From: Stenotrophomonas maltophilia
GTDB taxonomy: Bacteria; Pseudomonadota; Gammaproteobacteria; Xanthomonadales; Xanthomonadaceae
Direction of reading: 5' to 3'
NCBI RefSeq assembly: GCF_004684085.1
Contig: NZ_SRHZ01000008.1
Location: 1 to 64,000, forward strand
DNA: 64,000 nt
Position 1 is the stretch's first letter, and each line of letters starts with the position of its first letter. The notes below the pieces were generated by a model. That model had not been told where the DNA came from, did not search any database, and worked only from the letters and a program-made list of their open reading frames with translations. Made by a program: the position numbers and the translations under genes. This document shows, piece after piece, positions 1 to 64,000 of this stretch.

Positions 1-17
1 CGGTAATGCATACAGCG

Positions 18-87
18 TTGCCGGCCAGCGGCCGGCACTACCGTGATGCCAGGCGCCGAGGATTGCCGGCCAGCGGCCGGCACTACC
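18..87. repeat. Two SMAG/REP palindromes in direct orientation
   Basis: Two copies of the imperfect palindrome TGCCGGCCAGCGGCCGGCA followed by CTACC lie at 18-42 and 63-87. Read on the minus strand each begins GGTAG, the hallmark of the GTAG-headed SMAG repeats of S. maltophilia. The second copy overlaps the 3' end of the ELM1-like gene: the TAG of its GTAG (complement of 83-85) is that gene's stop codon. Confidence 0.9.
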
Positions 88-1048
88 TCACTGCCAGGCG
101 CGCTTTCACTTCCGCGGCCACCCGCGCGGTCTCGCGCAGCGGCTCGATGCGGTCGTACTGCCAGTCCAGCCAGTGCGGTTGCAATCGCCCGCGCTCGCGC
201 AGCTGCTGCTGGAAACGTGCCAGCCGGCCCTGCACAGTATCGGCCAGCGCCACCATCACCGGCATGCGCGTGGCGCAGGCTTCAGACAGCAGGTTCACCG
301 AATCGGGCGAGACCACCACGCGGTTGGCCCAGCCGAGCAGGCCGCCATAAGGATTGGTGCCGTCGCCGCCATCGCCCCAGATCACGTGCGGCAGGTCGGC
401 GAACGTTGCGCGCAGGATCTCGGCCAATGCCGGCGGCGTGCGTCGCGAGGTGGTGGCCAGCAGGCTGCCGCCTTCGCTGCGGATCTGGTCGGCCAGCGCC
501 TGGAACACGCCCACCATCGCGGTCTCATCCCAGGGCGCCAGCGGCGTCGGCCCGCCCACCAGCAGCGCGGTGCGCGGGCCGGGCAGGGTACTGAAGCCCG
601 CGAACGCGGCGCGGCCCCAGGCCAACCAGTCGTCGTCCACCGGGTTGAGGCTGCCGAGCAGGGTCAGCACGTTGCTGCCACGCAGGGCATCGTGTTCGGG
701 CACCACCACCACATCCCAATGGCGGGCATTGATGCGCGGGTCGAGGATCTGCACCACCTGGCTGCCACGTGCGCGCAGCACGCGCAGTGCGCCGGCGGCC
801 TGACGGCCACAGCCGATCGCCAGCGCCGGGGCTTCGTGGGCCAGCGTCGCGAAGGCCTCGCCGTAGCCGTTCACATCACCGGGCAGCCGCCGCGGCGACA
901 GCCAGCGCCAGGGAGCGCGGGGCTGCAGAACCAGCGGCCGATGGGTGCCCTGGCGCAGCGCAGAGGCCAGCGCGACCGCCTGGCGGACATTGCCCGCACG
1001 GCCGTCCGTGACCGTCCAGGGCGCGCTCGATCGTTTCACCTGTGGCAT
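83..1048 (-). CDS. Mitochondrial fission ELM1-like (DUF1022) family protein
   Basis: A 321-residue soluble protein of the ELM1/DUF1022 family. It opens with the family's TDGRAGNVRQA segment, and the C-terminal half has the VSPDSVNLLSEA stretch expected of this glycosyltransferase-B-like family. The bacterial role is unsettled; several proteobacterial members sit near cell-envelope glycosylation genes. There is no signal peptide or membrane segment, so it should act in the cytoplasm. It is transcribed leftward and divergently from the nitroreductase gene at 1170. Its stop codon is contributed by a SMAG repeat, so the present C-terminus may have been reshaped by the repeat's insertion. Family assignment is fairly secure; function is not. 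Confidence 0.8.
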   Translation of the reverse strand: MPQVKRSSAPWTVTDGRAGNVRQAVALASALRQGTHRPLVLQPRAPWRWLSPRRLPGDVNGYGEAFATLAHEAPALAIGCGRQAAGALRVLRARGSQVVQILDPRINARHWDVVVVPEHDALRGSNVLTLLGSLNPVDDDWLAWGRAAFAGFSTLPGPRTALLVGGPTPLAPWDETAMVGVFQALADQIRSEGGSLLATTSRRTPPALAEILRATFADLPHVIWGDGGDGTNPYGGLLGWANRVVVSPDSVNLLSEACATRMPVMVALADTVQGRLARFQQQLRERGRLQPHWLDWQYDRIEPLRETARVAAEVKARLAVR

Positions 1049-1169
1049 TAATTCGTTTCAGCCCTGCTGGGTGTTGCAACAGTCGCGACACTCTACACTG
1101 CGGCTCGTCGATTCGCCCCGCGCCGCCCGCGGGCACTGACCTTCCCTTAGCCGCCCTGGAGATCCACCG

Positions 1170-1760
1170 ATGTCCCACGCGCTCGACGCTGCTGCCCTCG
1201 ACCAGTTGTTCCGTACTGCCCGCACCCAGAATGGGTTCCTCGACAAGCCGGTCCCGGCCAGCCTGCTGCAGGAACTGTACGACCTGGTGAAGTGGGGCCC
1301 GACCGCCGCCAACACCACGCCGGCCCGTTTCGTCTTCGTCACCTCGAAGGAAGCCAAGGCCAAGCTGGCCCCGGCCCTGTCCGAAGGCAACCACGACAAG
1401 ACCATGGCCGCCCCGGTCACCGTCATCATCGGCTTCGACCTGGACTTCCACGAGAAGCTGCCGTACCTGTTCCCGCACACCGATGCCAAGGCCTGGTTCG
1501 ACGGCCCGCAGGAAGGCCGCCACGAAGCCGCCATCCGCAACGGCAGCCTGCAGGGCGCCTACCTGATCCTGGCCGCACGCGCGCTGGGCCTGGATGCCGG
1601 CCCGATGTCGGGCTTCGATGCGGCCAAGGTGGATGAAGCCTTCTTCGCCGGCACGTCCATCAAGTCGAATTTCCTGGTCAACCTGGGTTACGGTGACTCG
1701 GCGGGCCTGTTCCCGCGTCTGCCGCGCCTGTCGTTCGACGAAGCGGCGCGCATCGCGTAA
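1170..1760 (+). CDS. Malonic semialdehyde reductase RutE-like nitroreductase
   Basis: A 196-residue flavin-dependent oxidoreductase of the nitroreductase superfamily, RutE/HadB subgroup. Seen: the [16 protein letters not shown] segment near residues 42-57, which in this family contributes to FMN binding, and the [13 protein letters not shown] motif near residues 142-154. Length matches RutE (about 196). In E. coli RutE reduces malonic semialdehyde to 3-hydroxypropionate during pyrimidine breakdown, but no other rut genes are nearby, so here it may be a general NAD(P)H-dependent quinone/nitro or semialdehyde reductase. The ATG at 1170 follows CTGGAG at 1157-1162. A GC-rich hairpin follows the stop. 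Confidence 0.85.
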
Positions 1761-1777
1761 GTCGCTGTATCGGTTTC

Positions 1778-1806
1778 GGGCCGTCACCTTGGCGGCCCTT
1801 GTTGTC
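1778..1806 (+). terminator. Possible intrinsic terminator after the nitroreductase
   Basis: GGGCCG at 1778-1783 can pair with CGGCCC at 1793-1798, followed by TTGTTGT. The stem is short and the T-tract interrupted, so this may only attenuate read-through into the YceI gene 38 bases on. Confidence 0.4.
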
Positions 1807-1835
1807 CCCACCCTACGATCCGGAGAGTTCCTGAG

Positions 1836-2543
1836 ATGAGCGCCACCCGTAAACTGCTGCTGCCGCTGGCCCTGACCCTGGCCATCGCCGCCTGCTCCAA
1901 GCCGGCCGACACCGCTGCCCCGGCTGCCGATGCCGCCGCCCCGGCCACCACCGAGCAGGCTGCCACCCCGGCCGCCGACGCCGCCGCTGCCGCACCGGCT
2001 GCCGAAGCGATCAAGATCGCCTCGGGCACCTACAAGCTGGACCCGACCCACACCGACGTGCTGGCCCAGTGGAGCCACTTCGGCTTCTCCAACCCGAGCG
2101 CGCACTTCGGCAACGCCGAAGGCACCCTGGTGTACAACGCCGAAGACGTGACCAAGTCCACCGTGGAAGTGAAGCTGCCGCTGAGCGGCCTGAACAGCTT
2201 CACCGCCAAGTTCGACGAGCACCTGAAGAGCGCCGACTTCTTCGACGCCGCCAAGTTCGCCGATGCCACCTTCAAGAGCACCAAGGTGGAAGCGGCCGGC
2301 ACCAACAAGCTGACCGTCACCGGCGACCTGACCATCAAGGGCATCACCAAGCCGGTCACCCTGGACGTGACCGTGAACGGCGGCGGCGAGCACCCGATGG
2401 CCAAGGTCCCGGCCGCCGGCTTCGATGCCACCACCACCCTGAAGCGCAGCGATTTCGGCGTCGGCGCGTATGCCCCGAACGTCAGCGATGAAGTGAAGAT
2501 CCGCATCACCACCGAAGCCACCGGCGAAAAGCCGGCGGCTTGA
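1836..2543 (+). CDS. YceI-like domain lipoprotein
   Basis: A 235-residue exported protein. The N-terminus has a lipoprotein signal ending in IAAC, with the acylated cysteine at residue 20, then an Ala/Pro/Thr-rich linker to about residue 55, then a YceI domain from TYKLDPTHTDVLAQWSHFGF to the end. YceI proteins form a small lipocalin-like barrel that binds isoprenoid or other amphiphilic ligands. Here the domain is tethered to the membrane, whereas E. coli YceI is a soluble periplasmic protein. The DPTHTDV and FDATTTLKRSDFGV motifs are typical. ATG 1836 has GGAGAG at 1821-1826. A clear terminator follows. Confidence 0.88.
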   Translation: MSATRKLLLPLALTLAIAACSKPADTAAPAADAAAPATTEQAATPAADAAAAAPAAEAIKIASGTYKLDPTHTDVLAQWSHFGFSNPSAHFGNAEGTLVYNAEDVTKSTVEVKLPLSGLNSFTAKFDEHLKSADFFDAAKFADATFKSTKVEAAGTNKLTVTGDLTIKGITKPVTLDVTVNGGGEHPMAKVPAAGFDATTTLKRSDFGVGAYAPNVSDEVKIRITTEATGEKPAA

Positions 2544-2571
2544 TGCACCCCACTCACTCGTCGTGAGAAGG

Positions 2572-2605
2572 CAGAAGGCCCGCTGAAAAGCGGGCCTTCT
2601 TTTTG
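2572..2605 (+). terminator. Intrinsic terminator of the YceI gene
   Basis: GAAGGCCCGCT pairs with AGCGGGCCTTC across a GAAA loop and is followed by TTTTT, a textbook rho-independent terminator about 30 bases after the stop. Confidence 0.9.
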
Positions 2606-2611
2606 GGTTCC

Positions 2612-2735
2612 GGTAGAGCCGGCCGCTGGCCGGCTGCATGTCAGGTGCCCGATGCTGATGGGTTGCCGGCCAGCGGCCGGCACTACCCGGTAGGTGCCAG
2701 CCTGCATCTGGTGGGTGCGGACCGTTGGTCCGCAC
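2612..2735. repeat. SMAG pair plus a second palindrome family
   Basis: Two facing SMAG units (2612-2635 and 2663-2687) are followed by a different palindrome, GTGCGGACCGTTGGTCCGCAC, inside 2710-2735. The SMAG pair is inverted, so the RNA could fold as a longer hairpin between the YceI gene and the convergent gene at 2742. Confidence 0.85.
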
Positions 2736-2741
2736 GATCCC

Positions 2742-3143
2742 TCAGCGCAACGCGCCCAACCATGCCACGCACGCCTCGCTCGGGCTCTGCTTGGCCTTCA
2801 CCGCCAACCCACTCATGCGCGCGAAGGTCTGCGCGGCCTGCGCCACCACCTGGCGTGCAATCAGCGCGGCCTGCTTGGTGGCGGCCTGCTGCTTGCGCAG
2901 CTGCACGATGTTGATCGAAGGCCGGCCCACCGGCGCGTACTTCTGGTCGCGGCGCAGCATGTCGGCCACCTGCGCCACCTCGAATTCGGCCTGTAGGTAG
3001 CGGTGCTGTGCCTCCACCAGCTCACGCAGCGGCGCATGCAGCGCGGCCGGGTCGGTGAACGCGGCCAGTGCCGTATCGCAGGCGGCGTCATCGGCAAAGC
3101 GGGTACGCAGCGCGTCCACGCTGGCCAGGGTCAGTTTGGCCAT
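2742..3143 (-). CDS. Hypothetical Ala-rich helical protein
   Basis: A 133-residue protein read from ATG 3143 (MAKLTLASVDALRTRF). The longer open frame upstream runs into a SMAG repeat and is rejected as start. The sequence is strongly helical and alanine-rich, with no signal peptide or membrane segment. The middle (VADMLRRDQKYAPVGRP) and the C-terminal TFARMSGLAVKAKQSP are its most distinctive parts. I do not recognise the family. It stands alone between repeat clusters, convergent with the YceI gene and divergent from the membrane-protein gene at 3398. Confidence 0.65.
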   Translation of the reverse strand: MAKLTLASVDALRTRFADDAACDTALAAFTDPAALHAPLRELVEAQHRYLQAEFEVAQVADMLRRDQKYAPVGRPSINIVQLRKQQAATKQAALIARQVVAQAAQTFARMSGLAVKAKQSPSEACVAWLGALR

Positions 3144-3193
3144 GTGGGCCTCGTTGCTGCAGGAAAGGAGCGCGATTGTCGCATTGCTTGCTC

Positions 3194-3326
3194 GGTAGTG
3201 CCGGCCGCTGGCCGGCAATTACATGGGAGTGTGCGGACCAACGGTCCGCACCCACCAGTCGATGGCGGTCCGCACCCACGCTCGGCGGCTCCCTGCCTCC
3301 GGTGGGTGCGGACCGTTGGTCCGCAC
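3194..3326. repeat. Cluster of SMAG and GTGCGGACC palindromes
   Basis: One SMAG unit at 3194-3218 is followed by GTGCGGACC-type palindromes at 3231-3253 and 3301-3326, with a half copy around 3266-3279. The cluster fills the gap between divergent genes, so their promoters must lie within or against these repeats. Confidence 0.85.
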
Positions 3327-3397
3327 ATTCCCATGAGCAACCGAGCATGGGCTCGCCTCTACAATGGCCCGCTGTATCACCCACGGAAGGAAGACCC

Positions 3398-4231
3398 ATG
3401 CAGGACGCGCAGTACTGGTTGAACGAATTCTGGTCGGGCCTGAGCGTGCTCGACCTGGTGGGCGGCAGCGTGATCGGCACGTTGCTTGGCCTGGTGCTGG
3501 GCATTCTTGCCTGGCGCTGGCTGCACCGCCGTGGTTGGTTGCAGCGGCGCAAGCGCTGGCATCACTGGCTGCTGGCCAGCTACCTGGTGTTGCTGCCGCT
3601 GGCGACGGCTTTCTTCGGCCTGCAGCTGGGCTTCACCGCCGGTGCGCATCGCGCGCTGTTCAAGCAGCTCGATCATTTCCAGCCGCACCTGCAGACCCTG
3701 GTGGAAGGCTGGAGCGAAGGCTTCACCGACTCGCTGGACGACCCACGCATGCGCGAGGCATTGCGCAGCCAGGGTACGGTGGGTGATGTGGCCGACACCA
3801 TCGCCTCGGCCTACCTCAGCGAACATCCGTTGCCGGGCCTCGATCGTCTTGGCAACGGCCCGTTGGCGCGCGGCACCGGCTGGGTGATCGGCAAGGTGCG
3901 CGAAGGCCTGCTGCGCGGCATGGTGGAAGACACGCTGGTGGACAAGGCAGGTACCGTGGGCCTGGAACCCAAGGTGGTGCGCGAAGCGCTGACCATGCAT
4001 GTGGACGAGCTGCTGCACACCCGCGGCGTGCTGCGGCTGGTGAAGGCGCAGATCAACGGCATGATGCCCGGCGTGTACTTCGGGCTGCTGTTGCCGCTGC
4101 TGGTCATCGCGCTGTTGGTGGCGCTGGAGATCTGGGCCGCGCAGCGGTTCGGGTGGACGCGGCAGGCGGCGTCCCGCGCGGTAGTGCCGGCCGCTGGCCG
4201 GCAGCTGCGGGTTCCTGCCGAAGGTTCATGA
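3398..4231 (+). CDS. Hypothetical inner-membrane protein, three TM segments
   Basis: A 277-residue protein from ATG 3398, preceded by CGGAAGGAAG at 3384-3393; the upstream in-frame extension is repeat sequence. Hydrophobic segments lie at about residues 17-41 (VGGSVIGTLLGLVLGILAW), 55-78 and 228-252, with a roughly 150-residue polar region between the second and third, likely periplasmic. Family not recognised. The last 18 codons after the third membrane segment (RAVVPAAGRQLRVPAEGS) are translated from a SMAG repeat, so the original C-terminus was probably replaced by insertion of the repeat. Confidence 0.75.
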   Translation: MQDAQYWLNEFWSGLSVLDLVGGSVIGTLLGLVLGILAWRWLHRRGWLQRRKRWHHWLLASYLVLLPLATAFFGLQLGFTAGAHRALFKQLDHFQPHLQTLVEGWSEGFTDSLDDPRMREALRSQGTVGDVADTIASAYLSEHPLPGLDRLGNGPLARGTGWVIGKVREGLLRGMVEDTLVDKAGTVGLEPKVVREALTMHVDELLHTRGVLRLVKAQINGMMPGVYFGLLLPLLVIALLVALEIWAAQRFGWTRQAASRAVVPAAGRQLRVPAEGS

Positions 4232-4364
4232 GGTTGCCGGCCAGCGGCCGGCACTACCTGTCGGGGGTCGAGGGTTCATGAGGTTGCCGGCCAGCGGCCG
4301 GCATTACCTGTTGCAGGGCGTGCGGACCAACGGTCCGCACCCACCAAGCAGGGTCCGCACCCAC
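4180..4364. repeat. SMAG cluster with a local duplication
   Basis: SMAG units lie at 4180-4204, 4234-4258 and 4284-4308, then GTGCGGACC-type units at 4320-4345 and 4350-4364. The stretch ending GGTTCATGAGG plus its SMAG unit occurs twice (about 4222-4260 and 4272-4310), a recent tandem duplication; the copies differ at one base of the palindrome (CACTACC against CATTACC). Confidence 0.85.
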
Positions 4365-4374
4365 CGTCTTTGGA

Positions 4375-5172
4375 TCAATCGCCGTCGGTTTCGTCCGGGT
4401 GGGCCTTCCAGTAGCCGGTCGAGCGGATCCAGTCGCGCGGCACGCCCAGGTGGCCTTCGATGAACTTGCGCATCATCCGTGCGCGGCGCGATTCGGTGGC
4501 GATCCAGTAGAAGACATCGCCTTCCGGTGCCTCGAAGTCGGTCAGCATGTCTTCCAGCAGCGTGCTGCTGGCCGCCGGGAAGCCGTTGCGTTCCAGCCAG
4601 TGGATGCGCACGTTCTCGTACTGCGGCAGGTCCTGGCGTTCGGCTTCATCGCTCACTTCGATGAAGGCCTGCACCTCGGCACCGTCCGGCAGCACGTCCA
4701 GCCAGCGGGCGATGGCCGGCAGCGCGGTTTCATCGCCGATCAGCACATAGGCATCAAAGCTGTCTGCCACCACGAACGAGCCGCGCGGGCCGCCGATCAC
4801 CAGCGCATCACCCGGCTGCGCGCGCTCGGCCCACGGCCCGGCAATGCCCTGGTCGTGCAGCACGAAGTCGATGGCCAGCTCGCCGGTCTCGTGGTCCCAC
4901 CAGCGCGGGGTGTAGTCGCGGGCCGGCGAGGGCTCCTTGCCGGCCGGATAGCTGCGGCCTTCGGCAGTGACCACCGGCAGCACCATCTCGCCGCTGGCAT
5001 TGGGGAAGAACAGTTTGATGTGGTCGTCGGCGCCGGGCGAATCGAAACCGGCCAGCTCGGCGCCACCCAGCACGATGCGGCGCATGTGCGGGGTGACCTC
5101 TTCGGTGCGCAGCACGGTCAGTTCACGGAAGCGCACATCCAGGCGCAGGCGCGTGTTGTTGTGTTCGGTCAT
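4375..5172 (-). CDS. Siderophore-interacting FAD/NAD(P)H ferric reductase
   Basis: A 265-residue cytoplasmic flavoprotein of the siderophore-interacting (SIP/ViuB/YqjH) family, which reduces ferric siderophores to release iron. An FAD-binding barrel covers roughly residues 10-120, with ARDYTPRWWD as the flavin-contacting RxYTxR-type motif; the NAD(P)H-binding half follows, with GDETALPAIARWL and a C-terminal ESRRARMMRKF and STGYWK that match the family. It lies 59 bases downstream of the PadR gene on the same strand and is probably co-transcribed. The pairing parallels E. coli yqjH/yqjI (nfeF/nfeR), where a PadR protein controls a ferric reductase and links iron to nickel homeostasis. That regulation is inferred here from context. 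Confidence 0.9.
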   Translation of the reverse strand: MTEHNNTRLRLDVRFRELTVLRTEEVTPHMRRIVLGGAELAGFDSPGADDHIKLFFPNASGEMVLPVVTAEGRSYPAGKEPSPARDYTPRWWDHETGELAIDFVLHDQGIAGPWAERAQPGDALVIGGPRGSFVVADSFDAYVLIGDETALPAIARWLDVLPDGAEVQAFIEVSDEAERQDLPQYENVRIHWLERNGFPAASSTLLEDMLTDFEAPEGDVFYWIATESRRARMMRKFIEGHLGVPRDWIRSTGYWKAHPDETDGD

Positions 5173-5231
5173 GGGGTTACCTGTAAAGGTGTCGCGCGGG
5201 GGCGCGCGGCGTAGGGGAGACCTGGCTGGAT

Positions 5232-5792
5232 TCAGTCTGGCTGGGTCATTGAAATGGGTGGGCTCTCGCTACCGGCCGTACCGTTGAGCAGGGCAGACGC
5301 CCGCGTCAGCAGCGCCGCTACTTCTTCTGCTTCGCCCTCGGCCCAGCGGCCGTGGTGGTGCACCAGCGCCCGCTTGAACTCGCGCAGGGCACCGGCCAGC
5401 GGCGGCGGCAGCGAGGCCTTGGTGATCTCGCGGGCACGGTCGAAGGCACGCCGCTGCGCCAGGCGCACCTGGGTGCGCTGCACCTTCAGCTCGAACTCGC
5501 CGGCGGCGGTGATGCGGAAGATCCGCTTGCCGTCCACTTCCTCGGCCTCGATCCAGCCGGCCTGCTCGAAGCTGGCCAGCAGCGGGTACATGGTGCCGGC
5601 GCTGGGTGTGTAGGCCTGCATGAACTGGTTGCTGATCAGCTGCATCAGCTCGTAGCCATGGCGGGGTTGCTCGCCGATCAGGGCCAGCACCAGCAGGCGC
5701 AGGTCGCCGCGGCTGAGCACCCGCGGCTGGCCGTTGCGGCGCGGAACTTCGGGATGGGTGGAACGGGCTCTGGGAGAAGCGGTACGGCTCAT
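5232..5792 (-). CDS. PadR-family transcriptional regulator (YqjI/NfeR-like)
   Basis: A 186-residue PadR repressor. ATG 5792 (MSRTASPRARS) is preferred over the in-frame start at 5849 because the operator palindromes occupy 5795-5839 and would otherwise be translated. The winged-helix domain spans about residues 28-105: LRLLVLALIGEQPRHGYELM, then SAGTMYPLLASFEQAGWIEAE, the PadR signature. A helical C-terminal dimerisation region follows. The E. coli NfeR N-terminal extension is histidine-rich and binds nickel; here the N-terminus is Arg/Ser/Pro-rich with a single His, so the effector may differ. It probably represses itself and the downstream ferric reductase. Confidence 0.88.
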   Translation of the reverse strand: MSRTASPRARSTHPEVPRRNGQPRVLSRGDLRLLVLALIGEQPRHGYELMQLISNQFMQAYTPSAGTMYPLLASFEQAGWIEAEEVDGKRIFRITAAGEFELKVQRTQVRLAQRRAFDRAREITKASLPPPLAGALREFKRALVHHHGRWAEGEAEEVAALLTRASALLNGTAGSESPPISMTQPD

Positions 5793-5794
5793 TT

Positions 5795-5839
5795 CGATAT
5801 ATCGGTAAACGAGTGTGCAAACGATATATCGATATATCG
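5795..5839 (-). promoter_or_regulatory. Triple CGATATATCG operator of the PadR gene
   Basis: The perfect palindrome CGATATATCG occurs at 5795-5804, 5822-5831 and 5830-5839; the last two overlap by two bases. They lie immediately upstream of the PadR start codon in an A/T-rich pocket of an otherwise G/C-rich region. This placement fits autoregulation by the PadR protein. Centre-to-centre spacing of the first two is 27 bases. Confidence 0.8.
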
Positions 5840-6360
5840 AAGCCGACAATCACCGATCCGGCCACAAGCGGGTCAGTTTTGGGCCACGGCCAGCCCCGCG
5901 CACAGCAAAAGGGGCGCCCCTTGCGAGGCGCCCCGGGCAACACTGTGGAAGGGAGTGAGGCAGGGCCAGACGGCGGACCGAAGCGGGCGAGGCCAACACT
6001 CGAGGCCTACCCTGAGGGCAGGGCGGGGGGCGATCCAGAGGCAGGTGCGACACGTTGTCGCCGGTTCAGCGCCGGCACGCGCAGCCGATACCGGTGGGCA
6101 TGACGCTGCCCTACAACCGTCATCGGCAGCGGTAACACTGCGTCCTGCACATGGGCGCAGCGGCCCGCAAGCGACAGCCCGCGCAGCCACCAAGGCCCGC
6201 CGCAGGGCCTTCAGCGGGCCCGGCAAGCCCCTTGCGGACACTGGCCGGTTGCATCCATACGCCTGCGTAGCCAAGTGACGAAAGCCCTTGGTGCGCTACA
6301 CTTTGCGGTCTAGAAATCTATACAACAGTCGCGCGCGTGCGTGCGGTTATGGGAGCGCTA
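5840..6360. other. 520-base gap before aceE with no supported gene
   Basis: Between the PadR operator and aceE no frame looks protein-coding. The minus strand carries a strong terminator at 5907-5934, and the stretch 5940-6280 has several GC-rich hairpins on that strand. The aceE promoter must lie near the right edge, where the sequence becomes A/T-richer (6300-6330), but I cannot assign -35 and -10 boxes with confidence. Confidence 0.5.
5907..5934 (-). terminator. Orphan leftward intrinsic terminator
   Basis: On the minus strand GGGGCGCC (5934-5927) pairs with GGCGCCCC (5918-5911) over an 8-base loop and is followed by TTTTGCTGTG. No protein gene lies immediately upstream on this strand, so it either ends an unannotated small RNA coming from the 5940-6300 stretch or stops antisense transcription from the aceE region. 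Confidence 0.7.
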
Positions 6361-9048
6361 ATGAACTGGTTGAACGAGGTGCTGAACAACGACCCGAATC
6401 CTGTGGAAACCCAGGAGTGGATCGAGTCGTTGAAGGCCGTTATTGATGTCGAGGGCTCCGAGCGCGCGCATCAGCTGCTGGAAGGCATGGTGGAACTGAC
6501 CCGTCGTTCGGGCGCCTACCTGCCGTTCTCTCCCACCACCGAGTACGTCAACACCATCGAGCCGCAGCTCGAGGCCAAGAGCCCGGGCAATGCCGAGCTG
6601 GAATGGCGCATCCGTTCGATCATCCGCTGGAACGCGATGGCCACCGTGGTCCGCGCCAACCGCAAGCCGGGTGACCTGGGCGGCCACATCGCCTCGTTCG
6701 CCTCCGGCGCCACCCTGTACGATGTGGGCTTCAACCACTTCTGGCGCGCCCCGAGCGAAAGCCACCCGGGCGACCTGCTGTTCATCCAGGGCCACAGCGC
6801 CCCGGGCATCTACGCGCGTTCCTTCCTGGAAGGCCGCATCAACGAAGAGCAGCTGGACAAGTTCCGCATGGAAGTGGACGGCGGTGGCCTGTCCTCGTAC
6901 CCGCACCCGTGGCTGATGCCGGAATACTGGCAGACCCCCACCGTGTCGATGGGCCTGGGCCCGCTGGCCGCCATCTACCAGGCGCAGTTCATGCGCTACC
7001 TGGAAAACCGTGGCCTGATCGAGAAGTCCGACCGCAAGGTGTGGTGCTTCATCGGCGACGGCGAGAGCGACGAGCCGGAAACCCTGGGTGCCATCGCCCT
7101 GGCCGGCCGTGAAGGCCTGGACAACCTGATCTTCGTGGTGAACTGCAACCTGCAGCGCCTGGACGGCCCGGTGCGCGGCAACGGCAAGATCATCCAGGAA
7201 CTGGAAGGCGTGTTCCGTGGCGGCGGCTGGAACGTGATCAAGCTGCTGTGGGGCGGTTACTGGGATGCCCTGCTGGCCAAGGACAGCGACGGCGTCCTGA
7301 AGAAGCTGATGATGGAAACCGTCGACGGCGAATACCAGAACTGCAAGGCCTTCGGCGGCGCGTATACCCGCGAGCATTTCTTCGGCAAGTACCCGGAAAC
7401 CGCTGCGATGGTGGCCGGCCTGAGCGACGACGACATCTGGCGCCTGAACCGTGGTGGCCACGACCCGCACAAGGTCTACGCCGCCTACCACCAGGCCGTG
7501 AACACCAAGGGCATGCCGACCGTCATCCTGGCCAAGACCGTGAAGGGTTACGGCATGGGTAGCGCCGGTGAGGCACTGAACCCGACCCACCAGACCAAGA
7601 AGCTGGACGACGAAGCGGTGCGCCACTTCCGCGACCGCTTCAACATTCCGGTGACCGACGCGCAGCTGGCCGACGGCCAGGTGCCGTTCTACCACCCGGG
7701 CCCGGATTCGCCGGAAGTGCAGTACCTGCAGGAACGCCGTGCGTCGCTGGGCGGTTACCTGCCGCAGCGCCGCCGCAAGGCCGACAAGACTTTCGTGGCG
7801 CCGAAGCTGGAAAGCTACGAGCGCCTGCTGAAGAGCAGCGGCGAGCGCAGCTACTCCACCACCATGGCCTTCGTGCAGAGCCTGAACATCACCCTGCGCG
7901 ACAAGGAACTGGGCCCGCACATCGTGCCGATCGTGGCCGACGAAGCCCGTACCTTCGGTATGGAAGGCCTGTTCCGCCAGATCGGCATCTACGCGCCGTT
8001 CGGTCAGAAGTACAAGCCGGTCGATGCTGACCAGCTGATGTTCTACCGCGAAGACCAGAGCGGCCAGGTGCTGCAGCAGGGCATCAGCGAGCCGGGTGCG
8101 ATCAGCTCGTGGATGGCGGCCGGTACCAGCTACTCGGTCAGCAACGTGCCGATGCTGCCGTTCTACATCTACTACTCGATGTTCGGCTTCCAGCGCGTGG
8201 GCGACATCGCTTGGCAGGCCGCCGACATGCGTACCCGCGGCTTCCTGCTGGGTGGCACCGCCGGCCGCACCACGCTGAACGGTGAAGGCCTGCAGCACGA
8301 AGATGGCTTCAGCCATCTGGTGGCCGGTGGCATCCCGAACGTGCGCAGCTACGACCCGACCTTCGGCTTCGAAGTGACGGTGATCCTGCAGCACGGCACC
8401 AAGGCGATGATGGAAGATCAGATTGACGAGTATTACTACGTCACCCTGATGAACGAGAACTACACCCACCCGGAAATGCCGGAAGGTGCGGCTGAAGGCA
8501 TCGTCAAGGGCATGTACCTGCTGACCGACGCCGGCAAGCCGAAGAAGGGCGAGCTGCGCGTGCAGCTGCTGGGTTCGGGCACCATCCTGCGCGAAGCCAT
8601 TGCCGCGGCCGAGCTGCTGGACAAGGACTTCGGCGTGACCGCCGACATCTGGAGCTGCCCGAGCTTCAACGAACTGCGCCGCGATGGTTTCGACGTGGAA
8701 CGTGCCAACCGCCTGCATCCGGAAGGTGAGCAGCGCAAGGCCTACGTGACCGAGCTGCTGGAAGGCCGCCAGGGCCCGGCGATTGCCGCCACCGACTACG
8801 TGCGTGCGTATGCGGACCAGATCCGTGCATTCGTGCCGATGTCGTACACGGTGCTGGGTACGGATGGTTTCGGCCGTTCGGATACGCGTGCGAACCTGCG
8901 TCGGTTCTTTGAGGTTGACCGGTACTACATCGCCCATGCCGCGATTGCGGCGCTGGCGAAGGAAGGGAAGATGACCGCGAAGGATGTGGCCCGGGCGATC
9001 AAGCAGTACAAGATTGATCCGGAGAAGGCTAATCCTGTTGGGGTTTGA
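6361..9048 (+). CDS. aceE: Pyruvate dehydrogenase E1 component, homodimeric type
   Basis: An 895-residue E1p subunit that decarboxylates pyruvate with thiamine diphosphate and passes the acetyl group to E2 in the pyruvate dehydrogenase complex. ATG 6361 is chosen because GGGAG at 6351-6355 is well spaced and the N-terminus then aligns with E. coli AceE (NDPNPVETQEWIESL); in-frame GTG 6337 and ATG 6349 are less likely. The thiamine-diphosphate motif runs from GDGESDEPETLG (residue 232 on) to NCNLQRLDGPV, and the length matches the family (about 887). No aceF or lpd follows within the window: the next genes are the restriction-modification island, so E2 and E3 are encoded elsewhere or were separated from aceE. 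Confidence 0.98.
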   Translation: MNWLNEVLNNDPNPVETQEWIESLKAVIDVEGSERAHQLLEGMVELTRRSGAYLPFSPTTEYVNTIEPQLEAKSPGNAELEWRIRSIIRWNAMATVVRANRKPGDLGGHIASFASGATLYDVGFNHFWRAPSESHPGDLLFIQGHSAPGIYARSFLEGRINEEQLDKFRMEVDGGGLSSYPHPWLMPEYWQTPTVSMGLGPLAAIYQAQFMRYLENRGLIEKSDRKVWCFIGDGESDEPETLGAIALAGREGLDNLIFVVNCNLQRLDGPVRGNGKIIQELEGVFRGGGWNVIKLLWGGYWDALLAKDSDGVLKKLMMETVDGEYQNCKAFGGAYTREHFFGKYPETAAMVAGLSDDDIWRLNRGGHDPHKVYAAYHQAVNTKGMPTVILAKTVKGYGMGSAGEALNPTHQTKKLDDEAVRHFRDRFNIPVTDAQLADGQVPFYHPGPDSPEVQYLQERRASLGGYLPQRRRKADKTFVAPKLESYERLLKSSGERSYSTTMAFVQSLNITLRDKELGPHIVPIVADEARTFGMEGLFRQIGIYAPFGQKYKPVDADQLMFYREDQSGQVLQQGISEPGAISSWMAAGTSYSVSNVPMLPFYIYYSMFGFQRVGDIAWQAADMRTRGFLLGGTAGRTTLNGEGLQHEDGFSHLVAGGIPNVRSYDPTFGFEVTVILQHGTKAMMEDQIDEYYYVTLMNENYTHPEMPEGAAEGIVKGMYLLTDAGKPKKGELRVQLLGSGTILREAIAAAELLDKDFGVTADIWSCPSFNELRRDGFDVERANRLHPEGEQRKAYVTELLEGRQGPAIAATDYVRAYADQIRAFVPMSYTVLGTDGFGRSDTRANLRRFFEVDRYYIAHAAIAALAKEGKMTAKDVARAIKQYKIDPEKANPVGV

Positions 9049-9070
9049 TTTCCTCAGCGGCTCAATGAAT

Positions 9071-9100
9071 CGAAAGGGCGGCCGTAAGGCCGCCCTTTCG
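9071..9100 (+). terminator. Perfect 13-bp hairpin after aceE
   Basis: CGAAAGGGCGGCC pairs perfectly with GGCCGCCCTTTCG across a GTAA loop, 22 bases after the aceE stop. The A-tract and T-tract at the stem base would let it stop transcription from either side. Confidence 0.8.
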
Positions 9101-9209
9101 CGCTATAAATGTCACCGTTCCCCCGTCTCAGTCCTTGCGAACGAGATCCCGCAAGCTCGCCACTGAGGCCTCCAAAGGCCAAGCGAGCGGCACAACACAC
9201 AGTAAGAAA

Positions 9210-10310
9210 ATGAAAAAAAAGAGTGGCGAACCCAAAATCAAGCAAACCGGTCACAGCGTAATCTCGCTGTTCTCCGGCTGCGGCGGAATGGATTTCGGAA
9301 TCAAGGCCGCCGGTGGCAACATAGTCTTTAGCAACGACATCCTGACGGATGCTTGCAAGACCCTTGAGAAATATTTCCCTGAGACCAAGGTTGTCTGCGG
9401 TGATATCGCCGGAGTCACGAACCTCCCTCCAGCTGATGTGGTTGTGGGGGGGTATCCATGCCAATCGTTCTCCATGGCGGGGAATCGCGATCCGAAGAAG
9501 GATGCTCGAACCAACCTATACAAGGAATTCCTCCGGGTGGTTGAGCTAGTGCAGCCTAAGTACTTCGTCGCGGAGAATGTTTCTGGACTGAAGCAGCTTG
9601 GTGAAGGCAGTTTTCTGGAAGAGCAGGAAAAGGCCTACAAGAAGGCTGGATATGAGGTAACTCATCACCTTCTTAATGCTCGTGACTTCGGCGTGCCGCA
9701 GTCTAGAAAGCGCCTGTTCATCGTGGGTATCAGGAAAGATCTAGCTCAGAGGTTCACTTTTCCCGACCCAACCCACGGCAAAGCAACCAAGAAGTCACCG
9801 CACCTGTTGCCGTACACATCTCACGGCGATGCTATCAAGGATCTTCCGCTTTGGCCTGCTGGTGAATTCTACGAACGTCCACACGATCCGGACGGCAATT
9901 TCTCGTGGTATTTCATGTCTCGCAACCGAAAGGCAAAGTGGGAAGATCCTGCTTTTACGGTAGTGGCGAACTGGAGGCACATAACGCTCCATCCGGCTAG
10001 CCCAACTATGAAATTGACTTGGTCAAATCTCGCCGATGGTTGGAAGCAGCGATGGGATTTTACCAGCGAGTACGATCATAAAGTCGAAGGCGAGGATCGG
10101 CACGTCCTCGAGGAGCCCCGACGCCTATCCTGGCGCGAGTGCGCTCGAATCCAAACCTTTCCGAAGGACTTCGAGCCAATCGGTGATGTCGATTCTAAAT
10201 TCACCCAGATCGGCAATGCCGTTCCACCTAAATTGGCAGAGGTCATCTTCCGCCACCTTTTCTCGGGCGAAGGGTTGATTGATTCAAAGCGCAGTCGCAG
10301 GGAGAGATAA
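9210..10310 (+). CDS. DNA (cytosine-5) methyltransferase
   Basis: A 366-residue C5-cytosine DNA methyltransferase. From ATG 9210 all the main motifs are in order: AdoMet motif I FSGCGG (21-26), catalytic PCQ loop GGYPCQSFS with Cys84, motif VI ENVSG (from 122), motif VIII QSRKRLF (from 164) and C-terminal IGNAVPP. The target-recognition region (about 200-300) is distinctive and its target cannot be read from sequence. TTG 9135 would add 25 residues but overlaps post-aceE sequence. Base composition is clearly more A/T-rich than the neighbours, indicating transfer. The next gene, a fused adenine methylase, starts right after the stop, so both form one operon. Confidence 0.92.
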   Translation: MKKKSGEPKIKQTGHSVISLFSGCGGMDFGIKAAGGNIVFSNDILTDACKTLEKYFPETKVVCGDIAGVTNLPPADVVVGGYPCQSFSMAGNRDPKKDARTNLYKEFLRVVELVQPKYFVAENVSGLKQLGEGSFLEEQEKAYKKAGYEVTHHLLNARDFGVPQSRKRLFIVGIRKDLAQRFTFPDPTHGKATKKSPHLLPYTSHGDAIKDLPLWPAGEFYERPHDPDGNFSWYFMSRNRKAKWEDPAFTVVANWRHITLHPASPTMKLTWSNLADGWKQRWDFTSEYDHKVEGEDRHVLEEPRRLSWRECARIQTFPKDFEPIGDVDSKFTQIGNAVPPKLAEVIFRHLFSGEGLIDSKRSRRER

Positions 10311-10311
10311 A

Positions 10312-13300
10312 GTGAATAAGGAACGCCTATTTGGCGATGCGTGCGATAGCTTGGTGCGGGCGGTGTCAAGTGCGTCTGTCCAGGCCAAGAATGAGGCACA
10401 GCTTCGGCACGAGGTCGAGGTTGCGCTTCATGCCGCGTGCACAACTATAGGTATTCCATGGACGCCGTTCCAGATGGAGCGAGCGCTGAAGCGCAAGGGT
10501 GAATCGACCAAGTTCATAGATGTGGCGCACGGTGGCGTTCTCATTGAGTATGAACCTCCGCGTTGCTTCGCTGGCACGCTCAATGCCAAGGCTAGGCACG
10601 CAAGAAGGCAAGTTGAAGAGTACTCGAGCCTGATCGCTTCTGAGGAAGGTCGCTCCATTGGCGATTATCTTCTTGTGGCATGGGATGGCGCTTCGGTTAC
10701 GTTCGGTCGTCATGACCGTGAATGTGGTGAGTGCAGCTGGGAAGCGGTAGTTCCGTTCGATTTGAACTCGGCGCGCCGCTTGCTGCTGGCAATGGAGTCA
10801 AGCGGAAAGCCGCTGGTTCATCCTAAGCTGTTGCAATCACTGATCGGTCCTGACTCTGCATCAGGAACTCAGCTAATTCCGGCCCTCTATTCGAGGGTCT
10901 GCAGTAGTACAAGCGATGGTGCCAGCAAAACCCATATGCTGTTTAGGGAGTGGGGGCGCCTATTTGCCCAAGTCGTAGGGTTCCAGCCGGATGGAATGAA
11001 GAAGCTCCTTCGACGGCAGGAGCTCTCCCACGGTCAGCCCTATGACTCAAATCCGACTGCATATCTATTTGCGCTGAATACATACGTTGCGATCGTCGCA
11101 AAGGTGGTGGTTGCCTGCGCGCTGCCGCGCGCCACACAGGACGTACTAGATGGCTCGGTTCCTGTCAGGACGCGCCTCTCCTCTGTTGAGAATGGAAGAC
11201 TCTATGAGGGCTCTGGAATTCTCAATATGCTAGACGGGGATTTCTTCTCTTGGTACTTGGATGAAAGTAGCTGGAGCCTGTTCGAGGGCGGTCTTGCGAT
11301 CCTGCTCGGAAAGTTGTCGGGAATTGACTTTGAGGTGGTGAAAAAGGATCCGGCCACCACGCGCGACCTGTTTAAAGGAATCTACGAGCAGTTTATCCCT
11401 AGAGAAATCCGCCACGCGTTGGGCGAGTTCTACACCCCGGATTGGCTTGCAGAGATGACTCTCGCGATGACCGACTGGACCGTTGAAGACTCGGTGACAG
11501 ACCCCGCATGCGGTTCAGGTACATTCTTGCTCGAAGCGCTACGTCGGCGCCTTCTCGATGGTCGATTTTCCAACGCTAAGGCCCTCTTGGAGGGTATCAA
11601 TGGCGTCGATTTGAATCCCTTGGCGGTACTGACGGCAAAGGCATCCTTGGCGGTATTCGTCGCGCCCTACCTCAGTCCAAGCGAGCCGGTGCGGCTTCCT
11701 GTCTATCTGGCCGACAGTATTAATCCGGCAAGGCCTGATGATGGATTGTTTCCATCATATAGTTACTCTCTAAGTACCGAGCTTGGGTTTGTAAACTTTG
11801 CAGCACCGCTGGAGTTGATAAAGAGCGACGCCTTCTTCCCGGTCTTCAGAAGAATTCGGGATCTCATCGAGCAAGATCGATCAGTCGATTACATTGCTCG
11901 CGATGTCGAGAAGATTCTTGGTCGCCATGGGCTTGATCCTTCTTTGATGCCCACGCTGAAAGAAGCAATCACTTCCTTCGTTGGGCTCCATGAGCAAGGA
12001 TGGAACGGAATCTGGTGCTCGATTGTTGCGGATCGATTCGCGGCGGGTGCGGTGGAACCTGCATCCTATGTATGTGGCAATCCACCGTGGATCAAGTGGA
12101 GCAATCTTCCGCGTGAGTACACCAAGCGAATCCAGCCTCTCTGCAAAGAACTGGGTGTCTTCAGTAGCGCCAAGTGGGTGGGCGGAATTGAAGGCGATGT
12201 TTCGACGGTGGTCGCGTTTCAGGCCATCCGTACTTACCTGGCGGTGGGTGGTCAGATGTGTCTGCTTATGCCTGGGTCTGTCTTTGAGACTCCCTCAAGT
12301 GCCGGTTTCCGCCAATTGCGCGTGGGATCTGAAGAGATGCAGTGCGCGTTCGAACGAGTTGATGATTTCGATAAGATCGCACCATTCGATGGTGTAAGTA
12401 ACATGCCTCGAGCTGTCCTCATAAGAAAATCAGAACGTACCAGATATCCGGTTTCGTACAATCGATGGGTTGCTAGGGGCGCGGCGGCTAGTGTTGCTCG
12501 CATCGCTAGAAGTGCCGATGAGTTCATTGCGGTCGCCGACGTAGAGCGCCTTTCTGCATGGCCTGTCCCAGGTGGAAGGGATAGGCCATGGATCGTCGGT
12601 CACAGTGATGAGATGGATGCGTTGAACGCCGTGTTTGGACAGCCAAATCCCAGGTACCAGGCAAGGAAGGGGGTGACGGCGGACCGAAATGGAATCTTCT
12701 GGGTGAAGCAGTCCGGGCCCGAAAAAGATGGCCTGTTGACTATCACTAACGAGGCCGATATTGGAAAGACAAAAGGTATTCCAAAGATCACTGCGCTTGT
12801 CGAAGCCAATCATGTCTTTCCTCTGTTGAGGGGACGTGGAGTTTCTAGGTTCAGGGCTACCCCGGACCCAGAGCTCCGCTACCTCGTCCCCCAACGAACC
12901 ATGCATGGAGATCCGGACCTTCACGAGCATAGCCCTCTTGCCTACGCATTCTTGCGGAACTTCCGGGATCAGCTCTCTGCGCGCTCTAGCTTAAAGAGGT
13001 TTCAGAAGGGGCAGGCGTATTACTCTCTGTGGACCGTCGGCGACTACACATTTTCACCTTACAAAGTGCTGTGGCGCGAGATTGGCGGAAGTGGATTTGA
13101 AGTTTCATATATCGGAAGCTCAAAGGTTGGCGATCGGGATGTGGTGGTTATTCCAGACCACAAGCTCTACTTCATTCCCGTTGAGACGGAGGATGAGGCC
13201 GCGTTCGTTACAGGTTTCCTTGGATCACGCGTGGTGTCGCGCTCTGTGGCGTCGTACGGTGCGACGCTTAGTTTTGGGGTAAGTGTTAGCGACTACATCC

Positions 13301-13440
13301 ACATTCCTACCTACGACCATCGAGTTGAGTTGATGAGACGGATCGCGGAGGAGGTGATGGCCGTGTCTACTGGCGGCGCAGAGGTTACGGAGGAAATGAT
13401 GAATCGAATCAACGAGTACGTAGTCAGGCTCATTTCTTAG
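10312..13440 (+). CDS. Eco57I-like N6-adenine methylase, possible fused endonuclease
   Basis: A 1042-residue protein. The start is GTG 10312, with GGGAGAG at 10300-10306, one base after the stop of the cytosine methyltransferase. Motif I DPACGSGT (397-404) and motif IV NPPW (590-593) mark a gamma-class N6-adenine methyltransferase of the Eco57I/type IIG kind. The first 130 residues hold FIDVAHGGVLIEYEPP, arranged like a PD-(D/E)XK nuclease core (D70, E79), but the expected lysine is E81, so nuclease activity is uncertain. The 450-residue C-terminal part probably contains the target-recognition domain. With the cytosine methyltransferase it forms a two-gene restriction-modification or phage-defence module. 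Codon use is A/T-richer than the surroundings. Confidence 0.85.
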   Translation: MNKERLFGDACDSLVRAVSSASVQAKNEAQLRHEVEVALHAACTTIGIPWTPFQMERALKRKGESTKFIDVAHGGVLIEYEPPRCFAGTLNAKARHARRQVEEYSSLIASEEGRSIGDYLLVAWDGASVTFGRHDRECGECSWEAVVPFDLNSARRLLLAMESSGKPLVHPKLLQSLIGPDSASGTQLIPALYSRVCSSTSDGASKTHMLFREWGRLFAQVVGFQPDGMKKLLRRQELSHGQPYDSNPTAYLFALNTYVAIVAKVVVACALPRATQDVLDGSVPVRTRLSSVENGRLYEGSGILNMLDGDFFSWYLDESSWSLFEGGLAILLGKLSGIDFEVVKKDPATTRDLFKGIYEQFIPREIRHALGEFYTPDWLAEMTLAMTDWTVEDSVTDPACGSGTFLLEALRRRLLDGRFSNAKALLEGINGVDLNPLAVLTAKASLAVFVAPYLSPSEPVRLPVYLADSINPARPDDGLFPSYSYSLSTELGFVNFAAPLELIKSDAFFPVFRRIRDLIEQDRSVDYIARDVEKILGRHGLDPSLMPTLKEAITSFVGLHEQGWNGIWCSIVADRFAAGAVEPASYVCGNPPWIKWSNLPREYTKRIQPLCKELGVFSSAKWVGGIEGDVSTVVAFQAIRTYLAVGGQMCLLMPGSVFETPSSAGFRQLRVGSEEMQCAFERVDDFDKIAPFDGVSNMPRAVLIRKSERTRYPVSYNRWVARGAAASVARIARSADEFIAVADVERLSAWPVPGGRDRPWIVGHSDEMDALNAVFGQPNPRYQARKGVTADRNGIFWVKQSGPEKDGLLTITNEADIGKTKGIPKITALVEANHVFPLLRGRGVSRFRATPDPELRYLVPQRTMHGDPDLHEHSPLAYAFLRNFRDQLSARSSLKRFQKGQAYYSLWTVGDYTFSPYKVLWREIGGSGFEVSYIGSSKVGDRDVVVIPDHKLYFIPVETEDEAAFVTGFLGSRVVSRSVASYGATLSFGVSVSDYIHIPTYDHRVELMRRIAEEVMAVSTGGAEVTEEMMNRINEYVVRLIS

Positions 13441-13550
13441 TAGCGAGTCTAGAACGCGGCGGCTTCGCTATGGACGTTCTGAGGAACGGTCAACCGGCGC
13501 TTGCCTTGTTCATGCAGATCCCTCGTCTTAGGTGGGCTGCGCTCTTGGTT

Positions 13551-13576
13551 GCGTTGCATCGTCGACGATGCAACGC
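13551..13576. repeat. Perfect 26-bp palindrome
   Basis: GCGTTGCATCGTC is followed at once by its exact reverse complement, centred on GTCGAC. There is no loop and no T-tract, so it resembles a protein-binding or recombination site more than a terminator. It lies 110 bases after the restriction-modification operon. Confidence 0.85.
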
Positions 13577-13633
13577 ACGAGGCGGTGCCCATTGAGGTTG
13601 AGTGGGCAACCTAACGCATAGCTCCCTCACGCC

Positions 13634-13753
13634 CTACTGCAAACTCAGCAGCAAGGCCTCTAGCTCCAGATCTCCTTTGGGTAGATGGAAGTTGGCGTGT
13701 GCAGCACCTATGAGCGCTGCTATGTAAACAATGGCGTACCTCAGTGACTTCAT
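13634..13753 (-). CDS. Possible 39-residue exported peptide
   Basis: A short frame from ATG 13753 to TAG 13634. The minus strand has AGGA six bases before the ATG. The peptide opens MKSLRYAIVYIAALIGAAHA, a credible signal peptide with an AHA cleavage site, leaving a 19-residue product rich in Leu and Glu. A coincidental frame is possible, but the combination of ribosome site, charged N-terminus, hydrophobic core and cleavage motif is suggestive. Confidence 0.3.
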   Translation of the reverse strand: MKSLRYAIVYIAALIGAAHANFHLPKGDLELEALLLSLQ

Positions 13754-13838
13754 TGGAAGTCCTGCAGATCGGATGCGAACGGAGAATGGGCCGCGACGAC
13801 AGCCCGCAGGCTAGTGCTTAAGGTTCAAGCCTTGGGCT

Positions 13839-14207
13839 CTACTCCCGAACCTGCAGCCGCTCAACAGCCTGAGCAGTCAACGCCACACACGCCATCTTCA
13901 ACCCTTCCATCACCCGATCCCCCAGGTACTCCTCGGGCGCACCGTTCTGCCGAGTCCGCTCCGCAGCTAGCATCAGCTCCGCCACCACACGCAGCCCAGC
14001 CAACGCGCAATCCGCGTCCGCCAGCTGAAGGCAACGCCCAGGCAGTTGATGACGCTCCGGCCAAGGCTGGCCGTCCGCAGCCGCACCGGTTTCGATGCGG
14101 TGCAGCGTGGCGACGAAGGGGTTGGGATCGACGGAAGGTTCGCGCTCGGGTTCGGCGTTGTCCGGATCGTACTGCGCGTGCAGGGAACGGAAGTCCGATG
14201 TGTTCAT
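13839..14207 (-). CDS. Hypothetical protein behind a structured leader
   Basis: A 122-residue protein from ATG 14207, with GGAG eight bases upstream on the minus strand; longer in-frame starts would translate the structured leader. It is acidic and lacks a signal peptide. The N-terminal third (MNTSDFRSLHAQYDP) is Pro/Glu/Asp-rich; the C-terminal half (LRVVAELMLAAERTR, then YLGDRVMEGLKMACVALTAQ) looks like two amphipathic helices. Function not recognised. It vaguely resembles the small Pseudomonas DUF3077/DUF6124-type proteins in size and helical tail, which I offer only as a hint. Its most notable property is the roughly 300-nt folded RNA ahead of it. Confidence 0.65.
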   Translation of the reverse strand: MNTSDFRSLHAQYDPDNAEPEREPSVDPNPFVATLHRIETGAAADGQPWPERHQLPGRCLQLADADCALAGLRVVAELMLAAERTRQNGAPEEYLGDRVMEGLKMACVALTAQAVERLQVRE

Positions 14208-14214
14208 GGCAATG

Positions 14215-14523
14215 CTCCGTACAGGACAGATAGCAGCGCCACCTATAAAGGCGGCGGACGGTGCGTGTCTCGAAAACCGGTGAGTACCCAAGCCGGCGGG
14301 CCCGAAGGCCCCCACGCACCGCCCGCCATGGAACGCGAACGGATTGCCAGCCGGCGCCATCCGAAGATGACGCCGACTGGCAAGCGTAAAGCACTGGGTA
14401 TTCAGACGGGTTTTCGAGTCCCGCGCCACCCTTTTCCGGTGGCACGCCAAGAGATACCCGTGCAGCAACCAAATGCCAAGAATCCACAGGACTGATGATT
14501 GCCAGTCCTGACGCTTTCGGCAT
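14215..14523 (-). ncRNA. Candidate multi-hairpin leader RNA
   Basis: Read on the minus strand this region folds into at least five hairpins. Long-range arms at 14395-14420 and 14267-14290 share CTCGAAAACC and TACCCA and pair with each other. Inside is a 17-bp stem (14366-14382 with 14345-14361) capped by C-UUCG-G, holding two G-U wobbles, and a second UUCG hairpin (14298-14311). Further hairpins are at 14487-14510, 14425-14443 and 14237-14256, the last with one more G-U pair. The wobbles are pairable only on the minus-strand RNA, so the RNA rather than the DNA appears to be maintained. It ends just before the ribosome site of the 122-residue gene, suggesting a cis-acting leader; an independent RNA is possible. 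Confidence 0.55.
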
Positions 14524-14661
14524 TGTCGCACACGGTGTTAAGCCAGCAAGCGATTGCGCTGCAACGGTCTTGAAGGGCTTGGCGCTATTGACCCCAAGCG
14601 TAGGAATACCTGCAGCCATGCCAATGGCCTAGGGCCAATCGCGACAGATTGGAGCAGCGGT

Positions 14662-15087
14662 TCAGCCGGGCGGCGCCTCGGCCGTGGGCACGAAGGTCAG
14701 ACGGACCCGCACCCGCGCATGCAGCGCGACGCCGTCAGCCACGACCGGATCAAAGCGCCACTGGCGCACTGAGGTAAGGGCCGAACGATCCATCTCCCGC
14801 AGTCCGCTGGACCGCGCCACCATCACGTTGGAAACGTGGCCCAGCTCATCCAGTTGAGCAACCAGCAGCACCTGCATGGGAGCCTGCAGGAAGGTATCGG
14901 GCGGCGTGGCAGGGGCCGTTGAATACTCAATGGCAGGTGCCTGCTGCAGCTCGAAGGTGGGGTTGTCACCGCGCTCCACGAACACTTCAGTGGAAACCTG
15001 CGGGTCTGCCGCCATGGCCATAGCGGGTGCAGCGCCCAGCAGCATCAGAACGAGGTTCAGTGCCAGGGCGGTGTTCAAACGGGGCAT
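14662..15087 (-). CDS. TonB C-terminal domain (energy transducer) protein
   Basis: A 141-residue exported protein from ATG 15087. A signal peptide (MPRLNTALALNLVLMLLG, with AMAMA near residue 27) is followed by a short linker and a TonB-type C-terminal domain: QVLLVAQLDELGHVSNVMVARSSGLREMDRSAL and VRQWRFDPVVADGVALHARVRVRLTF. It lacks the long Pro/Lys spacer of true TonB, so it is one of the short periplasmic TonB-C proteins common in Xanthomonadaceae and may not energise transport. Its 5' end overlaps the 3' end of the upstream hypothetical frame by about 100 bases in another register. Confidence 0.8.
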   Translation of the reverse strand: MPRLNTALALNLVLMLLGAAPAMAMAADPQVSTEVFVERGDNPTFELQQAPAIEYSTAPATPPDTFLQAPMQVLLVAQLDELGHVSNVMVARSSGLREMDRSALTSVRQWRFDPVVADGVALHARVRVRLTFVPTAEAPPG

Positions 15088-15388
15088 ACGTGGTTTCCAT
15101 TCCGGTGCGCTGCCAGCATAGCGGCCATCCTCTGGCATCGCTTGCCTTGAATGCCTGCGTGCGGGACTGTTGCGCGGATTGCATAGGCACGCCTGGCCGT
15201 GGCCACAGCGCATCGTCACGCTCCAGGTCGTAGTCGCTGCCGAAGGCCAGAGCCGCCTCGCGCGGTGGGAGGTCTGCGTAGCAGTCCAGAAGGTACTCAT
15301 CCATGCCGGCATCACTGTGGTCGATGGCGAACAGGTGGAACAGCTCCTTGTCGAAGGCTTCGAGCCATGCGGGGTCGATCCTGGTCAT
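14987..15388 (-). CDS. Small acidic hypothetical protein, 3' end uncertain
   Basis: From ATG 15388 with a strong GGAGG seven bases upstream on the minus strand. The first 65 residues (MTRIDPAWLEAFDKELFHLF, then DYLL-like and DLPPREAALAFGSDYDLERDD) look like a genuine acidic protein. The rest, to 133 residues, becomes Arg/Pro/Gly-rich and overlaps the TonB-like gene by 101 bases in another frame. The natural product may have ended near 15150, with the current tail being read-through after a frameshift or stop loss. Not recognised. Confidence 0.5.
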   Translation of the reverse strand: MTRIDPAWLEAFDKELFHLFAIDHSDAGMDEYLLDCYADLPPREAALAFGSDYDLERDDALWPRPGVPMQSAQQSRTQAFKASDARGWPLCWQRTGMETTYAPFEHRPGTEPRSDAAGRCTRYGHGGRPAGFH

Positions 15389-15520
15389 GGGCATCCTCCA
15401 GTGGGGGTGGGCAGGATGGTCCGGCTCTGTCTCAAAGCATGGGACCAGTCCCGCATGCGCTCTGGCGGACAGCTCCCTCCGCTGGATATGCTCCACCCGC
15501 CGATACCAGGAGTCATCGTC

Positions 15521-16183
15521 ATGGAAGACCTGCTCAATCGATCCGCGCTGCTTCGCCAGGCGATCCTCTCCACGGTGGATTATCCGCTGGCGGATGACTC
15601 GCCCAGATTATTGGCGTCACTGGACGCAGCATTGCTGAGCCTTGAACACGCAGACGCCCTTCGCACGTTGCTGCAGGCTGGCATGGCGTCCTCCGCGATG
15701 GCATTGATGCGGTGCCAGTACGAGGCCTTCACGCGGGCCGTCTGGATCCTGCACTGCGCAGGCGACGAGCAGGTCGAGCTGCTGTCCCTACCGCCGGAAG
15801 CGGGAACGAGCGAAAAGGGGCTGCCGATGCTGTCGAAGATGCTGGAGGCATTTGCGGAAGTATCGGAGCTTGGCAATATGCTCCCGCACCTTGTTGAGCT
15901 GAAGGTGCATGCATGGTCTCCGTTGAACTCATTCGTACACGCAGGGGTACACGCAATGAGCCGGAGCCGCGATGGCTTCCCTGCGCCATTGGCGGTCAAC
16001 GTCATCCGAATGAGCAACAACCTTTCGATGATGGCGGGGCAGCACATCGCCATCCTTACCGGCGTCTCGGATCTGCAGAAGGAAGTGCTGCGGCTCGATG
16101 AGATCTTTGCCGAGTGCCTTCTCTTCGATGAAGAGAAACGTCGGGCCATCGAGACGGATGCACAGTCTGAGCAACCGAGCTAG
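15521..16183 (+). CDS. Hypothetical protein, DUF6988/DUF5677-like
   Basis: A 220-residue protein from ATG 15521, with AGGAG at 15508-15512. It is all-helical, without signal or membrane segments. The stretch MALMRCQYEAFTRAVWILHCA and the HAWSPLNSFVHAGVHA motif resemble DUF6988/DUF5677 proteins, which have a conserved Glu-Arg-Trp helix and a His pair and are mostly of unknown role. It lies in an accessory region next to the T4SS effector cluster, convergent with the large effector gene. A link to the effector (for example immunity) is possible but not supported by location alone. Confidence 0.6.
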   Translation: MEDLLNRSALLRQAILSTVDYPLADDSPRLLASLDAALLSLEHADALRTLLQAGMASSAMALMRCQYEAFTRAVWILHCAGDEQVELLSLPPEAGTSEKGLPMLSKMLEAFAEVSELGNMLPHLVELKVHAWSPLNSFVHAGVHAMSRSRDGFPAPLAVNVIRMSNNLSMMAGQHIAILTGVSDLQKEVLRLDEIFAECLLFDEEKRRAIETDAQSEQPS

Positions 16184-16303
16184 CCGACAGCCGATATCGA
16201 CGGCACGGAGGCGCGTTGCTGGGCCGCCCCAGCGATTGCCACCTGGATGTGAAATGACGAGCAGGGGACAACCGCTGGTTTCGCCGCCATCCGAACCTGA
16301 CCC

Positions 16304-19300
16304 TCACCCCATGCTTGCCGCACGCACCTGGATATCCTGCTGTGCTCGCTCGTCCTGCAGTTGCTGCTCCTGCTGATTGGCCAATGCACGCTGTTGCGCC
16401 TCCCTGCTGACCGAATCGAATTGCAGCAGTGATTCTTCCACCGGCGTCTGCGCGGCCTCTGCCGTTGGCATGGAAGCGCGCAGATGGGCAGGGTCGCTCG
16501 CCTCGCCCTGCACCACGAAGAGGGTATGGCCGGCGGGATGCGTTGCCGTGGCGTTGCTTACGAGCACATGATCAACGTGGGATAGATCATTGTCCTTGGC
16601 CAGAACCAGCAGGCTGGCGGTCATTTTTTCGCTTGTGGCATCGAAGCTGCGGCCGTGTTTGGCATCCAGCTCTTCCACGCCCTCGCGGATCTGCTGATAG
16701 AGCGCGTGATCGGGATGGCTGGGCTGCATCGGATTGCTTTCTGCCAGAGCGGCGGGCTGCGGGTGTGCACGCTCTGCTGGAACATGTTCTTCACCCGAGG
16801 GCTGGGAGGGGAGCGTTGCCCGATGGGCAGCGTCTCCGCCAATCTCAATGGCTCTGGGAACTGCAGCATCCAGCTCCGGATTGTCCCGGGCCGCTGGTGG
16901 CGAGACGGGGGGATCCAACGGGACTTCCTGTGCAGTCCTTATTGCCTGCTCGTTCTCAGAAGGTCGCGGTAGTGGCGTCTCTGCTTCGTCTTGAACTGAA
17001 GCGGTGGCGGACTGCACCGGCAGTGCGTCAGTAAGCATCTGCGGCTCAACATTGCCCTGATGCACATGGGGCTCAGGCTTGGGCTCTTGTACCTGAACTG
17101 GCTGGGTTGAGCCTGCACTGGCCGCAGTACTTGCGGCCGTGACATTCTGGGTCTGTCGCGCCTGCTCTACATTCGGCTCTTGCTGCGAGACATTCTGAGG
17201 ATTCACCACCGGTGCGGTCGGTACTGGTTCGTGCTCCCGAGCATCCCGCTGGGCAGCTTCCTCTGCGTGCTGCGCCGAATCGACTTGCCGTTCAGAGCGA
17301 TTCTCGACTCGCTGGCCACTGTCACGCGAAGGACGCGTGCGCTCTGGCTCAACAATCACCGCTGACGGCACTGCGATGACAGGAGCGGGCGCCGGAGCGG
17401 GCTCGCGAGCGGGTTCAACGGCAGCGTTGGTTGCCATACCTCGTTGGAGGTCACTGTCGATCTTCAGCGCCTCAACAGGGTCAATCGTCACCCCTCGCGT
17501 CTCCAGTACGGCCGCAGACGCTGCCTGCTGCACATCCACCGCCGCGCTGCCTTGGCGGTTTGCCTCCTGCAGCGCCTGTCTGTGTGCGTCCTGTTCCTTG
17601 GCGGTCAACGCAGCAATGCGCAGTTCGGGCACGTCGGGCGTCGTTGCTTGATCTGCAGGTGTAGCACCTTGCGCAGCCAGTAGCGCTTCGGGCCGAAGCT
17701 GCGATTGAGCACGCGCAATGTCTTCAATGGTGGTGGTGCCGGTGAGCACCATCCGGTTGCCGCCCGCATCACCGAAAGCCGCGATGGCACTGCCTGCGCT
17801 GGGCGCGTGGGTACGGGGGTCTGGCATCAGTTCCAGAACCACGTCGCCTGTCTTGCCCTGGAGATTCAACGTCTGCTCTACGGCGACGGCCGTAGCCGTA
17901 AGCTGCTGCTCGGTGCGCTCGATGCCGTGCCGCGCGTACAGCGCATCCACCTGGCCACGTATGCCTTCGGGTGCAATCTGTGCGGTATCTTTGAGCTGCT
18001 TGGCGATGTCATGCAGTCCGGCGATACCTTCATTCTGGCTTTGCCAGGTGATCTCCAGCTCGTCGCTCAGGTTCCGGTTGGCGATGCTGTCAAAGATCAT
18101 GCCCTTGCTGACCCATTGGCCGTCCACTTGCCGTGTGTAGGCGCTGCCGTCGCTCGCGCTCAGCGTGTTGGCGCTGGCTTCCGCGTCCTGGATGGCGCGG
18201 GGAACCGATGGATTGTTCGCGTCGCCGAAGTCGTTCCAGCGCCCCTGCTCGTGGGCAACCATGTAGCGCGCAGCCATGGCAGCTTTGGTGTTTGAGGCGT
18301 TCTGGGCGATGACCGTGCGTGACTGTTCATCCAGCGCCTGTGCCTGCTCCTCAGAGACCGGCAAGTGGCGGCTGTTGGGCACTCGCCCATCCACCATTTC
18401 CTTGATTTCCAGTTCCCATTGCCCCGAGCTGGCATCGCGTACAAAGGCGCGATCGGTTTCGAAGGCACCTCGCGCCGGCTCGGCCAAGCCATTGGCGTTC
18501 AGCCGGTAGGGATTCTGTGGCGGTGGCGGGTTCGACAGGCCCAACTCATACGAGGCCCGAGCCGCCTGCCAGTTCAACTGGCGCTCCAATGTGCCGGTGG
18601 CAACGTAGCTGGTGCGGAAGGTAACGTCGTCACCCTGTGCCGTCTGCACCGGGCGGACTTCCACGCCGCTACCGAGGTCGCTGCTCTGGACCTGCTGTTG
18701 TTCGCCCGCTCTTAGCCAACGTCCATTGGGATCGGCCGGATCGCGCGTCCAAGTGCGCCCCATCGGGTCAACCTGGGAATAGACGCGCTCGATGTCTTTC
18801 TGCTCGGCCCAACGCTCGCCGAGGTACGCACCCAGGACGCCGCCACCGATACCCGTTGCAATGGCGCCGGGCCCCGTCCATGAGCCCGAAGCGAGGCCGA
18901 CACCAGCGCCGCCAAGAAAGCCACCAACTGCGCCACCGACGTTGCGGCCGACGAAGTGTGCAGCGGTGGAATCTGCGCCTGCGGCATTGCCCTGCGAGTT
19001 CAGCTCGATCCACTTGTGCCCGGAGGTGGCGAAGTCGTGCGCAAGCAGGGCGACGCCTGCAACGCCGGCAACCTTGATGGCGGGATTGATTCCGGCGTGC
19101 ACGCCATGCGGTGCAACGTCGGCCACTGCTTCAGCAACGGTCACCGCATGGGGAGGGCCGCGTGGGGCTCCTGGCTGCAGGGGCGCGTGCGATGGTGGTT
19201 CGGGCAGGTCAGCGAACAGTCGCGGTCCTGTGCCCAGGCTGGCATGCGCGGCGACCCAGTTCGCGCGCGTGGTCGACATCTCGCTCAGGTTCAATGCGCT

Positions 19301-20125
19301 GTAGTCGTGCAGCGGTCGTTCGAAGAGCGTCTTGCTGACAGCGTCATAGCCATCGATGGGTTTCAGATGCAGGCGCACCTGCGCGACGTCGACAGGTTGC
19401 GTGCTGTTGGTAGTGGCATGCTGCGCGAGGCTGCGCTCAAGCGCCTGGTACTCAGCGGCGGACTGGCTTGCGAAGGCCAGCGGCTCGGCACCGAAGGCGC
19501 TTACGGGGTAGCCGTTGATGCGGAGTTGCGGGTGTTCGAGCGCGGTGGGCAGTTCGAAGTTGCTGAACCCACGATTGGCGGGCGCCCCATCTACGAAGGC
19601 GACAAGCGGCTTGCCTGTGGAGATGGCGTTTTCGAGGAACTGGGAACTGCCGGCGTTCCACATCATGTCCTGGAGCGCGCCTTTGTAATCGCCCAAGGGA
19701 ACGAAGCCCTGGGTCTTCATGAAGCTCTCAAACTTATCCGTAATCGCTAGGAAGTCTGGGTGCTGGGAGGGGCGATCTCCGGCATCGGTGATGTATTTTC
19801 CCCATGGCGTGTTGCCAATAATCCCAGCTTTGTAATCCGCGTCTTCCACATACGCGCCGGCACTCAGGAAGTTGGAGGCGCCAGCTCGGTCCTTCCCTGA
19901 GAAAGCGACGTAATCAATGCTTGGCGGAAGCTTCGGCGGATGACTGGCAATCTTCTGCTTGAGAAAATCCTCGTAGCTTGTGAGCGTGTCGGGTCCCGAG
20001 CCCGGCGATTTCAGGTAGTCAAGAACGACTGCCTTCTGTTGGTCAGATAGCAGGCTGCCGTCCCCCGCATTCGTTGCGGGATTCAACGTCGTAAGCGCAA
20101 AGTCATCAAACGAGAACGTAGGCAC
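16304..20125 (-). CDS. Large XVIPCD type IV secretion effector (X-Tfe)
   Basis: A 1273-residue protein starting at GTG 20125. The last ~137 residues are an XVIPCD, the signal by which Xanthomonadales VirD4 recruits antibacterial effectors: YQQIREGVEELDAKHGRSFD, LSHVDHVLVS and LFVVQGEASDPAHLRASM. The first ~260 residues form the presumed toxin; ALQDMMWNAGSSQFLENAI faintly recalls lysozyme-like folds, but I cannot assign an activity. A glycine-zipper hydrophobic stretch (VGGAVGGFLGGAGVGLASGS, about 390-430) is flanked by charged regions, and a 250-residue Gln/Pro/Glu-rich linker precedes the XVIPCD. The gene 11 bases upstream (20137-20637) is probably co-transcribed. The machinery itself is not in this window. 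Confidence 0.85.
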   Translation of the reverse strand: MPTFSFDDFALTTLNPATNAGDGSLLSDQQKAVVLDYLKSPGSGPDTLTSYEDFLKQKIASHPPKLPPSIDYVAFSGKDRAGASNFLSAGAYVEDADYKAGIIGNTPWGKYITDAGDRPSQHPDFLAITDKFESFMKTQGFVPLGDYKGALQDMMWNAGSSQFLENAISTGKPLVAFVDGAPANRGFSNFELPTALEHPQLRINGYPVSAFGAEPLAFASQSAAEYQALERSLAQHATTNSTQPVDVAQVRLHLKPIDGYDAVSKTLFERPLHDYSALNLSEMSTTRANWVAAHASLGTGPRLFADLPEPPSHAPLQPGAPRGPPHAVTVAEAVADVAPHGVHAGINPAIKVAGVAGVALLAHDFATSGHKWIELNSQGNAAGADSTAAHFVGRNVGGAVGGFLGGAGVGLASGSWTGPGAIATGIGGGVLGAYLGERWAEQKDIERVYSQVDPMGRTWTRDPADPNGRWLRAGEQQQVQSSDLGSGVEVRPVQTAQGDDVTFRTSYVATGTLERQLNWQAARASYELGLSNPPPPQNPYRLNANGLAEPARGAFETDRAFVRDASSGQWELEIKEMVDGRVPNSRHLPVSEEQAQALDEQSRTVIAQNASNTKAAMAARYMVAHEQGRWNDFGDANNPSVPRAIQDAEASANTLSASDGSAYTRQVDGQWVSKGMIFDSIANRNLSDELEITWQSQNEGIAGLHDIAKQLKDTAQIAPEGIRGQVDALYARHGIERTEQQLTATAVAVEQTLNLQGKTGDVVLELMPDPRTHAPSAGSAIAAFGDAGGNRMVLTGTTTIEDIARAQSQLRPEALLAAQGATPADQATTPDVPELRIAALTAKEQDAHRQALQEANRQGSAAVDVQQAASAAVLETRGVTIDPVEALKIDSDLQRGMATNAAVEPAREPAPAPAPVIAVPSAVIVEPERTRPSRDSGQRVENRSERQVDSAQHAEEAAQRDAREHEPVPTAPVVNPQNVSQQEPNVEQARQTQNVTAASTAASAGSTQPVQVQEPKPEPHVHQGNVEPQMLTDALPVQSATASVQDEAETPLPRPSENEQAIRTAQEVPLDPPVSPPAARDNPELDAAVPRAIEIGGDAAHRATLPSQPSGEEHVPAERAHPQPAALAESNPMQPSHPDHALYQQIREGVEELDAKHGRSFDATSEKMTASLLVLAKDNDLSHVDHVLVSNATATHPAGHTLFVVQGEASDPAHLRASMPTAEAAQTPVEESLLQFDSVSREAQQRALANQQEQQLQDERAQQDIQVRAASMG

Positions 20126-20136
20126 TACGTATCACC

Positions 20137-20637
20137 TCAAGGAACACCGGCAGGAACGTGAAGCTCTGCAAGAATGACCCAGTCATTCGGCAAGTCCGTA
20201 TAGCTCTCAGGTGGTGACGCTCCCAGCCGGACCAGCTCATCAACCTTGGCCAAGGCCACATAGCGGCGACTCTCCGGGTTGTTGACCTGGCCGGAAAATA
20301 CATTCACGAGCCCCTCCGCAACACTGCAGATGAAGGAGTACTTTTCCTCGGAGTTTCCCAATGCCTTCTGCAGCCTAAGGATGGACTCCAGAACCTGGTG
20401 CGGACTCAGTTCCAGCGTATAGCGAACTTCGCGACGTCCATGCTGTTCGACGACCTGCCTGGTGCCAAAGAATCCTGTCGCGCCAACTTGATTTTCATTG
20501 CGACGGAACATGTATTGGTACTCAATCTCGTCGCTCCCATCGCGCCCGGTTGCTGGCAGCATTCTCGGGAAGGAAATGGTCACACCGCTTTCCGGGTCAA
20601 ACGCGGTGTTCTCGACTGGCATGAATCGGATAGGCAT
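20137..20637 (-). CDS. Hypothetical partner of the large effector
   Basis: A 166-residue protein whose stop lies 11 bases before the effector start, so the two genes are coupled. No signal peptide, lipobox or membrane segment is present; the fold is mixed, with a central LSPHQVLESILRLQKALGNS helix. In X-T4SS loci the gene just upstream of an effector commonly encodes immunity. A cytoplasmic immunity protein would imply a cytoplasmic-acting toxin, whereas a chaperone or adaptor is the alternative. I do not recognise the sequence; it could equally be an unrelated gene. Confidence 0.6.
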   Translation of the reverse strand: MPIRFMPVENTAFDPESGVTISFPRMLPATGRDGSDEIEYQYMFRRNENQVGATGFFGTRQVVEQHGRREVRYTLELSPHQVLESILRLQKALGNSEEKYSFICSVAEGLVNVFSGQVNNPESRRYVALAKVDELVRLGASPPESYTDLPNDWVILAELHVPAGVP

Positions 20638-21034
20638 GGTTCTTCCCTGGAAGACCTTGTTGGTCGAAAGTTGAGTTTCGCGGTTTCGTTCAGTCCAGCT
20701 CTTAGTGGCTGCCTATCTGCGAGGTGGCTGAATGGGTAGGATGAATCCGACTCCCAGCGACATGAGTATTGTCACGGAGAGCGCAGGAACCCATCGATCT
20801 GAAGTCAGGAACGTGCGTCCAAGAGTCTTTCATCAGCAAGTCCATTGCAGCGGCTCAGCCACTATACGGCGGCGTCCCAAACCACTCCACCCGCGAGCTT
20901 TCGGGGCGCCGGAATGCACGCTGGTTCACACATTCAGAAAGCCGATCCCGCAGCTTGGGCTTCTCCACCTGCCCCCCATCCCACCTATGCCATCATCCGG
21001 CCAGGACCGCAGCACCCATCAAGGCTGAACAGGC
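20638..21034. other. Intergenic region between divergent effector genes
   Basis: This 397-base gap separates the leftward effector operon from the rightward effector at 21035. I see no convincing gene. On the minus strand a short frame around 20710-20800 reads as a hydrophobic peptide (VPALSVTILMSLGVGFILPI) without a good start, possibly the remnant of a membrane protein. Promoters for both sides must be here but no clear boxes stand out. Confidence 0.4.
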
Positions 21035-21961
21035 ATGGAGCAGGCAACACGCTACACGGCAACGCTGTACCTGGCCGCCCCCGGCACCCCACTGAAGAGC
21101 GGGGGCATCTCGCCGCGCGGTCATATGTACCTGCAGGTGGCGGCAGGCGACGAGGCCCACAGCTACGGCTTCGCACCACCGCGCCAGGCGCCGGGCGAAG
21201 CCCGCACCGGCGTGCAGTACGCGCAGGTGCGCCACGATGATGCCGACGAACATCTGGACCCGTACTACAGCCGCACCCTGGAAATCACCGAAGAGCATTA
21301 CGGCTGCCTGCGTGATTTCGCCGAGGAGCCGGCCGAGTTCGAATTCGATGTGGATCGTCCGGCCACCATCAACCGCTGCAGTGATTTCGTCTGGGCAGCG
21401 CTGCACTATGCCGGTCTGCATCCGCTGCCGGCCCCGCTGGACGGCGGAAGTAACCTGGGCGAGTTCGCGGTGCTGTTCAACCTGCCGGAAATCCAGTGCA
21501 TTGCCGCGCCGTTCCCGGGCAGCGATCTGAATGCCGAAACCCACCATGCGATGCCCGAGCGCGAGGCCGAGCATCATCGCCAGGGCGACCGCGCCATCGA
21601 TGAACCGCCACCGACGCCGATTGAAGTGGCCGGCACGCTGCTGGACCCCTCGCACCCGGACCATCGCCTGTTCGCGCAGCTGATCCAGAAGGTGGCCGAG
21701 CTGGATGCCGCGCATGGCCGCCCGTTCGATGCGGCCAGCCAGCGCATCAGCGCCAGCCTGCTGGTGCTGGCCAAGCAGAACAATCTCTCGCGAGTGGACC
21801 ACGTGCTGCTCAGCCAGCCGACCCAAAGCAGCCATGCGGCCGAGAGCATCTTCATCGTGCAGGGCGATCGCAACGACCCGGGGCACCGCCGGGCCAGCAT
21901 CGCCACCGAGGTGGCGGCCACGACCGATGTGGCCGATTCGCTGCGGTTGAAGGAGCAGTAA
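21035..21961 (+). CDS. XVIPCD effector with papain-like N-terminal domain
   Basis: A 308-residue X-Tfe. Residues 1-150 resemble the N-terminal domain of the effector at 24032: GHMYLQV, then SYGFAP, YYSRTLEITEEHY and NRCSDFVWAALHYAG. A conserved His (in GHMY) preceding a Cys (in the NRC/NCxDF motif) suggests a permuted NlpC/P60-papain (LRAT/PPPDE-like) catalytic pair, as in some amidases and phospholipases. The XVIPCD occupies about 205-308: LIQKVAELDAAHGRPFDAAS, LSRVDHVLLS and IFIVQGDRNDPGHRRASI. No obvious immunity gene adjoins it; the lipoprotein at 23416 might protect against both related effectors. Confidence 0.85.
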   Translation: MEQATRYTATLYLAAPGTPLKSGGISPRGHMYLQVAAGDEAHSYGFAPPRQAPGEARTGVQYAQVRHDDADEHLDPYYSRTLEITEEHYGCLRDFAEEPAEFEFDVDRPATINRCSDFVWAALHYAGLHPLPAPLDGGSNLGEFAVLFNLPEIQCIAAPFPGSDLNAETHHAMPEREAEHHRQGDRAIDEPPPTPIEVAGTLLDPSHPDHRLFAQLIQKVAELDAAHGRPFDAASQRISASLLVLAKQNNLSRVDHVLLSQPTQSSHAAESIFIVQGDRNDPGHRRASIATEVAATTDVADSLRLKEQ

Positions 21962-22126
21962 TCCGCGCGCCTGCCATACGCGCGCCGGCGCACGCCACGC
22001 CCCCCACCTGCTACCATGCCCCCGCTACCCAGCCAGCCCACCCCGCGCAGACAGATGCGGTGCGGGCCGTCGTAGAACGGCCCAGCGAGCCAGGACACCC
22101 TCCCGTGCCCATTCAAGGACGCTCGC

Positions 22127-23272
22127 ATGTTCCGTAATCCTCTCTTCCGCTCGGCCGCCCTGGCCGTTGCCGTTTCGCTCAGCCTCGGCGCGCCCTCCGC
22201 ATTCGCCGACAACGCACCTGCTGCCAGCGCCACCACCGCGGTGCAGCGCCAGGCCGTGGCCAAGGGCCTGTACGAGCTGGCCTACAGCCCGAAGCAGAAC
22301 GCCGTGTTCGTGGCCTCGTCCGGCGGCTTCGGCGATGACGCCGGCCCGGCCCAGGTGCTGCGCCTGAACCCGACCACGCTGGCTGTGGAAACCCGCATCC
22401 CGCTGGAGCGCAAAGCCTTCGGCGTGGTGCTGGATGACGCCCACAACCGCCTGTATGTGGGCAACACCGTGGACCTGTCGGTAACCGTGGTCGACACCGC
22501 GCAGAACAAGGCCGTCGGCACCATCCAGTTGATGGAGAAGAAGACCGGCAAGGACGGCAAGGCCGCCTACACCCACGATCTGCGCGAGCTGGTGGTCGAC
22601 AGCGCCGCCAACCGCCTGTACGTGACTGGCCACAGCAGCCAGCCAGACGTGAGCAGCGTGCTGTTCGTGATCGATACCAACACGCTGAAGGTGATCAACA
22701 CCATCGACGGCCTGGGCAATGCCAAGGCACCGGGCCTGGCGCTGGATGCGGCCAACAAGCGCGTCTACACCAGCAATCTGCTGGCCGACCTGGTGGTGGT
22801 GGGTACCGATTCGAACAAGGTGGTGGCGCAGCACAAGATCGCCGCCGAGCAGCCGATGAACATCGCGCTGGACCCGGCCGGCAAGCGCCTGTTCGTGACC
22901 GACCAGGGCTCGGAATTCCTGCGTGGCTACCAGGCCAAGAGCAGCGGCCTGGTCAGCAAGCACCCGGGCCAGCGCGTGCTGGTGCTCGACCGCGGTACCG
23001 GCAAGGAACTGGCCAGCATCCCGACCGATGCCGGCCCGCTGGGCATCCTGCTGGATGCACCGCGCAAGCGCCTGTACGTGACCAACCGCGAGGCCGGTAC
23101 GGTGACGGCTTACAACAGTGACAGCTACCAGAAGGTGGCGACCTACACGGTGCCGACCCACCCGAACAGCCTGGCGCTGGATACGAAGAACAACGTGTTG
23201 TTCGTCAGCATCAAGAACGGCGAGAAGGACGACAAGGGCGCTGACGAGAGCGTGGCGCGGATTCAGCTGTGA
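22127..23272 (+). CDS. YncE-like periplasmic seven-bladed beta-propeller
   Basis: A 381-residue exported protein. The signal peptide (to about residue 28, SAFADNA) precedes a propeller of repeated blades, seen as VLDDAHNRLYVGNT, VVDSAANRLYVTG, ALDAANKRVYTSN, ALDPAGKRLFVTD and LLDAPRKRLYVTN. Length and repeat pattern match E. coli YncE (353 residues), which is periplasmic and has been linked to iron starvation and DNA binding, its real role remaining unclear. It sits between two effector genes but has its own leader, and a strong terminator follows. Confidence 0.85.
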   Translation: MFRNPLFRSAALAVAVSLSLGAPSAFADNAPAASATTAVQRQAVAKGLYELAYSPKQNAVFVASSGGFGDDAGPAQVLRLNPTTLAVETRIPLERKAFGVVLDDAHNRLYVGNTVDLSVTVVDTAQNKAVGTIQLMEKKTGKDGKAAYTHDLRELVVDSAANRLYVTGHSSQPDVSSVLFVIDTNTLKVINTIDGLGNAKAPGLALDAANKRVYTSNLLADLVVVGTDSNKVVAQHKIAAEQPMNIALDPAGKRLFVTDQGSEFLRGYQAKSSGLVSKHPGQRVLVLDRGTGKELASIPTDAGPLGILLDAPRKRLYVTNREAGTVTAYNSDSYQKVATYTVPTHPNSLALDTKNNVLFVSIKNGEKDDKGADESVARIQL

Positions 23273-23315
23273 TGGAGTGACGCCGGGGCACGCCCGGCGG
23301 CGAGCCGCGTGAAGA

Positions 23316-23345
23316 GGCAGGGTGCTGACCCTGCCTTCTTCTTTG
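23316..23345 (+). terminator. Intrinsic terminator after the YncE-like gene
   Basis: GGCAGGGT (23316-23323) pairs with ACCCTGCC (23328-23335) over a GCTG loop, followed by TTCTTCTTT. It isolates the YncE gene from the downstream immunity/effector pair. Confidence 0.85.
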
Positions 23346-23415
23346 CCCGGTTGCAGTGCCCAGCGCCAACCCGCTAGGGTTGAAGCCCATGGCAGGGAGC
23401 CAAAGGATCTGAATC

Positions 23416-23991
23416 ATGCTGGGTATCCACCGCTGGCTGCGCGCCGGCCTGATCTTCACGCTGGCGGGCGCACTCGGTGCCTGTAGCAGCCGCGTACCGG
23501 ATGCGCCGGAGCCGCTGGATCTGGTCAGGCCGATCAACGTGGCCGAGTCCGGCCAAGCGGTGCGGTTCGAGTTCGAGACGAATGCCCGCAACTTCTATCC
23601 GGGTCGACCCTATGTGCTTGATCTCGAGGTTCAGCGACATGGACCCGGGTCTGACAGTGAGCCTGACGTGGACAATGTCCATGTTCCCTTCCAGCTGTCC
23701 CTGCAGCGCTGGGTCGCAGGCGCCTGGCAGGACGTTGCAACTTCTGATGTCTATCAGGCAAGGGCGCGCAATCTGGGGGAGCCGCTCCCCGAATGGCATG
23801 CATCGGCAGACTGGCGCTACGCGCAGCAGGTATCGATGGACGCCAGCCGATACAGGTTGAGCATCGTCACGCTGCCGATGGAAACGGATGCCCGCTACCG
23901 CCTGGATGTGCGCACGGTACAGCCCACCCCCGTGCTCCAGCATTACCCGGCACAGCTGCGGGTTCATGCGGACCCTCTCTCGGGAAAATAG
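23416..23991 (+). CDS. Probable X-Tfi immunity lipoprotein
   Basis: A 191-residue lipoprotein with signal ending ALGAC (Cys23). The mature part is predicted beta-rich: VRFEFETNARNFYPGRPYVL, then VHVPFQLSLQRWVAGAWQ and RYRLSIVTLPMETDARYRL, resembling DUF5625-type lipoproteins. It ends 40 bases before an XVIPCD effector gene on the same strand. Xanthomonadales T4SS immunity proteins are typically periplasmic lipoproteins encoded just upstream of the cognate effector, so immunity is the best reading. That would place the paired toxin's target in the periplasm. Direct evidence is lacking. Confidence 0.75.
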   Translation: MLGIHRWLRAGLIFTLAGALGACSSRVPDAPEPLDLVRPINVAESGQAVRFEFETNARNFYPGRPYVLDLEVQRHGPGSDSEPDVDNVHVPFQLSLQRWVAGAWQDVATSDVYQARARNLGEPLPEWHASADWRYAQQVSMDASRYRLSIVTLPMETDARYRLDVRTVQPTPVLQHYPAQLRVHADPLSGK

Positions 23992-24031
23992 CCGCTGTCC
24001 CACTTCTGGGCGGAATTGAAGGAGTCTTCTT

Positions 24032-25096
24032 ATGGATAAGCCGCGCTACACCGTAGAAATCGTCATTGCCGCACCTGGTACGCCGTTGGTGGACGAGAAA
24101 GGTGTACAGAAAGTTGTGGACGGGGTCCCGCAGACATCCGGGCCCGGGCACATGTTCTACGTGCTCCATGGGCCGGACAAGACCACGCGGAGTTTCGGCT
24201 TCGCGCCTTCCGAGCATGGAAGCATGAACGGGCCGGGCGAGGTCATGAAGACCGATGCGACCGAGTACAAGAACCCCCATTACAGCCGCACGCTCGAGAT
24301 CAGCGAGCAACAGTACAAGAAGCTTGAGTCGTTCGGCGCGCACCCGGATAAGTACGGCTTCGATCTGCAATACAAGGACGTGCGCCACAACTGCGTTGAC
24401 TTCACCTGGGAAGCCTTGAACCACGCGGGCATCGAGCGGAAAAAGAGCATCGACGTGAACGCGCTGGGAGGTGGCATCGGCCAACTGCTTCCCGATGTCC
24501 GCATTCCCTTGGAGAGCAAGGGTGCAGGCAAGGATGGGTTCCGACCGCTGCGCAACATCCATGGCGTGGATAGCATTGATCCGCCGTTTCCAAACAGCGA
24601 GCTCAATCAGAAGAAAACCCACCCCCTGCCGGAGCGCAGTTTTCAGCAACGCATCCTGAGCGACGCCGAGGGTATGGGGGAGCGCAGTGGTGATCTTCTG
24701 GCCCGGCACAGCAACGACCCGCTGCTCTCGCAGATCCACCAGGGCGTGGCCCTGCTTGATACAGAGCGGGGCCGCAGCTTCGATGCCACCAGCGAGAACA
24801 TCAGCGCGAGCCTGTACGCCCTGGCCAAGGCAAACGGCCTGACTCAGGTCGACCACGTGCTGTTGAGCGATCGCACTGCGCAGGCCGATGCGGCGCAGAA
24901 CATCTTCATCGTGCAGGGCGAGCGAAACGACCCGGCACAGCTGCGCGTCAGCATGCCAACTGCGGTGGCCGCGCAGACACCGGCAGAGACCTCGTTTGAG
25001 CGTGCCGAGCAGCTGTCCCAGTCTGCTCAGATGCGCACGCATGACGAGTTGCAGCAGCGTCAGGTGCAGGAGCAGCCTGAGCCTCGCATGGTGTAG
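24032..25096 (+). CDS. XVIPCD effector with papain-like N-terminal domain
   Basis: A 354-residue X-Tfe with AAGGAG nine bases before ATG 24032. The N-terminal domain (1-170) parallels that of the 21035 effector: GHMFYVLHG with a candidate catalytic His, SFGFAPSEH, HYSRTLEISEQQY and HNCVDFTWEALNHAG with a candidate nucleophile Cys. The His-before-Cys order and NCxDF box fit permuted papain folds (LRAT/PPPDE-like). The XVIPCD covers about 230-330: QIHQGVALLDTERGRSFDAT, LTQVDHVLLS and IFIVQGERNDPAQLRVSM, then a Gln-rich tail. With the lipoprotein 40 bases upstream it forms an effector/immunity pair, presumably aimed at envelope lipids or peptidoglycan of rival bacteria. Confidence 0.87.
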   Translation: MDKPRYTVEIVIAAPGTPLVDEKGVQKVVDGVPQTSGPGHMFYVLHGPDKTTRSFGFAPSEHGSMNGPGEVMKTDATEYKNPHYSRTLEISEQQYKKLESFGAHPDKYGFDLQYKDVRHNCVDFTWEALNHAGIERKKSIDVNALGGGIGQLLPDVRIPLESKGAGKDGFRPLRNIHGVDSIDPPFPNSELNQKKTHPLPERSFQQRILSDAEGMGERSGDLLARHSNDPLLSQIHQGVALLDTERGRSFDATSENISASLYALAKANGLTQVDHVLLSDRTAQADAAQNIFIVQGERNDPAQLRVSMPTAVAAQTPAETSFERAEQLSQSAQMRTHDELQQRQVQEQPEPRMV

Positions 25097-25205
25097 GAAA
25101 GTGGCCTTCCGATCGCAGCGAGGTGCGATGGGTTTGGGCTACATCGACGGCAAGCCCCACGGCGTGCCGGTGCTTCCGTGCCGTGCCGCCAACAACGCCG
25201 GCGGC

Positions 25206-25613
25206 TCAGCCCAGGCGGTGTGCCGGATTCTGCTGCTGGTCCTGCGCCTGTGCATCCAGCGTCTGCTGCCCGGCCTGTACCAGCTGCTGCATACCCAGCC
25301 CCAACTTCTGCATCGACTGCTCCACCGGCGTCTGCGCCGCCAAAGCCGTCGGTATCATCGCGCGCAGGTGCGCCGGATTGGCCGGGTCGCCCTGCACCAC
25401 GAAGACGTTGTGCCCGGCCGGCTGCTGGGCAGTGGCGTTGCTGACCAGCACGTGGTCGACCTGCTGCAGGCCCTGCTCGCGAGCGAGCACGGTCAGGCTG
25501 GCGGTCAGGCGCTCGCTGGTCTGGTCGAACGGGCGCCCATGCTGAGCGTCCAGTGCGGCCACGCCCTGGCGGACCTGGTCGTGAAGCGATGAGGAGGAAG
25601 GGTCGGGGGTCAT
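25206..25613 (-). CDS. XVIPCD-only protein
   Basis: A 135-residue protein from ATG 25613. Nearly all of it is an XVIPCD: VRQGVAALDAQHGRPFDQTS, LQQVDHVLVS and VFVVQGDPANPAHLRAMI, then a Gln-rich tail like those of the full effectors. No toxin domain is present, and upstream sequence in the same frame (to 25817) shows no recognisable domain and runs into the neighbouring NTF2-like gene. It could be the surviving tail of a decayed effector, a cassette for recombination onto new toxins, or a free adaptor/competitor for VirD4. It is convergent with the effector at 24032. Confidence 0.75.
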   Translation of the reverse strand: MTPDPSSSSLHDQVRQGVAALDAQHGRPFDQTSERLTASLTVLAREQGLQQVDHVLVSNATAQQPAGHNVFVVQGDPANPAHLRAMIPTALAAQTPVEQSMQKLGLGMQQLVQAGQQTLDAQAQDQQQNPAHRLG

Positions 25614-25714
25614 GGCGTGGCTCCGCAGCGGACGGGAAGTTGGCAGAGGTCCGCCGCTGCAACCGAGTGTAAAGCCATGCCGCGTGCTTCCGCGACCCTG
25701 CGCAGGGTGTGGGC

Positions 25715-26197
25715 CTACGGTGTGGCCGGCCGATGGTCGTAGCTGATCACCCGCTCGGCCAGCCAGCGCCCGTCCACGCGGCGCCAGACCTGGATGAAGC
25801 GGGCCTGGCCCACCCATCGCTCCACACCGTCCTTGCCGCGTTCATGGAAGCGATGATCGCCGATCTCCAGCGCTCGCTCGTCGTGCAGCGGGAACACCTG
25901 CAGGGAAGGCTCCACCAGCTCGCGGCGCAGGTGCCAGCCACCCTTGCGCGCGTTGTCGCACATATTGGCCACGCTGCGCCGGAAGTCCTCGCGATTGCTG
26001 GCCGATTTGCCATCCTTGTCATGGAAGAACTCCATGTCTTCGGTGGTCATCGCGGCGGCCTTGTCGGCATCGCAGGCCTCGAAGGCGACGGCGAACAGCT
26101 GGGTGTCGGCCTGGCGGATCTGTTCGCGCAGGTCATCGGAGGACGCGGGTGCGGCGGCGAGGCCGGCGGCCAGCAGGGGCAGGGTGAGCAGCAGCAT
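25715..26197 (-). CDS. Exported NTF2/SnoaL-like (DUF4440) protein
   Basis: A 160-residue protein from ATG 26197 with GGAG seven bases upstream; a start at 26233 adds 12 residues but has a worse ribosome site. The signal peptide MLLLTLPLLAAGLAAAPASS is followed by a cone-shaped NTF2-like domain: LREQIRQADTQLFAVAFEACD, then DMEFFHDKDG and a C-terminal strand pair RFIQVWRRVDGRWLAERVISYDH. DUF4440 proteins bind or process small ligands with no fixed activity. Neighbours give no further clue. Confidence 0.85.
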   Translation of the reverse strand: MLLLTLPLLAAGLAAAPASSDDLREQIRQADTQLFAVAFEACDADKAAAMTTEDMEFFHDKDGKSASNREDFRRSVANMCDNARKGGWHLRRELVEPSLQVFPLHDERALEIGDHRFHERGKDGVERWVGQARFIQVWRRVDGRWLAERVISYDHRPATP

Positions 26198-26425
26198 GGC
26201 GAGGCTCCAAGGGTGGTTCACGCAGGCTCGCACGGCGTTTGGGCCGGTGCAGCCGGCTTCCGACGAAACGGCGCTCCCATGGAGTGAATGCCCGCATTTG
26301 CGGCCCAGCTCCAGCGCCGGGGGCCGTCGTCTGTGCAGGGGATGTCATGGCGACCGGCGATTCCATCACGGTCGCGATAGGGGCCGGCCCATAGCCTGAA
26401 ATCCTCCCCTTCCACAGGAGCTCCC

Positions 26426-27238
26426 ATGCCTGCTTCCCGCATCCGCCTGCACGTTGAAGACACCGGTGGCGACGGCCGCCCGGTGATCCTGATCCACGGC
26501 TGGCCGCTTTCCGCCGATGCCTGGAAGACGCAGGTGTCGATCCTGCGTGATGCCCAGTACCGGGTGATCAGTTACGACCGCCGTGGCTTCGGCCGCTCAG
26601 ACAAGCCGGCCGAGGGCTATGACTACGACACGCTGGCGGCGGACCTGGCCGGGGTGATCGAGGAGCATGACCTGCGCGACGTGACCCTGGTCGGCTTCTC
26701 GATGGGCGGTGGTGAGGTGGCGCGCTATGTGGCGAATCACGGGCAGGATCGACTGCACAGCGTGGTGTTCGCCGCCGCCGTGCCGCCGTATCTGCTGCGC
26801 AGTGATGACAACCCGGACGGCCCGCTCACCCAGGACAAGGCCGATGACATGCGCAGCGGGCTGGAGAAAGACCGCGAAGCCTTCTTCGATGGCTTCACCC
26901 GCGATTTCTTCAGTGCCAATGGCCAGTTGATGGTGACCGAAGAGACACGTCAGGGGGCGATCGCACTGTGCCATCAATCCGACCAAGCGGCTGCGTTGGG
27001 CTGCATGCACGCATTCGCGACCACTGATTTCCGGGATGACCTGAAGAAGATCACCGTTCCAACGCTGATCCTGCACGGTGACAGCGATGCCATCGTCCCG
27101 TTTGAAGGTTCTGGTCAGCGCACCCATCAGGCGATTCTCGGCAGCGAAGTGGTGATACTTGAAGGCGCACCCCATGGCTGCAATACCAGCCATGCGGACC
27201 ACTTCAATCTGGCGCTGCTGAACTTCCTGAAGCGGTAA
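26426..27238 (+). CDS. Alpha/beta hydrolase, non-heme haloperoxidase family
   Basis: A 270-residue cytoplasmic hydrolase. HGWPLSADAW supplies the oxyanion region, GFSMGG carries nucleophile Ser92, HGDSDAIVP the acid (Asp221) and GAPHG the base (His250). Length and motifs match cofactor-free chloroperoxidases/perhydrolases such as those of Pseudomonas and Streptomyces, whose physiological substrates are usually esters. ATG 26426 has CAGGAG upstream. It is the first of a rightward pair with the small gene at 27248. Confidence 0.9.
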   Translation: MPASRIRLHVEDTGGDGRPVILIHGWPLSADAWKTQVSILRDAQYRVISYDRRGFGRSDKPAEGYDYDTLAADLAGVIEEHDLRDVTLVGFSMGGGEVARYVANHGQDRLHSVVFAAAVPPYLLRSDDNPDGPLTQDKADDMRSGLEKDREAFFDGFTRDFFSANGQLMVTEETRQGAIALCHQSDQAAALGCMHAFATTDFRDDLKKITVPTLILHGDSDAIVPFEGSGQRTHQAILGSEVVILEGAPHGCNTSHADHFNLALLNFLKR

Positions 27239-27247
27239 GCTGCGGCC

Positions 27248-27421
27248 ATGCGTCAGACCAAGACACCCCCTTGGAAGAAGCCCAATCCAAAGGGCCAGAC
27301 GTCGCAGCCATTGTCGCCTGCGCAGAAAGAGGCGGCCCGGCAGCGTGCGGAAGAGAATGGGCGGCGTTATCCGAATCTGGTGGACAACATGTGGGCCGCG
27401 AAGCTGCCGCGCGGATCGTGA
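27248..27421 (+). CDS. Small basic conserved protein, 57 residues
   Basis: The frame ATG 27248 to TGA 27421 begins 9 bases after the hydrolase stop. The product is basic and Pro/Lys/Gln-rich (TPPWKKPNPKGQ), then SPAQKEAARQRAEENGRRYP, ending NLVDNMWAAKLPRGS. The PPWKK...NPKG...LSPAQK...A...GRRYPNLVDN pattern reads like a real short protein, and I believe similar small proteins occur in other Xanthomonadaceae. No known domain; size and charge would suit nucleic-acid or ribosome binding. Confidence 0.65.
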   Translation: MRQTKTPPWKKPNPKGQTSQPLSPAQKEAARQRAEENGRRYPNLVDNMWAAKLPRGS

Positions 27422-27423
27422 TC

Positions 27424-27484
27424 TGTAGAGTCGAGCCATGCTCGGCTTCGCTCTGCTTCCATCCACGCATGGCGTGGATCTACA
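27424..27484. repeat. Two short GTAG-type palindromes
   Basis: TGTAGAGTCGAGCCATGCTC... at 27424-27447 and the unit CCACGCATGGCGTGGATC at 27461-27484 are members of the GTAGAGTCGAG and GTAGATCCACG palindrome families seen throughout the window. The first begins three bases after the small gene's stop. Confidence 0.85.
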
Positions 27485-27683
27485 GCAGCACAGCAGGATC
27501 CACGCGATCACGAACACTAACAGCGGAAGCAGTGTTCGCACCCACAGATACAGCGTGACCCTCCACCACACATCCACAGACGACATTCCATGCTCAGCCA
27601 CATCCTACCGGGACCAGGCTGCGGTTGTCGTATCCGCCAGCCGACAAGCACAGATCGCTTGGTTAGGATGGTCCTTTGTTGTC

Positions 27684-28355
27684 ATGGATGAACCGATGGT
27701 CTCTGCTGCTACCCGCTTCTGTCGCATCTGTGGACCTGGCCCGATCCTGCTGACACTGCAGGTGGTAGCGCTGCTGGCGGTGGCGCTTGCAGCCGGCTTC
27801 TTCCATTACCGTGTGGGACTGCTGCTGGAGCCGGTGGATGATGCATGCGGCGGGCCCGACCCGGTCGCGCGCATGCAGGTGGCGGAACAGCTGCTGGCGC
27901 GGTCCACTGCACTTGCACCGTGGCAACCGTTGCAGTGGATTCCGATGGCGGGCGTGGTACTGGCGCTGCTGGGCGCGATGTCGATCAGCGTCTACCGGGT
28001 GGGCCGCCTGTCGGAGCGCCTGCGACGCGCCAACTGGGGATTGATGGCGCTGCATGCCGCTGTGCTGGCGCTGGCCGTCAGGGCCTTGCACCTGTACGAC
28101 ATGGCATGGATCAGCGTAGCCAAACTGTCCCCAGCGGCGTGCCTGGTGGAACTGGGCGAACAGGGCCGGCTGCCGCTGGCACAGGCGCAGCAGGTGGTGT
28201 TCGAGATCCTCACCCATGAGCACGCGCCGCTGCTGCGCAATCCCGATGACCTTGCCCTGGTGCTGGTCGCGTTGATGCTGATGGCGATGGCTGCGGGATT
28301 CATGCTGTGGCGGGCGATCGTGCGGGAGCGCCAGGCGCAGTCGTCCAGCCCATAG
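27684..28355 (+). CDS. Hypothetical integral membrane protein
   Basis: A 223-residue protein from ATG 27684 (MDEPMVSAATRF). Four hydrophobic segments are visible: ILLTLQVVALLAVALAAGFF (about 20-40), MAGVVLALLGAMSISV (about 90-107), GLMALHAAVLALAVRAL (about 118-135) and LALVLVALMLMAMAAGFMLW (about 190-210). The topology resembles DUF2975-type membrane proteins, though I cannot confirm membership. It is followed closely by the deacetylase gene (70 bases), so co-expression is possible. Confidence 0.65.
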   Translation: MDEPMVSAATRFCRICGPGPILLTLQVVALLAVALAAGFFHYRVGLLLEPVDDACGGPDPVARMQVAEQLLARSTALAPWQPLQWIPMAGVVLALLGAMSISVYRVGRLSERLRRANWGLMALHAAVLALAVRALHLYDMAWISVAKLSPAACLVELGEQGRLPLAQAQQVVFEILTHEHAPLLRNPDDLALVLVALMLMAMAAGFMLWRAIVRERQAQSSSP

Positions 28356-28425
28356 CGAACGCGTGACCGACCACGCGCCCGCAATCGCGCTACAGTCTGC
28401 GCTTCGCTCTTGCAAGGAAGTGCTG

Positions 28426-29394
28426 ATGCGTTGGTTGCTGCGTGCTGTGCCATTGCTGCTGTGTTCGTTGGCGGTTCACGCCGCCGAAGTGGATCGCCGG
28501 ATCGCGGTGACCATCGACGACTTGCCCTGGGCGCGGGTGGACGAGATCGTCCCGCCGGATCTGCAGGCGCGGCATGAGGCGCTGATGGCGCAGCTGCGCC
28601 AGGCGGGTGTGCCGGTGGTCGGCTTCGTCAACGAAAACAAGCTTGAGATCGACGGGCAGGTGCAGCCGGCGCGGGTGCAGATGCTGCGCGACTGGCTGGA
28701 TGCTGGTTATGTGCTGGGTAACCACACGTATTCGCACATGGATCTGAACGCCAAGGGTGTGCCTGCGTTCCAGCAGGATTTCCTGCGTGGCGAGACGGTG
28801 CTGCGGCCGCTGCTGGCAGAGCGCGGACTGAAACCGCAGTGGATGCGTCACCCCTATCTGCGTGCCGGGCGCACGCCGGAAGAACGTATGGAGATGGACG
28901 CGTTCTTCAAGCAGCATGGCTACCGCGTGGCGCCGGTGACCGTCGACAACGGCGAGTGGGTGTGGGCGTTCGCCTATGCCAACGTAATGAACGAGCAGCC
29001 CGATTCGCCGGCACGCGAGGCGACGTTGGCACAGCTGCGCAAGGGCTATGTGCCGTACATGCTGAACAAGCTGGACTACTACGAGAAGCAGTCGCAGGCG
29101 CTGCTGGGCTACGCGCTGCCACAGGTCTGGCTGATGCATGCCAACGAACTCAATGCAGCCACGTTCGCTGAGTTGGTGGCGGCGACGAAGCGGCGCGGCT
29201 ATCGCTTCATCTCACTGGATGAGGCGATGCGTGACCCGGCGTACGCACGTGGTGCCGAAGGCTACAGCGGCCGCTACGGCCCGAGTTGGTTGCATCGCTG
29301 GGCGATGGCGGAGAAGAAGCCGAAGGATTTCTACGCCGGTGAACCCGAGGTACCGACGTGGGTGCTGAAGCTGGCCAAGGTCGGTTCGGAGTGA
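28426..29394 (+). CDS. Exported polysaccharide deacetylase-like hydrolase
   Basis: A 322-residue protein from ATG 28426, with AAGGAAG upstream. A signal peptide (MRWLLRAVPLLLCSLAVHAA) is followed by a NodB-type domain: VTIDDLPWARV carries the first Asp pair, LGNHTYSHMDL the metal-binding HxxxH, WMRHPYLRAG the arginine motif, and VWLMHANELNAATFAEL the final His. These proteins deacetylate N-acetylated sugars in peptidoglycan or extracellular polysaccharide. It acts in the periplasm. No carbohydrate cluster surrounds it. Confidence 0.88.
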   Translation: MRWLLRAVPLLLCSLAVHAAEVDRRIAVTIDDLPWARVDEIVPPDLQARHEALMAQLRQAGVPVVGFVNENKLEIDGQVQPARVQMLRDWLDAGYVLGNHTYSHMDLNAKGVPAFQQDFLRGETVLRPLLAERGLKPQWMRHPYLRAGRTPEERMEMDAFFKQHGYRVAPVTVDNGEWVWAFAYANVMNEQPDSPAREATLAQLRKGYVPYMLNKLDYYEKQSQALLGYALPQVWLMHANELNAATFAELVAATKRRGYRFISLDEAMRDPAYARGAEGYSGRYGPSWLHRWAMAEKKPKDFYAGEPEVPTWVLKLAKVGSE

Positions 29395-29397
29395 GGC

Positions 29398-30300
29398 TCA
29401 GCGCTTGACGGCCAGCACGCCGTCAAGCGCCAGTTCGGCCTTGAAACCGGCCTTTTCCAGGCGCTTGGCCACTTCACGCGGCACGTCGCGGCCGCTGGTC
29501 AGCTTGTTCGGGGCACCGGTGTAGTGGAACAGGCGCCCGCCCTTGCGGATGACGCGGGCGAGGTGGTCGTAGAACACCTGCGAGTACAGTTCGCCGGCGA
29601 TGCCAAAGCGCGGCGGGTCGTGCAGGATCGCGTCGACGCTGTTGCTGGCCACCTGTTCGATCTGCTGCGAGACATCGCCGTGGCTGAACTGCAGGCGGCC
29701 ACCGGCCGCGGCCGATTCCGGATCCGGCGACCACGGGTTGAGCGTGCGCAGCCACATCACATCGGCGTTCTTCTCGAACGAGCGGATCTGGCCGACACCG
29801 GCCTCCAGCGCGCAGGCGGCGAAGTAGCCCAGGCCACCACAGGTATCGAGGATGACCTTGCCGGCCGGGGCGACCAGCTCGACCTTGCGGCGCGCGTCCT
29901 CGAACGGTGACAGTTTGGAGGTCGGCAGCATCTTGATACCGTCGATCTCGAAGGTCGGTGCGCCCCATTCGGTCGGCACCAGCTTGATCAACGAGCCGCT
30001 GTAGCGCGAGATCGGTGCGAAGTCTTCGCCGTCCCAGTAGTACAGCGTGCGGTCCTTCAGCTTGCCCGGCCACGGGTAGGGCTGGCCACGGAAGTGGAAG
30101 CCGTCGGCATTCAGCGCCACGCTGCCCTCGCTGCGGCCGAGGTCGAGCGAGCCCTGCCAGTCGGCAGCGCCCTTGTCATGGGCACGGCGCAGGGCGTCAG
30201 CGCTGTCGCGGGTCAGCAGGGGGCCGGTGTAATGGGGCACGGCGGGTACCGGGGCGGTTCGGGGGAGGGCATGGTACCGCAGGGCGTTGGCCACCATCAT
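29398..30300 (-). CDS. SAM-dependent methyltransferase, COG2521-like
   Basis: A 300-residue protein with a Rossmann methyltransferase core: VILDTCGGLGYFAACALEAG (AdoMet loop), IRSFEKNADVM, then VDAILHDPPRFG (motif IV DPPR) and RVIRKGGRLFHYTGAP. The first ~120 residues are a distinct N-terminal domain. The pattern fits the COG2521 group, better known from archaea, with unknown substrates (RNA or small molecule). Its ATG sits exactly where homology of the upstream truncated paralog ends, so its native promoter and perhaps some N-terminal residues may have been lost in a deletion; no good ribosome site is seen. Confidence 0.8.
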   Translation of the reverse strand: MMVANALRYHALPRTAPVPAVPHYTGPLLTRDSADALRRAHDKGAADWQGSLDLGRSEGSVALNADGFHFRGQPYPWPGKLKDRTLYYWDGEDFAPISRYSGSLIKLVPTEWGAPTFEIDGIKMLPTSKLSPFEDARRKVELVAPAGKVILDTCGGLGYFAACALEAGVGQIRSFEKNADVMWLRTLNPWSPDPESAAAGGRLQFSHGDVSQQIEQVASNSVDAILHDPPRFGIAGELYSQVFYDHLARVIRKGGRLFHYTGAPNKLTSGRDVPREVAKRLEKAGFKAELALDGVLAVKR

Positions 30301-30622
30301 GGAGTTCGGTAGTGCAGGCCCAACCGGATGAGGGCGTTGGTAGCAATGCTGTCCCCAATGAAGGCGTCATGCCCATGGCAGCGCAGAGTTCTTCATGGAA
30401 GTCTCGTGCCGCTGAGGGTTGAAGGGCGTAGTGATAGGTCAGTACCCCTTCTTCATTCCTGATAAGAAGTTGTTGGATGCACGTCATGTTTCCAGAGCTG
30501 TCAGGGGCCGATGTGTTGCGGATGACAATAGGCGTCCCTGACAGACTGTAGTCCGCGCTCAGTTGGCCCGGAAGGCACGATACCGATAAGAGAGCGAGGG
30601 ATTGAATAGTAGAGGCGATCAT
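30197..30622 (-). pseudogene. Truncated exported paralog of the 30696-31358 gene
   Basis: The frame begins with a signal-like MIASTIQSLALLSVSCLPGQ and up to about residue 107 parallels the upstream gene: QQLLIRNEEGVLTYHYALQP, HEELCAAMGMTPSLG and SSGWACTTEL match QSLIRNSKGQYVYRYDDQ, HEASCADIGMNPAKG and SAAWHCSSIE. Homology then stops at about base 30301, one base before the methyltransferase ATG, and the frame continues as Pro/Arg-rich nonsense inside that gene. The C-terminal ~100 residues are therefore missing, probably by deletion. Confidence 0.6.
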
Positions 30623-30695
30623 CAGGATAGGATCATGAGCCTGAGCAGTGAGGGCGGCTTCATCACCCTCACTGCCACGTCAAAGGGTTTTGATC

Positions 30696-31358
30696 TCAGT
30701 AGGCTCTGATGGAGCCACGATCGCTTGCGCAGGCCCGCGGCACGCATCCTTCCATCAACGTATTCATCGTCTGTGGCGCATGAGCGAAGCAGAGTATTCT
30801 GGCAGTGTGACTTCCCACAGTGTTGGGTGGGTAATACTCGCTATAGAAGGTCTGGCACCTTCCGTTGTCGATTTGCGCGCTACCTTGGATGTTTCCGCTG
30901 ACTGAACTGTTGAATCTTACGGTTCCGTAGGAAACGAAGTTCTGGCCGGCTGATACCTGTCCATTTGGCGCATAGGCGATTACATAGTCAGTACTCTTTT
31001 CGTCGATAACACTGTTCGACTCGATGCTTGAGCAATGCCACGCGGCGCTTCCTGGACCCACTGTGATGGACTCACCCTTGGCCGGATTCATCCCGATATC
31101 CGCGCAGGATGCCTCGTGATACTGTTTCGTAGCTGCCGATTGATCGTCGTAGCGATATACATATTGCCCCTTCGAGTTGCGGATGAGGGACTGCTCCACA
31201 ATTACCGCTCCTCCCATGAAGTCGGGCCATTCTGCGGTGCGGACGATTCTTGATGGGGTCTTCGCTTCGTCAGCGGTTTGTCCATCAGCTGGAATTCCGC
31301 CTCCTGCCTGCACAGATGTAGAGATGATGAACATGAGAATAGCTACCTGCATTTTCAT
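30696..31358 (-). CDS. Hypothetical exported Cys-containing protein
   Basis: A 220-residue protein from ATG 31358 with GAGAGG upstream. Signal peptide MKMQVAILMFIISTSVQAGG, then a mature domain with conserved-looking cysteines (HEASCADIGMNP, SAAWHCSS, NGRCQTFYSEYYPP, ARILCFAHAP, EGCVPRACASDR), suggesting disulfides and a periplasmic or secreted location. Codon use is markedly more A/T-rich than the flanks. A truncated paralog lies directly downstream. Family not recognised; the duplicated, A/T-rich, secreted character would suit an accessory interaction or immunity protein. Confidence 0.7.
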   Translation of the reverse strand: MKMQVAILMFIISTSVQAGGGIPADGQTADEAKTPSRIVRTAEWPDFMGGAVIVEQSLIRNSKGQYVYRYDDQSAATKQYHEASCADIGMNPAKGESITVGPGSAAWHCSSIESNSVIDEKSTDYVIAYAPNGQVSAGQNFVSYGTVRFNSSVSGNIQGSAQIDNGRCQTFYSEYYPPNTVGSHTARILCFAHAPQTMNTLMEGCVPRACASDRGSIRAY

Positions 31359-31469
31359 TTGAGCCTCTCAGAATTGGGTGAGGCTCCATCTTCATTACTT
31401 GCTCCATAGAATTTTGGGGCACACCAAGCAGTTCTTCGGATTTCAAACAATTCTCAGTCTTTCCTGTCG

Positions 31470-31886
31470 CTAATGGCACTTCACCGCATACACCGGCCCA
31501 GCCCCGATCAGCATCAACGCCATGTAGTCACTATCACTGGCCTTGCCCTTCAACGTCGCGCCCTTGTTGAAGTGGAAGATGCCGAAGCCACCGGCCATGC
31601 GGATCAGCGCGTTGTCGATCTGTTCGGCGTCATCGCGGAAGTAGCGGCTGATCTCGCTGCGGGTGGCTTTTTGCAGGGCATTCGGCTCGCGCTGCCACTG
31701 GTCGCCGCGGCTGAAGGAGACGAAGTATTGGCCGCCTTCCTTGTCGATGCGGAAGTCGGCCGGTTTGCGCGCGCCGGTGGCGAAGCAGCCCTGCAACGGG
31801 TCGGCGCTGAAGGGAAGCCCGGCGTCACCACTGCAGGCGGTGAGCAGGAGGAGGGCACCGGGCAGCAGCAGGCGGAGCGTGCGCAT
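31470..31886 (-). CDS. Small lipoprotein of unknown function
   Basis: A 138-residue lipoprotein from ATG 31886, signal MRTLRLLLPGALLLLTACSG with Cys18. The mature part (LQGCFATGARKPADFRIDKE, then QYFVSFSRGDQW and LMLIGAGPVYAVKCH) has two further cysteines that could form a disulfide. The frame upstream of 31886 is not coding. No family recognised. Confidence 0.75.
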   Translation of the reverse strand: MRTLRLLLPGALLLLTACSGDAGLPFSADPLQGCFATGARKPADFRIDKEGGQYFVSFSRGDQWQREPNALQKATRSEISRYFRDDAEQIDNALIRMAGGFGIFHFNKGATLKGKASDSDYMALMLIGAGPVYAVKCH

Positions 31887-31976
31887 GGGATGTCCCGACA
31901 GGGCAGGTGCGGCTAGTGTAGGCAGCACACGGACGTGGTCCGTACAGAAATTCGGCAAGGACACAGGGGTTTTCGG

Positions 31977-32261
31977 ATGGCGCAGGGCAAGGCACCGTGG
32001 TGCGGCATGGCCAGTTGGCTGGGGATCGTGGTGGGCTGGGGTGCGGGCAGCCTGGCTGCGCAGGCGGCGGTGCCCGCAGGCGGCAATGGCATGGCTGCGG
32101 GATTGGGCGTGGGGGTGCTGGGCGCGGCCCTGGTGGGCTGCGGTCTGGCGGTGGCGTCGCGCGTGCGCGGCGAGCGCTGGCCGTGGATCGGCATCGGCGG
32201 TGCGGTGCTGAGTGCGTTGCCGCTGCTGATGTACCTGCTGCGGATGATGTTGAAGCTCTAG
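31977..32261 (+). CDS. Small membrane protein
   Basis: A 94-residue protein, start taken as ATG 31977 (MAQGKAPWCG). Three hydrophobic segments are visible: ASWLGIVVGWGAGSLAAQAA, GLGVGVLGAALVGCGLAVAS and GIGGAVLSALPLLMYLL. No recognised domain. It is divergent from the lipoprotein at 31886, and a repeat begins within three bases of its stop. Confidence 0.6.
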   Translation: MAQGKAPWCGMASWLGIVVGWGAGSLAAQAAVPAGGNGMAAGLGVGVLGAALVGCGLAVASRVRGERWPWIGIGGAVLSALPLLMYLLRMMLKL

Positions 32262-32263
32262 GT

Positions 32264-32371
32264 GTAGAGTCGAGCTTGCTCGACTCATCGGCTGGGACAG
32301 CCAGGCATGGCCTGGCTCTACTGGGCAGCAGCGGTCGGAGGAGGCCATGCCGGCCAGCGGCCGGCACTACC
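32264..32371. repeat. Three different palindromic repeats
   Basis: A GTAGAGTCGAGC unit (32264-32286), an AGCCAGGCATGGCCTGGCT unit (32298-32320) and a SMAG unit (32347-32371) fill the convergent gap before the DmeF gene. Confidence 0.85.
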
Positions 32372-32380
32372 GGATGCGGG

Positions 32381-33349
32381 TCACGCGCTGCGGTGAATCT
32401 CCACCGTCACGTGCACCAGCTCCTCATGGATCGCCAGTGCGTTGCGCACGGTATCGGCATCCAGGCTGGTATCGCTGGTGACCACGCTGGCGCTGACCGC
32501 GTATTTGCCGCGACCGACCTGCCAGACGTGCAGGTCGGCCAGACGTGCCGGCCACGGACCCTGTTCGATCACTTCGCGCACTTCGGCCACCACCGGTGCG
32601 TCCATCTGCGCGTCGAGCAGGATGCGGCCACTGTCGCGCAGCAGGCCGATCGCCCACACCGTGACCAGTACGGCGCCGACCAGGCCCATCACCGGGTCCA
32701 GCCAAGTCAGGCCCAGCAACTTGCCGCCGAGCAGGGCGACGATGGCCAGCACCGAGGTGGCGGCGTCGGCCAGCACGTGCACGTAGGCCGAGCGCAGGTT
32801 GAGGTCGTGACCGTGCGCATGGTCGTGATCGTGGTGTTCGTGGTCATGCGCGTGGTCATGGCCATGACCGTGGTGGTGATGCGCGTGGCCCGGGCTGTCG
32901 TGCAGCCACCATGCGCAGAGCAGGTTCACGCCCAGGCCGACCGCGGCGATGGCGATCGCTTCGTTGTAGTGGATCGGCGCCGGCACCCACAGCCGCTGCA
33001 GTGACTGCACGGCCATCAGCGCGGCGACGCCGAGCAGGGCGATGGCGCTGGTATAGCCGGCCAGGATCTCGATCTTCCAGGTGCCGAAGGCGAAGCGCGG
33101 ATCGTGCGCGTAGCGGCGTGCGCAGCGGTAGGCGAACACCGAGAGGCCCAGCGCCAGCGCGTGCGAACTCATGTGCCAACCGTCGGCGAGCACGGCCATG
33201 GAGTTGAACCACCAGCCGCCGACGATCTCCACCAGCATCATGCCGACGGTGAGCCACAGGGCGCGGCGGGTATTGCGTTCGGCCAGCGGATTGCCGTCGT
33301 CGAAGCGGTGTTCGTGGCGACGGGCGGCGGCGAGGGCGTCCAAGTGCAT
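32381..33349 (-). CDS. dmeF: Cation diffusion facilitator, DmeF-type Co/Ni/Zn exporter
   Basis: A 322-residue CDF transporter exporting divalent metal by proton antiport at the inner membrane. ATG 33349 (MHLDALAAARRHEHRFD) is chosen because the upstream in-frame ATG 33379 lies inside the operator. Six membrane segments are visible, with the metal-site HxxxD-type residues in VLADGWHMSSHALALGLS and YVHVLADAATSVLAI. Between segments IV and V is a loop with about 17 histidines (HAHHHHGHGHDHAHDHEHHD and on), typical of DmeF. The C-terminal cytoplasmic domain ends in VTVEIHRSA. The divergent RcnR-type gene is its likely repressor. Confidence 0.9.
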   Translation of the reverse strand: MHLDALAAARRHEHRFDDGNPLAERNTRRALWLTVGMMLVEIVGGWWFNSMAVLADGWHMSSHALALGLSVFAYRCARRYAHDPRFAFGTWKIEILAGYTSAIALLGVAALMAVQSLQRLWVPAPIHYNEAIAIAAVGLGVNLLCAWWLHDSPGHAHHHHGHGHDHAHDHEHHDHDHAHGHDLNLRSAYVHVLADAATSVLAIVALLGGKLLGLTWLDPVMGLVGAVLVTVWAIGLLRDSGRILLDAQMDAPVVAEVREVIEQGPWPARLADLHVWQVGRGKYAVSASVVTSDTSLDADTVRNALAIHEELVHVTVEIHRSA

Positions 33350-33369
33350 GGCGGCGGAAGCTGGAGTGG

Positions 33370-33386
33370 ATACCCCCATAGGGTAT
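33370..33386. promoter_or_regulatory. Operator between DmeF and RcnR-family genes
   Basis: ATACCC and GGGTAT are inverted across a five-base CCATA spacer. C-tracts flanked by AT, of the TACTGGGGGG type, are the recognition elements of RcnR/DmeR-family repressors. The site lies between the divergent start codons (33349 and 33398), so one site could control both. Confidence 0.7.
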
Positions 33387-33397
33387 ATGATCCCGCC

Positions 33398-33682
33398 ATG
33401 GCGCATGTACACAAGAATCGAAAGCAGCTGCTGACCCGGGTGCGCCGCATCGCAGGTCAGGTGGCGGCGTTGGAGCAGGCGCTGGACCCGCCCGAGGGTG
33501 AAGCCGGCGACTGTGCGGACGTGCTGGTGCAGGTCGCCGCGGTGCGCGGTGCCGCCCACAGCCTGCTGATGGAGCTGCTGCACGAGCACCTGCAGGAACA
33601 CGTGGTGGGTGCCGAGGACCCGCAGCAGCGGGCGGCCGAGGCCGAGGTGCTGGTGGAGCTGTTGCGCCGCTACGGCAAGTAG
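33398..33682 (+). CDS. RcnR/DmeR-type metal-sensing repressor
   Basis: A 94-residue all-helical repressor of the CsoR/RcnR family (COG1937). Aligned by eye with E. coli RcnR, the Ni/Co ligands are kept: His3, Cys39 (RcnR Cys35), His64 and His68 (RcnR His60 and His64, in the HEHLQEH helix). This H-C-H-H set indicates Ni/Co sensing rather than Cu (CsoR) or formaldehyde (FrmR). It is divergent from dmeF across an operator-like inverted repeat, as in dmeR/dmeF systems. Its last 13 bases overlap the convergent MerC-like gene. Confidence 0.9.
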   Translation: MAHVHKNRKQLLTRVRRIAGQVAALEQALDPPEGEAGDCADVLVQVAAVRGAAHSLLMELLHEHLQEHVVGAEDPQQRAAEAEVLVELLRRYGK

Positions 33683-34056
33683 CAGGGGTAGTGCCGGTGC
33701 CGTGCGTTCCAGATATGCGTTGCGGCCAGCAGCAGGCTGCCGATGACCGTCATCGGCGTTTCCCAGTCATGCGAGGGAAGTGCGAGCGCGCCGGCCAGCA
33801 ACAGGCCCAGACCGACGCCGGCGGTGGCCCAGGCCAGCACCGGTAGTGGGTGACGACGCTCGGCCCGCCACAGCGCGTAGCCGGTCAACGGCAGGGCGAT
33901 GGCCACGAACAGCAGGTGCACCCATTCCGCTTCGGCCCAGGTGCCGAACAGCGGCAGCGCAGCGGCAAGCAGGGGCAGCGCCAGGCAGTGCAGCAGGCAC
34001 AGGCTGGACAGGGCGACCGCGCCGGCATCGAGCAGGGCGGCAGAAGGCGACTTCAT
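33670..34056 (-). CDS. MerC-domain membrane protein
   Basis: A 128-residue protein from ATG 34056. Four hydrophobic segments; the first contains SSLCLLHCLALPLL, the Cys-x-x-His-Cys metal-binding motif of MerC. The C-terminus is His/Arg-rich with a Cys (WNARHRHYPCYLP). MerC proteins carry mercury in mer operons, but Xanthomonadaceae versions are often associated with zinc starvation. The Zur-like box in front of this gene supports a role in zinc acquisition rather than mercury detoxification. Confidence 0.85.
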   Translation of the reverse strand: MKSPSAALLDAGAVALSSLCLLHCLALPLLAAALPLFGTWAEAEWVHLLFVAIALPLTGYALWRAERRHPLPVLAWATAGVGLGLLLAGALALPSHDWETPMTVIGSLLLAATHIWNARHRHYPCYLP

Positions 34057-34078
34057 CGGGGGAGGTTCCTTGCGCAAC

Positions 34079-34100
34079 AATTGTTATACAGTAACATTTC
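34079..34100. promoter_or_regulatory. Zur-like box in a divergent promoter
   Basis: Minus strand reads GAAATGTTACTGTATAACAA, close to the gammaproteobacterial Zur consensus with a GTTAT-AACA dyad; the core TGTTA/TAACA inverted repeat is at 34082-34096. It lies between the MerC-like gene (start 34056) and the COG0523 GTPase (start 34126), both zinc-linked, so zinc-responsive repression of both is likely. Confidence 0.75.
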
Positions 34101-34125
34101 CGTTCCGCAGCCAACCCGCTCCGAC

Positions 34126-35451
34126 ATGAACACTGTTTCCCGCGCCGACCGTCGCCTTCCGGTCACCGTACTGTCCGGCTTCCTGGGGGCCGGCAAGACC
34201 ACCCTGCTCAACCAGATCCTGCGCAACCGCGAGGGCCTGCGTGTAGCGGTCATCGTCAACGACATGAGCGAGGTCAACATCGATGCGCAGCTGGTGCGCG
34301 AGGGTGGGGCCGAACTGCGCCGCACCGAAGAGACGCTGGTGGAATTCAGCAACGGCTGCATCTGCTGCACGCTGCGTGACGATCTGCTGCAGGAAGTACG
34401 CCGCCTGGCCGATGCCGGTCGCTATGACTACCTGTTGATCGAATCGACCGGTATTGGCGAGCCGATGCCAGTGGCGGCCACCTTCGCGGTGCGCGACGAG
34501 CACGGCTTCAGCCTGAGTGACATCGCACGCCTGGACACGATGGTGACGGTGGTCGACGGCAGCGCGTTCCTTGCAGACTTCGGTTCGACGTCGCGACTGG
34601 CCGAGCGCGGCCAGCAGGCTGGCCCGGAGGATGACCGCGGCGTGGTTGACCTTTTGTGCGAGCAGGTGGAGTTCGCCGACGTGATCGTGGTCAGCAAGGT
34701 GGACCAGGTGGACGACGAAGTGCTGCAGGACACGCTGGCCGTGCTGCGCGGGTTGAACCGCGACGCCAAGCTGCTGCTGTCCAGCTTCGGCGATGTGCCA
34801 CTGGCCGAGCTGCTGGATACCGGACGCTTCGACATGGAGCGTGCGCAACGTGCGCCGGGCTGGGTGAAGGAACTGCGGGGCGAGCACACACCGGAAACCG
34901 AGGAGTACGGCATCGGCAGCTTCGTCTACCGCTCGCGACGTCCGTTCCACCCGGCGCGTTTCGCACGCGCGCTGCAGTCGGGGATGCCGGGCGTGATCCG
35001 CAGCAAGGGCTGGTTCTGGCTGGCCAACCGCATGGATTGGGTGGGGGAACTGAACACCGTGGGTGCGGCGACACGCATGCAGGCGGCAGGCTTCTGGTAT
35101 GCCGCGCGCGATCGCGTGCGTGCCGGCCTGGAAGATACCGCGCCGTTGTTGCCGCCGACACCGCTGCCTTACAGCGACCTGGGCTGGGCGCGGCAGCAGG
35201 CCGATTGCTGGAGCGCGCCATTGCCGGGGCTGGAGGAATTCCCGGATTCAGCCGCGCACGCGGCGATGCAGCGGCTGTGGCACCCGTTGTGGGGGGATCG
35301 CCGCCAGGAGCTGGTGGTGATCGGCGTGCACATGGATGAGCGCGCGGTGCGTGCAGAGTTGGATGGCTGCCTGCTCAACGACCAGGAGCTGCGCGCGGGG
35401 CCGCTGCTGTGGCATCAGCTGCCGCAGGCGTTCCCGGTGTGGAAGCGCTGA
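34126..35451 (+). CDS. COG0523-family GTP-dependent metallochaperone
   Basis: A 441-residue G3E GTPase. Walker A GFLGAGKTT (18-26), metal-binding CICC (78-81) directly after SNG, ESTGIGEP as the Walker B/switch region, SKVD as base-recognition motif, and a C-terminal CobW-C domain (GIGSFVYRSRRPFHPARFAR to the end). These GTPases insert zinc into client proteins and are induced by zinc starvation when Zur-controlled (ZigA/ZagA/YeiR types). The Zur-like box 26 bases upstream supports that group over the cobalamin CobW group. Start ATG 34126 places the P-loop at the expected distance. Confidence 0.92.
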   Translation: MNTVSRADRRLPVTVLSGFLGAGKTTLLNQILRNREGLRVAVIVNDMSEVNIDAQLVREGGAELRRTEETLVEFSNGCICCTLRDDLLQEVRRLADAGRYDYLLIESTGIGEPMPVAATFAVRDEHGFSLSDIARLDTMVTVVDGSAFLADFGSTSRLAERGQQAGPEDDRGVVDLLCEQVEFADVIVVSKVDQVDDEVLQDTLAVLRGLNRDAKLLLSSFGDVPLAELLDTGRFDMERAQRAPGWVKELRGEHTPETEEYGIGSFVYRSRRPFHPARFARALQSGMPGVIRSKGWFWLANRMDWVGELNTVGAATRMQAAGFWYAARDRVRAGLEDTAPLLPPTPLPYSDLGWARQQADCWSAPLPGLEEFPDSAAHAAMQRLWHPLWGDRRQELVVIGVHMDERAVRAELDGCLLNDQELRAGPLLWHQLPQAFPVWKR

Positions 35452-35463
35452 GCTGACGGCTCC

Positions 35464-35586
35464 TGTAGAGCCGAGCCCATGCTCGGCTGCTGCAGTAGAT
35501 CCACGCCATGCGTGGATTCAATTCTGTAGAGTCGAGCCACGCTCGACTCCGCCGTGTCGGCCATCCACGCACGGCGTGGATCTACA
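35464..35586. repeat. Four GTAG palindromes in tandem
   Basis: Units at 35464-35488, 35495-35517, 35525-35549 and 35561-35586 alternate between the GTAGAG(T/C)CGAGC family and the GTAGATCCACGC family. The last unit supplies the stop codon (complement of 35582-35584) of the ABC-F gene. Confidence 0.88.
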
Positions 35587-37189
35587 AGGCGTCACGCCAC
35601 TGCCAACCCTCGGTGCTCACCTGCAGCACGTGGGTCGGTCGCAATGCCTGCAGCAGGTGCCGGTCGTGGCTGACCATCACCAGCGCGCCCGGCCATGCCA
35701 TCAGCAGTTCCTCCAACGCCTGCAACGCACTCAGATCCAGCGCGTTACCCGGCTCGTCCAGCAGCAACAGCTGTGGCGCGGGATCGGCATACAACACGCT
35801 GGCCAGCGCACCCTTCACCCGTTCGCCGTCGCTGAGGCTGCTGGCGTTCTGCTGGATCCGCTGCGCGTCCAGCCCGAGCAGGGCCAGCCGTGTGCGCAGT
35901 TCACCCGCATCAGCCGCCGGGTTGGCGGCCTGTACGGTGTCGAGGATGTTGCGTTCGCCGGACAATCCCAGCAGCTGCTGGTCGAGCAGCGCCAATGGGG
36001 CATGGCGTTGCACGGTGCCACTGCGTGCAGGCAGCTGGCCGGCCAACACACGCAGCAGGGTGGATTTACCGCTGCCGTTGTCACCGACTACGGCGATGCG
36101 CTGGCCGCGACGGATCTCCACCTGCAACGGCGCACTGCAGCCATGGGGCAGCACCATCGAATCGGCCTGCAGCAGCCGCGTGCTGCCACGCTCGCCTGCA
36201 CCGGCAAACAGTGCCAGTTCCGGGGCGGCATGCACTGCGGATGCCGCTGCGCGCAGCTGCTCTGCGCTGGCCTGCAGGCGCTCGGCCTGGACCTGCTGTG
36301 CGCGGCCATGACTGGTCTCGGCACGCTGCTTCTGCCGGCCCAGCAGGATCGGGGCCTGGTTGGCCTGCTTCGCCTCGCGGTTGCCACGTGCCTGGCGCTG
36401 CTGCTGGCGTTCGTGCTGTTCGCGCGCGCTGCGTTGCTGCTGTCGGTGCTGGGCGCGGGCATGGTCGAGCTGGGTGGCAGCGGCCTCGCGTTCGGCGGCG
36501 CGCGCGTCGGCGTAGTGCTGCCACGGTCCGCCATAGCGATGCAGCCCGCGCACGTCCAGCTCGACGATCTGCTGCATGTGCGCCAGCAGTTCGCGATCAT
36601 GACTGATCACCAGCAAGCCACCACGCCACTGCTGCAGGTGTTCGTACAGCTGTTGGCGATGGCGTGCATCGAGGTGGTTGCTGGGCTCGTCCAGGATCAG
36701 CCAATCTGCGCCACTGGCCCAGGCACCGGACAGCGCCACCTGCATGGCCTGGCCACCGCTGAGGCGCGCGGCGGGCTGTGCAGGATCAAGATCATCGGGT
36801 AGCCGGAGCGCCTGCCAGCGCTGCTGCAGGCGGTCGCGCAGATCCCAGCGCTCGCCGACGCAGGCGAAGTCGGCCTCGTCCACGCTGCCGGCTTCGATGC
36901 GTGCCAGTGCCGCCAGCGCTTCGCCCACGCCTGCGAGCTCGCCCACGGTGGCGGACGGTGGATAGCCCGGTGTCGGAAGCAGGAACACGCGGCCGCTGCC
37001 GCGTACCTGGCCGCTGTCGGGTAGCAGCCGGCCGGCCAGCAGGCGTGCGAGCACGCTCTTGCCGGCGCCATTGGCACCGACCAGACCGGTGGCGATTGGA
37101 TCGAAGGAAAACGTCAGATCGGAAAACAACAGGCGGCCATCGGCCAATCGATACGACACGCGATCGAGCGTGAGGGAATGCGGGGTCAT
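35582..37189 (-). CDS. ABC-F family ATPase
   Basis: A 535-residue soluble protein with two ABC domains and no membrane segments. ATG 37189 has GGAGG five bases upstream. First nucleotide-binding domain: Walker A GANGAGKS (38-45), signature LSGGQAMQ, Walker B LILDEPSNHLD. A Gln/Arg-rich coiled linker (about 220-310) follows. Second domain: GDNGSGKS, signature LSDGERVKG, LLLDEPGNALD. ABC-F proteins act on ribosomes to relieve stalling or antibiotic block. LSDGE instead of LSGGE in the second signature and the very Gln-rich linker set it apart from Uup/EttA. Its stop codon comes from a palindromic repeat. Confidence 0.9.
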   Translation of the reverse strand: MTPHSLTLDRVSYRLADGRLLFSDLTFSFDPIATGLVGANGAGKSVLARLLAGRLLPDSGQVRGSGRVFLLPTPGYPPSATVGELAGVGEALAALARIEAGSVDEADFACVGERWDLRDRLQQRWQALRLPDDLDPAQPAARLSGGQAMQVALSGAWASGADWLILDEPSNHLDARHRQQLYEHLQQWRGGLLVISHDRELLAHMQQIVELDVRGLHRYGGPWQHYADARAAEREAAATQLDHARAQHRQQQRSAREQHERQQQRQARGNREAKQANQAPILLGRQKQRAETSHGRAQQVQAERLQASAEQLRAAASAVHAAPELALFAGAGERGSTRLLQADSMVLPHGCSAPLQVEIRRGQRIAVVGDNGSGKSTLLRVLAGQLPARSGTVQRHAPLALLDQQLLGLSGERNILDTVQAANPAADAGELRTRLALLGLDAQRIQQNASSLSDGERVKGALASVLYADPAPQLLLLDEPGNALDLSALQALEELLMAWPGALVMVSHDRHLLQALRPTHVLQVSTEGWQWRDAL

Positions 37190-37354
37190 GCGACCTCCAT
37201 GGATGCCGGGTTCTCCCCTGCGCGCAGGGGCGGGAAGAGTCAGGCCGTCTAGTGGGAAGACGGCGGCATCAATGGCGCATTGGTCGCGAGCCTCTTGGAG
37301 GAATGAGGCGTCAGTATAGCGGGGTTGGCTGAATGGCCGGGTGAGGCAACGGGT

Positions 37355-37407
37355 GAGTCGAGCATGGCTAGACTCTACAGGGGCATCCACGCGTGGCGTG
37401 GATCTAC
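37355..37407. repeat. Two short GTAG-type palindromes
   Basis: GAGTCGAGCATGGCTAGACTC within 37355-37379 and CCACGCGTGGCGTGGATC within 37383-37407 are variants of the two families found at 35464-35586. Confidence 0.8.
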
Positions 37408-37439
37408 TGTGGGCCGGGAATGGGGTGGACTGATCGCGG

Positions 37440-38339
37440 CTACGGTACGGTTCCCAGGCGCGTTCCGATGAAATCGATGAACACGCGCAGCTTCGGAAGC
37501 ACGTGCCGTCCGGAAGGCCACAACAGATGGAAGGTGCCGCAGGAGTGCACATGATCGTCCAGCACGGTCACCAGCCGGCCGTCGGCCAGTGCATCGCGCA
37601 CCGAGTGCACCGGCACGAAAGCCAGGCCGATATCGCGCAGTGCCAGCGCCACCCGCGCTTCGATGGTATTGGCGACCATGTGCACTGGAAGCTCCAGCGG
37701 GGTCTCGTCATCGAGCCAGTGGATCGGCCACGGCTCCAGTTTGCCGCTGCTGGGGAAGCGATAGTGCAGCAGCGTGTGCTGCATCAATTCGACCGGCGTG
37801 CGCGGAACACCCCGGCGCTGCAGGTACGCCGGCGAGGCGACGATGCGGCGTGGGAACACACCCAGGCGGCGTGCGTTCATGCGTGAGTCGCTGGGCTCGC
37901 CGACACGCAGCACGGCATCGAAACCTTCCTCGATGACATCGACCAGACGGTCGCTGAAATCAAGATCGAGGCGGATGTCCGGGTAGGCCGCCATGAACTC
38001 GGCCATCAGCGGCAGGGTCAGGTCGCCAACCAGCGGCAGGCTGATGCGCAAGGTGCCGCTGGGCGTGGCATGCGGTTGCGCAAGCTCGGTGCGCGCGGCA
38101 TCGCGCTCGTCGAGGATGCGCCGGCAACGGGCCAGGAACAGCTGGCCCTCGGCGGTGAGGGTGATGCTGCGCGTGCTGCGGTGGAACAGGCGCACGCCCA
38201 GCGCGTGCTCCAGCCGGGCAACGCATTTGCCGGCGGCCGAGGCCGAGATGCCCTGCAGGCGCCCGGTCTCGACGAAGCTGCGGGAATCGGCGGCGTGCAC
38301 GAAGGTCTGCAGGTTGGCGAGGTTGTCCAGGACTGACAT
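37440..38339 (-). CDS. LysR-family transcriptional regulator
   Basis: A 299-residue LTTR from ATG 38339. The winged helix is residues 1-62 (LQTFVHAADSRSFVETGRLQ, ISASAAGKCVARLEHALGVRLFHRSTRS); the substrate-binding fold follows from LRISLPLVGDLTLPLMAEF. The CrgA-like subgroup is suggested by VGEPSDSRMNARRLG. It is divergent from the serine hydrolase/MFS operon starting at 38567, with a 227-base gap, which makes it the likely regulator of that operon. Confidence 0.9.
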   Translation of the reverse strand: MSVLDNLANLQTFVHAADSRSFVETGRLQGISASAAGKCVARLEHALGVRLFHRSTRSITLTAEGQLFLARCRRILDERDAARTELAQPHATPSGTLRISLPLVGDLTLPLMAEFMAAYPDIRLDLDFSDRLVDVIEEGFDAVLRVGEPSDSRMNARRLGVFPRRIVASPAYLQRRGVPRTPVELMQHTLLHYRFPSSGKLEPWPIHWLDDETPLELPVHMVANTIEARVALALRDIGLAFVPVHSVRDALADGRLVTVLDDHVHSCGTFHLLWPSGRHVLPKLRVFIDFIGTRLGTVP

Positions 38340-38566
38340 GGGCGTGTGGGCAATCAAAGCAGCAGGGTAGGGGCGCACGAACGCGGTGGGGGCGCCGCCA
38401 TCGCAACACTGTGGTGCGGGGCGGAGCGGGAGCCGTTGCGGCCTTGCAGTTCCGGCCATCATGCCGATTGCGGACTGCACGGTCCATGATGCCCGGAGCG
38501 GCAACCGGCTTTTTGCGCGGCGGCGGGCTGCCTAACGTGGCGGGCCTCTCCCCACGGACCTTCGCG

Positions 38567-39745
38567 ATGAACGCTGCTCCTTCCCTTGAACCTGTGCCGA
38601 CGCTGCCTTCGGTGCAGCGGCTGCTGCAACAGGTGCACCCGCAGCGCCTGGTCGGTGCGGTGGTGCTGGTACGCGAGCACGGCGTGCTGCGGCATGCCAG
38701 CGCCAGCGGCCTGGCCGATCGCGAGTCGGCCGCGCCGATGCAGCGCGACCAGTTGTTCCGGCTGGCGTCGGTGAGCAAGCCGCTGCTGACCACGGTGATC
38801 CTGGGGCTGGTGGCGGAAGGCGTGCTTGACCTCGATGCGCCGGTACAACGCTGGTTGCCGGACTTCCGCCCTTCGCTGGCCGACGGCCACACGCCACCGA
38901 TCAGCCTGCGCCAGCTGCTCAGCCACAGCAGCGGCTTGGGCTACCGCTTCCTTGAAGCGGATGCGGATGGCCCCTATGCACGCGCTGGGGTCAGCGATGG
39001 CATGGATGCGAACCCGCTGTCTCTGGCGGAGAACGTGCGCCGCATCGCGCAGGCACCGTTGTTGTTCGCGCCGGGCAGCCAATGGCTGTACTCGCTGGGC
39101 GTGGACGTTGCCGGTGCCGTGGCCGAAGCAGCGACGGGTGACACCCTGCAGGCACTGTACGAGCGCTTGCTGGCTGCACCCTTGGGTCTGCGCGACACCG
39201 CCTTTGCTGCACGCAACGCGGCACGGTTGGCTACGCCCTATGTGAGCGACGCGCCACAGCCGCATCGCCTGCAGGAAGGCGAGGTGGTCGCTCCGTTCGA
39301 GGGTACGGTCGGCATCGAGTACAGCCTCGCGCGTGCCACCGATGCCAGCCGTTTCCCTTCGGCCGGCGCCGGCCTGGTCGGCACCGCCGATGACGTAATG
39401 GCGGTGCTGGAAGCCTTGCGCGATGTGCGGGCTTCGAATCTGCTGCCGCCCGCACTGGTGGCGGAGATGGCCAGCCCGCAGGTAGGCGAACAGGGGCCGC
39501 CGGAACCGGCCGGCTGGGGCTTCGGGCTGGGCTTTGCAGTGCTGCGCGACGCCGCCGCCAGCGGTACACCCCAGAACGTAGGTACATGGCGTTGGGGCGG
39601 TGCCTATGGGCATAGCTGGTTCGTCGACCCTGCGCGTGGGCTGAGCGTGGTGGCGCTGACCAACACCCTGTACGAAGGCATGGACGGTGCCTTCGTCGAT
39701 GAACTGCGCGATGCGGTCTACGCGGATCTGGAGACGGCCCGATGA
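38567..39745 (+). CDS. Serine hydrolase, class C beta-lactamase family
   Basis: A 392-residue protein with the beta-lactamase/DD-peptidase fold: SxxK as SVSK (Ser68, Lys71), the second motif YSL (Tyr175, instead of YSN) and WGGAYGHSW taking the place of KTG. There is no signal peptide, so it is probably cytoplasmic and acts as an esterase or amidase rather than as an antibiotic-hydrolysing lactamase. Its stop overlaps the MFS start (ATGA), indicating tight co-expression, possibly to process and export the same compound. Upstream in-frame sequence to 38411 is not convincing. Confidence 0.88.
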   Translation: MNAAPSLEPVPTLPSVQRLLQQVHPQRLVGAVVLVREHGVLRHASASGLADRESAAPMQRDQLFRLASVSKPLLTTVILGLVAEGVLDLDAPVQRWLPDFRPSLADGHTPPISLRQLLSHSSGLGYRFLEADADGPYARAGVSDGMDANPLSLAENVRRIAQAPLLFAPGSQWLYSLGVDVAGAVAEAATGDTLQALYERLLAAPLGLRDTAFAARNAARLATPYVSDAPQPHRLQEGEVVAPFEGTVGIEYSLARATDASRFPSAGAGLVGTADDVMAVLEALRDVRASNLLPPALVAEMASPQVGEQGPPEPAGWGFGLGFAVLRDAAASGTPQNVGTWRWGGAYGHSWFVDPARGLSVVALTNTLYEGMDGAFVDELRDAVYADLETAR

Positions 39746-40926
39746 GCGGCCATGCCATCGATGCCGCCAGCCCGGCCGGTGAAGCCACGCGCCTGCCATG
39801 GGCGGGACTGCTGGCGCTGGCTGGCGGCGGCTTCATCACCCTGCTGACCGAAACCCTGCCGGCCGGCGTACTGCGGCCGATGGGCGAAAGCCTCGGTGTG
39901 AGTGACGCGGCGGTGGGGCAGCTGGTCAGCGTGTACGCACTGGGTTCGGTAATGGCCGCGCTGCCGATGACCGCGTTGACCCAGCGTCTGCCGCGACGTC
40001 CGTTGCTGCTGGCCGCCATTGCCGGCTTCGTGGTGGTCAATACGCTGACCGCGCTGAGCAGCAGCTACCCGCTGATCCTGGCCGCGCGCTTCCTGGCCGG
40101 CGTGTGTGGTGGCCTGCTGTGGTCATTGGTGGCCGGCTACGCCGCGCGCATGGTGGTGCCATCGCTTCAGGGCCGCGCGATTGCGGTGGCGATGGTTGGA
40201 TCGCCGCTGGCGTTGTCGCTGGGCGTACCGGCCGGCACGTTGCTGGGCCAGCAGATCGGCTGGCGCTGGGCGTTCGCGCTGATGAGCGTGCTGGCGGTCG
40301 TGCTGCTGGGATACGCGCGCTGGGCACTGCCGGCGTTGCCGGCGGCGGGTGCAGGTCAGCGTACGTCGCTGGGCGTGGTGTGGCGCATGCCTGGCGTGCG
40401 CAGCGCGTTGGCGGTGATGGTGCTGTACGTGCTGGCGCATAACGTGCTCTACACCTACATCGAACCGCTGGCGGTGGAGGCCGGCGCCGGCCCGTGGCTG
40501 GACCGGCTGTTGCTGGCCTTCGGCGTGGCCGCCATCGCCGGCATCGGCATTGCCGGCTGGGGCGTGGACCGCCATCTGCGCACGCTGGTGTGGGCCGCGG
40601 TGATCGGTTTCATCCTGCCGGTGCTGACCCTGCTGCTGTGGCCGGGGCAGGCCACTCCGCTGCTGCTGGCGACGATCCTGTGGGGCGTGGCCTTCGGCGC
40701 GGTACCTACGTTGTTCCAGACCGCATTGGCACGGCGTGCCGGTGCCGCTGCGGATCTGGCGCAGTCGATGCTGGTGACCGGTTGGAACCTGGCCATCGCC
40801 GCCGGTGGCGTTGCAGGGGGTGTGTTGCTGCAGGCGGGTGGCCCGAGCCAGCTGGGATGGCTGCCGTTGCTGCTGCTGGCGGTGAGTGTGGCGTGGCTGC
40901 TGGCACGGCCGAAGGCCTGGGCGTAG
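39742..40926 (+). CDS. MFS transporter, AraJ/YdhP-like DHA1 family
   Basis: A 394-residue permease with twelve hydrophobic segments. ATG 39742 overlaps the hydrolase stop by four bases. LGSVMAALPMTALTQRLPRRPLLL is the MFS loop 2-3 motif region, and AARFLAGVCGGLLWSL and the SPLALSLGVPAGTLLGQQIGWRWAF motif C mark a drug:H+ antiporter-type (DHA1, AraJ-like) exporter. It presumably exports sugars, drugs or a product of the preceding hydrolase under control of the divergent LysR protein. Confidence 0.9.
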   Translation: MSGHAIDAASPAGEATRLPWAGLLALAGGGFITLLTETLPAGVLRPMGESLGVSDAAVGQLVSVYALGSVMAALPMTALTQRLPRRPLLLAAIAGFVVVNTLTALSSSYPLILAARFLAGVCGGLLWSLVAGYAARMVVPSLQGRAIAVAMVGSPLALSLGVPAGTLLGQQIGWRWAFALMSVLAVVLLGYARWALPALPAAGAGQRTSLGVVWRMPGVRSALAVMVLYVLAHNVLYTYIEPLAVEAGAGPWLDRLLLAFGVAAIAGIGIAGWGVDRHLRTLVWAAVIGFILPVLTLLLWPGQATPLLLATILWGVAFGAVPTLFQTALARRAGAAADLAQSMLVTGWNLAIAAGGVAGGVLLQAGGPSQLGWLPLLLLAVSVAWLLARPKAWA

Positions 40927-41083
40927 GCGCAGGCCAAACGTTACGGAGGTGCCGGCCAGCGGCCGGCACTACCGTGGTCTACGCCATCCACGCATGGCGT
41001 GGATCTACCGAGCGCAGCGACCCGCGTTTGCCTTTGCATTCTTCTGTTGATTCCGTGGTGGGACGCCGCCGCAATGTGTCCGT
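40927..41083. repeat. SMAG and GTAGATCCACG units after the MFS gene
   Basis: A SMAG unit (40949-40973) and a CCACGCATGGCGTGGATC unit (40987-41008) are followed by about 75 bases ending in CCGTGGTGGG (41053-41062), which pairs with CCCACCACG at 41214-41222 around the large hairpin element. No gene is seen between 40927 and 41244. Confidence 0.8.
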
Positions 41084-41187
41084 GGCCGGGTGGGTGGGTT
41101 GCGCAGGGGCGTGAGCCGCATGGATGCGGCGACCGAGCTTACATGGACGTACTTGCAGCGCCCCCTGCGCGACCCATCCACCCGGCC
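41084..41187. repeat. Large hairpin element, copy 1 (core type B)
   Basis: Arms 41084-41109 and 41162-41187 are complementary over about 26 bases with two G-T pairs, both starting from GGCCGGGTGG/CCACCCGGCC. The ~52-base core contains GTGAGCCGCATGGATGCGGC and CGAGCTTACATGGACGTAC and is itself partly palindromic. The same core, reversed, is in copy 2 at 49828. Further outer arms (41054-41062 with 41214-41222) extend the fold, and 41223-41244 (GAGGGGCTCCGCCGTTCGCC) also occurs in the giant repeat at 49742. Confidence 0.8.
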
Positions 41188-41244
41188 CCAACTGATGGAT
41201 TCACCGGGCGCGACCCACCACGAGGGGCTCCGCCGTTCGCCGTC

Positions 41245-42861
41245 CTACTCCACTCCCTCACGCTCGATCGGCACGCTGCGCGGATTCTGCATGTGCTCCC
41301 GCGCCGCGCCATAGCGCTGCTGCCGCTTGTGGTGGAACACCACGAACTCATCCCGTGGCAGCGGCCGCGAGAACAGCCAGCCCTGCGCGAACTCGACCTT
41401 CCGGGTATGCAGATAGGCCAGCTGTGCTTCGGTTTCCACGCCCTCGGCCACTACCCATAGACCCAGCTCCTTGGCCATGTCGATGATGTGCGGCGTCACC
41501 GGGCTGGTTGCGCTCTCGGTGCCGATCGCATCGATGAACGACTTGTCGATCTTCAGTGCATCCAGTGGCAGCTGCTCCAGGTACTGCAGGCTGGAGAAGC
41601 CCACGCCGAAATCATCGATGGCCACGCTGTGCCCGGCCCGACGCGCCTGCGCCAGCATCGTGCGGGCGCGGTCCAGGTCCAGGAAACCGCGCTCGGTGGC
41701 TTCCATCCAGATCTGCTGCGGCAGGATGCCGCTGCCGGCCATGTGCTTGGAGATCATCTTCAACGCGCGGCCGCTGCTGATGTCTTCGGCGGCCAGGTTG
41801 ATCGCAATGTGCGCGCTGCGGTCGGCCACCAGCAGTTCGCGCATATCGCGCACCACGTTCTCGATCACCAGATCGGTGACGGCGGCGATCATCCCGGCTT
41901 CTTCGGCCAGCGGAATGAACAGGTCCGGCCGCACCTGGGTGCCGTCCGGGCGCTGCCAGCGCACCAGGGCTTCGGCGCCGACGCAGATGCCGGTATCCAG
42001 TTCGATGATCGGCTGGTAGTGCAGGTACAGCTCGCGGCGGCGGATCGCCGTGGCCAGCTCGCCACGCAGCGACAGGCGGCGCCGCGACAGCCAGATCACC
42101 AGGCCGGCACCGACCGCGGCCAGCAGAACGCCGATCGGCACGAACAGCCACGCCTGCTGGCGGAAAGTTGCAGCGAGCGCGGTTCGCGGCGTGGTCGCGA
42201 TCGCCAACCACGCCTCGTTGCGGGCGGTGGCGTACAGGGTGTTGTGGTCCAGACCCTCACCGGGCGCGCGCAGCAGGGTCTCCAGCAATGCGGGATCCAT
42301 GCCCTCCTGCTGGGCCAGAAGGCGGCCATCCGGGCTGGCCAGGGCAAGGCGTACGTTCGGGTCGGCGATGACGTCGACGAAGCGGCGCGGATCGACCAGC
42401 ACGTCGTAGTTGCCATACAGGATCGACAGGACCTGGCGCCGTCCGCTTGCTTCGGGGCGCACATCCACGGCGATACCGGCGCCATCGCCGGTGACGTGGT
42501 CGGCCTTGGGCTGGCTCACGTCCGACAGGAATGGCCCCCACGACGTGCAGCGCAGCTTGCCACCTTCGAAGTAGCCCATCTGGTCGATCGACGGCGTGGT
42601 CATCACCAGCGTCTGCATGCGCCGGATATGGTCGGGCCCGCACGCGTCGTGGGCGCCAACCTCGGCCGATTTCAGCGCGGCCAGTGCTTCCTGGTAGGAC
42701 TGGTCGGCACGGCGCAGGGCGCGGCTGGCGATATCGTGCAGCCGCTGCTGCTCGACGCTGACGGCGCGGTCCCAGGTGGCATAGGCCATCACCGCGATCG
42801 GCACGGCTGCGGCCAGCAGCGCCAGTGCGGTGCCGCCGATGATGACGCGCAGCCGGCTCAT
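41245..42861 (-). CDS. CSS-motif EAL c-di-GMP phosphodiesterase
   Basis: A 538-residue inner-membrane enzyme. One TM segment at 5-28, then a periplasmic CSS-type domain (cysteines in DACGPDH and the CTSWG motif), a second TM at about 240-262 (AWLFVPIGVLLAAVGAGLVI) and a cytoplasmic EAL domain. Catalytic signatures are present: AEALVRW, the ENVV Asn region, MEATERGFL, IDDFGVGFSSLQYL, KIDKSF and AEGVET, so it should hydrolyse c-di-GMP. In CSS-EAL proteins the periplasmic disulfide state controls activity, linking DSB redox to biofilm. No GGDEF domain is fused. Confidence 0.92.
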   Translation of the reverse strand: MSRLRVIIGGTALALLAAAVPIAVMAYATWDRAVSVEQQRLHDIASRALRRADQSYQEALAALKSAEVGAHDACGPDHIRRMQTLVMTTPSIDQMGYFEGGKLRCTSWGPFLSDVSQPKADHVTGDGAGIAVDVRPEASGRRQVLSILYGNYDVLVDPRRFVDVIADPNVRLALASPDGRLLAQQEGMDPALLETLLRAPGEGLDHNTLYATARNEAWLAIATTPRTALAATFRQQAWLFVPIGVLLAAVGAGLVIWLSRRRLSLRGELATAIRRRELYLHYQPIIELDTGICVGAEALVRWQRPDGTQVRPDLFIPLAEEAGMIAAVTDLVIENVVRDMRELLVADRSAHIAINLAAEDISSGRALKMISKHMAGSGILPQQIWMEATERGFLDLDRARTMLAQARRAGHSVAIDDFGVGFSSLQYLEQLPLDALKIDKSFIDAIGTESATSPVTPHIIDMAKELGLWVVAEGVETEAQLAYLHTRKVEFAQGWLFSRPLPRDEFVVFHHKRQQRYGAAREHMQNPRSVPIEREGVE

Positions 42862-43091
42862 GGCCGGAGCTCCAGCGAGGCAGGCAGGGCAGGGCGCATG
42901 GTCGGGCCGATCCTTGGACAGGTGCGGCTATCTGAGCATGGCGCCGGGCCGGGCGGAATGGGGCGAATCCGGTATTCGGTCACATTGTGATGAAAGCGGC
43001 CAAGTTTGACGTGATCGACCCGCTCGGTGCTGGCGCTCCGGCCCGTGGAGGACTACCGTCGAATGCTTCGCCCGCCCTTTTGCCCGCGCCC

Positions 43092-44465
43092 ATGACCGAG
43101 CCCGCAACGCCCCCCGAGCACCTGCGCCGCAGCCTGTCCAACCGCCACCTGCAATTGATCGCCATTGGCGGTGCCATCGGCACCGGCCTGTTCATGGGGT
43201 CGGGCAAGACCATCAGCCTGGCCGGCCCCTCCATCGTCTTCGTCTACCTGATCATCGGCGCGATGCTGTTCTTCGTGATGCGCGCGATGGGCGAGCTGTT
43301 GCTGTCCAACCTGCAGTACAAATCCTTCATCGATTTTTCCACCGACCTGCTCGGCCCATGGGCCGGGTTCTTCTGTGGCTGGACGTACTGGTTCTGCTGG
43401 ATCGTCACCGCCATTGCCGATGTGATCGCCATCGCTGCCTACGCGCAGTTCTGGTTCCCCGGCCTTGAAGCCTGGAAGCCGGCGCTGGCCTGCGTGATGC
43501 TGCTGCTGGCATTGAACCTGGTGACGGTGAAGCTGTTCGGTGAAATGGAATTCTGGTTCGCGCTGATCAAGATCGTGGCGATCTGCGCGTTGATCATCAC
43601 CGGCGCCGGGTTGGTGGCGTGGGGCTTCACTTCCCCCAGCGGCCACACCGCCGCGCTGTCGAACCTGTGGAATGACGGCGGCATGTTCCCGATGGGCCTG
43701 GTCGGCTTCTTCGCCGGTTTCCAGATTGCGGTGTTCGCCTTCGTCGGTATCGAGCTGGTCGGCACCACCGCCGCCGAAACGGCCGACCCGGAGCGCAACC
43801 TGCCCAAGGCGATCAACTCGATCCCGATCCGCATCATCATCTTCTACGTGCTGGCGCTGGTCGCGATCATGGCGGTCACCCCGTGGCGCCAGGTGGTGCC
43901 GGACAAGAGCCCGTTCGTGCAGCTGTTCGTGCTGGCCGGCATTCCCGCTGCCGCCAGCCTGATCAACTTCGTGGTGCTGACCTCGGCCACGTCCTCGGCC
44001 AACAGCGGCATCTTCTCCACCAGCCGCATGCTGTACGGCCTGGCTGAGGAAGGCCACGCACCGCGCGGGCTGTCGAAGTTGTCGCGCGCTGCAGTGCCGG
44101 CCCGCGGACTGCTGTTCTCGTGCCTGTGCCTGCTCGGCGGCACCCTGCTGATCTACCTGATTCCGAACCTGGTGACCGCCTTCACCCTGGTGACGACGCT
44201 GGCGACGGTGCTGTTCATCTTCGTCTGGTCGTTGATCCTGGTGGCCTACATGGCCTATCGCCGCCGCTACCCGGAACGCCACGCTGCCTCGATCTTCAAA
44301 ATGCCCGGCGGCGTTGCCATGTGCTGGGCCTGCCTGGTGTTCTTCGCTGCCGTGCTGGTGCTGCTGAGCCTGCAGGCCGACACCCGCCAGGCGCTGATCG
44401 CCAGCCCGGCGTGGTTCGTGCTGCTGGGCGTGGGGTATTGGGTGCGTCGGCGGACTGCGAAGTAA
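43092..44465 (+). CDS. cycA: D-serine/D-alanine/glycine:H+ symporter CycA
   Basis: A 457-residue APC-superfamily amino-acid importer that aligns closely with E. coli CycA over its whole length: LSNRHLQLIAIGGAIGTGLF, GKTISLAGPSIVFVYLIIG, LLGPWAGFFCGWTYWFCW, FVGIELVGTTAAETADPE and RAVPARGLLFSCLCLLGG. Twelve TM segments. ATG 43092 is used; the frame from 42987 adds 35 residues absent in E. coli CycA. It takes up glycine, D-alanine and D-serine and is the usual route of D-cycloserine entry. No operon partners are evident. Confidence 0.93.
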   Translation: MTEPATPPEHLRRSLSNRHLQLIAIGGAIGTGLFMGSGKTISLAGPSIVFVYLIIGAMLFFVMRAMGELLLSNLQYKSFIDFSTDLLGPWAGFFCGWTYWFCWIVTAIADVIAIAAYAQFWFPGLEAWKPALACVMLLLALNLVTVKLFGEMEFWFALIKIVAICALIITGAGLVAWGFTSPSGHTAALSNLWNDGGMFPMGLVGFFAGFQIAVFAFVGIELVGTTAAETADPERNLPKAINSIPIRIIIFYVLALVAIMAVTPWRQVVPDKSPFVQLFVLAGIPAAASLINFVVLTSATSSANSGIFSTSRMLYGLAEEGHAPRGLSKLSRAAVPARGLLFSCLCLLGGTLLIYLIPNLVTAFTLVTTLATVLFIFVWSLILVAYMAYRRRYPERHAASIFKMPGGVAMCWACLVFFAAVLVLLSLQADTRQALIASPAWFVLLGVGYWVRRRTAK

Positions 44466-44513
44466 CCCAGCGTTTCCGTTCCATTGATTGAACCATCGTC
44501 TCCAGAGAGTTTC

Positions 44514-44622
44514 ATCCACGCATGGCGTGGATCTACTGTCAGCCGCAGGAAATCGGCCGTTGCTGTGTTGAGGTTGCCGGCCAGCGGCCGGCACTACCGC
44601 AGGTGCAGGGCGCAGCCCTGCC
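44514..44622. repeat. Three palindromic repeats between cycA and slt
   Basis: A GTAGATCCACG-family unit (44514-44536), a SMAG unit (44574-44598) and a GCAGGGCGCAGCCCTGC hairpin (44602-44622). The same third unit recurs at 58254-58277 ahead of the M28 peptidase. Confidence 0.82.
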
Positions 44623-44672
44623 GGCCCCCATTCACCCAACATTAGCGGGCGCGGCCGGATGATCCGGCCGCC

Positions 44673-45449
44673 ATGTCCCGTCGCCCTCTCCTGCTCGCGC
44701 TGTTGCTGCTGCCCAGCCTGTGGCCCGGGCCGGCCGCCGCGCGTACCGTCTACCGCTGCGTGCAGGGCAACACCGTCAGCCTGGCCACCGCGCCGGAACC
44801 CGGCTCGCGCTGTACCGCCAAAGAGATCGACGACAACGCCATTCAGACCCCCAACCTGTGGGGCAACATGGGCGTGTTCAGTGGCGTGCTGTACGAACGC
44901 GAACAGGACGGCACGCTGGTCTATTCCACCCGCAACCTGCCCGGCTCGCGGGTGTTCCTGAAGTTCACCATGGCCACGCCGCCAGGCGAGCCTGCACATG
45001 AAGGCCTGGGCAAGGTTGGCACGCCGCAGCTGGCGCAGCACGCCAAGCAGTTCAAGGCCGCGGCCAAGGCCACGGGCGTCGATGACGCATGGTTGCGCGC
45101 GATCGCCCATGCCGAAAGCAACTTCGATGCGCTGGCGGTCTCGACCAAGGGCGCCCAGGGCGTGATGCAGTTGATGCCGGACACTGCGCAGGAGTACGGG
45201 GTGAATGATCCGTTCTCGCCCCAGCAGTCGATCGATGGCGGCGCCCGCTACATGCGCGCGCTGCTGCGTCGCTACAACGGTGACCGGCCACTGGCGGCGG
45301 CGGCCTACAACGCCGGCATCGGGGCGGTCACCCGCTACAAGGGCGTGCCACCCTATGCCGAGACCCTGGCCTATGTGGACAAGGTGATGGCGCTGTACGC
45401 GCGCTACCGCGAGGCGATGGGCATCCGTACCGAGGTGCCGGCGCGCTAG
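44673..45449 (+). CDS. Lytic transglycosylase, SLT domain with DUF4124
   Basis: A 258-residue exported muramidase. Signal peptide to about residue 23 (GPAAA), a short DUF4124-like region with two cysteines (YRCVQGN, GSRCTAK), and an SLT domain from about 128. Catalytic Glu148 lies in AIAHAESNF, followed by GAQGVMQLMPDTAQEYGV, ARYMRALLRRYNGDRPLAAA and AYNAGIGAVTRYKGVPPYAET. It cleaves peptidoglycan glycan strands in the periplasm, leaving 1,6-anhydro ends. There is no neighbouring secretion system, so a general cell-wall remodelling role is likely. Confidence 0.92.
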   Translation: MSRRPLLLALLLLPSLWPGPAAARTVYRCVQGNTVSLATAPEPGSRCTAKEIDDNAIQTPNLWGNMGVFSGVLYEREQDGTLVYSTRNLPGSRVFLKFTMATPPGEPAHEGLGKVGTPQLAQHAKQFKAAAKATGVDDAWLRAIAHAESNFDALAVSTKGAQGVMQLMPDTAQEYGVNDPFSPQQSIDGGARYMRALLRRYNGDRPLAAAAYNAGIGAVTRYKGVPPYAETLAYVDKVMALYARYREAMGIRTEVPAR

Positions 45450-45479
45450 GCAGACGGTGCTGCCTGCACGTGGCGTTGC

Positions 45480-45505
45480 AGAGCCGAGCCCATGCTCGGC
45501 TCTAC
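45480..45505. repeat. GTAGAGCCGAGC palindrome
   Basis: AGAGCCGAGCCCATGCTCGG and its mate lie between the convergent transglycosylase and TPR-like genes, within 12 bases of the latter's stop. Confidence 0.85.
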
Positions 45506-45516
45506 AGGGCATCTGC

Positions 45517-47037
45517 TCAGCGCGAGGTGGAGGTGCTGACCAGTTCGTAGCGTTCGATGCGACCCAGGCGGGCGACCTCGGCCTGCACGTCGGTGCGTTG
45601 CTTGAGTGCGCGCCAGGTCGCATCGATCTTCACGTCACCGGGCAACGACGGATAGGTACGCATGTCCTGCAGGGAAGCCAGCGTCTCGCCGCGCTCAACG
45701 GGGGAACGCAGCTGTTCGATCAGCACGGCAGCGGCGCCGTCGAGATTGCCCTCGTCCAGCAGCATTTCGCGATGGAACAGGCGGGCGTCGTCGCCCTCGG
45801 CGAGGATCGCGGCGCGAGCGGTCTCCATTGCCTTGGCATCGCCACGTTCGCGGGCGGCAGCGAACTGCAGCAACGCCTGCGCCGCCTTGCCGTAGCCGGC
45901 CAGGCCCGGCATGTCGTTCACCGCACCGGCCGCGTCCTGCATGCGGCCCAGCGAACTGAGCACGAAACCGACGTTGAACTGGTGTTCGGCGCCATCCGGG
46001 CCCAGCGCACCGATGCGTGCGGCCAGCCTGGCTGTGGCCAGCGCATCGTCGGTACGTCCCAACCGGCGCAGTGCGGTGAGCCGGCTGTTGAGCAGCCACG
46101 CCACCCATTCGGCTTCCGCCGCCGAAGGCGACTCGCCCTCGGCGGCCGCACCGGCCATGCCATCGGTCAGTGCCAGCACTTCCTCGTTGCGGTCCAGCAT
46201 CAACAGCGTGCTGCTGAACTCGGCCATGCGTGCGTCCAGGGCCCGGTCGAGCAGGCCGGAAACCCGCAGTTGGTCGAGGTGCTTCTGCGCGGCCTGCACC
46301 GGATCGAAGCGGGCATCGTTACGGTCGACATAGCGATCAAACCGCTTGTCACTACGCAGCCGGATGATCTCGGCGGGGGCGGTGATGCGCGCCAACGTGG
46401 CCGGGATGTCATCGGCTCGGCCGTTGTCTGCCTGCAGCGTGGCCAACGCCAACCACAGCCCGGTCGGTTCCAGGCCCGCGCTCTTCCAGCCGTTGTCGAA
46501 CAGCGCCTGCAGCAGTTCCATGCGCCGCTGCGGCTGGTCGCGCAGGCGGAACTGCAGGTAATTGATTGCCTGGCGCTCGATCGGCAGCGGACCCTCGGCA
46601 TGCTTCAGTGCCTGCACCAGGTACCGGGTAGCCGGTGCGGGCTGGTTCTCGGACAGTTCCAGCGAGACCAGGGTCAGCAGGATCTGCGCATCGTCCGGCA
46701 ACGACTCCTGCGCCTGCTGCAGATAGCGGCGGGCCTGTGCCGGCTTCTTCTGCACCATCGCGGTCCAGCCGGCGACCTGCGCGGCGCGGCCGCGATGTTC
46801 GGCGTCGAAGTCATCCAGCATCGGATCTTCCATCAGCCGTTCCATCGCGATCAGCGCGCCCAGCGTGTTGCCACTGCGCGATTGCTGGATGGCCTCATCC
46901 CATCGCGTGGCATAGGCCTGGTGCATCGCATCGGCGGTGACGGACGGCTTCTGTGGCGCCACCGTGATCGAAGCGGTGGCGGATGTGCTGGCCAATGCGG
47001 CGGCCAGCAGTGCGGCGAGGGGGAGGATGCGGGGCAT
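45517..47037 (-). CDS. Exported TPR-like repeat protein
   Basis: A 506-residue periplasmic protein: signal peptide MPRILPLAALLAAALASTSA, then helical hairpins throughout. TPR-like pairs include AAQVAGWTAMVQKKPAQARRY, LLTLVSLELSENQPAPATRY and the C-terminal ALATARLAARIGALGPDG to LGRMQDAAGAV region. It resembles the structural repeats of PgaA-type or Bcs-type scaffolds but no polysaccharide genes adjoin, so a specific role cannot be given. It is divergent from the NHL/LytM gene (165-base gap). Confidence 0.8.
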   Translation of the reverse strand: MPRILPLAALLAAALASTSATASITVAPQKPSVTADAMHQAYATRWDEAIQQSRSGNTLGALIAMERLMEDPMLDDFDAEHRGRAAQVAGWTAMVQKKPAQARRYLQQAQESLPDDAQILLTLVSLELSENQPAPATRYLVQALKHAEGPLPIERQAINYLQFRLRDQPQRRMELLQALFDNGWKSAGLEPTGLWLALATLQADNGRADDIPATLARITAPAEIIRLRSDKRFDRYVDRNDARFDPVQAAQKHLDQLRVSGLLDRALDARMAEFSSTLLMLDRNEEVLALTDGMAGAAAEGESPSAAEAEWVAWLLNSRLTALRRLGRTDDALATARLAARIGALGPDGAEHQFNVGFVLSSLGRMQDAAGAVNDMPGLAGYGKAAQALLQFAAARERGDAKAMETARAAILAEGDDARLFHREMLLDEGNLDGAAAVLIEQLRSPVERGETLASLQDMRTYPSLPGDVKIDATWRALKQRTDVQAEVARLGRIERYELVSTSTSR

Positions 47038-47202
47038 GGAGGATCTCCATCCGTGGGAACCGCATTGAACCCGCTGCAGCCAGCGAGAACAAGCGCGATG
47101 GATGGAACTCTGGCGTTTGACCGCACGATTGACCGTGGCGGATCGTGCGTTCAGCGTCTATTGTCGGTGCCTCTTCAGACAGCAGGCAGGCAGCGCAGCA
47201 CG

Positions 47203-49284
47203 ATGGCACGGTGGCAATGGATGGCGGCAGGGGTAGCGTTGGCAACGGTGGTGGCATTGGCCGCAACCTGGTGGGAGACTCCGCTGCATACGCTGGCTGA
47301 ACCGGCAGGCCCGGTTCCCACGCCGCTGGCGTGGACCGCGCAGATCGAGGCGCTGGCCGGTGATGGCCACCCGGGTGACCGTGATGGCGCGTCCGCACAG
47401 GCGCGTTTCGCCGATCCGTACGCGCTGCTGCGCAGCGCTGATGGCAGCGTCTACTTCACCGATGCCGGTGACAACAACCGTATCCGCCGCCGCCTTCCAG
47501 ATGGCCGCGTTGAAACGGTGGCCGGGCAGGGCGAGGGGCGCGTTGATGGCCCGGCACTGCAGGCCAGTTTCAATACGCCCTCGGGCATCGCCGCCGACGC
47601 GCAGGGCAACCTGTATGTGGCCGACACCGGCAACCATGCCATCCGCCGCATCGGCACCGATGGCCAGGTGACCACGCTGGCCGGTGGCGAACAGGGCCAC
47701 GTTGATGGACCGGCCGCGCAGGCGCGCTTCGATGCGCCGATGGGCATCGCAGTGGATGCGCAGGGCCAGGTCTACGTGGCCGATACCTTCAATGACCGCA
47801 TCCGGGTGATCGGTACCGATGGCAACGTGCGCACCCTGGCCGGCGGCGATCGGCCGGGCCTGGCCGACGGCACGGGCGCCGCTGCGCGCTTCGATACGCC
47901 GGTGGCCCTGGCCTTCGATGCGCAGGGCGCGCTGCTGGTGGCCGATCTGTTCAACAACGCGGTACGCCGCGTAGGCGCCGACGGCACGGTCAGCACCGTG
48001 GTCGCCGCCGGTGGCGTGATCAATGGGCCGCTGTCGCTGGCCACCACCCACGACGGCGTGCTGTACGTGGGTGATCTTGATGGCCGCATCGTGCAGGTGA
48101 CGCCGCAGGGTCACCAGATCGCGCTGGTTGGCAATGGTCGCCTGCCGCGCCTGGCCCGCCCCAGCGGATTGGCGATGGATGCCGATGGCAGCGTGTTGGT
48201 GGCCGACGCCGCCAGCTACCGTCTGCATCGCCTGCGCCCGCTGCCGGTGGGTGAACTGCCGGCACCGGCACTGGTCGGCCCGGCTGCCGATGCCGCGTTG
48301 CCGAAGACGGGCGGCCGCTGGCCGCTGGCACCGCAGGACGGTTGGCATGAAGTGGTCGGTACGTTGGGTGAGGTGCGCGGCAACTTCACCGGTGAGAGCC
48401 GCCACCACCTGCATGGCGGCTTCGACGTGCGCGGTGATGTGGGCCAGACCGTGCTGGCGATCGCCGAAGGCAAGATCAGCAGCCCGGTGGCCGCCTGGAA
48501 CCTGGGCGAGCAGGCCGAGGGCCTGGCCGTGGACCGCCTCAAGTACATCCACATGCGGGTCGGCCGCACCCCGCGCGATGAGCCCTACGATGCGCGCTGG
48601 CAGGCGTTGTATGACGAGCAGGGCAAGCTGCAGCGGATGCGCGTGCGCCGCGGCATGCGCATCCACGTTGGCGACCGCCTGGGCAGCATCAACAACCAGG
48701 CGCACGTGCACCTGGCCGTGGGTACCGGTGGTTTCGAGACCAATGCCGTGGCGCTGGGCTTCAACAACTACGCCGATCACTTCGCACCGCGCATCACCGA
48801 TGTGGCGCTGCTGGACGACAACGACCAGCCGATGGCCGCCGGCAGCGACGGCGTGGTGATGGTGGCGCGCCAGGGCCGCGGCGTGCAGATCGTGATCGAG
48901 GCCTGGGACCAGGTTGACAACAACCTGCCGCGTCGTCGCCTGGGCATGTACCAGGTGGGTTACCAGATCCTCGATGCCGGCGGACAGCCCCTGCAGGGCT
49001 ACGAACAGCCGCGCTGGAACATCGTGTTCAACCGCATGCCGCCGCAGAAGGAAGCGGTGCGCGTGGCCTACGCACCGGACAGCGGCATCACCGTGCATGG
49101 CAGTGCGGTGACCCGGTTCCGCTACCTGGCCACCAACACCGTGCGTGATGGCCTGATGGAAACCGGGCGCTGGCAGCCGGCGGCGCTGCCACCGGGCGAG
49201 TACATCGTGCGCGCCAGCGTGCGCGACTACAGCGGCAACGAGGGCGTAGGCCCGCGCGAGATCAGAGTGCGGCTGCTGCCATAG
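47203..49284 (+). CDS. NHL propeller fused to a LytM-like (M23) domain
   Basis: A 693-residue protein from ATG 47203 with an N-terminal signal or anchor (MAAGVALATVVALAATWWET). Residues 45-350 are NHL repeats: FADPYALLRSADGSVYFTD, FNTPSGIAADAQGNLYVAD, FDAPMGIAVDAQGQVYVAD and FDTPVALAFDAQGALLVAD. From about 385 follows an M23-like region: HGGFDV (HxxxD metal motif) with GQTVLAIAEGKI, and AHVHLAVG (HxH), the two zinc motifs of LytM endopeptidases, separated by an unusually long insertion. A 180-residue beta-rich C-terminal part completes it. The much longer frame that begins at 45457 is antisense to the TPR-like gene and rejected. Whether the peptidase is active is open. Confidence 0.82.
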   Translation: MARWQWMAAGVALATVVALAATWWETPLHTLAEPAGPVPTPLAWTAQIEALAGDGHPGDRDGASAQARFADPYALLRSADGSVYFTDAGDNNRIRRRLPDGRVETVAGQGEGRVDGPALQASFNTPSGIAADAQGNLYVADTGNHAIRRIGTDGQVTTLAGGEQGHVDGPAAQARFDAPMGIAVDAQGQVYVADTFNDRIRVIGTDGNVRTLAGGDRPGLADGTGAAARFDTPVALAFDAQGALLVADLFNNAVRRVGADGTVSTVVAAGGVINGPLSLATTHDGVLYVGDLDGRIVQVTPQGHQIALVGNGRLPRLARPSGLAMDADGSVLVADAASYRLHRLRPLPVGELPAPALVGPAADAALPKTGGRWPLAPQDGWHEVVGTLGEVRGNFTGESRHHLHGGFDVRGDVGQTVLAIAEGKISSPVAAWNLGEQAEGLAVDRLKYIHMRVGRTPRDEPYDARWQALYDEQGKLQRMRVRRGMRIHVGDRLGSINNQAHVHLAVGTGGFETNAVALGFNNYADHFAPRITDVALLDDNDQPMAAGSDGVVMVARQGRGVQIVIEAWDQVDNNLPRRRLGMYQVGYQILDAGGQPLQGYEQPRWNIVFNRMPPQKEAVRVAYAPDSGITVHGSAVTRFRYLATNTVRDGLMETGRWQPAALPPGEYIVRASVRDYSGNEGVGPREIRVRLLP

Positions 49285-49669
49285 CCGCAGCCGGGGCGCC
49301 GCAGCGTTCGCGCTCGGCGTCCATGTCTTCCAGCGGCCGCACCTCGATGCTGCCGAAGCGCGCCCACGGGAAGTCGCGGGCGATGCGCATGGCTTCGTCG
49401 CGATCGCGGGCGACAATCAGGTTGAAGCCGGCCAGCAGTTCGCGGGTTTCAGCGAACGGGCCATCCAGTACACGGCTGTTGCCATCGCGCACGCGCAGGG
49501 TCTGCGCGGTGTCGACCGGCTGCAGCTTCTGCGCGGCCAGCAGCGTGCCCTCGGCCTGCAGCTTGTCGGCATGGGCCAGGCAGTCGCGCATCAGCGCGTT
49601 GAACTCTTCGGTGGGCAGGGCCTGCAGCAGAGCAGGCTCGATATAGATCAGAAGCAGGTACTGCTGCAT
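49262..49669 (-). CDS. YCII-related DGPF-domain protein
   Basis: A 135-residue cytoplasmic protein from ATG 49669. The YCII fold is seen as MQQYLLLIYIEPALLQALPT, then VLDGPFAETRELLAGFNLIV with the diagnostic DGPF, and FGSIEVRPLEDMD. DGPF proteins are the usual partners of ECF42-type sigma factors, and one is encoded 2 kb away (51788), so this gene is probably in that regulon although it faces the other way across the giant inverted repeat. Its 3' end overlaps the NHL/LytM gene by 23 bases. Confidence 0.88.
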   Translation of the reverse strand: MQQYLLLIYIEPALLQALPTEEFNALMRDCLAHADKLQAEGTLLAAQKLQPVDTAQTLRVRDGNSRVLDGPFAETRELLAGFNLIVARDRDEAMRIARDFPWARFGSIEVRPLEDMDAERERCGAPAAAMAAAAL

Positions 49670-49827
49670 GGCACGGTCCTGGCGGGGGCGGGGTGTCCAT
49701 GATGGCGCAGGTTTGCCTGCCGGCATGCTGCAGCGCGAAAAGCCGCCTGCGGCGGGCGATCGGCGAACGGCGGAGCCCCTCCGTGGCTGGGGTGGGTTGG
49801 TCGCTGAAAGCTCGGGTTCTTGGATTT

Positions 49828-49931
49828 GGCCGGGTGGGGAGGCAGGGCTGGGGGCGCTGCAAGTACGTCCATGTAAGCTCGGTCGCCGCATCCATGCGGC
49901 TCACGCCCCTGCCCTGCCTCCCCACCCGGCC
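49828..49931. repeat. Large hairpin element, copy 2 (core type B, reversed)
   Basis: Perfect 21-base arms, 49828-49848 and 49911-49931, enclose a 62-base core. Read on the minus strand the core is essentially identical to that of copy 1 (GTGAGCCGCATGGATGCGGC, CGAGCTTACATGGACGTAC), but the arm sequence (GGGAGGCAGGGC inner part) differs from copy 1 and still pairs perfectly. Confidence 0.85.
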
Positions 49932-50094
49932 TTGGACAGATCTCTGCGGCTGACCCACCACGGGAAATCAACAACAAGAGCAAAAGCGGGTCGCTTCGCT
50001 CGCAAAGCCGAGGCCGCCAGCCAACCGCTGTTGCTGTTGCTTCTGCCTTTCTTTTGATCTTCCCGTGGTGTAACGGAGACAGGAACTTGTCCGT

Positions 50095-50198
50095 GGCCGG
50101 GTGGGTAGGCGGGGCGGGGGTGTCCGCGGCATGGATGCCGCGGCCAAGCCCCCATGGATGGGTTTACGGCGTCCCCCGACCCGCCTACCCACCCGGCC
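50095..50198. repeat. Large hairpin element, copy 3 (core type A)
   Basis: Perfect 19-base arms, 50095-50113 and 50180-50198, enclose a core with GTGTCCGCGGCATGGATGCC, GCGGCCAAGCCCCCATGGAT and GGGTTTACGGCGTCCCCC. The core is partly self-complementary (CCGCGGCATGGATGCCGCGG is a palindromic hairpin). It is shared almost base for base with copy 4 at 58091. Confidence 0.85.
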
Positions 50199-50388
50199 AA
50201 ACCCATGAACCCGAGCTTTCAGCGACCAACCCAAACCCGCCACGGAGGGGCTCCGCCGTTCGCCGACTCCCGCCGAAGGCGTGCTTTCCACGCAGAAAAA
50301 AAATTTCCGGAAACGTGTCGATTCCGATGACCCTGGTTCGTTGTACCCAGTGAAGGGCACGCACCACGCGTTCCCACGGGAGACCGCA

Positions 50389-50802
50389 ATGAAAGTGATG
50401 GTGATCGTGAAGGCCAACGCCGACTCCGAAGCCGGCCGCATGCCCAGCGAACAGGAACTGTCCGAAATGGGCGCCTTCAACGAACAACTCGTGGCCGCCG
50501 GCATCATGCTGGCCGGTGAAGGCCTGCACGCCACCCAGCGCGGCCGCCGCATTCACTTTGGCAGCGGCGCGCCCAAGGTCGAGGCCGGTCCGTTCGGTCC
50601 TGCCAGCGAACAGATCGCCGGCTTCTGGCTGTGGGATGTGCGGTCGCTGGACGAGGCCGTTGAGTGGGCCAGCCGTGCGCCGTTCGGCAGCGGCGGCACG
50701 CTCGAACTGCGTCCCTTGATCTCCGCTGAAGACTTCGGTGAAGCCTTCACCCCCGAATTACAGCAGCAGGAACAGCGTCTGCGTGCACAGCTGGAAGAGT
50801 GA
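50389..50802 (+). CDS. YciI-family protein
   Basis: A 137-residue cytoplasmic protein from ATG 50389 with GGGAG nine bases upstream. YCII fold: MKVMVIVKANADSEAGRMPS, the EAGPFGPASEQIAGFWLWDV segment that replaces DGPF, and APFGSGGTLELRPLI. It is the first gene of a rightward cluster with two VOC proteins and an ECF42 sigma factor and is likely co-regulated with them. Biochemical activity of YCII proteins is mostly unknown. Confidence 0.88.
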   Translation: MKVMVIVKANADSEAGRMPSEQELSEMGAFNEQLVAAGIMLAGEGLHATQRGRRIHFGSGAPKVEAGPFGPASEQIAGFWLWDVRSLDEAVEWASRAPFGSGGTLELRPLISAEDFGEAFTPELQQQEQRLRAQLEE

Positions 50803-50821
50803 TTGGATTGCGGTGACCCTT

Positions 50822-50845
50822 CGCCGGGTATGACCCGGCGCTACC
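50822..50845. repeat. GTAGCGCCGGG palindrome
   Basis: CGCCGGGTATGACCCGGCG followed by CTACC. It lies between the YciI and first VOC genes; related units occur at 55461 and 60014. Confidence 0.8.
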
Positions 50846-50863
50846 AACCAACGGAGCATTGCC

Positions 50864-51286
50864 ATGAAATTGATTCCCTTCCTCGGCTTCAGCGGCCAGG
50901 CCCATGAGGCGATGGCGTTCTACGCCAAGGCACTCGGTGGCCAGGTCACCTCGGAAATGAAGTACCGCGACATGCCGCCTTCCGATGGCTCGCCGGGCTG
51001 CAATGAAATGCCGCCGGAAACCCTGGACCACGTCGCCCACAGCCAGCTGGAAATCGGCAGCGCCATCGTGATGGCGGCCGATGGCCCCGGCGGCGGCGAG
51101 GGTGGCTCGACCACCATCAATGTCGATGTGGACAGCATCGAAGAAGCCGAGCGCGTGTTCGCGGCGCTGGCCGAAGGTGGCCAGGTGCAGATGCCGATCG
51201 CCGAGACGTTCTGGGCGCACCGCTGGGGCATGTTGATCGACCGCTACGGCAAGCCGTGGATGGTCAACTGCATGAAGCAGCCCTGA
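50864..51286 (+). CDS. VOC-family PhnB/3-demethylubiquinone-like protein
   Basis: A 140-residue protein from ATG 50864, with CGGAG upstream. The PhnB-type vicinal-oxygen-chelate fold shows as FLGFSGQAHEAMAFYAKALG, then DHVAHSQLEIGSAIVMAADG, ERVFAALAEGGQVQMPIAET and FWAHRWGMLIDRYGKPWMVN. Such proteins are frequently encoded with ECF42 sigma factors and DGPF proteins; ligand and reaction are unknown. Confidence 0.88.
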   Translation: MKLIPFLGFSGQAHEAMAFYAKALGGQVTSEMKYRDMPPSDGSPGCNEMPPETLDHVAHSQLEIGSAIVMAADGPGGGEGGSTTINVDVDSIEEAERVFAALAEGGQVQMPIAETFWAHRWGMLIDRYGKPWMVNCMKQP

Positions 51287-51318
51287 TCCCTCTCTTTCAT
51301 CCACAAGGAGCTTCACCG

Positions 51319-51729
51319 ATGAGTGCACCGCAACCGCAGATGATCTTCGTCAACCTGCCCGTGCAGGATCTGAACGCGTCCAAGGCCTTCTTCGCCGCGC
51401 TGGGCTACAGCTTCAACCCGACCTTCACCAATGACGATGCGGCCTGCATGGTCATCAGCGAGAGCATCTTCGTGATGCTGCTGACCCAGCCGTTCTTCAA
51501 GCAGTTCACCACCAAGCCGGTTGCCGATGCGCACCGCCATACCGAGGTGATCACCTGCCTGTCGGCGGACAGCCGCAAGGCGGTGGACGTGATGGTGGAC
51601 AAGGCGCTGGCGGCGGGTGCCAGCGAACCGCAGCCAGCGCGCGACTACGGCTTCATGTACCAGCGCGGCTTCCAGGACCTGGATGGCCATCTCTGGGAAA
51701 TCGCACACATGGACGGCGAGCCGGGATGA
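51319..51729 (+). CDS. VOC-family glyoxalase-like protein
   Basis: A 136-residue protein from ATG 51319, preceded by AAGGAG. Two beta-alpha-beta-beta-beta modules: MIFVNLPVQDLNASKAFFAA with the YSFNPTFTNDDAACMVIS strand, and YGFMYQRGFQDLDGHLWEIA, where the final Glu is a metal-site position in metal-binding VOC members. It follows the other VOC gene by 32 bases in one probable operon. Confidence 0.88.
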   Translation: MSAPQPQMIFVNLPVQDLNASKAFFAALGYSFNPTFTNDDAACMVISESIFVMLLTQPFFKQFTTKPVADAHRHTEVITCLSADSRKAVDVMVDKALAAGASEPQPARDYGFMYQRGFQDLDGHLWEIAHMDGEPG

Positions 51730-51787
51730 CCGTCGATGCGGTGCGGTGGCGCTTGTGCGGGCCGGGCGTGCGTGCTGTGATCGGCGC

Positions 51788-53050
51788 ATGCTCGATCCCG
51801 CACTGACGCAGCGTCTGGAAACCCTCTGGCGGATGGAGTCGCCGGTGTTGATCGCGCGCCTGGCGCGGCTGCTCGGAGGTGATGTCGGCCGCGCCGAGGA
51901 GCTGGCGCAGGACACCTGGCTGGCCGCGCTGGAGCGCTGGCCGGAGCAGGGCATCCCGGACAACCCCGGAGCCTGGCTGATGACCACCGCGCGCAACCGT
52001 GCCATCGATGTGCTGCGCCAACACCAGCGGGTGGCGCAGCAGCACGCGCAATGGGGCGAAGAACTGCACCCGGCACCGCTGCCGGCACCGGATGACAACC
52101 AGGCGCTTGAGGATGACCTCGGCGATGACCTGCTGCGGCTGATGTTCGTGGCCTGCCATCCGGTGCTGCCGGCCGATGCGCGGGTAGCACTGACCCTGCG
52201 CCTGCTCGGAGGCCTGACCACGGTGGAAATCGCGCGTGCGTTCCTGCAACCCGAGCCGACCATCGCCCAGCGCATCGTGCGTGCCAAACGTACGCTGGCG
52301 CAGAAGCAGGTGCCCTACGAGGTCCCGCGTGCTGACGTGATGCCCGAGCGGCTCGGTTCGGTGCTGGAGGCGATCTACCTGGTGTTCAACGAGGGCTACG
52401 CGGCCAGTGCCGGTGACGACTGGATGCGCCCGGCGCTATGCGAGGAAGCGCTGCGGCTTGCCCGTATCCTGGCCCACCGCCTGCCGGTGCCGCCGGTGCT
52501 TGGCCTGCTGGCGTTGATGGAGCTGCAGGCCTCGCGTGCCGCGGCACGGACCGATGCGCAGGGTGCGCCGGTGCTGCTGGACCAGCAGAACCGTGCGCGC
52601 TGGGACTGGCTGCAGATTGAACGCGGGCAGCAGGTGCTGGCGCGCGCGCTGGCCGCCGGTGGCGGCGATGATCCCTATGTGCTTCAAGCATGCATCGCGG
52701 CCTGCCATGCGGCTGCGCGTCGTGCCGAGGCTACCGACTGGTCGCGCATCGTGTCGCTTTATACGCAGCTGTTGCAGATGCAGCCCTCGCCGGTTGTCGC
52801 ATTGAACCGGGTGGTGGCGGTGCTGCGCAGCGAGGGTGCCTTCGCGGCCTGGGCGCAGCTGCAGCCGTTGCTGGACGATACGCGCCTGCGTGACTACGCG
52901 CCGTTGCATGTGGTGCACGGCGAGCTGCTGCAGGCGCTGGGACGTGATCCGGACGCACGTCACGCTTTTGCAGAAGCCGCCCGACTCAGCCAGAACCAGG
53001 CGGAGCGCGGTCTGCTGCGGCAACGGGCGGGTCTGCCCCCCGAGGAGTGA
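51788..53050 (+). CDS. ECF42-type RNA polymerase sigma factor
   Basis: A 420-residue sigma factor from ATG 51788. Region 2 is residues 15-80 (VGRAEELAQDTWLAALERWP, PGAWLMTTARNRAIDVLRQH), region 4 about 125-175 (LTLRLLGGLTTVEIARAFLQ, TIAQRIVRAKRTLA). A long C-terminal extension of about 230 residues (from YLVFNEGYAAS) is the DUF6596/TPR-like domain of ECF42 factors, which lack a classical anti-sigma factor and are thought to self-regulate through this domain. Neighbouring DGPF/YCII and VOC genes are the typical ECF42 context. The inducing stress is unknown. Confidence 0.92.
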   Translation: MLDPALTQRLETLWRMESPVLIARLARLLGGDVGRAEELAQDTWLAALERWPEQGIPDNPGAWLMTTARNRAIDVLRQHQRVAQQHAQWGEELHPAPLPAPDDNQALEDDLGDDLLRLMFVACHPVLPADARVALTLRLLGGLTTVEIARAFLQPEPTIAQRIVRAKRTLAQKQVPYEVPRADVMPERLGSVLEAIYLVFNEGYAASAGDDWMRPALCEEALRLARILAHRLPVPPVLGLLALMELQASRAAARTDAQGAPVLLDQQNRARWDWLQIERGQQVLARALAAGGGDDPYVLQACIAACHAAARRAEATDWSRIVSLYTQLLQMQPSPVVALNRVVAVLRSEGAFAAWAQLQPLLDDTRLRDYAPLHVVHGELLQALGRDPDARHAFAEAARLSQNQAERGLLRQRAGLPPEE

Positions 53051-53157
53051 CCCCGACGAAGGCAGCACTTGTCGGCAGGCGCGCGAGCCGTTATGTTTCG
53101 CGCCCAGTGGACGCGTGCGCGTCTGCTTTCCGTGCGTATTGACCGAGGAGCGGTTGG

Positions 53158-54354
53158 ATGTATTCAAGGACGAAGAGCGCATCGCGCGCTTTTGCGCGCC
53201 TGCTTGCCTGTGCCCTGTGCTTGGCTGTGTGGCCGATGGCCGTGCAGGCCGCAGACAAATCGCAGCAGGCCTACTGGGCCGGTTTTGCTTATACCGCTGA
53301 TGCCGCTGCCGTGCAGGCGACCACGCCGCATGCGCACGCCGTGCTGGAAAAGCGTGGCTTGATTCCACTCAACCAGACCCTGCTGCAGGCACTCAAGCGC
53401 CGCCCGCCGGCCAGCCTGGAACTGATCGACCAGCCGGTGGCGATGCTCGACGGTACCACCAGCGCTACCGTGCTGGCCGCGGCACTGGACCGCGAACTGG
53501 TCTCGGTCGAACCGATCGGCAACCAGTACAAGGTGCTGGTGGAAGTGGCGCTGCAGGCGCTGTTCTTCGATTTCCGCGAGCGCCAGGTGATTGCCTCCTA
53601 TCCGCTCACCCTGCAGCGCATCGATGTGCAGGACTACCGGCCGGACAACGACGATATCGACGCGATCGTCGCCGATCTGCTGTACGGCAACGCCGCCACC
53701 AGCCTGTCGCAGGTGCTGGCCGCCAGCCTTGCCCAGGCCAAGCTGCCCGACGCAGCGGTGCGCCGCCTTCAGGTCGGTGGCGTGACCTTGTCCGATGCCG
53801 CGCGCGCCAAGCTGCCGGACCCGAAGTGGGAAGCGCCGTTGCGCGCCACCCTGGCCCATGAACTGTCCAAGACGCTGTCGTCCAACACCGGTGTCGGCCT
53901 GCTGCCGCCGGCCTCGGGCCAGGCGATCGGCGGCGCGATGGCCGCCCGCTTTGCCGACGGCAAGGTCTACCAGCTGAAGATCCCCGAGCCGGACTACGTC
54001 ATCAGCGTGCAGGTCGATGCGCTGAAGAACGGTGTCATCGAAGAAACCGCGGCGATGAAGACGATGCTGTTCGGCGCCTTCTTCACCGCCAAAGTGACCG
54101 AGCCGTTCTCCGGCAAGGTCTATTTCGAACAACCGCTGCGCAAGGGCGCCACCAAGGTGGTGCCGGTCACGCAGTGGCAGGTTGACCAGTGGTCGGCCAG
54201 CTACGAAACCCTGCTGGCCGGCTTCGATGCCTTCGCCGGCGCCGCCGCCAAGCGTGCCGATTCGCGCGCGTGGCTGGACGAGCAGAAGCCGGGCGGCCGC
54301 CCGTTGCAGCAGCAGACCCAAGCCCTCCAGGAGTTGATCAAATCATGTCGTTGA
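53158..54354 (+). CDS. Exported protein of unknown function (operon gene 1)
   Basis: A 398-residue periplasmic protein: signal peptide MYSRTKSASRAFARLLACAL to about residue 31 (AVQAADK). The body mixes helical and beta segments. VALQALFFDFRERQVIASYP and the C-terminal GKVYFEQPLRKGATKVVPVT are its clearest features; the first recalls the nucleotide-free beta-meander of outer-membrane accessory lipoproteins, but I assign no family. It overlaps the next gene by 10 bases and is probably the first of four co-transcribed genes that end in a CsgG-like lipoprotein. Confidence 0.75.
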   Translation: MYSRTKSASRAFARLLACALCLAVWPMAVQAADKSQQAYWAGFAYTADAAAVQATTPHAHAVLEKRGLIPLNQTLLQALKRRPPASLELIDQPVAMLDGTTSATVLAAALDRELVSVEPIGNQYKVLVEVALQALFFDFRERQVIASYPLTLQRIDVQDYRPDNDDIDAIVADLLYGNAATSLSQVLAASLAQAKLPDAAVRRLQVGGVTLSDAARAKLPDPKWEAPLRATLAHELSKTLSSNTGVGLLPPASGQAIGGAMAARFADGKVYQLKIPEPDYVISVQVDALKNGVIEETAAMKTMLFGAFFTAKVTEPFSGKVYFEQPLRKGATKVVPVTQWQVDQWSASYETLLAGFDAFAGAAAKRADSRAWLDEQKPGGRPLQQQTQALQELIKSCR

Positions 54355-55445
54355 TGCGTACCATCCTGCTCATCCTCATCGCCCTGGCGGTGGCCTCGCC
54401 GGTCGCCGCGCAGACCGCCAGTTCGCGCGGTACCGGTTCGGCCAGCTACAGCCTGCGCCTGAGTGCCGATACCCGCGCCCAGGCTATGAACAAGGCCAAG
54501 GTCAATGCACTGGAGGCGTACATCGCCGAAACCGGTGCGGCCAAGCTGCGCCTGTTCGAAGCGCGCCGCGCCGAGTTCATCGGCGAGATCGACCGCTACG
54601 TGCTCAGTGCCGTGCAGCTGTCGGACACCGAAGACAAGAAGGCCAAGACCTACAGCGTCACCGTCCGTGCAGAGATCAACACCACCCTGCTGCAGACCAA
54701 GCTGGATGCCGGCTCGGCTGTGGCGGGTGCCACTGCTGCGCAGCGCTCGCTGTTGACCTTCCTGTTCATGGCGCGCTCGCAGGACACCGTGCAGTCGTTC
54801 CAGGACAAGGAATACCGCCGCACCGACGTCAGCTCCAGCTACAACGAGAACACCCGCGAAGGCGACAGCTTCCGTGGCAACTCGGTCAGCACCAACGGCA
54901 GCATCAACCAGAATGCGTCGATGTCGGTCACCAGCGGTGGCAGCACCACCCAGCGCAGCGACAACATCAGCTGGAAGGTCGCCAACGCCGCCGAAGTCAA
55001 CACCGCGATGACCGGTGCCTTCAGCGCCGCCGGTTACGAAGTGGTTGAAGCCGAATATGTGGAAGGCGAGTCGCGCGGACTGCTCAGCATCGAGCGCATC
55101 CGCAAGGATTTCAGCACCGGCAACGACCTGTCCGCTGCCACCCTGCGTGACACCGCCAACGGCATCCGTGCGGCCAACATCCCGTACATCGCCGTCGGCA
55201 CGCTCGACGTTGGCATGCGCGACCGCGATCCGGCCAGTGGCAACACCCGCGTGTTCGTCACCGTCACCGGCAAGGTGCTGGATGTGACCGGTCGTTTCCC
55301 GCGCACCGTGTCGTCGGTGGGCCCGGTGCAGTTCTCCGGTACCGGCCCGAATGAAACCGTGGCCCGTACCAACGCCCTGCAGCTGGCGGCCGAAAAGGCT
55401 GCCCAGCAGATGATCAACGAACTGAACGTCAAGGCGGTCCGCTGA
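54345..55445 (+). CDS. Exported FlgT/LPP20-like protein (operon gene 2)
   Basis: A 366-residue protein from ATG 54345 with a signal peptide (MSLMRTILLILIALAVASPV, AAQ). The first mature segment, GTGSASYSLRLSADTRAQAM and NKAKVNALEAYIAETGA, has the repeated-Ala helix pattern seen in FlgT-N/LPP20 domains. A Ser/Asn/Thr-rich linker (SSSYNENTREGDSFRGN on, about 160-215) leads to a C-terminal half with AANIPYIAVGTLDVGMRDRD and a final ARTNALQLAAEKAAQQMINE helix, again LPP20-like. This suggests a two-domain periplasmic partner of the CsgG-like lipoprotein. Function unknown. Confidence 0.75.
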   Translation: MSLMRTILLILIALAVASPVAAQTASSRGTGSASYSLRLSADTRAQAMNKAKVNALEAYIAETGAAKLRLFEARRAEFIGEIDRYVLSAVQLSDTEDKKAKTYSVTVRAEINTTLLQTKLDAGSAVAGATAAQRSLLTFLFMARSQDTVQSFQDKEYRRTDVSSSYNENTREGDSFRGNSVSTNGSINQNASMSVTSGGSTTQRSDNISWKVANAAEVNTAMTGAFSAAGYEVVEAEYVEGESRGLLSIERIRKDFSTGNDLSAATLRDTANGIRAANIPYIAVGTLDVGMRDRDPASGNTRVFVTVTGKVLDVTGRFPRTVSSVGPVQFSGTGPNETVARTNALQLAAEKAAQQMINELNVKAVR

Positions 55446-55460
55446 CGTTACCGCTGCGCT

Positions 55461-55514
55461 CGCCGGGCATGGCCCGGCGCTAGCGGCTCTGGTGGGTGCC
55501 GAGCTTGCTCGGCA
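55461..55514. repeat. Two palindromes inside the operon
   Basis: CGCCGGGCATGGCCCGGCG followed by CTAGC (55461-55484) and TGCCGAGCTTGCTCGGCA (55496-55514) lie between operon genes 2 and 3. As RNA hairpins they could stabilise the upstream message or lower expression of the genes after them. Confidence 0.85.
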
Positions 55515-55576
55515 TCGCCGCAGAATTCCCGTTTCCACGCGCCGCGTCGCGGCCGTCTCTCCCAAAGGAATCTTCC

Positions 55577-56266
55577 ATGATCCGCAATACCGCTCTTGTC
55601 GTGGCCATCGCGGCCGCCACCCTGTCGATGCCGGCCCACGCCCAGTTCGGCAAGCTGAAGGACCTGGCGGGCGCCGCCACCGGCACCTCCAGCAGCAGCG
55701 CTTCCGGCGCCGCCGCTCCGGACGAAGCCGCGCAGGAAGCGCTGGTGCGTCGTTTCGTCAGCTCGCAGTCGCATTCGCTGCAGGCCCAGACCTCGTTCGC
55801 CCGCGCCTTCGGCCTGGCCGAGCAGGTGCAGCTGCTGGAAGCAGAGCGCCAGGCCCTGTCGTCCGGCTCGGTCAGCGTCGATGCGATGAAGAAGTCGGTG
55901 TCGGTCAGCGAAGCTGCCCAGGCCGCGATCAACGAGCGCCAGGCCGCACAGCCGGAACTGAACGCTGAATCCAAGCAGCACTACGCCGAAGGCTTGGTCT
56001 CGCTGCTGTCCTCGGCAGCCGAAGCGCAGAAGCTGGGCGGTGAAGCCGGCAACTTCACCGCGGGCATGAAGAACCTGGGCGCGACCCAGCTGGCCACCGT
56101 CGGCCGCAAGCTGGCCGCCGGTGCGTGGGTGGCCAAGGAATCGCCGGGCTTCATCAAGGGCCTGTACGGCTCGTCGAAGCAGGCACTGACCTTCGCCAAG
56201 CAGAGCAAGGTGAAGGTGCCGTCCAACGCCGACTCGATGCTGGGCCAGCTGGACAAGATGGGCTGA
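55577..56266 (+). CDS. Exported helical protein (operon gene 3)
   Basis: A 229-residue periplasmic protein from ATG 55577 with AAAGGAA upstream. Signal peptide MIRNTALVVAIAAATLSMPA (HAQ site), a short Ser/Ala linker, then a mostly helical body (AAQEALVRRFVSSQSHSLQA, LAEQVQLLEAERQALSSGSV, QHYAEGLVSLLSSAAEAQKL). No cysteines and no known domain. It is 16 bases from the CsgG-like gene and so surely co-transcribed with it. Confidence 0.75.
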   Translation: MIRNTALVVAIAAATLSMPAHAQFGKLKDLAGAATGTSSSSASGAAAPDEAAQEALVRRFVSSQSHSLQAQTSFARAFGLAEQVQLLEAERQALSSGSVSVDAMKKSVSVSEAAQAAINERQAAQPELNAESKQHYAEGLVSLLSSAAEAQKLGGEAGNFTAGMKNLGATQLATVGRKLAAGAWVAKESPGFIKGLYGSSKQALTFAKQSKVKVPSNADSMLGQLDKMG

Positions 56267-56282
56267 TACGAGGCGAATCTCC

Positions 56283-57926
56283 ATGCGTATGACAACCCGT
56301 TTGATCGGCCTGGGCCTGGCCGCTGCGCTGCTTGCAGCGTGTGGCAAGCAGGACACCCCGGCCGAAGCGCCCGCACCCGCCAAGGACAAGGCAACCAGTG
56401 CACTGGCCAGCAATGCGCCAGTGGAAGCAGCGCCCCTGCGTGGCACGCCGGATTTCGGTGGCACCACCCAGGTCGCGCGCGAAGCCGACGGCATCGGCAG
56501 CACCCCGGAACTGGCGGTGTTGGCGGCATTGCAGTCGGCAGTGGCGCAGGTCAACGGCGTACGTGTGGCCAGCCAGATGCAGAGCCTGCGCGCAGGCCTG
56601 CATGTGGATGTGGATGGCGAACACGTCGGCGATATCCGCGCCGACGCGTTCACCCAGCAGATGATTGCCGGCTCGCAGGGCGCGGTGCTGGGCTATGAAA
56701 TCCTGTCGCAGGATGAAGTGCGTCAGCTGGACGAGGAAACCATCGCCCGCGTGCGCGCCAGCGATGAAGGCTGGAGCTTCAAGGGCTCGGCGTCGGCCAG
56801 TGCGTCCGGCGAAGCCTCGGCCAAGGGGGGGTCGGCCTCGGCCAGCGTCAAGCAAAGCTACGACGAGAAGGTGAGTGTCGATGCCAAGCGTGGCGCCAGC
56901 TCGTTCGACTCGGACGTCACGCATCGCAGCATGCGCAGTTACTGGAAGGTGCGCGTCCGCGCACAGATCGCCCAGTACCGCGCACCGGACGAGCAGGGCA
57001 AACCGAAGATCGTGGTCGCCCTGCCGCGCACCAAGTCCGGCAGCTACGCCGTGGGCGACGGCCGCGTGGACGCCGATGAAGTGGCCGACGCGATCCGTGC
57101 GCGCCTGTCCGACACGCTGACCCAGACCCAGCGCTTCATCGTGCTGGATCGCGAGTTCGGCGACGAACTGCAGGCCGAGATCGACCACATCAACAGCGGC
57201 AACGTGCGCCTGCAGGACACTGCACGCGTTGGACAGCAGCTGGCGACCGACCTGATCCTGATCCCGACCATCGAACGCTTCGAGTACCCGCGCAGCGTGC
57301 GCAACCTGCGCATGTCCGACCGCCAGGTGACCTCGTACTCCGGTGGCGGCCGCATCACCCTGCGCCTGATCAACGCCACCACCGGGCAGGTGGTGATGTC
57401 CGACAGCTTCGACCACCAGTTGGCTTCGACTGGCCCGAGCACCCTGCCGCGCGTGGTCAACGGCCGCAACATGGCTGCGGCGATGATGGAATCGCTGTCC
57501 GGCCAGATCGGCAGCACCATCGTCACCACCCTGTTCCCGGTGTCGGTGGTTTCGGTGGACGGTGACCAGGTGGTGCTGAGCCAGGGCGGAGACACCGTGC
57601 AGGCCGGCCAGCGCTGGCAGGCCGTGCGCCTGGGTGAAGAGCTGAAGGACCCGCAGACCGGCCGCTCGCTGGGCCGCAGCGAACACCCCTGCTGCACCAT
57701 CCGCATCGACCGCGTCGCCGCACAGACCTCGTACGGCACCATCGAAGACGGCGTCGACGCGATGCGCGGCGGCTTCCGTCCGGGTCAGATCGAACTGCGC
57801 CAGAAGCTGGGCAGCAAGCCGGCTGCTGCTGCCAGTGCGACCGCCTCGGCCGCCGCCGCTCGTCCGGCGGCCAAGCCGAAGCCCAAGCCCGCCGCCGCCG
57901 CCCCGGCCGAAGACCCGAACTGGTAA
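56283..57926 (+). CDS. CsgG-like outer-membrane lipoprotein (operon gene 4)
   Basis: A 547-residue lipoprotein, signal ending LLAAC (Cys20). A low-complexity Ser/Ala/Gly stretch (SASASASGEASAKGGSASAS, about 170-190) separates an N-terminal domain from a CsgG-like region: VADAIRARLSDTLTQTQRFIVLDREFGDELQAE, then ATDLILIPTIERFEY and ITLRLINATTGQVVMSDSFD. In CsgG these segments form the periplasmic ring of the curli secretion pore. An Ala/Pro/Lys tail ends the protein. No curli subunits (CsgA/B) are nearby, so the substrate, if any, is unknown. At roughly twice the length of CsgG, it may be a scaffold rather than a pore. Confidence 0.8.
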   Translation: MRMTTRLIGLGLAAALLAACGKQDTPAEAPAPAKDKATSALASNAPVEAAPLRGTPDFGGTTQVAREADGIGSTPELAVLAALQSAVAQVNGVRVASQMQSLRAGLHVDVDGEHVGDIRADAFTQQMIAGSQGAVLGYEILSQDEVRQLDEETIARVRASDEGWSFKGSASASASGEASAKGGSASASVKQSYDEKVSVDAKRGASSFDSDVTHRSMRSYWKVRVRAQIAQYRAPDEQGKPKIVVALPRTKSGSYAVGDGRVDADEVADAIRARLSDTLTQTQRFIVLDREFGDELQAEIDHINSGNVRLQDTARVGQQLATDLILIPTIERFEYPRSVRNLRMSDRQVTSYSGGGRITLRLINATTGQVVMSDSFDHQLASTGPSTLPRVVNGRNMAAAMMESLSGQIGSTIVTTLFPVSVVSVDGDQVVLSQGGDTVQAGQRWQAVRLGEELKDPQTGRSLGRSEHPCCTIRIDRVAAQTSYGTIEDGVDAMRGGFRPGQIELRQKLGSKPAAAASATASAAAARPAAKPKPKPAAAAPAEDPNW

Positions 57927-57947
57927 GTCTTTGCGGTTGAATGCATG

Positions 57948-57995
57948 AGGGGTCAGCGACCTTTCCCACAGGGAGAGGAACCTGACCCCTTTTTG
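57948..57995 (+). terminator. Intrinsic terminator ending the four-gene operon
   Basis: AGGGGTCAG (57948-57956) pairs with CTGACCCCT (57982-57990), followed by TTTTG, 22 bases after the stop of the CsgG-like gene. The loop holds a secondary CTTTCCC/GGGAGAG pairing. Confidence 0.88.
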
Positions 57996-58012
57996 TTTCC
58001 GTTCCCCCGACA

Positions 58013-58277
58013 GCATCCACGCATGGCGTGGATCTACCGTGTCGACCAAGGTCGACACCCACCAACAGCAGCGGAAATCTGCCGAAGGCGGGGTGGGTCC
58101 GGTTGCGGGGGTGTCCGCGGCATGGATGCCGCGGCCAAGCCCCCAAGGACGGGTTTACGGCGTCCCCCGCAACCGGACCCACCCGGCCATCCCACCGAAT
58201 GCCTGCTTCTGCTGTTGCTGTTGCTTCGGCTGTTGCTGTTGCCCTGGCTTCGGCAGGTGCAGGGCGCAGCCCTGCCG
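58013..58277. repeat. Repeat-filled gap before the M28 peptidase gene
   Basis: Contains a GTAGATCCACG-family unit (58013-58038), a GTGTCGACC/GGTCGACAC palindrome (58039-58060), hairpin copy 4 (58091-58184), and a GCAGGGCGCAGCCCTGC unit (58254-58277) behind a CTGTTGCTGTTGC-type repetitive stretch (58206-58250) that also occurs in the centre of the giant repeat at 50027. No gene is seen in 57927-58320. Confidence 0.82.
58091..58184. repeat. Large hairpin element, copy 4 (core type A)
   Basis: Perfect 21-base arms (58091-58111 and 58164-58184, GGGTGGGTCCGGTTGCGGGG and its complement) around the type A core, which differs from copy 3 at only a few bases (CCCCCAAGGACGGG for CCCCCATGGATGGG). The arm sequence is quite different from that of copy 3. 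Confidence 0.85.
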
Positions 58278-58320
58278 AATCCCATTACACTCCAGAAGGA
58301 TTTCCCTGCTGGAGAGAGCA

Positions 58321-59970
58321 ATGAAACGAGTGGTACTGGGCGTGCTGGCCCTGTCGGTGTCGAGCACACTGATGGCGGCCACCCCGAAATTCGATGGCGC
58401 GCGGATCTCCGCCGACGTCAAGGAACTGGCCTCCGACGCCTACGAAGGCCGCTCGCCGGCCACTGCCGGCGAAGAGAAGACCATCGCCTTCCTCAGCAAG
58501 CAGTTTGCCGATGCCGGCCTGCAGCCGGGCGGCGACCTCAAGGACGGCAAGCGCCTGTGGACCCAGGCCGTGCCCCTGCGCAAGGGCGACATCGTCGGCA
58601 CTCCGCAGCTGTCGCTGCAGCAGGGTGGCAAGACCATCACGCTGGAACAGGGCAAGCAGATTGCCGTGCGCGCCGCCATGAACGGCGCCAGCAACGTTGA
58701 TATCAGCAAGGCCCCGCTGGTGTTCCTCGGCTACGGCGTGAAGGCGCCGGAGCGCAACTGGGACGACTTCAAGGGCGTGGACCTGAAGGGCAAGATCGCC
58801 GTCGTGCTGATCAATGATCCGGACTTCGAAACCGGGCAGGGCGATTTCGACGGCAAGGGCATGACCTACTACGGCCGTTGGACCTACAAGTACGAGGAGG
58901 GCGCGCGCCAGGGCGCGCTGGGCGTGCTGATCGTGCACGAGACCGCACCGGCCTCCTATGGCTGGGCCACCGTGGCCGGTTCCAACACCAACACCATGTT
59001 CGATGTGGTGCGTGACAACCCGGCCGACAGCCACCCGCTGCTGGAAGGCTGGATCCAGCGCGACCTGGCCGTGGAGCTGTTCCGCTCGGCCGGGCAGGAT
59101 TTCGAGGCGTTGAAGAAGAAGGCGCAGCAGCGTGACTTCACGCCGGTGCCACTGACCGGCGCCAGCCTGGATGCGAAGTACGCGGTGAAGACCGAAGTGA
59201 TCACCTCGCACAACGTGGCCGCGCGACTGGAAGGCAGCAGCCATCCGGACGAGACCGTCATCTACAGCGCACACTGGGACCATATCGGCGTGGGCGAACC
59301 CGACGCACGCGGAGATCGCATCTTCAACGGCGCGCTGGACAATGCCAGCGGCACCGCCTCGCTGATCGAACTGGCGCGCGGTTTCGCCAAGGTCAAGCGC
59401 CCGCAGCGGTCGATCCTGTTCCTGGCGGTCACTGCCGAGGAGAAGGGCCTGCTGGGTTCGGAGTACTACGCCACCCATCCGCTGTATCCGCTGGAAAAGA
59501 CCGTGGCGATGATCAACATGGACGGCATGGCGCCGTTCGGTCCGTCGCGTGATTTCGGCATCTATGGCGCGGCGCGCTTCGAGCTGCTGGACCAGCTGAA
59601 GGACGTGGCCAAGGGCTGGGACATCCGCTACACGCCGGACCCGAAGCCGGAAGCCGGCCTGTTCTTCCGCTCCGATCACTTCCCGTTCGCCAAGCGCGGC
59701 GTGCCGGCGCTGTCCTGGTCGGCCGGGCAGGACTGGGTGGACGGCGGCGTGGCCGCAGGCAAGAAGGCCTCGGAGGACTACACCGCCAAGCGCTACCACC
59801 AGCAGGGTGACGAATGGCAGCCGGACTGGGTGTTCGCCGGTGCTGCCCGGGATCTGGAAGTGCTGTACACGCTGGGCAACCAGCTGGCCAACTCGCGCAG
59901 CTGGCCGAACTGGAGCAGGGACGAGTCGTTCCGCGCCGTGCGCGACGCCAGCGCTGACCAGCGCAGGTAA
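58321..59970 (+). CDS. Exported M28 family zinc aminopeptidase
   Basis: A 549-residue exported metallopeptidase from ATG 58321 with GGAGAG upstream. Signal peptide MKRVVLGVLALSVSSTLMAA. Between residues 130 and 260 lies a protease-associated (PA) insert. The M28 core follows: YSAHWDHIG (first zinc ligands), NGALDNASGTASLIELARGF (bridging Asp), VTAEEKGLLGSEYYA (Glu general base), MINMDG and FRSDHFPFAKRGVPAL (final ligand His). It resembles the Xanthomonadaceae M28 peptidases that scavenge peptides in the periplasm or outside. Confidence 0.93.
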   Translation: MKRVVLGVLALSVSSTLMAATPKFDGARISADVKELASDAYEGRSPATAGEEKTIAFLSKQFADAGLQPGGDLKDGKRLWTQAVPLRKGDIVGTPQLSLQQGGKTITLEQGKQIAVRAAMNGASNVDISKAPLVFLGYGVKAPERNWDDFKGVDLKGKIAVVLINDPDFETGQGDFDGKGMTYYGRWTYKYEEGARQGALGVLIVHETAPASYGWATVAGSNTNTMFDVVRDNPADSHPLLEGWIQRDLAVELFRSAGQDFEALKKKAQQRDFTPVPLTGASLDAKYAVKTEVITSHNVAARLEGSSHPDETVIYSAHWDHIGVGEPDARGDRIFNGALDNASGTASLIELARGFAKVKRPQRSILFLAVTAEEKGLLGSEYYATHPLYPLEKTVAMINMDGMAPFGPSRDFGIYGAARFELLDQLKDVAKGWDIRYTPDPKPEAGLFFRSDHFPFAKRGVPALSWSAGQDWVDGGVAAGKKASEDYTAKRYHQQGDEWQPDWVFAGAARDLEVLYTLGNQLANSRSWPNWSRDESFRAVRDASADQRR

Positions 59971-59978
59971 GGGGGCTC

Positions 59979-60037
59979 GGTAGTGCCGGCCGCTGGCCGG
60001 CATGGCCGCCCACGGTAGCGCCGGGCCATGCCCGGCG
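59979..60037. repeat. SMAG and GTAGCGCCGGG units
   Basis: A SMAG palindrome (59979-60002) and GGTAGCGCCGGGCCATGCCC... (60014-60037) follow the peptidase gene, both headed by GGTAG in the direction of transcription. Confidence 0.87.
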
Positions 60038-60145
60038 TTTCCGTAACGGCTTCCATCCCCACTTTCCGGCCCTTCGTCGCACACCGCTTGTTTGCTCGAA
60101 GCGCCGCCCTATGCTCGGCTCACCCCCTTCCACCAAGGCGCCGCC

Positions 60146-61405
60146 GTGATCGCCAGCCTCTCCCTCATCCTCCGTCACCTGCTGGCATGGGCCGCGGCAC
60201 TGTTTGTGGCCGGCATGGTCTGGAGCGGCATCTTCAGCGGCATGCGCGATGGCCCAGGCTGGGTGTTCGGGCTGTTGGTGATGTTCCTGATGATTTCCGC
60301 GCTGGGCAGTGCGGTGACCCATGTGCGCCGTGTCTGGCTGGTGGCCGGTCGCCTCGATGGCGCCACCCTGTCCGGGCGCCAGCGCCGTCAGATCGAACTG
60401 CCGATGGACGCCGGCCACGCGTTCGCGGTGGTCGAGGCAGCAGTGGGCGAGCTGCCGCGGGTGGAAGAGGTGGAAAGCTCGGCCGGCAGCCTGCAGGTGC
60501 GTGCCTACGTGCGTCGCGTCGATCTGTGGAACGGCCGCCAGCCGTCGCGCTGGAACCTGCCGGCGCGGCTGGCGATCAAGCGCAACAGCGTGCTGGCCAC
60601 GGTCACCCCGGGGCAGGGCACCAGCACCGTCACCCTGTTGTTCGAACCGGATGCCGGCTGGTGGGCCGACCTGCTGGCGCTGGACGAGGGCAGCAACTAC
60701 GAGAATGCCGAAGCGGTCACCCGTGCGATCAGCCGACGCGTTGCCGACCAGCGTCGCGACGAGCAGGCCGCTGCCGAACAGACCCAGGTCGAGAAGGAAC
60801 TGTCGGTGGCGCGTCTGAACCTGCTGCATGCACAGGTGGAGCCACACTTCCTCTACAACTCGCTGGCCAACGCGCAGGTGCTGACCCGCACCGATCCGGC
60901 GCGCGCCGAACAGATGCTCGGCCATCTGATCCAGTACCTGCGCAGTTCGCTGCCGCAGGTGGATGAATCGGTATCCACGCTGGGCGTGGAGCTGGACCGT
61001 ACCCGCGCCTATCTGGAGATCCTGCGCATCCGCATGGGCGCGCGGCTGGCGGTGGAGGTGCAGGTTCCCAATGAACTGCACGGTGTGCACCTGCCGGCGA
61101 TGGCGCTGCAGACGCTGGTGGAGAACGCGATCAAGCACGGGCTGGAGCCCAAGCCGGGCGGTGGCACGATCTGGATCCTGGCGCGGGGCTTCGATGACCA
61201 TGTCACCGTGACGGTGGCCGACGATGGCCTGGGCTTCGGCCAGGGCACCAGCGGTACCGGCATCGGCCTGAAGAACCTGCGCGAGCGCCTGCGCCTGACC
61301 TGCGGCGAGCAGGCCGGCGTGGCGATCGTCGCCAATTTCCCCACGGGTGTCGCAGCGACCATGACCCTGCCGCAGTCGAGCAAGGAGCGCAGCCATGCCG
61401 CTTGA
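60146..61405 (+). CDS. LytS/YpdA-type sensor histidine kinase
   Basis: A 419-residue kinase starting at GTG 60146 (AAGG eight bases upstream); a TTG start at 60092 would add unlikely residues. Two TM segments near the N-terminus (LLAWAAALFVAGMVWSGIFS; WVFGLLVMFLMISALGSAVT), a ~150-residue sensor/linker region, then a HisKA_7TM-type His_kinase domain: HAQVEPHFLYNSLANAQVLT with the phospho-accepting His, LVENAIKHGLEPKPGG (N box) and VADDGLGFGQGTSGTGIGLKNL (G boxes). The C-terminus overlaps the response-regulator gene by 11 bases. Confidence 0.92.
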   Translation: MIASLSLILRHLLAWAAALFVAGMVWSGIFSGMRDGPGWVFGLLVMFLMISALGSAVTHVRRVWLVAGRLDGATLSGRQRRQIELPMDAGHAFAVVEAAVGELPRVEEVESSAGSLQVRAYVRRVDLWNGRQPSRWNLPARLAIKRNSVLATVTPGQGTSTVTLLFEPDAGWWADLLALDEGSNYENAEAVTRAISRRVADQRRDEQAAAEQTQVEKELSVARLNLLHAQVEPHFLYNSLANAQVLTRTDPARAEQMLGHLIQYLRSSLPQVDESVSTLGVELDRTRAYLEILRIRMGARLAVEVQVPNELHGVHLPAMALQTLVENAIKHGLEPKPGGGTIWILARGFDDHVTVTVADDGLGFGQGTSGTGIGLKNLRERLRLTCGEQAGVAIVANFPTGVAATMTLPQSSKERSHAA

Positions 61406-62165
61406 AGCGCTGATCGCCGAAGACGAGGAACTGCTACGCCAGTCACTGGTCGAGCAGTTGGGCCGGCTGTGGCCGGAACTGAAGCTGGTAGCCGAGTGCG
61501 AGGACGGTGCCAGTGCACTGGAGCAGCTGGCCGAGACGCAGCCGGACATCGCTTTCCTGGATATCCGCATGCCGGGCATCAGCGGTATCGAAGTGGCACG
61601 TTCGCTGTCCGAACTGAGTCCGCGCACCCAGGTGGTGTTCGTCACTGCCTACGACCAGTACGCCATCGACGCGTTCGAGCAGGGCGCAATGGACTATCTG
61701 CTGAAGCCGGTCAGTGACGAACGCCTGCTGGCGACGCGCGAGCGCATTCTTGCGCGGTTGCCCTCGACACGGCAGGACGATGCGGTGCTCGAGCGCCTGT
61801 TGCAGCGTCTGGGGCCGTCGCGCGACAGTGCCGACCGCCCACCACTGGCCTGGATCACCGCCAGCAATGGCCGCGAGACACAGCTGATCATGCTGGAGGA
61901 CGTGGCCTACTTCCGCGCCGACAACAAGTACACCACCGTGGTCACTGCTGCAGGCGAAAGCCTGCTGCGCACGCCGCTGCGTGAACTGCTGGAAGTGCTT
62001 GATCCGCAGCACTTCCGCCAGATCCATCGCTCGACCATCGTCAACATGAAGGCGGTGGCGGCGGTGAGTCGCGACGATACCGGGCGCGGCGTGTTGCGTC
62101 TGCGAGGGCGCGCGGAGACGCTGGTGGTCAGCCAGCCGTTCATGAGTCTGTTCCGCGGCATGTAG
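61395..62165 (+). CDS. LytTR-family response regulator
   Basis: A 256-residue regulator: receiver domain 1-120 with acidic pocket AEDEE, phospho-acceptor Asp56 in FLDIRMPG and Lys104 in YLLKPVSD; LytTR DNA-binding domain about 155-256 (LEDVAYFRADNKYTTVVTAA, LEVLDPQHFRQIHRSTIVNM). It pairs with the overlapping sensor kinase. In this architecture targets are direct repeats upstream of a few genes, often for exported peptides or peptidases; the small lipoprotein at 62199, 33 bases on, is a candidate. Confidence 0.93.
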   Translation: MPLEALIAEDEELLRQSLVEQLGRLWPELKLVAECEDGASALEQLAETQPDIAFLDIRMPGISGIEVARSLSELSPRTQVVFVTAYDQYAIDAFEQGAMDYLLKPVSDERLLATRERILARLPSTRQDDAVLERLLQRLGPSRDSADRPPLAWITASNGRETQLIMLEDVAYFRADNKYTTVVTAAGESLLRTPLRELLEVLDPQHFRQIHRSTIVNMKAVAAVSRDDTGRGVLRLRGRAETLVVSQPFMSLFRGM

Positions 62166-62198
62166 CCGCGCCGCACCTTCCGCTACCCGGAGCATTGC

Positions 62199-62543
62199 AT
62201 GCGTTCTTTCCTGCTTGTGGGCCTCGTCGCGCTGGCGCTTGCCGGTTGCCAGAAGTCCACCGAAACCGCGATCACCCGCACCACTGCCAATGGCGTGGAC
62301 ACGCTGTACAGCAAGCGCACCGTGGTGGATGGAGTGGCGCGCTTCGAGTGCATCGCCAGCCGCAGCGGCCAGTGCCACTACCTGGTGCTGGACCCGGCCT
62401 GCCGTCCTGACGCTGCCTGTGCGAAAGCGCCGATACGGTCGTTCGCGGTAGCGGCCGGCGAGACCCGGGAGTTCAGCGACCTGCCGAAGGGCTTCGGCCA
62501 ATGCGTCAGCGAGGATCGGAAAGAACAATGCCACCGTAAGTGA
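62199..62543 (+). CDS. Small lipoprotein
   Basis: A 114-residue lipoprotein, signal MRSFLLVGLVALALAGCQKS with Cys17. The mature part has five more cysteines (RFECIA, GQCHYLVL, PACRPDAACAK, GQCVSEDRK) plus one near the end (QCHRK), so disulfides are expected. ATG 62199 has CGGAG upstream. It may be co-transcribed with the two-component genes. Family not recognised. Confidence 0.75.
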   Translation: MRSFLLVGLVALALAGCQKSTETAITRTTANGVDTLYSKRTVVDGVARFECIASRSGQCHYLVLDPACRPDAACAKAPIRSFAVAAGETREFSDLPKGFGQCVSEDRKEQCHRK

Positions 62544-62557
62544 TCACGGTGGCATTG
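62526..62557 (+). terminator. 12-bp hairpin across the lipoprotein stop codon
   Basis: CAATGCCACCGT (62526-62537) pairs perfectly with ACGGTGGCATTG (62546-62557); the TGA stop is in the loop. There is no T-tract, so it may act as a stability or rho-type element. It separates convergent genes. Confidence 0.6.
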
Positions 62558-62582
62558 TGGGTCCCCCCGCTTCCCTGAAGGG

Positions 62583-63197
62583 TCAGTAGGCCGGCTGCAG
62601 CGTCAGTTCGTGGTGGTGCTCGGTCTCACCCACGTGGTTGAGGCGTCCCACCAGTTCCGAGTGCTGCTTCATGCGGCCGATCTCGGTCATGATGCGGATG
62701 TCCTCGTGCCGCAGCTCGCGCCGGGCGGTGACCGCCTGCTTGTAGTCCAGCACTTCCGGGTAGTGCTCGGCCAGGTCCAGTGCCTCGGCCACGTGCTCGA
62801 CGCTGTCGGCCTTGGAGCTGATCCGGGCGCGGCTGTTGAAGGCCTTCATCCAGCGCTCGAAACCGGCGGTGCGGTCGAACATGTTGGCCATGAACCAGAT
62901 CACGAACAGGATCGACACCCACGAGCCGAACACGATCACCACGCGGGTGAAAGTGATATGGAAATCATCGCGCCACAGGTAGTTGGCGATCAGGCCGAGG
63001 ATCAGCAGCGAGGCTGCCTGCCAGCCGACGATCGAGGCAATCAGCCATTGGCATTTGGCCTGCGCCAGCACGCCGACTTCGTCGCGGATCTGCTGCTCGC
63101 TGAGATTGCGCCAATGCGCGACCTGTTTGTCGAACGGGCTGCTGTAGAGCTCGTTGTCGCGAAGCAGAACTCCCAAACCCTTGAACAAAGCAATCAT
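62583..63197 (-). CDS. Hypothetical membrane protein
   Basis: A 204-residue protein from ATG 63197, preceded by AAGGAG. Two adjacent TM segments (about 52-72, QWLIASIVGWQAASLLILGL; about 87-107, VVIVFGSWVSILFVIWFMAN) are flanked by a charged N-terminal part and a C-terminal helical cytoplasmic tail (FERWMKAFNSRARISSKADS on) rich in His and Glu. I do not recognise the family. It is convergent with the lipoprotein gene. Confidence 0.7.
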   Translation of the reverse strand: MIALFKGLGVLLRDNELYSSPFDKQVAHWRNLSEQQIRDEVGVLAQAKCQWLIASIVGWQAASLLILGLIANYLWRDDFHITFTRVVIVFGSWVSILFVIWFMANMFDRTAGFERWMKAFNSRARISSKADSVEHVAEALDLAEHYPEVLDYKQAVTARRELRHEDIRIMTEIGRMKQHSELVGRLNHVGETEHHHELTLQPAY

Positions 63198-63603
63198 GGC
63201 TGGCTCCTTGTGGAACGTGCGTCGATCAGCGTTGGACGGTGTGGCAGGTTCAGTTCTAGCACTTCCAGCGAGCCGTGCAATGGGGCCAATGCCAAGGGGC
63301 GCAAGGCTTCTGTCTGAATGGGTGAATGTTGCTGCGTCGCAGCATCACGGCTGCGGCCTGCGACAAGATGTCGCAGGGTGAAACGTGCTGCGGCCGCACA
63401 TGAAACCGTGGCTGAGCACGGAGGCTCGGCGTTGCTGTCGTCATCGCCCAGAATCGGGGCCGACCGCGCAACGCGTGGGCGTTTTTCGCCCCGCCGCCCT
63501 GCAATCGGCGCAGAGCTTCATCCAGGCATGGCGTGGATCCATCTGCTCCCGATGCGTACCGATCCGGGAAGGTGCGTAGATCCACGCCATGCGTGGATGG
63601 GCC
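63198..63603. other. Gap with GTAGATCCACG-type repeats
   Basis: No convincing gene is seen here. It holds two palindromes of the CCACGCCATGCGTGG family (63519-63540, imperfect, and 63576-63598); the second ends five bases before the stop of the TetR gene. Confidence 0.6.
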
Positions 63604-64000
63604 TCACCCCGCCGACTTCAACCCACGCAACAGCATCTCCAGGGCTGCCGTTGCCTGCTTCAGGCGCACATCGCCCTGTTCACCTTCGGCGATCCAGAAC
63701 GCGGCCTCGGCCAGGCTGCCGTAGATCAGCGACGCCAGCGCCTGCGCATCCACCGGCGCCACCACGCCCTGCGCGATCAACTGCTCGATCAGGCGCTGCA
63801 TCGAGTTCACGCAGTACTGCTGCGATTCCGGTGAGGCGCCACCGAGTACCGCGCGCGCGTCGCGCAGCACGATGCGCTGGATCTCCGGTTCCAGTGCCAT
63901 CTGCAGGTAGGCGCGGCAGCGCTGCACGAAACCGTCCCAGGCATCGTCGGCACCATCGCTGATCGCCTGCAGGCGCACATCGGTCTCGGCATCGAGCTGG
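63604..64000 (-). CDS. TetR/AcrR-family regulator, C-terminal part
   Basis: The frame is open to the window edge, so only about 131 C-terminal residues are visible; the DNA-binding N-terminus lies beyond 64000. The visible part (QRCRAYLQMALEPEIQRIVL, DARAVLGGASPESQQYCVNS, LASLIYGSLAEAAFWIAEGE) matches the ligand-binding helices of TetR_C-type repressors, ending AALEMLLRGLKSAG. Family assignment is good, target unknown. Confidence 0.8.
   Translation of the reverse strand, partial: QLDAETDVRLQAISDGADDAWDGFVQRCRAYLQMALEPEIQRIVLRDARAVLGGASPESQQYCVNSMQRLIEQLIAQGVVAPVDAQALASLIYGSLAEAAFWIAEGEQGDVRLKQATAALEMLLRGLKSAG

Follow-up and report, generated by a model that had tools for sequence, protein, structure and literature searches.

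A putative self-recognising C4 leader RNA from a chromosomal, paralogue-expanded branch in Stenotrophomonas

Anatomy of the leader

The window analysed here is a stretch of 64,000 nucleotides from Stenotrophomonas maltophilia (assembly GCF_004684085.1, contig NZ_SRHZ01000008.1, positions 1 to 64,000). On its minus strand, from 14443 down to the ATG at 14207, it carries in order a hairpin (H1), two short blocks (a1 and b1), a second hairpin (H2), a C4 antisense RNA, a GGTGGC block, a Shine-Dalgarno sequence and a 122-codon gene (Table 1). H2 occupies the position at which canonical leaders carry a terminator, and the b1 block is hypervariable both among loci and among orthologues. Elsewhere in the window, positions 10279-13440 (plus strand) encode a 1053-residue protein with an N6 DNA methylase domain, and positions 16304-20125 (minus strand) a 1273-residue protein with an X-Tfes XVIPCD domain (PF20410), a domain known from type IV secretion effectors of Xanthomonadales. 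A search for sigma-70 promoters at the locus gave no match.

Table 1. Features of the leader and its gene in the window
Feature	Position	Strand	Evidence
Hairpin H1, GCCACC...GGTGGC	14425..14443	-	100% of cells paired in 29 leaders; double change at one pair
a1 target block CTCGAAAACC, complement of C4 a'	14409..14418	-	chain test p = 0.003; genome block search
b1 target block TGAATACCCA, complement of C4 b' (one mismatch in the window's copy)	14395..14404	-	
Hairpin H2, 18 pairs, UUCG loop, no T run after	14344..14383	-	double changes at five pairs
C4 antisense RNA	14247..14333	-	RF01695, 69 bits, full model
b' loop of C4 (loop of helix P3)	14281..14292	-	
a' strand of C4	14269..14278	-	
GGTGGC block GGTGGCGC just 3' of C4	14236..14243	-	inferred from fold
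Shine-Dalgarno GGAG; no a2b2 target overlapping	14215..14218	-	downstream test p = 0.79
Gene, 122 codons, paralogous family of uncharacterised helical proteins	13839..14207	-	

The minus strand of the stretch 14530-14204 had a fold energy of −171.5 kcal/mol (z = −7.3, with none of 100 dinucleotide shuffles as stable), and the plus strand of the same stretch gave z = −5.4. Two long-range arms already described in the original prediction were recovered, with CTCGAAAACC at 14418-14409 opposite GGTTTTCGAG at 14278-14269 and TACCCA at 14400-14395 opposite TGGGTA at 14290-14285; they are the a' and b' loops of C4 facing a1 and b1 in the same transcript. When the upstream stretch was shuffled 300 times, this pairing scored p = 0.003, the lowest value the test allows. 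An exact search of the whole genome for both blocks, at a gap of 2-20, returned only the two facing sites, and hence no further exact target of the window's C4 in its own genome. The b1:b' duplex of the window's copy has one C-A mismatch that is absent in orthologues such as L143. The UUCG-capped stem of the original prediction is H2, in which two of the pairs are G-U, the second hairpin with a UUCG loop forms helix P2 of C4, and its hairpin near the ribosome site corresponds to a small hairpin around the Shine-Dalgarno sequence in the minimum-energy fold. By the fold model, the GGTGGCGC block has two possible partners: the 3' arm of C4 helix P1 and, when the long-range fold forms, H1.

Across 29 homologous leaders, 93.5% of cells were paired, and double-change cells numbered 60 against 19.7 in shuffles (0 of 500 reached 60) and 2-10 when the partners were slid, while one of the five measures, that of further pair types, did not rise above the shuffles (147 of 500 reached it). 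In the C4 helices P1, P2 and P3, 98.9, 87.6 and 82.1% of cells were paired, with double changes at 1, 5 and 1 pairs. The covariation on which the original prediction had staked its claim was thus present, and together with the z-score of the fold it supports selection on the minus-strand RNA structure.

The 3' half of the leader is almost certainly a C4 antisense RNA, a member of a phage antisense-RNA family: RF01695 matched at 69 bits, against a gathering score of 45, over model positions 1-87 of 87 (14333-14247), and nothing else in Rfam reached E = 1 at the locus. A folded leader of no named class had been predicted; the folded, selected leader ahead of a small uncharacterised gene stands, and the lack of a class gives way to a named Rfam family above its gathering score. 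The a' and b' segments of C4 are complementary to a target in their own transcript, the upstream a1b1, and no a2b2 target lies at the ribosome site of the next gene; the latter is a feature of C4 action in phage P1 and falls outside the Rfam model. That H1, a1b1 and H2 match no Rfam family above threshold would fit a separate leader class without a name, for instance a riboswitch, but with the 3' half matching C4 over the full model, and with P1 sharing the order a1-b1-spacer-C4-gene, such a class has next to no chance of being the right answer. Neither isrK (RF01394) nor c4-a1b1 (RF03163) matched in the window up to E = 10, and no isrK match lay above the cut-off in the window's own genome. 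A weak isrK match of 16.9 bits (G000 C74:23242-23317), just upstream of C4 copy C74 (23334), is perhaps a trace of an ancestral layout.

The downstream gene and the dispersal of its leader

The gene at the window's locus has evolved under purifying selection (median dN/dS 0.095 over 22 orthologue comparisons). The suggested link to DUF3077 (PF11275) found no support, as a Pfam search with the protein gave no match up to E = 1. Scanning 229 genomes for PF11275 gave 0 matches, but its controls gave 0 as well, so the scan says little about DUF3077 genes in Pseudomonas. No family for the protein was found in Pfam, NCBIfam, PADLOC or PHROGs, and a defence or phage family was likewise set aside after 13 family members returned nothing from PADLOC or PHROGs. 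The predicted structure of the 122-residue protein (mean pLDDT 73) contains helices at residues 30-39, 60-88 and 97-118, and a structure search of PDB and BFVD gave no match at E ≤ 0.001. The family was present in 31 of 61 genomes of the genus, and among 120 listed relatives one came from a MAG labelled Pseudomonas. Eleven viral contigs (L235-L245) also encode relatives; in L238, L242 and L245 the protein match ends 12 bases from the contig end, where the assembly perhaps breaks at a repeated leader, or where prophage borders may lie.

In the window, the gene's frame is open through C4 (13839-14531, minus strand), and database relatives of 173-240 residues, among them P0001, P0003 and P0007, read into the leader. 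Translation through C4 into the gene, in the manner of orf45, was rejected for want of a clear frame preference: the gene's frame was open through C4 at 33 of 42 loci and the other two frames at 27 and 26, and among 65 distinct named loci the counts were 47 for the gene's frame and 32 and 42 for the others. Given this, the 173-240-residue relatives are probably over-long gene calls.

Nine C4 matches stood above the cut-off in the window's own genome, and a tenth copy (C41), found through its protein, has the same layout below the Rfam cut-off. Across the genus, C4 matches occurred in 39 of 61 genomes (33 genomes with 7 to 26 each and six with one or two), counts made at E ≤ 0.001 that may include a few 116-nt repeats; in the wider sample, 28 of 149 family genomes and 18 of 274 class genomes carried C4. 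The 80 loci from named genomes were all from Stenotrophomonas, some under the old name [Pseudomonas] hibiscicola. The 116-nt repeat just mentioned is a weak C4 match (G000 C26:21155-21270, C9:51017-51132 and C31:166389-166504; also L075) of a different layout with no gene start behind it, and two of its three own-genome copies lie at contig ends; these repeats (C26, C9, C31 end) and L075 were excluded from the comparisons below.

Judged by its flanks, the window's locus is at a fixed chromosomal place: of 24 other orthologues, 23 match its 1,180-base upstream flank, over best pieces of 211 to 1,009 bases. The downstream flank has a match in 7 of the 24 and differs among most orthologues. Dispersed C4 copies within one genome have already been reported for Acinetobacter in PMC5320573, which credits Weinberg 2010 with predicting C4 in Xanthomonadales. 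The C4 family and its multicopy state in Acinetobacter are therefore known, and the Stenotrophomonas branch with a1b1 alone appeared in none of the open-licence literature found by titles and listings, supplementary files apart.

Targets and terminators compared with canonical C4 leaders

In other Gammaproteobacteria and phage P1 the canonical layout is a1b1, an intrinsic terminator, C4, and a2b2 at the ribosome site. We compared 44 Stenotrophomonas loci with 69 others from the family, the class and phage P1, chaining an a' run and a b' run and scoring the chain against 300 dinucleotide shuffles (p ≤ 0.02, uncorrected); L075 and the duplicate first C4 of L082 were left out, and the near-duplicates L025/L047, L088/L089 and L092/L093 were all counted. 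The upstream target a1b1 was found at 39/44 Stenotrophomonas and 66/69 canonical loci, whereas the downstream target a2b2 was found at 0/44 versus 63/69. The upstream failures were L057, L067, L078, L080 and L081 in Stenotrophomonas and L046, L094 and L095 among the canonical loci, of which L038, L042, L094, L095, L099 and L114 failed downstream. Phage P1 passed both tests, in agreement with its record, which annotates a2 and b2 as the site of repression and marks a1 and b1 as putative.

A second set from named genomes, in which C4 was above threshold at 67 of 80 loci (the 13 just below were inspected by eye only), gave the upstream target at 60/67 and the downstream target at 0/67 at p ≤ 0.02; it held 41 distinct b' sequences, and many of its 67 loci are orthologues of one another. 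Upstream failures here were L171, L173, L193, L194, L205, L214 and L222. Only at p ≤ 0.05 did any locus pass the downstream test (3/44 and 3/67). By these sequence comparisons, the window's leader is a member of a chromosomal, paralogue-expanded Stenotrophomonas branch of C4 leaders.

The branch also departs from the canonical layout in its terminator. A terminator-like stem with a T run lay between b1 and C4 at 64 of 66 canonical loci (four control stretches, 0 to 3 of 65-66) but at 1 of 43 Stenotrophomonas loci (controls 0 to 4 of 43), and a laxer score gave 66/66 canonical, with p ≤ 0.05 against shuffles in 50/66, versus 3/42 Stenotrophomonas loci. No terminator-like site was found in the window between 13750 and 14680. 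When b1 was blocked in silico to mimic bound C4, the predicted terminator rose by more than 0.2 at 37 of 64 canonical loci and fell at none, against 3 up and 11 down when an equal upstream stretch was blocked as a control; in P1 it went from 0.63 to 0.98. By this response, attenuation of its own leader is probably a further activity of canonical C4. At the canonical loci and in P1 (48255-48340), the end of b1 lies next to or within a small hairpin in competition with the terminator ahead of C4 (TGCGG-ACAA-CCGCA in P1), so that C4 bound at b1 is predicted to favour termination.

The same response speaks for a mode of action by trans negative feedback alone, under which mature C4 would bind the a1b1 of sister transcripts, the duplex would be cut by RNase III or transcription would stop near H2, the locus would limit itself and any cis pairing would be incidental; the CI RNA of phage P4 is reported to act by termination (PMC4825925). 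With the terminator missing from 42 of 43 branch loci and from the window's stretch, and with a cis fold predicted to win at nearly all branch loci (below), we regard this reading as doubtful, though with an appreciable chance of being right.

Rfam matches to isrK or c4-a1b1 were found at 7 of 15 canonical loci and at 0 of 20 Stenotrophomonas loci; c4-a1b1 itself, named in Weinberg 2010 (PMC2864571), matched P1 and 4 of the 15 canonical loci tested, and none of the 20 Stenotrophomonas loci at its gathering score. It describes an element with the same position and role as the window's a1b1, a target upstream of C4, from which the window's leader and these 20 loci differ in giving no Rfam match. 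RNA-seq of Burkholderia cenocepacia lists isrK as a terminated RNA of 81 nt that shares a transcription unit with C4 and immediately precedes it (PMC4603805). The comparison of these elements suggests that one common layout, a1b1 - terminator - C4 - a2b2, may stand behind the separate Rfam families c4-a1b1, isrK and C4.

Within Lysobacteraceae, canonical C4 leaders with both targets precede genes for a SymE-type toxin, Bro-N, Rha and RadC (L021 and L084; also L035, L043 and L085), a variety that suggests C4 as a general leader cassette. One upstream-only C4 leader (L076, genome G145) precedes an HI1420-type addiction-module antidote gene in place of the usual protein.

Self-recognition and a proposed switch

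To compare partners, an initial duplex test on stretches that included GC-rich stems was replaced, as it separated cognate from non-cognate pairs poorly. In the comparison used, which left out L032 and L081, no other b1 fitted b' as well as that of its own locus at 38 of 44 loci in five genomes; in the window's own genome this held for 7 of 10, and C41 clearly cross-fitted C40. At the window's locus there are nine b1/b' allele pairs, eight among 25 orthologues and the ninth in L164, and with one representative of each the cognate partner was best in 8/9. At this locus, then, b1 and b' changed together and the protein stayed conserved. Self-pairing of a1b1 with a'b' is very probably under selection.

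The median b' loop is 16 nt in Stenotrophomonas versus 9 nt in canonical leaders, and the triplet TCC, which would face the ribosome site, occurs in 45 of 69 canonical b' loops versus 7 of 44 in Stenotrophomonas. A plain reason for the variability of b' is that it was freed when b2 was lost. L149 and L171 (S. maltophilia LMG 978) lack H1, a1 and b1 and keep H2, C4 and the gene, and one copy in strain MDMC339 (L173) has an a1b1 mismatched to its C4; these three indicate that the pairing is dispensable in some strains. These exceptions, the drift of a freed b' and the loss of both known output devices, a2b2 and the terminator, would fit a relic, in which the outputs of the leader are gone, only the gene matters and the co-change of b1 and b' is compensatory drift in a hairpin-like duplex. 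Yet long matched pairs are kept at the great majority of loci in both sets, b' has lengthened and not decayed, and the helices covary, and we hold a relic to be quite unlikely.

The hypervariable b' could also reflect an arms race, with chromosomal C4 copies acting in trans against phages or plasmids; C4 of P1 is an immunity RNA, and the same idea has been raised for the Acinetobacter copies (PMC5320573). However, b' matches the b1 of its own leader, and the a+b target strings of the two alleles tried gave exact matches in 0 contigs of the viral collection, which makes immunity a very improbable function of the branch.

The nested a1:a' + b1:b' fold beat a forced C4 fold at 41 of 43 Stenotrophomonas loci (mean difference −10.5 kcal/mol over 44 loci, including the canonical L032, which was grouped with Stenotrophomonas) and at 43 of 65 canonical loci (mean −3.4 kcal/mol), with L046, L094, L095 and L081 left out. 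The stretch before a1 also paired with the stretch after a' in 41 of 42 Stenotrophomonas versus 44 of 65 canonical cis folds. That the same cis fold can form in canonical leaders counts against the switch proposed below, and since the energy model has no pseudoknots, C4 and the long-range pairing might coexist. A rod that hides the start region was rejected: the predicted unpaired fraction of that region was 0.38 in the rod versus 0.30 in the C4 state, and it was more open in the rod by more than 0.1 at 13 of 42 loci and lower at 0, a small difference that runs the opposite way and fits poorly with a hidden ribosome site.

From the anatomy, complementarity, co-variation and lack of other devices seen in these sequences, we propose that the leader acts as a self-recognising RNA switch after the model of Salmonella isrK-orf45, an explanation to which, as a whole, we give a probability of about 0.5. 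In the isrK-orf45 system of Gifsy-1, the cis-paired form is translationally inactive and IsrK supplied in trans opens and activates it (PMC4825925). This precedent and the favoured cis rod lead us to prefer, tentatively and with less confidence than the explanation as a whole, switching between rod and C4 with released pieces that would act in trans. On a fresh transcript, a1b1 and a'b' would pair with each other in cis, giving a long, locked rod in which C4 cannot fold. When C4 does fold, RNase P, reported to process the 5' end of C4 in P1/P7 (PMC5320573), would free it; the remaining 5' piece would contain a1b1 and stop close to the strong H2 hairpin. Being antisense to each other, the two products would work in trans, chiefly at transcripts from their own locus, and shift sister transcripts between the rod and the C4-forming, processed state, and this shift would determine the output of the small helical protein. 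Going by the isrK-orf45 precedent, the rod would be the state of low expression, a direction that is here a guess.

The leader resembles the C4 of P1/P7 (immI operon, c4-icd-ant) in RNA family, fold, upstream a1/b1 and a gene start soon after C4. In P1, unlike in the window's leader, a2 and b2 precede icd and a terminator-like hairpin separates b1 from C4, and the gene downstream in the window is neither icd nor ant. With isrK-orf45-anrP of Gifsy-1 (IsrK = RF01394) it shares an upstream RNA element that pairs in cis with a downstream stretch, and a stable RNA of about 80 nt (STnc1160), which we infer to be a C4, is processed there from the read-through transcript (PMC4825925). The short IsrK RNA, in contrast, is closed by a terminator and exerts its effect through orf45 translation, whereas the window's leader has neither a terminator nor a match to isrK and its branch no frame preference through C4. 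For STnc1160, that work raises the possibility of action on the isrK terminator in the manner of P4 CI RNA, though the relief expected in its co-expression test was not seen (PMC4825925). The P4 CI RNA (seqA, seqC) is likewise an antisense RNA released by processing, whose own transcript contains complementary sites on both sides of it, upstream and downstream (PMC4825925); by description it differs in acting by termination, the window's leader having neither a downstream site nor a terminator. The Group 1 sRNAs of Acinetobacter baumannii, 21 dispersed C4-like RNAs with an upstream region and a variable a' loop, are also similar, and are set apart by their description in the available text of PMC5320573, which gives no pairing of upstream region with loop and no linked gene family.

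As the branch keeps a1b1 with no other target, it isolates what a1b1 does. A further reading of the proposed switch, which we think unlikely, is a genome-wide set of private switches, in which C4 from one transcript would unlock C4 only within the same locus and each locus would hold a b1/b' lock-and-key pair, replaced as a unit even where the locus is fixed. If that reading is true, Stenotrophomonas would have converted an immunity RNA of phages into switches spread across its genome. The branch offers dozens of matched RNA pairs in one genus, with nine alleles at one locus, which may be used to measure how RNA self-recognition evolves.
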